Shown here: piece after piece, positions 1 to 34,231 of the stretch | Position numbering within the stretch: the stretch's first letter is position 1 | Layout: each line of letters starts with the position of its first letter | Origin: Christensenellaceae bacterium | Lineage (GTDB): Bacteria; Bacillota; Clostridia; Christensenellales; DTU072 | Direction: 5' to 3' | Length of the DNA stretch: 34,231 nt | NCBI GenBank assembly: GCA_031259085.1 | Contig: JAIRMA010000016.1 | Coordinates: 1 to 34,231 of the forward strand | Made by a program: the position numbers and the translations under genes | Notes under the pieces: model-generated | Database searches by the model: none | Seen by the model: only the letters and a program-made list of their open reading frames with translations | Told to the model about the DNA's origin: nothing

Positions 1-2
1 TT

Positions 3-2252
3 CTCTATAACAAATTGCTAAAAGAGCAAATGCTTCGCGTAACTAGAGCTAAAGTTTATAATGCCTTTAGGACTGCAGGACCTTTGTATTTACGCTTCTT
101 AAGAGATAAAAGTATTAAGCACGAAGAAATTATTATTGATCATAGTAATCCATCTGACGTGTCTATAGTGGTTGAGAACGTAGAGCAGGAAAAAAAAGAA
201 TTGACCGATGGAAACATTGAAGTGCTAATAAATTCTGATAAATCTCGCATTTCAAATAATTTAGCTGTTACTGAGGAAATATCTGTCCCTTTAACCCTAG
301 AAAATATGGTCGGTCAGGAAATATCTGGGAATTTAAAATTCAATCCAAAACAAGAAATAGACAATACACTTAATGTTACTAACGTTAGCAATCATGTTAT
401 AGATCTTCAAACCACAAATTCCGAAAAAATGTTAGCATATACCAAGCCTACTATTTGCTATGTAGATGGGAATATTATTAATCCAGTTAACTGGAGCTGG
501 GCACAGTTGTTCGTAGCGATTGTTAATCATATTTTAGAAAATAATTATCTAAGCACCGAGGAATTGAAAATTAAATCGCAAAATCGCTCTGGACTTTTTT
601 TATATGAACAAAAACCAGCAAGAGGTGTATCATATAAATTATCAAATGGATTGTGGCTGTATACGACTTATGACACAAATGGTATACTAAAGATTATTAA
701 GATGCTTTGTGCTCATTGTGAAATAGACCTAAATAAAGTTATTATAGGATACAAACATACAGAAAAAGCACAAGACAAAATCCCAACTAAAACAGACAAA
801 AATCATAAAATTAATCTAAAGACAATATCAAATTATACCGTTGATTCTACGATCATTGAAAAACTCAAAACCGTCATAATAGAAAATTTTCAGAATATGT
901 ATTATCGATTAGATGATTATATAGATTCAAATAAGTTTCGTAATTGTTGGGAACAAAAATATTCAAATGATGGCTTTACACTGCCAGTATCAGACAAAGA
1001 GCTAGATCAGCAGTTAATGGCATGCGGTATAACTTTTGAAAAAAAAGTTTATATCGTGTCAGACGAAACAAAGGAAAAAATCATGAGTTTAGCATCTGAG
1101 TATTTTGAAAGTGGTGCTAAAGTTATATTCTATTCTGAATTTTATTCTAAGAATGAAAATTGGTTAAATGAATCAAATATAGTTTCAATAGATATGTTAG
1201 TTGAAATTTTTCGCCAGGCATATAAAGGATTGAATTTAAATAAAGAATATTTCGGATACACAAGCGCTACTAATCTTCAGGCTTCAGTAAATGAAATTCT
1301 GCGTGTTTGGGATGATGATCTTATATCGATTAGTTTAGATACCTTAGTTGACCGCTTGCGGTTCATCCCAAGGGAGCGAATAACACAGACGCTCAATCGA
1401 TGTGCAGATTTTATTAAATCTAGTGATGAGATATTTACACAGATAAGTCGGATAAAAATTACTGATGAACAACGTGAGTATATTATAAATAAGGCAGTTG
1501 AATTGAGTAAAGATAACGGTTTCTTTACAATTAGCGACCTTTCACTAGATGAAATTATGAATCAATATCCAGATATGTCAGAATTAGCGGTTCAGAACGC
1601 CCTGTTCCAGATTTGTCTGTCAGACAAGTATAAAAAAAGAGGGAAATTTATATATTCTCAAGATCAAAAATTTAACTTGAAAGAATTGACACATGATAAT
1701 TTTAAAGAAAAAGATCAGTGTTTACTAAGCGATATCTTGAGTTTTATGGGTGAGTTTATTAATCCCCCAAGTCGCCAGGCAGCAATTGAATATGCTAACG
1801 CATATTGGGTTCAGATTGACAAGGGAGTATACGTGTCAGAAAAACTTGTAAATTTTGATGTTGAAAATTTAGATAATGAAATTGACGAAATATTAAAAGG
1901 AAGCAAATATTTGCCCTTGAAATCGTTTTGTACCATTATCCATTTAACGGACTGTGGCTATGGTTGGAACCAGTATCTGTTAGAATCTTACTGCCGCCGA
2001 TTTAGTTCCAAATTTCAATTTATTACCAACGGGCCTAATTCGCATATTGGCATAATTGCTCAAAAGGACTGCAAAATGAGCTATAAGGACATAGTTATTG
2101 ATGCTTTAACTAATGCGCCCATCAGTTCAGAGAAATTAGATAAAGAAAGAGCCTCAGAATTCCTTTTGGAAAATGGATACGCTAACAAGGCATTCGATGT
2201 CGAATCGGTATTAGAATACGCCAGAGCCAACCGTAAAAGGGGGCTTAATTAA
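3..2252 (+). CDS. Large unrecognised protein, first gene of the BREX operon in view (5' partial)
   Basis: The frame is open to the left edge. A TTG at 15 has no convincing ribosome site, so this is probably the C-terminal 750 residues of a longer protein. I do not recognise the family. Counting from the TTG, residues 1-45 are helical and basic, and about 45-135 is a low-complexity polar linker. About 142-250 is a compact domain (KPTICYVDGN, then NWSWAQLFVAIVNHI, then SNGLWLYTTYD) resembling a small domain I associate with Firmicutes proteins but cannot name. Residues 270-745 look like several helical, winged-helix-like modules. No Walker or methyltransferase motif is visible. The stop lies one base before the brxP start, so it is co-transcribed with the BREX genes. 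It could be a DNA-recognition or effector subunit; that role is inferred from position only. Confidence 0.75.
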   Translation, partial: LYNKLLKEQMLRVTRAKVYNAFRTAGPLYLRFLRDKSIKHEEIIIDHSNPSDVSIVVENVEQEKKELTDGNIEVLINSDKSRISNNLAVTEEISVPLTLENMVGQEISGNLKFNPKQEIDNTLNVTNVSNHVIDLQTTNSEKMLAYTKPTICYVDGNIINPVNWSWAQLFVAIVNHILENNYLSTEELKIKSQNRSGLFLYEQKPARGVSYKLSNGLWLYTTYDTNGILKIIKMLCAHCEIDLNKVIIGYKHTEKAQDKIPTKTDKNHKINLKTISNYTVDSTIIEKLKTVIIENFQNMYYRLDDYIDSNKFRNCWEQKYSNDGFTLPVSDKELDQQLMACGITFEKKVYIVSDETKEKIMSLASEYFESGAKVIFYSEFYSKNENWLNESNIVSIDMLVEIFRQAYKGLNLNKEYFGYTSATNLQASVNEILRVWDDDLISISLDTLVDRLRFIPRERITQTLNRCADFIKSSDEIFTQISRIKITDEQREYIINKAVELSKDNGFFTISDLSLDEIMNQYPDMSELAVQNALFQICLSDKYKKRGKFIYSQDQKFNLKELTHDNFKEKDQCLLSDILSFMGEFINPPSRQAAIEYANAYWVQIDKGVYVSEKLVNFDVENLDNEIDEILKGSKYLPLKSFCTIIHLTDCGYGWNQYLLESYCRRFSSKFQFITNGPNSHIGIIAQKDCKMSYKDIVIDALTNAPISSEKLDKERASEFLLENGYANKAFDVESVLEYARANRKRGLN

Positions 2253-2253
2253 T

Positions 2254-4542
2254 TTGTACTCCTACACTTATGACACCATGACAGGTGGGTTGCTTCTTAA
2301 TTTGGAACCAACAGGTTTTTCAAAAGAGCCACGTCCAGTTTATGCTACAGAACTAGATTTGCTCGGTTTTGACAAATATTGGAAGTATGACAAGCAGACA
2401 GATTATCCGTATCTGTGGGCTGAATTAAATAATTACTATTATCGCGGGAAATTGGTTGCTAAATTAAAAGGCGGGAATGCATTCACCGCCCCCGAAATTA
2501 TTATACCTAAAGGAGATGATAATGAATTCGTGATGCCAGAACCTAATGGTGATTCGCTTTGTCAAATTGACATTCAAGGGATGGTGGACGCTAATTATGG
2601 GATTCTTGAAATCATAGAGCAATACACAGTCAAGAAAATATTAGCCATATATGGTAAGCATAAAAACCATCTTGATTGTTTTCATGTAGCTTTCTCTGGT
2701 GGCAAGGATAGTTGTGTACTATTAGATCTTGTAAAAAAAACATTGCCTAAAGGTAGCTATGTTGTGGTTTTCGGCGATACAGCAATGGAATTTCCTGATA
2801 CGTATGATGTCGTACGTAAGACTAAAGAGATGTGTAGCAAGGAGAATATATCATTCAGTATTGCGAATTCGTCCTTGATGCCAGCAGAATCATGGAAATT
2901 ATTTGGACCTCCATCTCGAACATTGAGCTGGTGTTGTTCGGTTCATAAAAGTACTCCGCAAGTTCTAAAGCTCCGCGAGATAACAGGTAAACACAATTAT
3001 ACTGGCATGGCATTTGTTGGGATTCGCGCTCATGAGAGTAGTAACCGGGCAGAATATGAATACGAAAATTATGGAAATAAAGTTAAGGGACAATACATTT
3101 TTTATCCGATGTTAGAGTGGACTTCTGCAGAGGTTTATCTATATGCTTATTCTAACAATATTATCTTAAATGATGCGTACAAAAAGGGAAATTCACGCGC
3201 TGGTTGCTTGGTTTGTCCAAAGGCTGGTGGGGCTAGTGATTACATAAGGCGCATTACATATCCAGACAAGGTAGCGGAATATTTTAGGATAATTAGAGAA
3301 TCGTGTGATACATTTGACGATACTCGATTCTGTGAATACATGAACAAAGGCGAATGGAAATCGCGCGTTAATGGGTTGTACTTGAAAGGCACAATCAAAA
3401 AATACCGCGAGGATGTAACGGATGGAATAGTACGAATAACAGTTATCAACCCATTATCTGAATATAGGGAATGGATTAAAACTATGGACTGGGATATTCC
3501 GTTTACAGTTGAAAAAACTGACACTGGTTATATTGTTACTGTATCTGAAATTGATCTTAAAAGCAATCACCTAAAAGCGAAAATATTTAAACAAGTTTTC
3601 AAGAAAGCTGCTTATTGTGGAGCATGTGGTGTTTGTGCTGCAAACTGTAGGAATGGTTGTATTTCATTTGAAAATAAAACAATAAAGATAGATAATTGCA
3701 GACACTGTCTTGATTGTCACACGATTCCTGGAGGCTGTATTTTATATGATTCTTTAAAAATACCAAACGGAGGTGCAAAAATGCGGTCAATAAATTCGTT
3801 TGCTACTTTTCCACCAAAACCTGAGTGGTTAGTATCATTCTTCAACAACAAAGACGAATTTTTCAAGTTAAACTCACTCGGACCACAACAAGAAATAAAG
3901 TTCAAAGTGTTTTTAGTAGATGCTGGGTTATCTGTCAATAATCATTTCTCTAAATTTGCAGACTTAATATCCTTTATTGGATGGAGGACTGTGACATCAA
4001 TGGGACTCATTCTAATAAATCTAGTCGCGGCAAATCCCCAGATTGAGTGGTATGTTAAAAAATTAGATCTAGATCATACGTATTCACTAAAAGACGCGCA
4101 GAATATGTTAATGAGTGATGGTTTAAAGGAACGAAATGCGGCTGATGTTGCTAGAGCTTTTAAAAGGATTGTAGCGACTCCCTTAGGCACTGTTCTTAGG
4201 TTTGGTATTGTAACCGATGTTAATGAGATCATTCGTACACCATGCGTTACAATTGACCATCGAGTGATTCTTTATGGATTGTTTAAGTTTGCGGAGAAAT
4301 GTAACAATTATAAAGAATTTACACTTACTACGCTTGTTAACAATAAAATCGTTCGTGATGGAGTCAGCCCTACACGTATATTTGGAATTAAACGTGAGGC
4401 TATGGAAAACAACCTTTTAGGCCTCTCCGCAAAATATCCAGATTTCATATCTGTCTCTTTTACATATGATCTTGATAGCATATCATTGAGTAAGAATAAG
4501 ACCTCACAAGATGTGCTTAATCTCTTTATGGAGGATAATTAA
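2254..4542 (+). CDS. brxP: BrxP: PAPS-reductase-like protein of type 4 BREX
   Basis: 762 residues from a TTG start, chosen because AAAAGGGGG lies about ten bases upstream, inside the end of the preceding gene. The PP-loop ATP-pyrophosphatase signature SGGKDS is at 148-153. Cys227-Cys228 (WCCSVHK) and Cys318/Cys321 (GCLVC) form the CC...CxxC pattern that binds a [4Fe-4S] cluster in APS reductases and DndC-like enzymes. A second cysteine-rich block, C455-x2-C-x2-C-x3-C-x3-C469 and then C482-x2-C-x2-C488, is ferredoxin-like. The C-terminal 230 residues resemble DUF4007, a domain known beside PAPS-reductase genes. In type 4 BREX this gene replaces the methyltransferase found in other types. The probable job is sulfur-dependent DNA modification, inferred by analogy with DndC. 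It lies directly upstream of brxC. Confidence 0.88.
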   Translation: MYSYTYDTMTGGLLLNLEPTGFSKEPRPVYATELDLLGFDKYWKYDKQTDYPYLWAELNNYYYRGKLVAKLKGGNAFTAPEIIIPKGDDNEFVMPEPNGDSLCQIDIQGMVDANYGILEIIEQYTVKKILAIYGKHKNHLDCFHVAFSGGKDSCVLLDLVKKTLPKGSYVVVFGDTAMEFPDTYDVVRKTKEMCSKENISFSIANSSLMPAESWKLFGPPSRTLSWCCSVHKSTPQVLKLREITGKHNYTGMAFVGIRAHESSNRAEYEYENYGNKVKGQYIFYPMLEWTSAEVYLYAYSNNIILNDAYKKGNSRAGCLVCPKAGGASDYIRRITYPDKVAEYFRIIRESCDTFDDTRFCEYMNKGEWKSRVNGLYLKGTIKKYREDVTDGIVRITVINPLSEYREWIKTMDWDIPFTVEKTDTGYIVTVSEIDLKSNHLKAKIFKQVFKKAAYCGACGVCAANCRNGCISFENKTIKIDNCRHCLDCHTIPGGCILYDSLKIPNGGAKMRSINSFATFPPKPEWLVSFFNNKDEFFKLNSLGPQQEIKFKVFLVDAGLSVNNHFSKFADLISFIGWRTVTSMGLILINLVAANPQIEWYVKKLDLDHTYSLKDAQNMLMSDGLKERNAADVARAFKRIVATPLGTVLRFGIVTDVNEIIRTPCVTIDHRVILYGLFKFAEKCNNYKEFTLTTLVNNKIVRDGVSPTRIFGIKREAMENNLLGLSAKYPDFISVSFTYDLDSISLSKNKTSQDVLNLFMEDN

Positions 4543-4543
4543 A

Positions 4544-7500
4544 ATGAATAACGAATTTAAAAAGTACAGTGAATATTTTGATATAGATAAGAATTATTTT
4601 CCTTGTATAGATGATGCAGCAATTGAAGCAGGAGCTCCATGGAAAAATACATATCCGCATAAATCTTTCATTAACCTGTTGACAGAATTTGAGCGTGCGC
4701 TAAGCCGTAGAAATGATAAAAAGTCACTATGGGTTGAAGGCGCATATGGGACTGGCAAATCACAGTGTGTTTTTGCATTGCGTAGAATTCTTGAGGTGAC
4801 AGATCAAGAATTATCTGAATGGTGGGATACTAAAAGTCCTTTAAAACAGAAAACAGACCTTCGTGATCAACTAATAAAGCATAAGCGTGAGGGCATAGTA
4901 GTAGCACATCGTTATGGAGCTGGTGGAATCACATCCCCACAACAACTTGCATACAAAATACAAGAAAGTGTAAAAGAAGCTTTAATTAAACAAGAAATAA
5001 CTTACCGTGGTGAGGGAGCATTAAAAGGAAGTGCCATTAAATGGCTTCAAGATAAAGACAACAATGAATACGTAACTAAACTGCTGACAAACCCCCAAAA
5101 ACAATGGCGCGACATATTCTCACAATCATGCGCAGATGATTTGATAAGTTCTCTGGAAAAAAATGAAAACGTTGATGAAACGATCAAAAATATTTTATCA
5201 CTAGTTGATGCAGGGATTACCGCGCTAGATTTCAATGCTGATAGACTTGTCTCGTGGCTAAAGGATGTTATAGATAAAAACAAGACTAAAATCGTGCTAA
5301 TTTGGGATGAATTTTCCGACTATTTTAAAGAAAATAGCAATAGTCTTTCTGAGTTTCAAAAAATAGTCTCATTAGTGCAGGATAAGCCATTCTATTTTAT
5401 CGTGGTAACACACCAAGCACAGGATAATTACATTAAAAATTCAGCCCAGGATGATGCAAAAAAAATGCTAGATCGTTTTGTTTCAATCAAGATTGATTTG
5501 CCAGATAATACTGCATTTGATCTCATCGGCGATGCATTTAAAGTAAAGAGTGACGCTGAAAAAAGTTGGAATCAAATAATTGGTGCATTGGACGACCGAG
5601 TTTCTACAATAAAGGATAAGGTCATGGATATTGCGAAGATAGATAATCAAGAAACAATACAAAGAATCCTACCAATTCACCCAATGACTGCATTATTTTT
5701 AAAACATATTGCTGTAGCGTTTCAATCGAATCAACGGAGCATGTTTGATTATATAAAGTCAGGAAATAAAGATGACGACGAGAATTTTCAATGGTATATT
5801 GAAAATCATAGTCCAGATAAGGAGCCATTCTTGACAGTAGATATGTTATGGAATTTTTTCTATGATAAACAAATAGATAAACTGCAACCAGAGGTTAAAT
5901 CAATAGTTAATTTTTTTAAACAACACTCAAAAGGCATGTGCGATGACCACAAGCGAGTTTTGAAGGTAATACTAATTATGCAGTCTCTTGATCAACGTTT
6001 TAGTGGGGATATTGAACTTTTTAAAGCGACTGATCAAAATCTCAATTATGTATTCGAAGCTTCAGATTTTGGTGTGTCTAGAAGTATTGCTAAAAAAATG
6101 CGTCAAGATGGTATTCTAATATACAAAAAATCCAATAATATTAGTTATTATTTTGCTTCTGTACATTCTGGAGATCAAGCAGAAATTGATAAGAAAAAAG
6201 AAATGCTCAGGAATGCTCCAATTCACCAATATATCGTAGAAGCTGGAATGTCAAAAATCTTGAGTCTACCGAAAGCACTCTCGCTTAGATTTGAAGAAGA
6301 ACAAGATGGGGGGATCAAATCAATAATTAGCGCACTTGGTAATTTTAAAGATAGTCTGCTATTAATAAAACCTGAGAACTGGAAGTTTAAGGCTGTTATG
6401 GTGTTTGCTAAAGATGATAGTGGAGTAAAGAAATTACGTGAAAAAATCAAAGAAGCAGTAAAAGATGAACAATACAAACATAACATCTTTATAGACACAC
6501 AATCAACCCCACTCGGAGAAGAATTGCTAGAAGAATTTATTAATCATTATGCCGAATCGTCGTGTTATCAAGGGAATGATTCTTCCTTAGCGCTGGAATA
6601 TCTAAATAAAGCCTATGCCGTTTTAAATGAGAAATGGAAAAAAAATATCTGTAATGGAAAGTTTTTTGTATTTACACACTCAAAACCAGACGGAGTAGAG
6701 TTAAACGGCGAAAAGGAAGTTGCTGATTATCTCAAAAAGATTGTGCTAGAGAAGTTCCCATATATATTTGATTTTACCGATGGTTTAAAAGATCCTCAAT
6801 TACAACTTAATGTTAATAGAAAAATACCAGCAAAATCTGGCATTTCTTGCAACACTAGTGGTGTTGTGGCTGGGATTGAAGAAAAAATTCTAAAGGGTAT
6901 ATGGAATATTCCTAATTATTGGGAAGATCCTGCAAAAGATACTCATCCCATATCAATAATAAAAAAGGACTTAGATCACCTTATTGAAAATAAACTAGAT
7001 AATATTGGCCGTATTGCAATTAACGAAATATGCAGCTTTTTACAAGATAATTATGGCTTTTCGCGTAGTGATCTATCAATATTTCTCACTGGATTTTTAT
7101 TGAAAGAATATGCTCAAGAACCATATCGATATGGCGATTCAAATAATGGATATGCGACAATGACACATGATTATCTAATAGATATGATTGCTAACAATTT
7201 CAATCCAAAACTCCAAAAAACATTTATAGTCAAGATTACAGAAGAAGAAATGACTTTTTATAACTTTACTAAACAGTCTTGGGACGTAGATCTTGAAAAA
7301 TGTCCTACAATTACGTCTACAATGACTAAAGTTATTGAAAAAATGAAAAAATTGAAATTGCCTGTATGGTGTCTAGAATATATTGATGATGAGAATATAT
7401 TCTATGTTGTACAAAAGTACATCGAATTTGTACAAAGTGAGGGATCTCCTCAATATGATAAGGCAGTGGAAATTGGTAGAATTCTGGATAAATTAGGATT

Positions 7501-8704
7501 GTCAGAAAAATTAACTTCATTATTAACATACGAAAAATGTATGAAGGGCATGAATAAGTATTTAGAAGCATTTGAAAACGGAATTATTTTGGAGCTTGCT
7601 GAAGATATTGGAGCACATGATAAATTGATAGATGATATTTGTAATCTATTCAAGGTCAAGCACTCATCCTTATGGAAAAAGGAAATAGGGGAAAAAGAAA
7701 TTCAAACCTTACAGATTAAATATGGTATAGTTAAAGAAAGTAATAAAATCCTTGATGAGAAGGTGAACTCATTAAATGGTGCCTACAAAAAATGGAAAGA
7801 AAAGCTTAATTTCATAGGTATATCTGCTGATGCACTTAAAATAAAATATTCAGACCTTGCAGAAATCTTTGACTTGCTATTGAAAATTTGTAATTCTGAG
7901 GAACAAGATAAATTATCAGATTCTGAACTTAAGCAATTTTACAATGGACTACAGAGACATGCTGAAGAGCTCAAACGCATATTAGATGACCCTTACAAAG
8001 AATTTGCTGAAATTTACAAACTATATTTAGATGGTCTTAATAGCGATGAAATTTATCAGGTATATTTAAAAATTGAAAAGGAAACCACGTTTTTAAATTT
8101 AACAAAAAGTAATAGCAATAAACGCGTAAAAGATGTAGCTGATCAGTATCAAAAAGCCCAATCAAAGTCGGAGTTGCTTGAATTATGGAAGAAACCGACC
8201 AAATCTAAAGATCCAATTGATTGGTCTAAAAAACTGGGAATTCCTATTCTTTATTTGGTTGATCTAAATGAATTCGATAAAGCAAAAAAGACATTTGAGG
8301 TTTTAAATAATGTTAATGGACGATCTGATAACGAAATTAATGATGCAAAAAATTACTTGCTTTATACAACATTAATTACTACTGAATTTGATGATGAAAA
8401 GATAAACGATTTATTTAAAAAACACATCCTGGGATCGTACAGTATTTTACTAAAAGACATTGATGGAGTTAAAGAAAAACTTAAAGAAATTGAGATTGTT
8501 GATGGAGTTTATGGGTGGTATGAAAATCCAAAGATTAAAGAAAAAGTCAAGGAGCTTGCTTTACTCGAATATAATGCAGGAGGGAGTGATGATGTGATAA
8601 AAAAGATTAAACAAATGGATGATGAACTATTTAAAAGTCAAATGAGTAAGTTAGTAGAAAAGAACATGACCTTGGGAATTGAAATAATGGAGATTTTTCA
8701 TTAA
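4544..8704 (+). CDS. brxC: BrxC-type giant P-loop ATPase (type 4 BREX)
   Basis: 1386 residues from ATG 4544, preferred over an in-frame ATG at 4511 because GGAGG sits nine bases upstream and because 4511 would overlap brxP. Walker A GAYGTGKS is at residues 66-73 and a Walker B-like LIWDEF ends at about 257 (Asp255-Glu256), with a sensor-like VVTHQAQ shortly after. The rest is mainly charged and helical, with coiled-coil-like stretches in the last 400 residues. Size, N-terminal P-loop and position between brxP and pglZ fit the BrxC/PglY ATPases required for BREX defence and modification. Its stop overlaps the pglZ start by one base (TAATG), indicating translational coupling. The type 4 assignment comes from the operon as a whole; the remote family is recognised by layout more than by motif. 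Confidence 0.85.
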   Translation: MNNEFKKYSEYFDIDKNYFPCIDDAAIEAGAPWKNTYPHKSFINLLTEFERALSRRNDKKSLWVEGAYGTGKSQCVFALRRILEVTDQELSEWWDTKSPLKQKTDLRDQLIKHKREGIVVAHRYGAGGITSPQQLAYKIQESVKEALIKQEITYRGEGALKGSAIKWLQDKDNNEYVTKLLTNPQKQWRDIFSQSCADDLISSLEKNENVDETIKNILSLVDAGITALDFNADRLVSWLKDVIDKNKTKIVLIWDEFSDYFKENSNSLSEFQKIVSLVQDKPFYFIVVTHQAQDNYIKNSAQDDAKKMLDRFVSIKIDLPDNTAFDLIGDAFKVKSDAEKSWNQIIGALDDRVSTIKDKVMDIAKIDNQETIQRILPIHPMTALFLKHIAVAFQSNQRSMFDYIKSGNKDDDENFQWYIENHSPDKEPFLTVDMLWNFFYDKQIDKLQPEVKSIVNFFKQHSKGMCDDHKRVLKVILIMQSLDQRFSGDIELFKATDQNLNYVFEASDFGVSRSIAKKMRQDGILIYKKSNNISYYFASVHSGDQAEIDKKKEMLRNAPIHQYIVEAGMSKILSLPKALSLRFEEEQDGGIKSIISALGNFKDSLLLIKPENWKFKAVMVFAKDDSGVKKLREKIKEAVKDEQYKHNIFIDTQSTPLGEELLEEFINHYAESSCYQGNDSSLALEYLNKAYAVLNEKWKKNICNGKFFVFTHSKPDGVELNGEKEVADYLKKIVLEKFPYIFDFTDGLKDPQLQLNVNRKIPAKSGISCNTSGVVAGIEEKILKGIWNIPNYWEDPAKDTHPISIIKKDLDHLIENKLDNIGRIAINEICSFLQDNYGFSRSDLSIFLTGFLLKEYAQEPYRYGDSNNGYATMTHDYLIDMIANNFNPKLQKTFIVKITEEEMTFYNFTKQSWDVDLEKCPTITSTMTKVIEKMKKLKLPVWCLEYIDDENIFYVVQKYIEFVQSEGSPQYDKAVEIGRILDKLGLSEKLTSLLTYEKCMKGMNKYLEAFENGIILELAEDIGAHDKLIDDICNLFKVKHSSLWKKEIGEKEIQTLQIKYGIVKESNKILDEKVNSLNGAYKKWKEKLNFIGISADALKIKYSDLAEIFDLLLKICNSEEQDKLSDSELKQFYNGLQRHAEELKRILDDPYKEFAEIYKLYLDGLNSDEIYQVYLKIEKETTFLNLTKSNSNKRVKDVADQYQKAQSKSELLELWKKPTKSKDPIDWSKKLGIPILYLVDLNEFDKAKKTFEVLNNVNGRSDNEINDAKNYLLYTTLITTEFDDEKINDLFKKHILGSYSILLKDIDGVKEKLKEIEIVDGVYGWYENPKIKEKVKELALLEYNAGGSDDVIKKIKQMDDELFKSQMSKLVEKNMTLGIEIMEIFH

Positions 8705-10983
8705 TGAGTGATTATAAAGAAGCTACTCAGAATTATTTAAAGGATTCTAAATTAAGGAAGCCTTATTTTATATTCATTAGCGATGAACAATATAAGGATG
8801 CAATAGAATATTTTAAAGGATCGAAATTAGAAGTTGTTCCGATGAGCAGTTTTTGTTATTCAGAAGACAAGATACCAGATGTAGATAAATTTACGGCCTA
8901 TTTGAGTGAAGCTGACGTTAATGTAAACTCTAACAAGTTTGTGGTGACAGGTCTTGGGGAATTTTTAGCACTTGAGGGGCGTGGCTATGCATCTAGTCAA
9001 CTATCAATATTAAAAGATTATAATATTAGTGCAGCAAAAGCAATTCTTCTTATTCGATGTCTGGGTTCATTAGTTGATAATTTGAAAAGCGATGTACGAT
9101 TTGATAATCGCCGATATATTATTGTAGATGGTGCAATTTCTAATATCTCATTTGCACTAGTGGATCAATCAATCGAAATCCCGGTATTAAAAGGATTCAA
9201 GGAAATACTTAAGGCATTGGAGGGCGGGCTGAACGGTGAAGTTGCGATTAACACACAAATAAGTTTAGATAAATCAATGTTAACAATTCATAAAATATCA
9301 AACGCTTTTGAAGCAATTAAAAGTTTGGCTCATAATTCGGTTTTTAAGGAAGTATGGTTTGAAGACGCACAGTGGATGGAATTACTATCTGAGCTTCAGA
9401 ACTATAATTTTATGATCGAGGAAGTTTTTCGTGGACACAATTTGAACACAGAGACTATTAAGGAATTTTATGATTCGTACTCAAAAAATATATATAAATA
9501 TTTGTATTTTATTTATCTAAAGGTGTATGGAATCAGAGGTAACGAATATTTACAATTTGTTATTTCCAAAACTGATAAATATATAGATTTAGAGAGAAAT
9601 ATTCTAAATAAATTGCTGGATCTCTTACCTAATGATCCGAATTTTGATAAGTATTATGATCAGCGCAAAAAACTAATGAAAAACCTTATTGGGTCTGGTA
9701 TTGTGCAATTTGCTAAAGATAAACACAAAATGGATAATGGCATTTACGTGTTAACGGACAATACATTAGCAGAGCGTGAAGAAATAGTTGCATGGTTAGC
9801 TACCAACCATAACACCTGTCTTAAAATGGATCATATTTATAAAAAACTTAAGAACATTTATCCAAATCTAGATGCTTATTTAAAGGAGTATGTTTTTAAA
9901 TCTCCAAATATCGAGGTAAATGAGCAATTTACAGAATATTTTAACGAATATAAGCGGCAAAAATTATATAATAAAATAGAGGATAAATTCATGCAGGATG
10001 TTGAACGTCTTGCTAAACCACCACGTATATATAATAATCTAAAATTTAGAGAAAGTATTTTAGAAACAATAGATAAAAACAACACTTATTTATATTGGAT
10101 GGACGCTCTTGGCGTTGAGTACTTAGGTTTGATTGAGACTTTGGCTGGGAAACATGGCCTTTTAATTCAAATAGATATAGCAAGAGCCGAGTTGCCAACG
10201 ACTACTCGTTTTAATAAAGAGTTCTTTGATGTTTGGCCAGATGAATCGCGAAAAAAATTGATAGAATTGGATCAGATAAAACATGCGCAGGTTGGTGGAT
10301 ATAATTTTGAGAAAAACCAGTTACCAATTCATCTAGCAAAAGAAATTGACGTAATCACTGAAATGATAAATAAAGCTGCAAGTAAACTTAAACAAAATGA
10401 TTGTGAGCGGATTTTGATAGTTAGTGACCACGGTGCATCTCGACTTGCTGTAATCGCGCGAAAAGAAGAAAAATATGATACAGGCACATCAGGTGTGAAT
10501 TCTGGGCGCTGTTGTGAAGTATTCCGCCCATATGATCTCGAATTTGCATCAGAAGAAAATGATTACATTGTGTTGGCTAATTATGGACGATTTAAGGGAA
10601 GCCGCGCTAGTAATGTTGAAGTACATGGTGGGGCATCATTAGAGGAGATTGTAATTCCTGTAATTCAATTAACAGTTAAATCTGGAAGCATAACTGTTAA
10701 ATTAATTTCTGACAAAATAGTTGTTGATTATAAAACCTGTGCAAAAATAACGCTGAGCGTTTACCCTACTCCAAAACAAAATGTTTTATTAACAATTGAT
10801 AACAAGCAATATAAAGCAACGAAAAATAATGACCATACTTTTTCAGTTGAGTTAACTGATATTAAAAAGGCTGGGGAGTATAATGCAGATGTTTTTGTAG
10901 GCGATAATCTTGTTGGCAATATATTAATTAAAACGCAAGGTAAAAGTGCAAGTATAAATAAAGACTTTGATGATTTAATTTGA
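8704..10983 (+). CDS. pglZ: PglZ-domain alkaline-phosphatase-fold BREX protein
   Basis: 759 residues; the ATG overlaps the brxC stop by one base. The PglZ (alkaline-phosphatase superfamily) core is seen from its metal-site motifs: WMDALG with Asp467 and, about 108 residues later, VSDHGASR with Asp575-His576. The N-terminal 450 residues are helical and not assignable by eye. After the PglZ core, at about 660-745, is a beta-rich Ig-like segment (KITLSVYPTPKQNVLLTID and following) that may be a binding module. PglZ is the common component of BREX systems, and family members act as metal-dependent nucleases or phosphodiesterases in some studies. Start and spacing agree with a GGAG-like site in the end of brxC. 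It is followed by brxL after eight bases. Confidence 0.92.
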   Translation: MSDYKEATQNYLKDSKLRKPYFIFISDEQYKDAIEYFKGSKLEVVPMSSFCYSEDKIPDVDKFTAYLSEADVNVNSNKFVVTGLGEFLALEGRGYASSQLSILKDYNISAAKAILLIRCLGSLVDNLKSDVRFDNRRYIIVDGAISNISFALVDQSIEIPVLKGFKEILKALEGGLNGEVAINTQISLDKSMLTIHKISNAFEAIKSLAHNSVFKEVWFEDAQWMELLSELQNYNFMIEEVFRGHNLNTETIKEFYDSYSKNIYKYLYFIYLKVYGIRGNEYLQFVISKTDKYIDLERNILNKLLDLLPNDPNFDKYYDQRKKLMKNLIGSGIVQFAKDKHKMDNGIYVLTDNTLAEREEIVAWLATNHNTCLKMDHIYKKLKNIYPNLDAYLKEYVFKSPNIEVNEQFTEYFNEYKRQKLYNKIEDKFMQDVERLAKPPRIYNNLKFRESILETIDKNNTYLYWMDALGVEYLGLIETLAGKHGLLIQIDIARAELPTTTRFNKEFFDVWPDESRKKLIELDQIKHAQVGGYNFEKNQLPIHLAKEIDVITEMINKAASKLKQNDCERILIVSDHGASRLAVIARKEEKYDTGTSGVNSGRCCEVFRPYDLEFASEENDYIVLANYGRFKGSRASNVEVHGGASLEEIVIPVIQLTVKSGSITVKLISDKIVVDYKTCAKITLSVYPTPKQNVLLTIDNKQYKATKNNDHTFSVELTDIKKAGEYNADVFVGDNLVGNILIKTQGKSASINKDFDDLI

Positions 10984-10991
10984 GGGAATAG

Positions 10992-12467
10992 ATGGTTGAG
11001 AAATTAAGAAATTGTTTTGATGAGATGGTCGTATATAAAAACCAAAAGGCTAACTTGTTTTCAGAGTTAACCTTACCGTCATTTATGCGAGATTGGCTTC
11101 TGAAGAAGTTTCAAGACGAAGATGGGCACTTCGATTCTGATGAAATGAAACGATTTGTGTACGCATATTTGCCAAAAAGGGAAGATTGGAAGGGGATTAA
11201 AAATCGTGTAATATATGACTACCAACGAGTTAAATTCCTTGCAAAAGTGGCAGTTGATATTGATATCAAGACAGGTTTAGTTACATTTTCGATGCCTGAC
11301 TATGGGTTGACGCATAGTGATACAATTATTGATGCAGCAGTATGGGAGGAATGTAGAGCTGACTTACTAGGTGGACATGAAACGTGGGGGATGGTTGAAA
11401 TTGGATATAAGCCTCCTGATGAAGAACTTGGTGGGTTTGGATTATTTAGTGCAAAATCTAAAAAAATGAATAATGGCAAAATTAAGCTGATAACTTTTAA
11501 AAAATTCTGCCCATATACAGTTGAGGTCTCTCATTTTAAAGAAGTTAGACGTGAGTTTGAAATTGATGAATGGATTGATATATTACTCGGTGCAGTTGAT
11601 TATAATGCCAAAGGTTTTTGCAATAAAGAGGAGAAACTTACAATGCTTACTCGATTGCTTCCGTTTGTTGAAAAAAGATTAAATCTCATTGAACTTGCTC
11701 CTAAAGGCACTGGCAAATCTTATCTGTTTGGCCGCGTTAGTCGCTTTGGTTGGCTGTCAAGCGGTGGTGTAATGAGCCGGGCTAAGATGTTTTATGATCA
11801 AAGCAAGCGCGTTGTAGGATTAGTAGCAGGGAACGATTTCATTACGTTAGATGAAGTACAGACAATCTCATTTACTAACACTGATGAGATTCGTGCTGCT
11901 CTTAAAGGTTATTTGGAGTTTGGGGTTTTCACTGTTGGAAATTTTCAAGGTGAGGCTGATGCGGGGGTAATACTCTGTGGGAACATAAGACAGGAATTAA
12001 TGAACCGTGACGATTATATTAACATGTTTATAGATCTACCACCAGTATTTCACGAGTCAGCGCTAATTGATCGTTTTCATGGATTTATTAAGGGTTGGAA
12101 TATTCCTAGAATGACTGAAGGGCACATGATGGTAGGCTGGGCGTTAAATTCTGAGTATTTCTGTTCCATAATGCATGAGTTACGTAGCGATACTAGCTAT
12201 CGTTCGATAGTGGAGCAACTTATAAAATGCCCAGAAGACGCTGATAAAAGGGACACAGAAGCTATAAAGAGGATTGCCACTGCGTATCTTAAATTATTAT
12301 TCCCGCACGTGAAGTCTCTAAAAGATATAAGTAGAAGTGATTTTGAAGAATACTGTTTTAAAAGAGCACGTAATATGCGTGGCACAATTAAATATCAGTT
12401 AGGAGAACTTGATGCTGAGTTTTCAGGAAAAGATTTACCTGCGCTAGAGGTTATTCAGCCACTTTAA
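10992..12467 (+). CDS. brxL: BrxL AAA+ ATPase, apparently lacking the Lon protease domain
   Basis: 491 residues; ATG preceded by GAGGGA, which overlaps the pglZ stop. The N-terminal half matches BrxL in layout. Walker A PKGTGKS is at 237-243, Walker B FITLDE ends at Glu288, and LIDRFHGF follows with a likely arginine finger. BrxL proteins of type 1 systems are about 680 residues and end in a Lon-type serine protease domain. Here the protein ends about 200 residues after Walker B, just after the AAA lid, with no Ser-Lys protease region. It is intact with a clean stop, so this looks like a short natural form and not a frameshift. BrxL forms ring-shaped DNA-binding assemblies in studied systems. 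Loss of the protease part fits a motor or DNA-clamp role. Confidence 0.85.
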   Translation: MVEKLRNCFDEMVVYKNQKANLFSELTLPSFMRDWLLKKFQDEDGHFDSDEMKRFVYAYLPKREDWKGIKNRVIYDYQRVKFLAKVAVDIDIKTGLVTFSMPDYGLTHSDTIIDAAVWEECRADLLGGHETWGMVEIGYKPPDEELGGFGLFSAKSKKMNNGKIKLITFKKFCPYTVEVSHFKEVRREFEIDEWIDILLGAVDYNAKGFCNKEEKLTMLTRLLPFVEKRLNLIELAPKGTGKSYLFGRVSRFGWLSSGGVMSRAKMFYDQSKRVVGLVAGNDFITLDEVQTISFTNTDEIRAALKGYLEFGVFTVGNFQGEADAGVILCGNIRQELMNRDDYINMFIDLPPVFHESALIDRFHGFIKGWNIPRMTEGHMMVGWALNSEYFCSIMHELRSDTSYRSIVEQLIKCPEDADKRDTEAIKRIATAYLKLLFPHVKSLKDISRSDFEEYCFKRARNMRGTIKYQLGELDAEFSGKDLPALEVIQPL

Positions 12468-12478
12468 AGGGAGAGGAA

Positions 12479-12676
12479 ATGAAAAATATTAGTTGCTATG
12501 TCTGTAAAAAAGAAAAACTAACCAAAAATGAAATAGGGCTGACTAAAAAACTAATAGACAAAAACGCTAAGCGCTTTTATTGCATTAAATGTCTAGCAGA
12601 ATATTTAGAGGTTGACTTAGAGTTTTTGCTTGATAAGATTGAAGAATTTAAAGATGAAGGCTGTGAATTGTTTTAA
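12479..12676 (+). CDS. Small zinc-ribbon protein inside the BREX operon
   Basis: 65 residues, ATG with AGGGAGAGG just upstream, eleven bases after brxL and twelve before the cysteine desulfurase. Two CxxC pairs, CYVC at residues 5-8 and CIKC at about 36-39, would bind one zinc (or an Fe-S centre). The rest is charged and ends in an acidic helix (LDKIEEFKDEG). No family is recognised. Its position between brxL and the desulfurase, with tight spacing and a good ribosome site, says it is a true gene. It could be a DNA- or protein-binding adaptor, or a sulfur relay partner, but nothing in the sequence decides that. Confidence 0.75.
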   Translation: MKNISCYVCKKEKLTKNEIGLTKKLIDKNAKRFYCIKCLAEYLEVDLEFLLDKIEEFKDEGCELF

Positions 12677-12688
12677 TGAGAGGATATA

Positions 12689-13831
12689 TTGATATACGCT
12701 GATAACGCCGCCACTACAAGAATATCAGAATTAGCTGTACAAAAATTGCTACCATACCTCATGGAGGAATATGGGAATGCGTCTAGTCAACACAAATTGG
12801 GATTTAAAGCAAGAAAGGCAATAGCATGCGCTAGAAAACAAGTAGCTAAAGCTATTGACTGCGAGCCCCACGAGATTATTTTCACTTCAGGCGGTTCAGA
12901 AGGTAACACTTGGGTCTTACATGGTAAAAGTAGAGAATTATGCGAGAGAGAAAGAGCGCATTTAATAACTACAAGTATAGAACACCATTCTGTTCTTAAT
13001 GCATGCAAGAATACAGATGTCTTAGATGTTACATACTTAAATCCAGATTCGGATGGTCGAGTGTCCGTTTCTAATGTTGAATCTGCACTTCGTCCAAATA
13101 CAAAATTAGTAACAATAATGTTTGCCAACAATGAAATTGGCACAATCCAGCCAGTACAGCAGATTGGGGAAATGCTTAAAAGTCATAATGTTATGTTTCA
13201 TACAGATGCTGTACAAGCTGTAGGGCATATCCCAATAAGCATGAAGAAACTTAAAGTTGACTTTTTGACTGCGTCTGCACACAAATTTAATGGACCTAAA
13301 GGCATTGGATTTATTTTTATTCGAGATGGTATAGCGATGCCAAACTACATATTTGGTGGTGAACAAGAGTTTGGATTAAGAAGCGGTACAGAAAATGTAG
13401 CTGGTATAGTAGCCCTAGGCTATGCGCTAGAGGAGTGTGTCCAAAATTTAGGAGAAGATACAATTACTCAACAATTGCTTGTAAAGATGACTATAGAAAA
13501 ACTCAAAAAATCAATTCCAAACTTAATAATAAATGCTGAATTGGCAAATAGGTTGCCAGGCATTCTAAATATAACCTTTGAAAACGCTACAGGGGAAGCC
13601 ATGATGCATTTACTAAGCCTTAAAGACATATGTGTGTCAGCTGGTGCCGCGTGCAACTCTAATAAAGGCGTTCCTTCACATGTTTTGCTAGCGATAGGAA
13701 AGACGGAGAGTGAAGCCAAGAATTCCATTCGTATCTCATATGGTAGATATAATACAGTAAAAGAAGTAGATGAAATAACTAGTGCTATTAAAAGTGCGTA
13801 TTTTAAAATAACCCAGGCCAAATCGACTTAG
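12689..13831 (+). CDS. Cysteine desulfurase (NifS/IscS/DndA family) of the BREX operon
   Basis: 380 residues from a TTG start with GAGAGGA just upstream; MIYADNAATT is the normal N-terminus of this family, which fixes the start. It is a class V PLP-dependent aminotransferase that takes sulfur from L-cysteine and passes it on as a persulfide. Visible marks are GGSEGNT, the PLP-proximal HHSVLNACK, Lys199 in SAHKFNGPKG (Schiff base), RSGTENV, and the loop cysteine Cys322 in SAGAACNSN. The length is that of NifS/IscS. It is last in the operon, and no scaffold (IscU/NifU) or Fe-S assembly genes follow, so a dedicated sulfur supply to BrxP is likely, as DndA serves DndC. It could also build the clusters of BrxP. 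The exact subfamily cannot be told by eye, so no symbol is given. Confidence 0.9.
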   Translation: MIYADNAATTRISELAVQKLLPYLMEEYGNASSQHKLGFKARKAIACARKQVAKAIDCEPHEIIFTSGGSEGNTWVLHGKSRELCERERAHLITTSIEHHSVLNACKNTDVLDVTYLNPDSDGRVSVSNVESALRPNTKLVTIMFANNEIGTIQPVQQIGEMLKSHNVMFHTDAVQAVGHIPISMKKLKVDFLTASAHKFNGPKGIGFIFIRDGIAMPNYIFGGEQEFGLRSGTENVAGIVALGYALEECVQNLGEDTITQQLLVKMTIEKLKKSIPNLIINAELANRLPGILNITFENATGEAMMHLLSLKDICVSAGAACNSNKGVPSHVLLAIGKTESEAKNSIRISYGRYNTVKEVDEITSAIKSAYFKITQAKST

Positions 13832-13919
13832 ACAAAGTTTTTATAGTTGAAATTTTCACATCTTGATTCAGTTAAATAGTAGTGAATAAACGTGATACTT
13901 TAGCATATAATGAGATAGA

Positions 13920-14648
13920 ATGCGGATAGTTAAACTTGAGAAATTCGTTGTCCATTTCTGTGCTAATTGTATCATACTAGGAATAATGATCATGCTATCA
14001 TTTGGCATATTTATTAGCGCAAGCAAATCAAGATTTCATTATAATGATGCAAATATATATTATGTTGGGAATATGGATGCTCGTAGAATAACCGTATCAA
14101 TTAGTGTTTTCTCAGGGGCAAATTATTTAGAGAAAATGCTGGACATATTAAATCGCTTTGGTGTTAAAACGACATTTTTTATAACAGGTTCAATTGCTAC
14201 AAAATATCCAGACCAAATATTAAAAATTCATGAAGGTGGTCATGAAATTGGGAATCATGGATATTCTAAAACAAGTGCGCAAGTTACAGATAAAGCGGCA
14301 TTTGCTGGCGAACTTAGTACAACAGAGAGCATTTTATTTAATTTGTGCAAAGTGAGAACTGAGATGTATGCGCCTCCAATAGGAAGTCCTAGTCAAACTG
14401 TTGCTAGTTTATGCAAGGATATTGGCTACAAAATAATAATGAGCTCAAGGGATATTGGGGATTTAACAGTGATCAACGAGAGTATTCTCTTCGAAAGAGC
14501 GACATTAAACATACGAAATGGGGATGTGATATTAGTACATCCCACAATCAGCACAATAAAAGTGTTGCCAAAAATCCTAGAACATTTTAGTAATGAAAAT
14601 TACGACATTGTGACAATTAGCAAGATTTTAGAGCCACATGTCTATTAA
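13920..14648 (+). CDS. Membrane-anchored polysaccharide-deacetylase-like protein with degenerate active site
   Basis: 242 residues. An uncleaved signal anchor is predicted at about residues 12-34, followed by a NodB-type fold outside the cell. The fold is recognised from KTTFFITGSIATKYP, GGHEIGNHGYS and NGDVILVHP. The usual catalytic TFDDG is replaced by ISVFSG, so the catalytic Asp and metal Asp are gone. NHxxxH reads NHGYSK, losing the second metal histidine, and RPPYG reads APPIGS. It is therefore probably not an active deacetylase; a binding or structural role is inferred. ATG 13920 has only a weak site. An ATG about 22 codons downstream is an alternative, but it would cut into the anchor. 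A TATAAT at 13906-13911 lies very close to the start. Confidence 0.75.
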   Translation: MRIVKLEKFVVHFCANCIILGIMIMLSFGIFISASKSRFHYNDANIYYVGNMDARRITVSISVFSGANYLEKMLDILNRFGVKTTFFITGSIATKYPDQILKIHEGGHEIGNHGYSKTSAQVTDKAAFAGELSTTESILFNLCKVRTEMYAPPIGSPSQTVASLCKDIGYKIIMSSRDIGDLTVINESILFERATLNIRNGDVILVHPTISTIKVLPKILEHFSNENYDIVTISKILEPHVY

Positions 14649-14660
14649 GCAAAGGGATTT

Positions 14661-16043
14661 TTAATGTGTATCCTTTAGAGTATTTATGATAGTATGTGCA
14701 GCTCTTTTACCAGCTCCCATGGCGCTTATGACAGTGTCAGCCCCCGTCACTGCGTCACCGCCAGCAAAAACATTATTAATGTTTGTCTTTCCATCTGCAT
14801 CTACTAATATATAACCTCTTGAATCAGTTCTAAGATCGTTAAAGCAGTCTTTGATTATTGGATTAGGATTAGTGCCTATTGCAACAATGACACCGTCGCA
14901 AGACATTACAAAATTACTATTTGGTATAGTCCTAAAATTTTGTTGACCATTGGAATCTATTCCAGTTAACTCACTTTTAACAAATTCGACGCCACTTACA
15001 TTGATCCCATCATCTGATATAATGCCCACAGGGGATCTTAATGTCTCTATTTGGACACCCTCTGTTAAGGCATGGGCGATCTCTTCGCTTCGGGCTGGCA
15101 ATTCATTTAAACTTCGTCTATATGCTAGTATTGCAGGCTTTGAGCCTAAGCGCAGTGCAGTTCTTACAGAGTCGAATGCAACATTGCCACCGCCTAGGAC
15201 AATAACTCTGTTGTGTCTAATGATAGGCGTTTTTGCATCTTTTAAGTATGCTTTCATAAGGTTAACACGTGTCAAATATTCATTAGCAGAATAGACACCA
15301 TTGAGCTCTTCCCCAGGTATTCCAATAAATCGGGGGAGGCCAGCTCCAGTGCCGATAAACACAGCATCAAATTCAGTATATAAATTTTTAAATGTTATGG
15401 TTTTTCCAATTAGACAGTTCAGTTTAAAAACGACGCCTAATTTTTCTAAGGCGCTTATTTCTGAGGCTACTAGATTTTTAGGAAGTCTAAATTCGGGAAT
15501 TCCATAGGATAACACGCCGCCTAAACTGTGTAAAGCTTCAAATACTGTGACATGTAGTCCAGCCTTAGCACAATCATTTGCGCAAGATAGTGATGCTGGA
15601 CCTGAGCCAATAACTGCTATTTTAAAACAAGAGTTATTAGGTTGATATTCATTATTTGAAGAATGAGTTAATGCATAATCACCTACAAACCGTTCAAGTC
15701 TGCCTATTGCTACAGGCTCAGTTTTATCTGTGCATTTAACACACTTTTTTTCGCATTGTTGCTCTTGTGGGCAGACTCTGCCACATATAGATGGCAGTCC
15801 GTTAAAAGTCTTTAAAATGAGCGCTGCCGAATCAAAATCTCTGGTTGCGATTTTGGATATAAATCCTGGGATATTGACTCCCACTGGGCATCCGCCTATG
15901 CAACGCGCATTTTTACAGTTATAACATCGTTGAGCTTCCCTTACTGCAGTCTCAGCATCATATGTGATTGTCGTTTCTTTAAAGGTATTTTGCCGCTCAT
16001 CTAACGTAATTTCCAATAAAGGATTTTTTTTTGCTTTAGTCAT
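14661..16043 (-). CDS. nfnB: NfnB: large subunit of NADH-dependent ferredoxin:NADP+ oxidoreductase
   Basis: 460 residues, a flavoprotein of the glutamate-synthase small-subunit type. The N-terminal cysteines C40, C43, C48, C52 and C87, C91, C97, C101 bind two [4Fe-4S] clusters. GSGPAS at 146-151 opens the FAD Rossmann fold, and VIVLGGGNVAFDS is the NADPH-binding fold. GGDAVTGADTVISAMGAGK near the end is the usual second FAD motif. The start overlaps the end of nfnA by eight bases. This pairing with an NfnA-like protein distinguishes it from a true glutamate synthase subunit (no gltB large subunit is present). The cytoplasmic NfnAB complex couples NADH, ferredoxin and NADP+ by electron bifurcation in anaerobes. 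Sulfide dehydrogenase (SudA) is the older name for the same family. Confidence 0.88.
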   Translation of the reverse strand: MTKAKKNPLLEITLDERQNTFKETTITYDAETAVREAQRCYNCKNARCIGGCPVGVNIPGFISKIATRDFDSAALILKTFNGLPSICGRVCPQEQQCEKKCVKCTDKTEPVAIGRLERFVGDYALTHSSNNEYQPNNSCFKIAVIGSGPASLSCANDCAKAGLHVTVFEALHSLGGVLSYGIPEFRLPKNLVASEISALEKLGVVFKLNCLIGKTITFKNLYTEFDAVFIGTGAGLPRFIGIPGEELNGVYSANEYLTRVNLMKAYLKDAKTPIIRHNRVIVLGGGNVAFDSVRTALRLGSKPAILAYRRSLNELPARSEEIAHALTEGVQIETLRSPVGIISDDGINVSGVEFVKSELTGIDSNGQQNFRTIPNSNFVMSCDGVIVAIGTNPNPIIKDCFNDLRTDSRGYILVDADGKTNINNVFAGGDAVTGADTVISAMGAGKRAAHTIINTLKDTH

Positions 16044-16860
16044 TGTTTAGAATCCTACAATAATGTTGCTGTTCAATTTCTTTAAATCTTTTTGATCTGT
16101 TAATAGCTTGATTCCAATCAATTGAGCTAGCATTAAATTCAGGACCATGTACACATGCATACTTGATCTCACCATTCACAGTTAATCTGCAACATCCGCA
16201 CATACCAGTTCCATCAAGCATTATTGAATTCATGCTTATTATAGTATCAACACCAAATTCACGTGACACGTTATAAACTGCACGCATCATAAGAAGGGGA
16301 CCTACCGCAAATACCACATCGTATGTTTTACTTTGCAACAACTGTTTAACAACATCAGTCACAAACCCTTTGTGCCCAAAACTCCCATCATCAGTTGTAA
16401 AGTACGGAGAATTTGTTAATAAACCTAATTCTTTTGTATAGATTAAAAGTTCTTTATTGCGGGCGCCTGCAATGATATCAAATTGCTTTGATTCTGAATT
16501 TAATGCCTTTGCTTGTGGATAAGTAACTGCAATACCAATACCCCCTGATACTAAAAGAACCTTTTTATACATAGTTAGATCAGTGTGATTTCCTAGGGGT
16601 CCAATAAAGTCAGAGATATATTCACCAGCGTTTTTCTGTGACAATTTATATGTAGTAGCGCCCACGGTTTGAACAAGAATAATGATTGTGCCTTTTGTAC
16701 GATCAAAATCACAAATAGTAAAAGGCACACGTTCACCATCACTGTCTATTCTTAGTATTATAAACTGCCCTGGCATAGCTGTTTTTGCTACATCTGGGGC
16801 TTGTATTGTGTATTCTACTATATCTTGAGATAATATTTTTTTTGAGACTATTAAATACAT
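16036..16860 (-). CDS. nfnA: NfnA: FAD and [2Fe-2S] subunit of NfnAB
   Basis: 274 residues, related to the electron-transfer subunit of dihydroorotate dehydrogenase (PyrK). RVPFTI at 44-49 binds FAD, and SGGIGIAVTYP at about 105-115 starts the NAD(H)-binding part. D216, C221, C224 and C236 within DGTGMCGCCR...ACVHGPEF match the [2Fe-2S] site with one Asp ligand known from NfnA. It is first of the two-gene operon and overlaps nfnB by eight bases. The ATG has only a poor ribosome site (GGAG about 17 bases upstream). A possible promoter lies at 16900-16929. PyrK is the alternative, but no pyrD lies beside it and the nfnB neighbour settles the call. Confidence 0.88.
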   Translation of the reverse strand: MYLIVSKKILSQDIVEYTIQAPDVAKTAMPGQFIILRIDSDGERVPFTICDFDRTKGTIIILVQTVGATTYKLSQKNAGEYISDFIGPLGNHTDLTMYKKVLLVSGGIGIAVTYPQAKALNSESKQFDIIAGARNKELLIYTKELGLLTNSPYFTTDDGSFGHKGFVTDVVKQLLQSKTYDVVFAVGPLLMMRAVYNVSREFGVDTIISMNSIMLDGTGMCGCCRLTVNGEIKYACVHGPEFNASSIDWNQAINRSKRFKEIEQQHYCRILNND

Positions 16861-17601
16861 GTGCTTTTGACAAACTCCATATTGTGAGTTTTAATAGGAA
16901 ATATATCCTGTTTTTTTGAAATTAAACAAAACTATCGAATCTGTCTTATAAGATTTGCTTCTCCCCCTCTTTAGACATAGCAACGTGTAGATTAGTAATG
17001 ATTATGTTAATTTTCTTGTATAATCTTTATGGGATCGCATTAGAATTTAGTATTAGCAAATGCGCATTTTTTAAAGTCTAACAAAAATTAAAAGACATAT
17101 ACTTTAATTTCTGTCATTAATATACTACTTAAAATTACAGGCAGTACTGATACTTGCTATATAAAGTAATACCATTTGGTTTTTAAGTCAATATTGACAA
17201 TACTCAAGATACTAATGAACTAGTATTCAAACCCTATATTATGAATTATATACAAAAAACATAGTTTTTTATTTAAGATCAGAAAAGGGAAACATCCAAA
17301 AATTATATTTTGAATTAATAAATCATTGGGTATTCTTAAATGTGCTTTAAAATGGTTAACAACAAATTTATTAATTAATTAATTAATACATATTGATTTG
17401 TTAATTAGCTAAGCAAAAAAAGGCAATTTTAGACAATAAAAAACAGCTTTCGTTGATTAAATTAATTATCAAAATAGGAATAAAAGTCATACAATGTAAG
17501 ACTATAGATAATTAGATAATGACATCATACACACATATTTAAGGACAGTGAGAATGAACAGAAGTCATTATTTATAATTTAAGTGTAAGCTGTTAAAAAA
17601 A
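16861..17601. other. 741-base AT-rich stretch without a recognised gene
   Basis: Stops are dense in all frames and no ORF has a ribosome site. It holds the presumed upstream region of nfnA and a short ATTA/TTAA simple repeat near 17368-17390. I see no tRNA-like fold, no strong terminator and no insertion-sequence ends. A TATAAT at 17019 on the plus strand has no matching -35 element or gene downstream. Confidence 0.5.
16900..16929 (-). promoter_or_regulatory. Possible nfnAB promoter
   Basis: Reading the minus strand, TTGTTT and TATATT are separated by 18 bases and lie about 40 bases upstream of the nfnA start. The match to the sigma-A consensus is partial, and the region is so AT-rich that chance matches are expected. 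Confidence 0.3.
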
Positions 17602-17847
17602 TCAGGTTTTTCGTATAAATTTAATATCTACTTTACAACCCAAAACATCAGCAATTGCTTCAATATTTCCTAGCTTTGACAAACCATTTATGACCATTGC
17701 AGAATAAGCTTGTTTAGTTTTCCCAAGCATTTGTGCTAGTTCATAATCCTTTAGTTTAGCTAAGCTTTTTGCGCGTGCGATCTCAGCTATTAGTCTTGCA
17801 TTTAATTCATCACTTACTTCGTAGGTGACGTACTTCTTATCATCCAT
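17602..17847 (-). CDS. Small XRE-type helix-turn-helix protein
   Basis: 81 residues. ATG with AAGGAG about a dozen bases upstream on the minus strand. Residues 28-78 form a Cro/C1-type helix-turn-helix: LKDYELAQMLGKTKQAYS (helices 2 and 3) and then IEAIADVLGCKVDIKF, the usual ending. The N-terminal 25 residues (YEVSDELNARLIAEIARAK) form an extra helix that may dimerise. It stands alone in AT-rich DNA, between nfnA and a decayed gene, with no clear target. It could be an antitoxin or phage-type regulator left from a lost element, but no toxin ORF is visible beside it. Confidence 0.75.
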   Translation of the reverse strand: MDDKKYVTYEVSDELNARLIAEIARAKSLAKLKDYELAQMLGKTKQAYSAMVINGLSKLGNIEAIADVLGCKVDIKFIRKT

Positions 17848-18129
17848 AAGAGAACAAACTCCTTATATTTTATTAATATAATAGCATAAAAAATGAGATT
17901 TGTAAATATTATAGAATGAAATCTCACAAATTTTGTTATAAATAACGAACCTCAATAAGAAATTTTCTTAAATCCATAAATATTGATATTTTTTAGAAAA
18001 TTCTAACTGAAAAGCTTTCTAAAATAAATCTAATGTCGTCCTTTAAGTCAGGACAAATAATGCTCTAATACAATACAAAGCAAAATGCAGTGCAATGTAT
18101 GATTAGTGAGTAGATCTTAAAATCGCAAT

Positions 18130-18645
18130 ACAATTTAAATAGTCAGATGATAAGAGAAAATCTGCTATATGCATAATTTTGATGTCTTTATATGTATGTA
18201 TGTCAAAAGAATCGGTTTTTAAGAGATATTTAGTACAATCGCAATAATCTTGTACTTTTTATAATGGGCTAAATTCACGCGTTTCAGCTGATTTTAGTTC
18301 AATGCGATCTGAGACCTTATAATATACAACTTACTTACTTGTCGTGTTGCTATAAAGTTAATTTCAAAATCATCATACGTCTGAAAGTAAACCTCATAGC
18401 CACGCCTAATCAGTTCAAGATAGACAATATCTCTAGAGCAAATGTGGCAGTTTCGTTTTTAAAACCCAATAAAGCATACCGCATTGCAGTATCACAAACA
18501 TAAAATATATCAAAGGTTTTTAAAAGCGCTTTACCCTCAATATCGTATTGTCTACAGTGATATATGATGAATGCATTTTCAAGGTTTTTGAGATAATTCA
18601 GAATGGTTTTCACACTAATTGTTATGAGGCGAAGCCTTTTATTAA
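18130..18645 (-). pseudogene. Decayed C-terminal part of a DUF4143-type ATPase gene
   Basis: Reading the minus strand, three frames in turn give parts of one protein. First comes NYLKNLENAFIIYHCRQYDI through FYVCDTAMRYALLGF. After a one-base loss near 18430 (GAGATATTG where GAGAATATTG is expected) comes IVYLELIRRGYEVYFQTYDD. After a second shift near 18325 comes YYKVSDRIELKSAETREFSP, then a stop at 18259-18261, then KYLLKTDSFDI and MHIADFLLSSDY. This is the order and wording of the C-terminal half of DUF4143 AAA-type ATPases common in anaerobes. The N-terminal Walker half is absent; homology ends beside the terminator at 18640-18680. The first segment reads as a 67-codon ORF (18410-18613, GTG) but is not an independent gene. 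Confidence 0.8.
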
Positions 18646-18680
18646 AAACTATGCCACAAATCCTAAGATTTGTGGCATAG
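18636..18680 (-). terminator. Rho-independent terminator of the padR operon
   Basis: A perfect 14-bp stem (18649-18662 with 18667-18680) around the loop CTAA, followed on the minus strand by AGTTTTTAATAAAA. It lies 22 bases beyond the stop of the HAAS-type membrane protein gene and marks the end of that operon. Confidence 0.85.
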
Positions 18681-18701
18681 AGTTATTTTGGAATTTGGAA
18701 G

Positions 18702-19502
18702 TTATTTTATTGATCTATCTTTAGTAATTCTCTTATCTAGTTTGCGTATCATCAAAACTAATGAAATTAGAACACCGACTAGAACTATTAACCAGGTGGG
18801 GTGGTAAGTATCAATGATTGTAGCAATTAACAAATATATGGCGATAGAAGATGACATTGTAAGTCCGACTTCAGAAAATAGTGATACATTTTTTTTCTTT
18901 GTAATTCTTGTTTTTATAATATGCAGTATGAAAATAATTGGGAATATAAATAAGAATATTGACCAAGCTCTGTCGTCTTGAGCCCATCCATTATTGATTC
19001 CAAACGCTAACCCAAGATATAGGCATGTTAAAATAATTAATGCGTACAATGAAAAAATGATTGTTGTAGCACCATGTCTTTTGACAGAAAAACTATGACG
19101 TATGACATCGAATGTGATGTATGCAATTAGTATTACACCCATAGCTGGAAATATTGTGTAAGCAGGTATTTCCCAATTGTCTGTAAAATAGGCAATTCCT
19201 ATATACAGGATAACAGAAATTATAGAAATGACAGCGCAATATAAAAATTTACGCAACATACGGCCATCCCGGATGATATCGATAGGATTTGCTGACAATG
19301 CACGCTTAGTCTCTGAAAAGTCACCTAGACTATCAATGCATTTTCTATATATCTCATTCTCAGATAATTCTGAATTTTGTAAATCTGATGCCTTTGACAT
19401 CAAGGCATCATATAATTCAGCCTTGAAATCTGCAGTCGCCTTATTTGTAGGCAAAGTGCTCGTTTCTTTGTCTATATAGTTCTTAAATCTTTCTACTAAC
19501 AT
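18702..19502 (-). CDS. HAAS-domain-like membrane protein paired with PadR
   Basis: 266 residues. The N-terminal 65 residues (VERFKNYIDKET..., SEDNEIYRKC-like helix, SLGDFSETKRAL) are the three-helix HAAS/DUF1700-like signalling domain often fused to permeases. About six membrane helices follow, from residue 86 (FLYCAVISIISVILY) to 255. The C-terminus is basic and cytoplasmic. It lies 46 bases downstream of the padR gene on the same strand and ends at a strong terminator. In this arrangement the membrane protein is thought to regulate or be regulated with PadR in envelope stress or drug response; the substrate is unknown. It is not a recognisable transporter. Confidence 0.75.
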   Translation of the reverse strand: MLVERFKNYIDKETSTLPTNKATADFKAELYDALMSKASDLQNSELSENEIYRKCIDSLGDFSETKRALSANPIDIIRDGRMLRKFLYCAVISIISVILYIGIAYFTDNWEIPAYTIFPAMGVILIAYITFDVIRHSFSVKRHGATTIIFSLYALIILTCLYLGLAFGINNGWAQDDRAWSIFLFIFPIIFILHIIKTRITKKKNVSLFSEVGLTMSSSIAIYLLIATIIDTYHPTWLIVLVGVLISLVLMIRKLDKRITKDRSIK

Positions 19503-19548
19503 ATATGTCTCCTTAATATATTATTTTGAATAAATATTATTATAATAA

Positions 19549-19887
19549 TTAGTTAACAATCGGTCCAATTATCAAATTGTTCAAAAGCCTTGATATTTGT
19601 TTCCATTCAACTAGCCTATCATTATATAATTTTGATCCCGCTTTAGTAATGCTGTAATACTTGCGGCGCGCACCAAACGTGCCATCGCCCCAATAAGTAG
19701 TAATCAAACCATCCGTTTCCATACGTCTAAAGGCCGTGTAAATAGTCGCATCCTTTACATCTATTAAACCTTCTCCAGCTTCTATTATTTCCTTAGTGAT
19801 TTCATATCCATAACTATCCTTAGCACTGAGAATCCTTAGGATAATTGTCTCGGTATGACCTCTGAGAACATCACTGCTTACAGCCAT
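19549..19887 (-). CDS. PadR-family transcriptional regulator
   Basis: 112 residues. ATG preceded by AGGAGGG on the minus strand. This is a short PadR subfamily-2 protein: winged helix from SSDVLRGHTETIILRILS through DSYGYEIT, the recognition part in ATIYTAFRRMETDGLI, and the wing GARRKYYSITKAG. The C-terminal helix ends in WKQISRLLNNLI and would form the dimer. It is first of a two-gene operon with the HAAS-type membrane protein. A palindrome sits between its promoter and its start, fitting autorepression. Confidence 0.9.
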   Translation of the reverse strand: MAVSSDVLRGHTETIILRILSAKDSYGYEITKEIIEAGEGLIDVKDATIYTAFRRMETDGLITTYWGDGTFGARRKYYSITKAGSKLYNDRLVEWKQISRLLNNLIIGPIVN

Positions 19888-19920
19888 ATTAACCCTCCTA
19901 AGATACCAAACTATATTATC

Positions 19921-19939
19921 TATATAATCTGTTTATATA
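19921..19939. promoter_or_regulatory. Candidate PadR operator
   Basis: TATATAA-TCTGT-TTATATA, a perfect 7+7 palindrome with a five-base centre. It touches the downstream edge of the padR -10 box, so bound protein would cover the start of transcription. The AT-rich setting makes chance palindromes common. Confidence 0.4.
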
Positions 19940-19966
19940 TTATAACACAAAAATCCAAAAAGTAAA
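19939..19966 (-). promoter_or_regulatory. Likely padR operon promoter
   Basis: On the minus strand TTTACT and TATAAT are 16 bases apart, and TGT directly before the -10 makes it an extended -10. It lies 52-79 bases upstream of the padR ATG. Confidence 0.55.
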
Positions 19967-20215
19967 TAGTAAAATCGAAATTTGTTAAAAAATTAGTGAA
20001 ATTAAATAAACTTTGAAAAATATAGCGATTAAACAGATAATTTGAATTAACGTGGATATTTAACTAAAATTAATGATATGTTATAGAAATATAATATGAA
20101 TATTGCTTAAAACTATGGAATTGATCAAAAAACGAATAGAATTAAATATTTACGAGTTTAATAAAAGGAAACAAATGGTTGCTTTTACTAATCAACGACA
20201 AAAAATGTCCATATA

Positions 20216-22387
20216 TCATCCTGGTGGTTTTCTCTTTCTGGGGCGTATTGATAGCAAAGCCGCCGAATAAATAGAGATTATTAGTGCAATCATAATCGAC
20301 CCCGCGCCTAATAATATAGTTAAATTTTTTACGATCATGTTGCTAGCATAAATTGCTACTGCAAAACAACCTATGGAGCATGCAATACCACTTCGCATAA
20401 TGTGTGGTAGTGTTTCGCACATGGCTAGTTCAATAGGTTGATCAAAATTGCTTTTTTTATAAGATTCAAAACTATTAAATAGAGTTAGTGTATATAATAA
20501 GACTATCGGTGCTAATATTCCTGCGGCTAACAGATATACTAGGAAGTTAGTATTAGTCAACGTAAAAAGGATAGTAAATGAGGTAGAAAGAGCCATAGCG
20601 ATTCTTAAAACCATAGACACTAAAAAACCTTTCTTTAATGATTTTAGTAATATAGTAAACAGAATTAACATAACCAAAAACACTATAGATTCTATTATAA
20701 GGAATCTCGTATGTACATCTTTAGACATGTCATATATGCCAGTTGAGACGCCGAATTTAAAAGATTTGCTAAAATATTTATCAGTAATATCAGATATTTG
20801 AGTATAAGTGGCAACTGAATCTGATTCTGTAATATTGCTACTTAATATAATAGTACACATTGTGTACCATGTATCATTTGCTTTAGCAAAGAAATTTTCT
20901 ATGTCACCTGGCATCAATGGAATTAAAGCTATAACTTTTTCTGGGGCAATATCTATTGCAGTAAACGCCCCAAGAACAGAATTAACGTGTTCTAAGTTTT
21001 TTAATTCAGTTATATAATCTGCTTGCGTCATATTGTCTTCAGGAATCACTGGCACTGCTATTATTAATTGGTTTGCTAACTTATCGGATCCTAACTCGAT
21101 ATTAGTTTTCTCGTTAGTCACATTAGACATTTTAAAATAAGAAAGATAAATTGAATCATCCGATTGATTGAGTAATATTGAGAAAATACCTAAAAGAGTG
21201 AGAATAAGAAGTAGCGACCGTTTGTATTCTGGTTTTGAATATACTTTGTAAGCAAGCTTTGGGGTTAATTCAAAATGACGTACAAATTTCTTTTTTAATG
21301 TGATTTTATCTAAAGCCATTAAAATTGGTGGGGTAAAAAACAATATGACAATTGTAGTGATAAAAATTCCTCGAATCAGTGAGAAAGTTATATCGAATCC
21401 CATCGGCATTAAAGAGATTGACAGAATGGCTATCATTGAAAACAAACTCGTCAATATTATGGTCGGATATTTTGCAGTTATAGTAGATTTAATTGCTGGG
21501 ATTGGTGAATCATACTGATCACGCTTATCTCTATAATGGGCAATTAACATCAACATAACAGCTAGTGTATAAGCTAGTTGAATTAGAGCAGTGGTGGCAA
21601 CAGCTACTACTGATACTTGTGGGAGTAAATAGTTGGCACCGATAGTTATTGCAATTGATAAAAGTAGTATGATAATGAACGGCAGAGTTTCAAAAAGCGA
21701 ACGTGATGTCATTAGTAATACAAGGATCACAGCAAGTGCTGCAATTAACATATACATAGGTAATTCATCTAGAGTATCATGCATAACGGTCTTAGCAGTA
21801 GCTGTCATTCCTGCAAAAGACACATCACGAGGAGACAATTCATCTGAAATAGAATCTAATAAATCAAATGCAGCAGTGCTACCAGGTGTGTAAGAATGTA
21901 GTATTAAAACTAAATATACTGAATTCTCATCTGACACTGGTTGTTTTAAAAAGTCTTTAAACTCTGCAGTATCAATTTCTATATCAGTAAATATACTAAG
22001 CAGGGAATCTATCATATCGAATACTTCTAAAGTTCCATACCATACAAGTTGTTCTACTGCACTAAAGTTTGATATAGTGTCAATCTTTTGGGCTAATTCA
22101 GTGTCGTCTGTAGTTTTTCCTTCAACAGCAAACATTGCATCTCCAGATACATTAAAATGTTCCTTCAAAAAATCGAGGCCTTTTCTTGTGTCGTGATTGC
22201 CAGTTATATAGTCTAAGACATTAGAGTTTGCTTTATTTTCGCTAATAAATCCATATATGCCTGCAATTGACAACAATATTAGTAGACCAATAAAAGCCAG
22301 CATCATTTTATAATGACGTGCTAAAAAAAGAAACGGACGTGAAAAATCGAAATGTTTAAAACTACCTTTTTTAAAACCTTTGCTCAC
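20216..22387 (-). CDS. RND/MMPL-family membrane transporter
   Basis: 723 residues from GTG 22387, with AAGGGA eight bases upstream. It has two similar halves, each with one N-terminal membrane helix (residues about 28-48 and 390-408), an extracytoplasmic loop of 150 or so residues, and five clustered helices (about 210-345 and 565-715). This is the twelve-helix MMPL layout found in Gram-positive RND exporters of lipids and hydrophobic compounds. The first loop carries GKTTDDTELAQKIDTI and the porter-like fold. The C-terminus is short and basic (RPRKRKPPG). It begins 27 bases after the diaminopimelate-decarboxylase-like gene, so the two are probably co-transcribed. The substrate cannot be told. 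Confidence 0.85.
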   Translation of the reverse strand: MSKGFKKGSFKHFDFSRPFLFLARHYKMMLAFIGLLILLSIAGIYGFISENKANSNVLDYITGNHDTRKGLDFLKEHFNVSGDAMFAVEGKTTDDTELAQKIDTISNFSAVEQLVWYGTLEVFDMIDSLLSIFTDIEIDTAEFKDFLKQPVSDENSVYLVLILHSYTPGSTAAFDLLDSISDELSPRDVSFAGMTATAKTVMHDTLDELPMYMLIAALAVILVLLMTSRSLFETLPFIIILLLSIAITIGANYLLPQVSVVAVATTALIQLAYTLAVMLMLIAHYRDKRDQYDSPIPAIKSTITAKYPTIILTSLFSMIAILSISLMPMGFDITFSLIRGIFITTIVILFFTPPILMALDKITLKKKFVRHFELTPKLAYKVYSKPEYKRSLLLILTLLGIFSILLNQSDDSIYLSYFKMSNVTNEKTNIELGSDKLANQLIIAVPVIPEDNMTQADYITELKNLEHVNSVLGAFTAIDIAPEKVIALIPLMPGDIENFFAKANDTWYTMCTIILSSNITESDSVATYTQISDITDKYFSKSFKFGVSTGIYDMSKDVHTRFLIIESIVFLVMLILFTILLKSLKKGFLVSMVLRIAMALSTSFTILFTLTNTNFLVYLLAAGILAPIVLLYTLTLFNSFESYKKSNFDQPIELAMCETLPHIMRSGIACSIGCFAVAIYASNMIVKNLTILLGAGSIMIALIISIYSAALLSIRPRKRKPPG

Positions 22388-22414
22388 AATAAAAATCCCT
22401 TAAGCCTTAAAACC

Positions 22415-23674
22415 TTAAGACTTCTTAAACTCATCATAAATATCTAATGTGCTGAAATAATCGTCTAAAGTTTCAGCACGTCTAATTAATCTAAACGTCC
22501 CATTACTCTGCAGTAAGATTTCTGCACTTCTTAATTTTCCGTTATAATTATATCCCATGGCATGTCCATGGGCGCCACTGTCGTGGATAAATAATATATC
22601 ACCATAGTCAACAATGGGGAGATGCCTGTTTATAGCAAACTTATCACTATTTTCGCAAAGTGATCCTACAACATCATACACTTTTTCATCAGGCAGTGTT
22701 TCTTTTCCCAAAACCGTAATGTGATGATAAGCACCATAAATAGCAGGTCTCATGAGATGTGCTGCACATGCATCGACACCTATATATTCGCGGTAAGTAT
22801 GTTTGAAATGAATAACTGTAGTGACAAGCCCCCCGTATGGTGCTAACATATATCTACCCAATTCAGTGAATAGTTTTATGTCAGTGTATCCGTTTGCTGT
22901 AAATATAGAATCATAGGCCTGTTTTACACCAAATGAAACCTTATATATATCAACCTTTTCTTGTTCAGGTCTATAAGGTATACCTATCCCCCCGCTCAAA
23001 TTTACAAATGTAAACTTAACACCTGTCTCTTGCATCAATTCAAGGACTGTTGTAAACATAACACGTGCTAGAAGTGGATAATAGTCGTTGCCTACTGTGT
23101 TTGAGGCTAAGAACGAATGCAATCCAAATTCCTTAACCCCGAGCAGTTTTAGCTTTTTGACCGCTTGAGTTAGCTGAGCCCTCGTGAGTCCATACTTTGC
23201 TTCTTCGGGGTTGCCCATGATGTCTTTATCTGTTCCAAACTCGCCACCTGGATTAAACCTTAAACATATTTTTTCAGGAATGCCAGCATGAGTATCTAGA
23301 AAATCAATATGAGTTAAGTCATCTAGGTTAATGATAGCATCCAATTTCCGTGCTAACACGTACTCTTCCGCGCTCGTTTCATTGCTAGAAAACATGATCT
23401 CATTGCCTCTAAACCCCAATTTCTCAGCCATCTTTAGCTCAGCTAATGATGAACAATCCAACCCACACCCAAATTTAGCTAAGAGTCTAATTATTGCAGG
23501 ATTAGGGGTTGCTTTAACAGCAAAGTATTCTTTGAATCCAGCGTTCCATGAAAAAGCATCATATAATTCACGTGCATTATCAGATATCCCCTTTTCGTCA
23601 TAGACATGGAAAGGGGTTGGAAATTCTGATATAATTTCTTTTGCTTTTGTTAGGGTTAAAAAACATTTTTTCAT
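22415..23674 (-). CDS. lysA: Diaminopimelate-decarboxylase-like PLP enzyme
   Basis: 419 residues from ATG 23674; a TTG four codons upstream (23686) is less likely. It is a fold-III (alanine-racemase-like) decarboxylase. Lys54 in FAVKATPNP holds PLP. GLHSFLASN, LSGGIGIPY and ELGRYMLAPYG are the cofactor and substrate loops. GSLCENSDKFA carries the catalytic cysteine, and MGYNYNGKLRSAEILL ends the C-terminal barrel. The expected reaction is meso-diaminopimelate to L-lysine, the last step of lysine synthesis. The wording MRPAIYGAYHHI is slightly unlike classical LysA (normally RPALY), so a related amino-acid decarboxylase is possible. It is 83 bases downstream of rpsP on the same strand and 27 bases upstream of the RND transporter. 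Confidence 0.8.
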   Translation of the reverse strand: MKKCFLTLTKAKEIISEFPTPFHVYDEKGISDNARELYDAFSWNAGFKEYFAVKATPNPAIIRLLAKFGCGLDCSSLAELKMAEKLGFRGNEIMFSSNETSAEEYVLARKLDAIINLDDLTHIDFLDTHAGIPEKICLRFNPGGEFGTDKDIMGNPEEAKYGLTRAQLTQAVKKLKLLGVKEFGLHSFLASNTVGNDYYPLLARVMFTTVLELMQETGVKFTFVNLSGGIGIPYRPEQEKVDIYKVSFGVKQAYDSIFTANGYTDIKLFTELGRYMLAPYGGLVTTVIHFKHTYREYIGVDACAAHLMRPAIYGAYHHITVLGKETLPDEKVYDVVGSLCENSDKFAINRHLPIVDYGDILFIHDSGAHGHAMGYNYNGKLRSAEILLQSNGTFRLIRRAETLDDYFSTLDIYDEFKKS

Positions 23675-23757
23675 GGTGTATCTCAATTAGCAAAACTGTA
23701 TGATTTAAAAATAAACATACACTTAAAAAGCTTAGTATTTAGAGTATCATTGTGACT

Positions 23758-24105
23758 TTATTCAGCGATATGTGCTTTAACAGCTGCGTCTACTGTATCT
23801 TTTATTTCATCTGTAGTTATTTCAGCATTTTCAGTAGTAATAGTAGGCTCTTTGCTAGCGCCTTCGATTACTCCAGCATGAAATAAAAGATTTTTGACTG
23901 TGTCTGTAGGTTGTGCTCCATATGAGAGCCACTTCTTAGCGATCTCTGAATCGATTTTAATTTCAGGTGGCTCCTTAACAGGATTGTAATAACCGATTTG
24001 CTCGATGTACTGTCCATCACGGGATTTTCTTGAATCAGTTGCTACGATCCTATAGAAAGGTGATTTTTTTGAACCCATGCGGGTAAGTCTTAATTTTACT
24101 GCCAT
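23758..24105 (-). CDS. rpsP: 30S ribosomal protein S16
   Basis: 115 residues; GGAGGA just upstream of the [38 protein letters not shown] and [16 protein letters not shown] are the family's conserved blocks. The common form is about 80-90 residues. Here an acidic, Thr-rich tail of 30 or so residues ([19 protein letters not shown]) is added. It follows ffh by 57 bases, as in many Firmicutes. The usual next genes (KH-domain, rimM, trmD, rplS) do not follow in this window. Confidence 0.97.
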
Positions 24106-24162
24106 TTTATCCTCCGATAAATTTTAATATGTGATCTTTATTCTAAATTGTCTATTAACAAA

Positions 24163-25479
24163 TTAAAATTTGAATGGGAATTTCTTCCCAGATTGTAATT
24201 GCTTCATCATCGCCTTGCTTTGTGTAAATTCGTTTAAGAACCTATTGACGTCTTGCACGGTTTGTCCACATCCAGAAGCGATTCTTCTGCGCCTTGATCC
24301 TTTGATAATATCTGGATTTGAACGTTCCTTAGGGGTCATAGAGAGCACGATAGCCCGATTGCGATCTAGTTTTTTCTCATCCACATTTAGATTTTGCCCA
24401 CGTACTTTATTTGCAAGTCCAGGTAACATACTGACAACATCAGTTAAATTTCCGAGTTTTTTCAAGTCTTTTAATTGATTGAGGTAGTCATTCAAGTCAA
24501 AATTATTCGACATGATTTTTTTGCTCATTTTGAGTGCTTCTTCTTCAGAGAATGCATTCTGTGCTTTTTCAATCAAGGTTAGAACATCACCCATTCCCAA
24601 AATTCTGCTCGCCATTCTATCTGGATGGAATGGCTCAAGGTCCCCAAATTTTTCGCCTGTACCAGCAAATTTAATTGGCTTCCCACAGATTGCTCTTATT
24701 GATAAGGCGGCGCCCCCGCGCGTGTCTCCATCTAGTTTTGTTAAAATGACACCTGTTATATCCAATTTTGCATTGAATGTGCCAGCAACATTGACAGACT
24801 CCTGCCCTAGCATTGAGTCAACTACTAATAGGATTTCTCTAGGAGATACTTTAGCTTTGATGTTTTGTAACTCACGCATCAAAACATCGTCGATTTGCAA
24901 TCTGCCTGCAGTGTCAATAATGACTACATCAAAACCAACTTTAGACGCATATTTTATAGACTCCTCAGCAATTTTGACGGGATCAGTATTCCCCATCTCA
25001 AAAACTTCGGTTTTAACTTTTTCACCAACAATTTGAAGTTGCTTTATCGCAGCTGGTCTATATATATCTGCAGCCACTAACAACACTTTCTTATGATCTT
25101 TTTGGAGGAATGTCGCAAGTTTTCCACACATTGTGGTTTTCCCAGCACCTTGTAATCCGCACATCATTATTACAGTAGGTGGCCTATCTGCAATCTCAAT
25201 TTTTGAATGCGTGCTCCCCATCAATTCGATCAATTCATCGTTTACAATCTTTATGACCTGTTGAGATGACTGTAAACCTTTGAGTATCGTTTCGCCTATT
25301 GCCTTTTCTGATACGCTTTTTATGAAGTTCTTTACTACATTAAAATTTACATCAGCTTCTAGGAGCGCAACACGCACTTCACGCATTGCCTCTTTGATTT
25401 CTAATTCAGTAAGTGCACCTCTGTTTTTAAGCTTAGAAAAAGCATGATTCAGTTTGTCGCTTAAACTTGAGAATATCAT
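24163..25479 (-). CDS. ffh: Signal recognition particle protein Ffh
   Basis: 438 residues; ATG with GGAG about eight bases upstream. N domain at 1-90, then the GTPase: GLQGAGKTT (G1), DTAGRLQ (G3), TKLDGDTRGG (G4), FAGTGEKFGDLEPF closing loop. The methionine-rich M domain is at about 295-430, with RRRRIASGCG marking the SRP-RNA-binding helix. It targets nascent membrane and secreted proteins together with 4.5S RNA and FtsY. The family's usual length is 440-450. ylxM, often just upstream, is not seen; 895 bases with no clear gene precede it. Confidence 0.97.
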   Translation of the reverse strand: MIFSSLSDKLNHAFSKLKNRGALTELEIKEAMREVRVALLEADVNFNVVKNFIKSVSEKAIGETILKGLQSSQQVIKIVNDELIELMGSTHSKIEIADRPPTVIMMCGLQGAGKTTMCGKLATFLQKDHKKVLLVAADIYRPAAIKQLQIVGEKVKTEVFEMGNTDPVKIAEESIKYASKVGFDVVIIDTAGRLQIDDVLMRELQNIKAKVSPREILLVVDSMLGQESVNVAGTFNAKLDITGVILTKLDGDTRGGAALSIRAICGKPIKFAGTGEKFGDLEPFHPDRMASRILGMGDVLTLIEKAQNAFSEEEALKMSKKIMSNNFDLNDYLNQLKDLKKLGNLTDVVSMLPGLANKVRGQNLNVDEKKLDRNRAIVLSMTPKERSNPDIIKGSRRRRIASGCGQTVQDVNRFLNEFTQSKAMMKQLQSGKKFPFKF

Positions 25480-26267
25480 TTTAATAACTCCACAAAGTAG
25501 ACAGTAAATTATTTAATCATAGTCAAATCACAAGTAGTATTATAAGGACACATTATTTATCGCACATTGTGAATCAATTAACTAAACAAGCTTAAAAAAA
25601 CAAAGTTAATAAGGCTTTAGCCTAGTCATGTTTAAAGTATCTTTAGTATCATTACTGCATCAATTGTAAATATGTTAAGACATAGCTTTACATATAAACC
25701 AACATACTATATAGTATTAATGTCAATGTAGATAATATTTTACACTAAGTGTTTAATAAAAGGCATTAATAACTAATAGTTTAAATCTATAAATGAAACC
25801 ACAACAAAACATGAGCGACTTTTTAAGTATTTATTAAACTTAAAACAGTTATATAAGCTTTTTAATTAAATAGTAGGTAAATACAAAACCAAAGTCATAT
25901 TGTTACAATTTAACCTTAAATGGAGCCAATAATTTTGATTTCACAAACAAACCGAAAAACAATGCAATAAACATAGTAGAGCCATAAATTATATCAATAC
26001 TAGTGTTTGTATGTTTTTTTAGTGTCCACAAGTAATTATCTAAACTCAGTGAAATCTTTGGTTGATATTCACTTAAGAGTTGGGTTAACACTCTTCTAAA
26101 AATAATTAGATAATATATTAAAACATTAATAGATTTATGTCAAATAAATTTATGTAATTTAAGTATCCTAGTTAAAAACTATTATTAACATGTTCAAAAA
26201 AAATTATGTTCAACGGCGTATTTTTTTTGCTATTTTTAAAAATCTAACACCATTTACTAAATAGGGA

Positions 26268-26296
26268 TTGACAATTTGTGTCCTAAGTGATATTAT
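26268..26296 (+). promoter_or_regulatory. Sigma-A promoter of the HD-GYP response regulator
   Basis: TTGACA, 17 bases, TATTAT. The -35 is perfect and the -10 differs by one base. The expected start near 26303 leaves a leader of about 70 bases before the TTG start at 26375. Confidence 0.85.
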
Positions 26297-26309
26297 TAAA
26301 TCGTTATAA

Positions 26310-26332
26310 AAACTGCTAATTTAGTAGTTTTA
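26310..26332 (+). promoter_or_regulatory. Leader hairpin of the HD-GYP mRNA
   Basis: AAAACTGCTAA and TTAGTAGTTTT pair almost completely (one G-T pair) around a very short centre, so in RNA about nine pairs would close. It lies just inside the predicted transcript and could be an early stem or an operator-type palindrome. It is A/T-rich and weak as a terminator. Confidence 0.35.
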
Positions 26333-26374
26333 AACTGTTACGCTACTTAGTGACTTATTCTACAGGAGTTTGAG

Positions 26375-27442
26375 TTGAAAAATAACAGAAAGAAAATATT
26401 AGTGGTAGATGATATCGAAATCAATCGAGTCATTTTAAGCGATCTATTTTCAGACAAGTTTGATGTACTAGAAGCTGAAAACGGAAAGCAGGCATTAGAA
26501 TCTCTTGAACAAAACAAGCCTGAAATTTCGATAATCCTCTTAGATTTAATAATGCCAGTTATGGATGGGTTTGAGGTTCTACGCAGATTAAATGCTGATG
26601 GTACTATCAAAAATATTCCTATAATTTTAATTACTAGTGATAATGACGAAGAGAACACATTAATGGCATATGGTCTTGGTGTTTCTGATTTCATACGTAA
26701 GCCTTTTAATTCAGAAATCGTATTAAAACGCGTATATAACACAATAGATTTGTATTCATATAAAAACTATCTAGAACAAAAACTCATAGATCAACGCGAA
26801 GAATTACAAAAGCAGAACGAACGTATTAAACAATTCAATTTGTTTATAATGGATGCACTAAGCACGACTGTCGAATTTAGGAGCTTAGAGTCTGGTGAAC
26901 ATATTAAAAGGGTTAGATTACTTGTAAAGAACATATTAACTCAAATGGTTGAGTACTATCCTCTGTCATATGACGAAATTGAGAGTATATCTAGTGCCTC
27001 TGTTTTGCACGATATTGGAAAGATTGCAATACCAGACGCAATATTATTAAAGCCAGGGCCTCTTACAAAAGAGGAGTTTGAAATAATGAAAACTCATACC
27101 TTAAGAGGTTGTGAAATACTAGAGAGTCTTAACTATGTACAAGACAAAGATTACTACAAATATTGTTATGAAATATGCAGATATCATCACGAACGATGGG
27201 ATGGCCGCGGATACCCAGATAAATTAGTAGGCGATGCTATCCCGATATGGGCACAAGTTACTTCAATAGCTGATGTGTACGATGCTTTGACTAGTAAACG
27301 TGTTTATAAAGGAGCATATGCACATGATGAGGCCGTGTCTATGATATTGAGTGGTGAGTGTGGACAGTTTAATCCTAAACTTATTGACTCGTTCAAAAAA
27401 ATTAAAGATAAGCTAAAAGATGTGGTTTTGCATTTGGATTAA
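26375..27442 (+). CDS. Response regulator with HD-GYP phosphodiesterase domain
   Basis: 355 residues from TTG, chosen for AGGAG six bases upstream. Receiver domain at 6-122: Asp12-Asp13, the phosphorylation site Asp57 (LLDLIMP), Thr87 and Lys109. A helical linker, probably coiled coil, spans 131-155. HD-GYP domain at 160-350: GEH (His176), HDIGK (His212-Asp213), KTH (His241), HH at 271-272 and GYP at 279-281, all metal ligands intact. It should hydrolyse cyclic di-GMP to pGpG/GMP when phosphorylated. No histidine kinase is adjacent. The promoter is its own, and the gene precedes the membrane-protein cluster by 340 bases, so a functional link to it is only suggested by position. Confidence 0.92.
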   Translation: MKNNRKKILVVDDIEINRVILSDLFSDKFDVLEAENGKQALESLEQNKPEISIILLDLIMPVMDGFEVLRRLNADGTIKNIPIILITSDNDEENTLMAYGLGVSDFIRKPFNSEIVLKRVYNTIDLYSYKNYLEQKLIDQREELQKQNERIKQFNLFIMDALSTTVEFRSLESGEHIKRVRLLVKNILTQMVEYYPLSYDEIESISSASVLHDIGKIAIPDAILLKPGPLTKEEFEIMKTHTLRGCEILESLNYVQDKDYYKYCYEICRYHHERWDGRGYPDKLVGDAIPIWAQVTSIADVYDALTSKRVYKGAYAHDEAVSMILSGECGQFNPKLIDSFKKIKDKLKDVVLHLD

Positions 27443-27781
27443 CAATGATTGTAGACAACATAATTTTCATATACAACTAAATAATTGCAAAAATACATAA
27501 AGGTTAATTAATAAAATATTTTGCCTAAAAATAGCGCAATTGTTGTATAACATTAAGTATCAAATTTTCATACAGGCAAGAGCACATTGACCATGTTTTG
27601 TTTTGGATTAAAAGTTCAATACAGAATTGAGAGTAATTTTTTTTGTAATTAGTGAATATTTTGAAAATTTTATGTTGAATTTAATATTTAATATTGAATT
27701 TTTGTGCATTGTGTGATAAACTATTAATACACTTGTTTCAGTGGCTTAAATAGTTAAACAGTTAAGTCTAAAGGAGCTAGC
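27443..27781 (+). other. 339-base intergenic region before the membrane-protein cluster
   Basis: AT-rich with no ORF of note. It should contain the promoter of the following gene. TTGAAT at 27694 and the TGATAAACTATTAAT run at 27714-27728 are possible elements, but no pair has correct spacing. No convincing terminator for the HD-GYP gene was seen. Confidence 0.4.
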
Positions 27782-28945
27782 ATGGCAGGAAACCAACAAA
27801 ATATAAGACCGAGAACAGCGCCACCTCCGTTCCCAGGGCGCCAGCCTCAGATGGGGCCTCGTCCGTATGCCAATACTCCACGAGGGGGTTATCAACGTCC
27901 TGGTGTTAAGCCTGCGGGTAAATCTACTACGCCTGTGCAGACGCTAAGTGCAAAAAAGCAACGAAAGATAGCAAGGGCACGCAAAAAGGAACGTGACTAT
28001 TTTTATGTAATGAGAAAAGGCATCTGTCTCTTTATATTTTTATTTTGTTTAGTAATCATAGCTGTGAGTGATGTTGGATTTGTGCCTTTAGAAGGCTTGC
28101 CTGTCGAGGTTAATAAGTTTACTGCAATACTTGCAAAACCTGATTACACACCTCTTGATCAGCGCGAAGTCGCGGCTGCAGAAGAAGATGGTGATGAAGA
28201 GTCAGATGAGGCTGTTGAATACGTACCAAAAGATGTATATATTTCACTTGCTGATTTGTTTTATGGGGCGGCTGCCCAACTAAAGATTTTGGAGGCGCCT
28301 GAATCATCATTAGTAGGTGTAACCTTTTATAACGATACACTAGATAAAATTGTAGCTAAAGCTGAAGGCTCTGATGATATGTTGACTACGCTTGCTCCAC
28401 ATGTTTTTAGATATGTACCCATAGTAGCCGTTGTCGCATTTAACTTGTTAATCATCTCTTTATTATTTGCTTTATTTGGGATGTTTGGGAAAAGGATATT
28501 TAAATTTGGGCTCATTAGTTTAGTGGTTCTAATTGCTTGTGTTGGGATGTTAACTTTTGGTTTAGCTGGGTTTGGCGCATATTATGTGCCAGTTGCAGAA
28601 GAAGTGCCTGATGAGATTATTGATGAGCCACAAGAAAGTCTCTTAATCCCGTCAAATGCCGAAGGTGATGAGGTTGAGGATCCAGATCAAGATACAGAGA
28701 CTGGAGAGACTGAAACTGATGATGAAGAAGAGAAAGTTCAAAGCACCATTGATTTTACAAATCTAATGTCTTTTATAAAGGGAGCATTCCCAACTATTCC
28801 TGCAACTGAAGCTGAGGCAACACCTGATGCGCCCGTTGTGACCGCTGGAGTTGGATTTCTAGCCCTAATAGGCGGTGGGATATTAATCTTTATCCTATCA
28901 ATTTTTGCAAAAAAGAAAATACCATACGCTATATTTGATAGATAA
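27782..28945 (+). CDS. Four-helix membrane protein with proline/arginine-rich N-terminus
   Basis: 387 residues; AAAGGAG six bases before ATG. No family recognised. Residues 1-60 are rich in Pro, Arg, Gln and Gly (PPPFPGRQPQMGPRPY) and presumably cytoplasmic, with a basic stretch (KKQRKIARARKKER) just before the first membrane helix. Membrane helices are at about 78-100, 210-233, 240-265 and 357-378. The loop at 110-205 holds an acidic run (EEDGDEESDEAVEYVP), and a second very acidic region is at 275-325 (DEVEDPDQDTETGETETDDE). It is first of a group of similar-topology genes. It lacks the QLTPIV segment of its four downstream neighbours but shares their proline-rich tail-then-helices layout. 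Confidence 0.75.
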   Translation: MAGNQQNIRPRTAPPPFPGRQPQMGPRPYANTPRGGYQRPGVKPAGKSTTPVQTLSAKKQRKIARARKKERDYFYVMRKGICLFIFLFCLVIIAVSDVGFVPLEGLPVEVNKFTAILAKPDYTPLDQREVAAAEEDGDEESDEAVEYVPKDVYISLADLFYGAAAQLKILEAPESSLVGVTFYNDTLDKIVAKAEGSDDMLTTLAPHVFRYVPIVAVVAFNLLIISLLFALFGMFGKRIFKFGLISLVVLIACVGMLTFGLAGFGAYYVPVAEEVPDEIIDEPQESLLIPSNAEGDEVEDPDQDTETGETETDDEEEKVQSTIDFTNLMSFIKGAFPTIPATEAEATPDAPVVTAGVGFLALIGGGILIFILSIFAKKKIPYAIFDR

Positions 28946-28970
28946 GAATTGTTTTAGGAGAATAAATAAG

Positions 28971-29183
28971 ATGGCAAAAAAGAACAAGAAACGATCGAAT
29001 GAGCTAATTGCTGAAAATGCTAATAATAGCAACGTTCCACCTCGTTTTTCTGCATCATTCAAAACAATTAATAATTGTGGCCCTGTGCCTGTTGCAAAGC
29101 CTGCAGATTTTATACAGTTAACACCAATTGTACAAACGATAGTTGATGTTCATGTCATTCAATATGAGGATAGTGAAGAATAA
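28971..29183 (+). CDS. Small soluble protein with QLTPIV motif
   Basis: 70 residues from ATG 28971, chosen over an ATG at 28905 inside the previous gene because AGGAG lies about eleven bases upstream. It has a basic N-terminus (AKKNKKRSN), no membrane helix, and near the C-terminus the shared segment FIQLTPIVQTIVDVHVIQY. The second half of that segment departs from the FVPY form of its neighbours. An acidic end (EDSEE) closes it. No known family. It starts 25 bases after the first membrane protein and is followed 86 bases later by the next gene, so it is probably co-transcribed. Confidence 0.65.
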   Translation: MAKKNKKRSNELIAENANNSNVPPRFSASFKTINNCGPVPVAKPADFIQLTPIVQTIVDVHVIQYEDSEE

Positions 29184-29269
29184 TTGTTAGAGTGGTTTTT
29201 AAAATTAGTAAATAAATTGACCAAAAGGTTAAGTTATATAAAATAAAGTAAAGGAGCGATAGTGACAAT

Positions 29270-30076
29270 ATGAGAAAAGAAGATAAATTCCCTGCTCAAT
29301 TGGCATCGTCAGCCACTAACCAAACAATTGATAGTGGCCAAACAAGAATTAGAACTGCTTCAATCAGGAAAATGCCTGTGTCTGAGCCATTTCCCGTATT
29401 GCCTGCATCTGTGCACATACAATTGACACCAATAGTACAGCCTGTTACATTTGTTCCGTATTCATCACAACAACAGCCATTGTTGACTTTTGATGGAATG
29501 GACGATGCAATGACGGCTGGCCAGCTAGATGGCTACAATGGTCAATATGATGGATACTATGATAATTACGATACTAGTCAGGGAGTTACGAAAAAAAGGA
29601 GAAAAGGTGGTACCTCACTTTTACTAATTTTGTTATCGTTACTAACTCTTGCGGTTTTGATCATTGGCAACTTTGTGTCTGCTGTCGTCGATTATACTGC
29701 AGTTATGGTCATCAATGAAGAAAAAGTTACAGCATACAAGCTGGTGACAGATCTATTTTTGAAGGATTTTGCTTTTGATGCTTTGTTCTCTAGTGATCAA
29801 AACATATTAACCTTAGGGCTAGCCGCTACTGCTGTTTTTTCTGCTTTGACATTCCTATTGTCCTTATTTAATTTTGGAACAGGTGGCGCGCCTCTTGCTA
29901 CTAAATTGACATCAACTTTAGCGTTCATAGGTGCTGCCTTTTATTTAGCATACGGGATGGTCAAAAAAGTTGAATTAGGCATGGGAGCATATATTGTTTT
30001 AGGTATTACAGCACTCATGACAATTATTGTCTTTGTTGTAAAACGATACAGGCCTAAAAAGGATAATGCAGGCTAA
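29270..30076 (+). CDS. Four-helix membrane protein with QLTPIV motif
   Basis: 268 residues; AAGGAG lies 13 bases upstream of the ATG, a slightly long spacing. Residues 1-105 are cytoplasmic-like, with IQLTPIVQPVTFVPYSS at about 50-66, then a Q-rich stretch and a Tyr/Gly/Asp-rich linker (DGYNGQYDGYYDNYD). A basic KKRRKGG precedes the first of four helices at about 115-137, 177-200, 205-230 and 236-258. The C-terminus is basic (KRYRPKKD). No family is recognised. The 330-residue protein two genes on has the same plan, so they are probably distant paralogues. Confidence 0.72.
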   Translation: MRKEDKFPAQLASSATNQTIDSGQTRIRTASIRKMPVSEPFPVLPASVHIQLTPIVQPVTFVPYSSQQQPLLTFDGMDDAMTAGQLDGYNGQYDGYYDNYDTSQGVTKKRRKGGTSLLLILLSLLTLAVLIIGNFVSAVVDYTAVMVINEEKVTAYKLVTDLFLKDFAFDALFSSDQNILTLGLAATAVFSALTFLLSLFNFGTGGAPLATKLTSTLAFIGAAFYLAYGMVKKVELGMGAYIVLGITALMTIIVFVVKRYRPKKDNAG

Positions 30077-30138
30077 TTAGATTTTAAACACAAAGAGTTT
30101 TAACTATAAATCCATACCAAAAAAATATATATTATGTA

Positions 30139-30167
30139 TTGTATTTATGTGATAAATGGTATATAAT
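30139..30167 (+). promoter_or_regulatory. Internal promoter of the motif cluster
   Basis: TTGTAT, 17 bases, TATAAT, with the expected start about 25 bases before the ATG at 30199. It would give the last part of the cluster transcription of its own. Confidence 0.6.
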
Positions 30168-30198
30168 ATAACTTAAATTCTTGAAAGGAGAGAATCAT

Positions 30199-30579
30199 AT
30201 GCGTAAACGCGCAAAAGAACAGATTATACCACAAAGCACCGTGATAAGATCATCTGAAGGATTAAGGCAACCACAAACAGGGCCAAATCCGTCTGTACAA
30301 CAATCTGGCAATGCCCCTTATAGGCTACCTACAAGTGGTTTATTTGATGTTTCAACAAATGGTATGCCAATGGGTCTCCCACGATACACCTCGATTGATG
30401 ATTATGGACGCATTTACACTCCAGTTATGACATTTGGTCCACAGCCAAACAGTGCGCCTGTTCCAATCCCGATCCCGTCTCAGATCGTTCAGTTAACGCC
30501 AATAGTTTCACCTGTTGCGTTTGTTCCGTATTCTACTCAGAATCAGGGTTTGTATCAGTTTGATGAAGTTTATGATTAA
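30199..30579 (+). CDS. Small soluble proline-rich protein with QLTPIV motif
   Basis: 126 residues from ATG 30199; the TTG at 30181 is rejected because AAAGGAGAG lies between the two and serves the ATG. It has a basic N-terminus, a long Pro/Gln/Asn/Ser-rich body with no membrane helix, and at 92-125 the shared segment IVQLTPIVSPVAFVPYSTQN followed by QFDEVYD. It ends a few residues after the segment, so the segment is C-terminal here while it precedes membrane helices in its neighbours. No family recognised. Confidence 0.7.
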   Translation: MRKRAKEQIIPQSTVIRSSEGLRQPQTGPNPSVQQSGNAPYRLPTSGLFDVSTNGMPMGLPRYTSIDDYGRIYTPVMTFGPQPNSAPVPIPIPSQIVQLTPIVSPVAFVPYSTQNQGLYQFDEVYD

Positions 30580-30607
30580 TAATCCAAAGTAAAGGATGGT
30601 AAAAATA

Positions 30608-31603
30608 ATGGATATAAAATCTAACCCTATGTTTAACACTGCTCCTGTGTCGCCTGAGCATCAGCAACCTGGTAAATGGGTTCCAGTAGACACATCAACT
30701 TTGGGTTTTTCTTTGCAGGGGCATCCAAATCAAATAGTCAATGGACCTGATGGTTTTATGTATAGGATAGGCGGAGCTCCTCAAGATCCACAAAGTGTCG
30801 GGTTGCCAGGTAGTGCAGCAAATGCTATACCTACTCCTCCTAACATTGTACAGATGCCCCCAATAGTGCAACCTATTGCATTAGTGCCGTATACATCACT
30901 AAATCAACCACTATTGCAGTATGATCCTTATTCTAGGCCACAAGAGCCAAAACTGGAGACAGTGCTACCTACGTATGACAAAAAACCATACAGGGCTGTT
31001 AGCTTGACTGCATTAATTTTTGCGGCACTTGGAATAGTGGCATTGCTTCTATCATTCGTCTCATCGTTTGTTCAAACAACAAATCGAAATGCATTTGAAT
31101 TTGGCGGTATAGATTCAATCAAAACATTATTAGTTAATTTCAATATAATAGATGAGGGATCAGCCCCTGTTTATTATACGTCAATATGGAAGGCTAATAG
31201 TGAGGCTAGCACAATGACAAAAATCGTTTCTTACGCGCTACCAGTTCTCATTATTGTTGCTATTGTTTTCTTTATGTTATTATTTATTAAATATTTCAAG
31301 AGAATAATCGAAAAGAAATCACCGCGTTCATTTAGTGTTCTAGCCTTAATAAATCTAATCTTGTGTTTAGCTATTGGAATGTGTTTATACATAATTGCAA
31401 AAGGCGAGAGTGGCGGATCGACCACAATCACGGATTTCATAATGTTTAAAGGTTTGGTTAAACCAGGGATTGGTTTAATAATAGCCTTGGTAGCTTCACT
31501 AGCTTTATTAATTGTACCTTTGTTTGCTAAAGCATATCAATTCAAGTTAGAAGATCCATCTAACGTAGGTGAGGCTTTCCAATCATATGTCATAAATCCT
31601 TAA
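30608..31603 (+). CDS. Four-helix membrane protein with QLTPIV-like motif
   Basis: 331 residues from ATG 30608; the ATG at 30596 would lie on the ribosome site AAAGGA itself. Residues 1-130 are cytoplasmic-like and proline-rich, with IVQMPPIVQPIALVPYTS at about 78-95, then LNQPLLQYDPYSR. Four helices follow, at about 135-160, 205-233, 245-268 and 285-310, with a loop of 45 residues after the first. No family recognised. Architecture matches the 268-residue protein upstream. A terminator follows at 31624. Confidence 0.72.
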   Translation: MDIKSNPMFNTAPVSPEHQQPGKWVPVDTSTLGFSLQGHPNQIVNGPDGFMYRIGGAPQDPQSVGLPGSAANAIPTPPNIVQMPPIVQPIALVPYTSLNQPLLQYDPYSRPQEPKLETVLPTYDKKPYRAVSLTALIFAALGIVALLLSFVSSFVQTTNRNAFEFGGIDSIKTLLVNFNIIDEGSAPVYYTSIWKANSEASTMTKIVSYALPVLIIVAIVFFMLLFIKYFKRIIEKKSPRSFSVLALINLILCLAIGMCLYIIAKGESGGSTTITDFIMFKGLVKPGIGLIIALVASLALLIVPLFAKAYQFKLEDPSNVGEAFQSYVINP

Positions 31604-31623
31604 AGTCTAAGTAGTACATAATT

Positions 31624-31672
31624 AAAAACAGCAGGAGTTGACAACATTTTGACAATAGCATGCTGTTTTTTT
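31624..31672 (+). terminator. Probable terminator of the motif cluster
   Basis: AAAAACAGCA pairs with TGCTGTTTTT over a 27-base loop, and the second arm continues as a run of T (31666-31672). It starts 21 bases after the stop at 31603. The loop is longer than usual and contains TTGACAA twice (31639 and 31649). Confidence 0.6.
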
Positions 31673-31811
31673 GTCATATTGTTAGTATATTGCTAAAAAA
31701 GTCTTTATATTAATTATAACTAAAAACTTAAGTTTAGTATTTAACCAATAAATGGATTTTGCTAAATTTCTTAATAGATGGTTGCTAGATCAGATACAGT
31801 TAATTCTGCTA

Positions 31812-31839
31812 TTGATTTTTGCATGGAATGTGTTATAAT
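31812..31839 (+). promoter_or_regulatory. Promoter of the CvpA-like gene
   Basis: TTGATT, 16 bases, TATAAT, with TGT just before the -10 (extended -10). The expected start is near 31846, leaving a leader of about 110 bases before ATG 31957. Confidence 0.65.
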
Positions 31840-31848
31840 TATACAGTA

Positions 31849-31867
31849 GTAATTTGATTCAAATTAC
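31849..31867. promoter_or_regulatory. Palindrome at the start of the CvpA-like transcript
   Basis: GTAATTTGA-T-TCAAATTAC, a perfect 9+9 palindrome with one central base, nine bases after the -10 box. Its place over the first transcribed bases is typical of a repressor operator. A leader stem is less likely because the centre is too short to loop. Confidence 0.55.
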
Positions 31868-31956
31868 TTGATTGATTGTTTGTGTTTTTGGATGTTTCTT
31901 GGCACAAAGTTATTATTGGTAAAGTCACGAGTGTTGTGACACGAGGAGTATTAATT

Positions 31957-32799
31957 ATGTTTCTTGCCGCAGTTACAGATAATATTAAACTTACAGGCAT
32001 ATTAATAGATGCGGTCGTAATCGTACTTACTATAATAGTTGCACTAATTTGTTCGAAAGTAGGTTTTTTAAAGATTTTTAAAGGATTATTAGCTGCTGTA
32101 TTGACAATAATTCTTGCAGTTATGTTGATTAATCCAATTCATACTGTGTTAAAGGATAGCACTCAGTGGGAGTCTGACCTTTCTAATTCGCTTGCAACAC
32201 CTTTAGGCTCTGCTCTTAAAATAGATTCATCCTTTACATTGCGATATATACCAGAAGAGGCAGCCACTGAAGGGAGCCCTGTGGGGATTGTGTTCACTGA
32301 AGGGTCTACTGTCATAAGCATAGATGATCTTGAATCTGATGGCAATTTATTTGATTTCAGAAAAACCGCAATTAAACATCTGGTATTACCTCAAGCTGAA
32401 AAATACTTCGATGACACCCCTGAAGGCACTGTTAATGTTCTTAAAACACTAGCAGATAACGTGAGTTATATAATCATGATTGTAGGAATATTTATTGTTC
32501 TTGCAATCATATTAAGAATTGTAATTGGCATTATCCTAGCAATCATGAAAAAGCTAATTGCTAGATTTTACCTTATTCATTTTGTGGATCATTTGATTGG
32601 TTTTGTTGCTGGAATAGCTTTCGTGATTGGGTTTGTTTATGTAATACTAGGTGTTCTCAAGGCTTTTGACGGGAGATCGTTCATGGACCAAATTAAAACT
32701 GGAATTGAATCTACGTCACTGGTTAAATATTTATACAATGAAAATTTATTAACACCAATAATCCAAGGGTTTGTTGATAAAATATTCGAAAAGAAATAG
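31957..32799 (+). CDS. CvpA-like membrane protein
   Basis: 280 residues from ATG 31957, chosen over a TTG at 31876 because GAGGAG lies eight bases upstream. Helices are at about 15-35, 43-65, 182-210 and 220-255. A stretch of about 100 residues outside the membrane lies between helices two and three (NPIHTVLKDSTQWESDLSNS to VNVLKTLADN). The first two helices and the ending IARFYLIHFVDHLIGFVAGI recall the CvpA/colicin-V-production family. That family is loosely defined, so the name is tentative. It has its own promoter and palindrome and is followed after 20 bases by the partial gene at the window end, so the two form an operon. Confidence 0.65.
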   Translation: MFLAAVTDNIKLTGILIDAVVIVLTIIVALICSKVGFLKIFKGLLAAVLTIILAVMLINPIHTVLKDSTQWESDLSNSLATPLGSALKIDSSFTLRYIPEEAATEGSPVGIVFTEGSTVISIDDLESDGNLFDFRKTAIKHLVLPQAEKYFDDTPEGTVNVLKTLADNVSYIIMIVGIFIVLAIILRIVIGIILAIMKKLIARFYLIHFVDHLIGFVAGIAFVIGFVYVILGVLKAFDGRSFMDQIKTGIESTSLVKYLYNENLLTPIIQGFVDKIFEKK

Positions 32800-32819
32800 G
32801 CCTCAGTTTTGGAGATGAT

Positions 32820-34231
32820 ATGAAAAGTTTCTTTAGTTTTTTAATTGGTATATTAGTTGGCATCGCGCTTTTAGTGGGGAGTGTTGGATTAGTTGGTTAC
32901 TTAGTGCTATCATCTTACACAGTAGGCGATGTTGCTGATGTTTTAGGGGTCGATAAAGAAAAAACTGGATTAACTGACGATGAATTAGCGTATGAAATCA
33001 TAAACTCAATATTTCCGTTACTAAATTCTTTTAGTGACATAATGAATATGACCGTTGAACAATTTGAATCAACGATAGGTACAAGAGCACTTTCCTCATT
33101 TTTAGTTGCCACATTTGGGGCTGACGCAACAACTCTTAGGAGTGGGAAGTTGTCTAATATAATGGAAAACACACTAAAATCATTATCATTAGGCCCAATT
33201 GTTAACGCTTTAAGAATTGAGCTTCCTAAGGACATCCCTCTATTTAGCGATCCAGATTTCTTGAACAAACCATTGGTTGGTCAATTTTCATCATTTAATG
33301 ATATTAGGATTGATCAGTTAGTTGAAATAGTTTATGATGATGATGCTACTGATGAGAATAAAGCTAGTGATAAAATATTACAAAAACTAGGAAAGCTTAC
33401 TATTGAAGAGTTGAAAGGCGATAGTATAATGGAAACGATAGGTGATATGGAGCTAGGCGATATCATCGATGAATCCGAAAATGAGGACTCAATCCTCAAC
33501 AATCTCAGAGGATACAAAATCAGTGAATTATCTACAGCTATTGATAATATGCCTATCACAGATGTATTTACAATAAATGAAAACAGCAACATGGTGCTCC
33601 AAAATCTAAAAAACGGCAAATACGATGGTGGAGAGGATGGTAAGCCTGTTACGATAAGTCAAATTGACAAAGCATTGCCATCTGCCATTGAAAATTGTGT
33701 AATAGGTGATTTTTTAGGCGAACAAACCAGTAATGAAGAACGCATTTTAACATCCCTTAGAGGAACACAACTAAATTCAACAGATATGAATAATAAAATT
33801 AAGAGTCTTACTTTAGCTGATATGTTTGAAAACTACGACGTGGGATTTTTAGGGCTTGTTCCTCCAGAGACAACATTAAATGGTTTGTCAGGTGCTATCC
33901 AAAAGCCTATTACTGAAACCTCGATGTATAGGTTAGAAAAGGTCGGGATATACGAATTTGATTTAGAAAACAAAAATGAACGTGTTAAATCTGTATTTTA
34001 TAATTCAACTACTCAGGGCGTTTTAAAAACTTATCTTAATATTATTACTGATCCTGGTAGTATTCTTAATAGTACAACAGGTACCTCATTCGAAATATCA
34101 GAGAGTATTTCAAATTTTACAGATTGGATGAATAACCTTGACGATAAACCTGGAGATGGGGACACGTTGATTTTAACTGAAGACATTAGTTTTTCAAATG
34201 ATAGTGATGAACCTTTTATAATAACTGTAGC
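32820..34231 (+). CDS. Large membrane-anchored repeat protein (3' partial)
   Basis: ATG 32820 with GGAG a few bases upstream. The frame is open for 470 codons to the right edge. Residues 5-32 form one membrane helix (FFSFLIGILVGIALLVGSVG), so the rest is probably outside the cell. At least three repeats of about 30-35 residues follow with the pattern ILxxLxG-x-(T/K/Q)IxxL...ITDxF: near 33375-33468, 33491-33570 and 33743-33829. The segments ILNNLRGYKISEL and ILTSLRGTQLNST are the clearest. No enzyme motif and no known domain name. It follows the CvpA-like gene by 20 bases. Such repeats suggest an elongated surface or scaffold protein; that is inference. Confidence 0.7.
   Translation, partial: MKSFFSFLIGILVGIALLVGSVGLVGYLVLSSYTVGDVADVLGVDKEKTGLTDDELAYEIINSIFPLLNSFSDIMNMTVEQFESTIGTRALSSFLVATFGADATTLRSGKLSNIMENTLKSLSLGPIVNALRIELPKDIPLFSDPDFLNKPLVGQFSSFNDIRIDQLVEIVYDDDATDENKASDKILQKLGKLTIEELKGDSIMETIGDMELGDIIDESENEDSILNNLRGYKISELSTAIDNMPITDVFTINENSNMVLQNLKNGKYDGGEDGKPVTISQIDKALPSAIENCVIGDFLGEQTSNEERILTSLRGTQLNSTDMNNKIKSLTLADMFENYDVGFLGLVPPETTLNGLSGAIQKPITETSMYRLEKVGIYEFDLENKNERVKSVFYNSTTQGVLKTYLNIITDPGSILNSTTGTSFEISESISNFTDWMNNLDDKPGDGDTLILTEDISFSNDSDEPFIITV

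Follow-up and report, generated by a model that had tools for sequence, protein, structure and literature searches.

Why do four neighbouring genes of a Christensenellaceae bacterium, two for soluble and two for membrane proteins, encode the same short segment? The genes lie in a stretch of 34,231 nucleotides (contig JAIRMA010000016.1, referred to here as the window), where an initial annotation had singled out positions 28971-31603 and suggested a docking, assembly or sorting function. The cluster and its segment copies are listed below; 4TM stands for four membrane helices.

M1, 27782..28945 (+): 4TM protein of 387 aa that lacks the segment; in the window the cluster begins with this gene
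P1, 28971..29183 (+): 70-aa soluble protein; first half of the segment only, residues 47-55, 29109-29135 (feature range about 29088-29141)
P2, 29270..30076 (+): 268-aa protein; N-terminal segment, predicted to be cytoplasmic, residues 49-75, 29414-29494 (feature range 29393-29497), then the 4TM domain
P3, 30199..30579 (+): 126-aa soluble protein; segment at the C-terminal end, residues 96-122, 30484-30564 (feature range 30463-30570)
P4, 30608..31603 (+): 331-aa protein (probable start); N-terminal part with WVPVD/GPDG, then the segment, residues 80-106, 30845-30925 (feature range 30824-30931), then the 4TM domain

The start of P4 at 30608, which gives 331 aa, is the probable one with AAAGG just upstream; an in-frame ATG at 30596 overlaps this ribosome-binding site. 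A promoter and terminator scan yielded terminators not above those in shuffled sequences.

The segment and its copies

Translation placed a 27-residue segment in all four proteins of 28971-31603, with half of it in P1. Its consensus is P-V-x-x-P-x-x-x-[IV]-Q-[LM]-x-P-I-V-x-P-[IV]-x-x-V-P-Y-[ST]-x-Q-x-Q-P-L-x-x-[YF]-D, in which Q-x2-P-I-V-x-P-x3-VPY are the invariant positions. In phmmer comparisons among the four proteins, P2 matched P3 at 4e-11, P3 matched P4 at 1e-10, P2 matched P4 at 1e-7 and P1 matched P3 at 2e-6; with P2 as a query against the whole window genome, P3 was matched at 9e-9. At the level of sequence, the likeness among the four proteins is not a matter of chance. The genome holds the segment in five places only, the four described here and protein Z, encoded beside glnS on contig 41.

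The first copy had been described as keeping only the first half of the pattern, and this is correct for P1. The half copy was found in the window's genus and one neighbouring genus, while the P1 orthologues of other genera have the full segment, for example PVAKPADFIQLTPIVQPLSIVPYSTQLQPLAQFDEDDEY. By this comparison, the half segment of P1 is a local loss in these two genera. It also indicates that the full segment is not required in every protein.

The conserved part of P3 reads GLPxYxSxDxYGRxYxPxMxYGP, and in some relatives P3 carries an N-terminal zinc-ribbon fusion. In two P3 proteins of one genus (L033 6999-7475 and L045 9430-9912), a zinc ribbon like that of Z occurs at the N-terminus and the second half of the segment is missing.

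The membrane proteins are paralogues

The hosts had been called otherwise unlike. This does not hold for P2 and P4, whose 4TM domains are homologous without the segment (hhalign 96.5%, E 8e-10). Moreover, the upstream gene M1, which lies outside the range of the initial annotation, belongs to the same 4TM family. M1 has large acidic outer loops and the C-terminus KKIPYAIFDR, and its orthologues adjoin P1, P2, P3 or P4 in the window's family (f1). Two further members were found at a second locus of the window genome, on contig 41 (L107), directly behind a glnS-type gene:

glnS, L107 4027-5673
Z, L107 5849-6931: two zinc ribbons, variant segment IIVPYVNPAQNLWQYNPNVAYRYE, four helices
M0, L107 6947-7837: segment-less 4TM protein

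The 4TM domains of P2, P4, M0, M1 and Z, trimmed of the segment and of all other residues up to the first helix, were compared profile against profile with hhalign. All ten of the ten pairs matched, at 71-99.8%; M1 matched M0 with an E of 5e-29, and P4 and P2 at 96% and 90%, respectively. Unrelated membrane proteins used as controls (MFS, CvpA, SecE) stayed at or below 2.5%. By these profile comparisons P2, P4, M1, M0 and Z are a paralogous 4TM family, homologous even without the segment.

In a tree of the 4TM domains the orthologues of P2 (25/25), P4 (20/20) and M1 (15) each formed one clade with full support, which places the duplications before the family f1. A duplication had been read from the similarity of the copies at the DNA level. 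The genes are indeed paralogous, yet the DNA adds little: identical codons were found at 12/18, 9/15 and 9/16 shared residues versus 7.8, 6.3 and 7.1 expected, with P values of 0.03, 0.12 and 0.24. Because the duplications are older than the family, the DNA likeness is mostly protein conservation. A recent duplication was ruled out by the codon counts and the 4TM tree.

Z and some P3 proteins have N-terminal zinc ribbons that resemble the generic domains DZR (PF12773) and Zn_Ribbon_1 (PF13240), while the segment and the 4TM part of Z match no family. Z is itself a 4TM protein in the window's family with the segment before the first helix. A single-sequence search was no guide to the distribution of Z, since zinc ribbons are promiscuous. 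In one genome the Z gene seems to be split into two overlapping frames (L044 12337-13439), owing to a frameshift or an assembly error.

Conservation, selection and predicted disorder

Across orthologues the segment is the best-conserved 27-residue window of P4, with a mean pairwise identity of 85% versus 36% in the rest of the protein, and likewise of P2 (68% versus 32%). In P3 the values were 53% versus 40%, and an adjoining window was slightly higher. Codon comparison with the sister genome G002 gave 1 amino-acid versus 33 synonymous differences in 80 segment codons, and 185 versus 245 in 642 other codons. For genome G001 the corresponding numbers were 6 versus 37 in 79 segment codons and 281 versus 211 in 631 other codons. 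As judged from these codon counts, the segment is under strong purifying selection.

These data bear on the view that the genes were duplicated recently and that their likeness is a neutral leftover. That they lie side by side as paralogues speaks for it; but the duplications predate the family, and the part conserved best is the segment, in which nearly all changes are synonymous. We consider a neutral leftover scarcely credible.

AlphaFold2 modelled the 4TM parts of P4 and P2 with a pLDDT of mostly 85-97; the segment reached about 45-57 in P4 and about 52-63 in P2. According to the positive-inside rule, the charge distribution puts the N-terminal tail with the segment on the inner side, so that the segment would be cytoplasmic. 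Taken together, conservation, selection, low pLDDT and charge indicate that the segment is a conserved, probably disordered cytoplasmic motif.

Weak likeness to claudins and search for known families

Pfam, NCBIfam and PADLOC contain no family that covers the cluster proteins in the window, nothing being above cut-off there. M1, P2, P3 and P4 matched none of the PADLOC models of anti-phage defence. A profile search of the PDB gave nothing significant (E at least 0.36). The SUR7 profile (PF06687) produced weak matches with E 0.008-0.12 and 12-16 bits versus a cut-off of 29.6.

With the P4 model as a Foldseek query, claudin, TARP and their relatives made up almost all of the 50 best PDB matches (E 0.04-0.45). 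The P2 model gave many claudin and TARP matches mixed with soluble four-helix bundles (E 0.025-0.9). The best E values for the two models were thus 0.025-0.04 and none was below 0.001. The likeness to the claudin/TARP (PMP22-EMP-MP20-claudin) superfamily, which includes fungal SUR7/PalI, consists of four helices, cytoplasmic ends and short extracellular beta strands after helix 1; this topology, in which both termini are cytoplasmic and the first outer loop holds the beta strands, is present in the P4 and P2 models and in the charge distribution. The claudin signature of the first outer loop, W-(x)n-W-x2-C-x8-10-C, is absent in M1, P2 and P4, and P2 has no cysteine at all. Unlike members of the superfamily, the window proteins are bacterial, carry the segment on a cytoplasmic tail, as predicted, and lack the outer-loop signature. 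Membership in the claudin/PMP22 superfamily was rejected on account of the missing signature and of the lack of a significant sequence-profile or fold match. Thus, from the models, the 4TM fold appears weakly claudin-like in topology and we do not claim membership.

The cargo-loading peptides of encapsulins and microcompartments are likewise short and conserved and lie at the ends of different proteins, but here the hosts are homologous membrane proteins. A cargo tag is disfavoured because no shell gene was recognised near the cluster and no unrelated clients occur in the window genome. Literature searches for claudin-like proteins in prokaryotes and for these bacteria brought up nothing relevant. 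We regard the system as new as a whole, with the caution that part of its newness is ignorance of its function.

Distribution and layout of the cluster

Among 58 relatives, 33 of the 34 genomes of the window's family f1 contained the segment, and genera with a match numbered 11 in all; the single f1 genome without it is 68% complete. In the order the segment was detected in 66/396 genomes, all from the families f1, f14 and f3. In samples of 391 genomes of the class and 399 of the phylum, the window's own genome was the sole match. Those relatives that have names are MAGs bearing the labels Christensenellaceae, Candidatus Stercoripulliclostridium, Clostridiales DTU072 and others; the nearest relative is the isolate Cc175_bin14 with a P4 72% identical. 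A viral or plasmid module was discarded as an explanation because a search of viral contigs and plasmids gave no relative of P4. The cluster belongs to the old core genome and is carried neither by viruses nor by plasmids.

Across genomes, the segment was not scattered but confined to one syntenic locus type. The copies of f1 are mostly clustered, and the cluster usually has 8-10 genes next to glnS. The gene order shared by most f1 genera is glnS, Z, M0, a short gene, M1, a short gene (P1), P2, P3 and P4, often followed by secE-nusG-rplK-rplA. In the window's genus the cluster is split in two: Z and M0 are kept with glnS, on another contig in the window genome, and M1-P1-P2-P3-P4 are placed before a cvpA-like gene. 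Family f3 showed the minimal arrangement, a trio of genes behind glnS. One encodes a soluble zinc-ribbon protein with the segment at its C-terminal end; the other two encode 4TM proteins that carry it at the N-terminus, often in degenerate form in the first of them. Family f14 has an intermediate gene set.

The flanks of the cluster in the window were also inspected. At 31954-34231 it is followed by a CvpA-like protein (Pfam Colicin_V, 6e-8) and a long protein with one N-terminal helix, which has no family match and is conserved in the genus. Far upstream, at 2254-12467, lie BREX-type defence genes of type 4 composition (BrxP, BrxC, PglZ and BrxL; PADLOC E 1e-179 or better), preceded at 15-2252 by an ORF of 745 aa with no match.

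The distribution is informative on whether housekeeping machinery, such as that for localisation, membrane insertion or controlled proteolysis, recognises the segment as a signal, so that it would not be an assembly element. The same element occurs at the N-terminus of some hosts and at the C-terminus of others, which would fit such a signal. However, there is no carrier outside the system in the window genome, and the class-wide and phylum-wide samples, which share that machinery, lack the segment. We therefore rate a housekeeping signal as rather improbable. A general sorting signal, one of the functions initially suggested, is disfavoured since the window genome has no client outside the 4TM/zinc-ribbon system.

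Another proposal is that the cluster replaces a DivIVA-type polar or septal scaffold in f1, where DivIVA was above cut-off in 1/34 genomes versus most representatives of the order's other families. Yet in f3 and f14, which have the segment system, DivIVA was above cut-off in 11/15 segment-bearing genomes tested, and the loss in f1 is one event. The DivIVA domain (PF05103) is absent from the cluster proteins scanned; there is no sequence or domain relation between DivIVA and the cluster, and the two co-occur in f3 and f14. Replacement thus appears very improbable. A common role with DivIVA and other bacterial membrane scaffolds as membrane organiser is conceivable as speculation.

Fused and separate tails

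The segment is fused to the membrane protein in P2, P4 and Z, while M0 and M1 are without it. Of 74 distinct short segment proteins, 69 directly adjoin a gene for a segment-less 4TM protein; since adjacency in the main cluster is inherited and mostly reflects one ancestral order, these are not 69 independent events, and the orphan loci provide about three. The orphan pairs outside the main cluster are situated at L031 5148-6135, L114 1413-2361, L115 4198-5067 and L116 about 8000-8921, with those of L031 and L114 being orthologous. Downstream of each orphan short segment protein, and on its strand, lies a gene for a 4TM protein that lacks the segment (three genomes). A point against this pattern is M0 on contig 41 of the window genome, which no short segment protein adjoins. 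Fusion in some cases and separation in others is a classic sign of cooperating proteins, and a tail that is fused here and separate there implies physical association.

A second motif, [ST]PYxxxYxxA, was recognised in the N-terminal tail of the segment-less 4TM proteins. [STNV]PY occurs in 14/16 M0 proteins versus 1.5 expected from shuffles, and in 3/3 orphans; M0 examples with RDMSSPYxxxYxxAR are L032 10462-11322 and L044 11382-12266. M1 proteins end in K-[VI]-P-Y-[SA]-I-F-D, e.g. KKVPYSIFDR. Both motifs may be complementary sites.

Proposed function

Docking or assembly is the part of the original suggestion that is best supported, by purifying selection, predicted disorder, the predicted cytoplasmic side, the single syntenic locus type and the occurrence in cis or in a small partner protein. 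The two results named in advance as refuting it, scattered hits and a known domain, were looked for and did not arise. We favor the view, which we hold at slightly better than even, that the segment serves one lineage-specific membrane complex of 4TM proteins as its dedicated assembly motif, which is short, linear and cytoplasmic and is provided in cis or in trans. The complex would comprise the paralogous, weakly claudin-like 4TM proteins P2, P4, M1 and M0 together with Z and the small soluble proteins P1 and P3. The segment copies would reside in flexible cytoplasmic tails, which in P2, P4 and Z precede helix 1 and in the soluble proteins form the C-terminus. Membrane subunits without a segment would receive one in trans from the small protein encoded next to them. 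In extended form the tails may bind one common cytoplasmic partner surface, by which different subunits would be gathered.

The main rival holds that the segments bind each other with no separate partner, such that soluble and membrane tails stack as a layer under the membrane. All copies are conserved at the same residues, and in f3 the segment can occur in each protein of the minimal trio, within which no segment-free soluble protein lies. On the other hand, prolines at every 4-7 residues should make stacked strands unlikely, and the segment by itself received no structure from AlphaFold2. We judge self-association unlikely, if less so than the other alternatives.

Our most likely guess at the cellular role of the complex is a membrane scaffold. 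More specifically, and tentatively, at less than even confidence, the cluster may encode an undescribed bacterial membrane scaffold, in which a single disordered cytoplasmic motif, either fused or supplied as separate small tail proteins, joins as many as ten paralogous proteins of the claudin-like 4TM and zinc-ribbon kinds.

A core-genome cluster of 5-10 genes without a described family is present family-wide and can be traced in two more families. Its most conserved feature is a 27-residue segment, predicted to be disordered, and not a folded domain; this offers a direct handle, as one peptide may serve to capture the partner. Supply of a tail in cis or in trans, fused or by a small protein, would be an unusual way to build a membrane complex, and a bacterial family with claudin-like topology, if confirmed, would be of interest to structural biologists. 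The segment system is one that little-known gut bacteria have kept.
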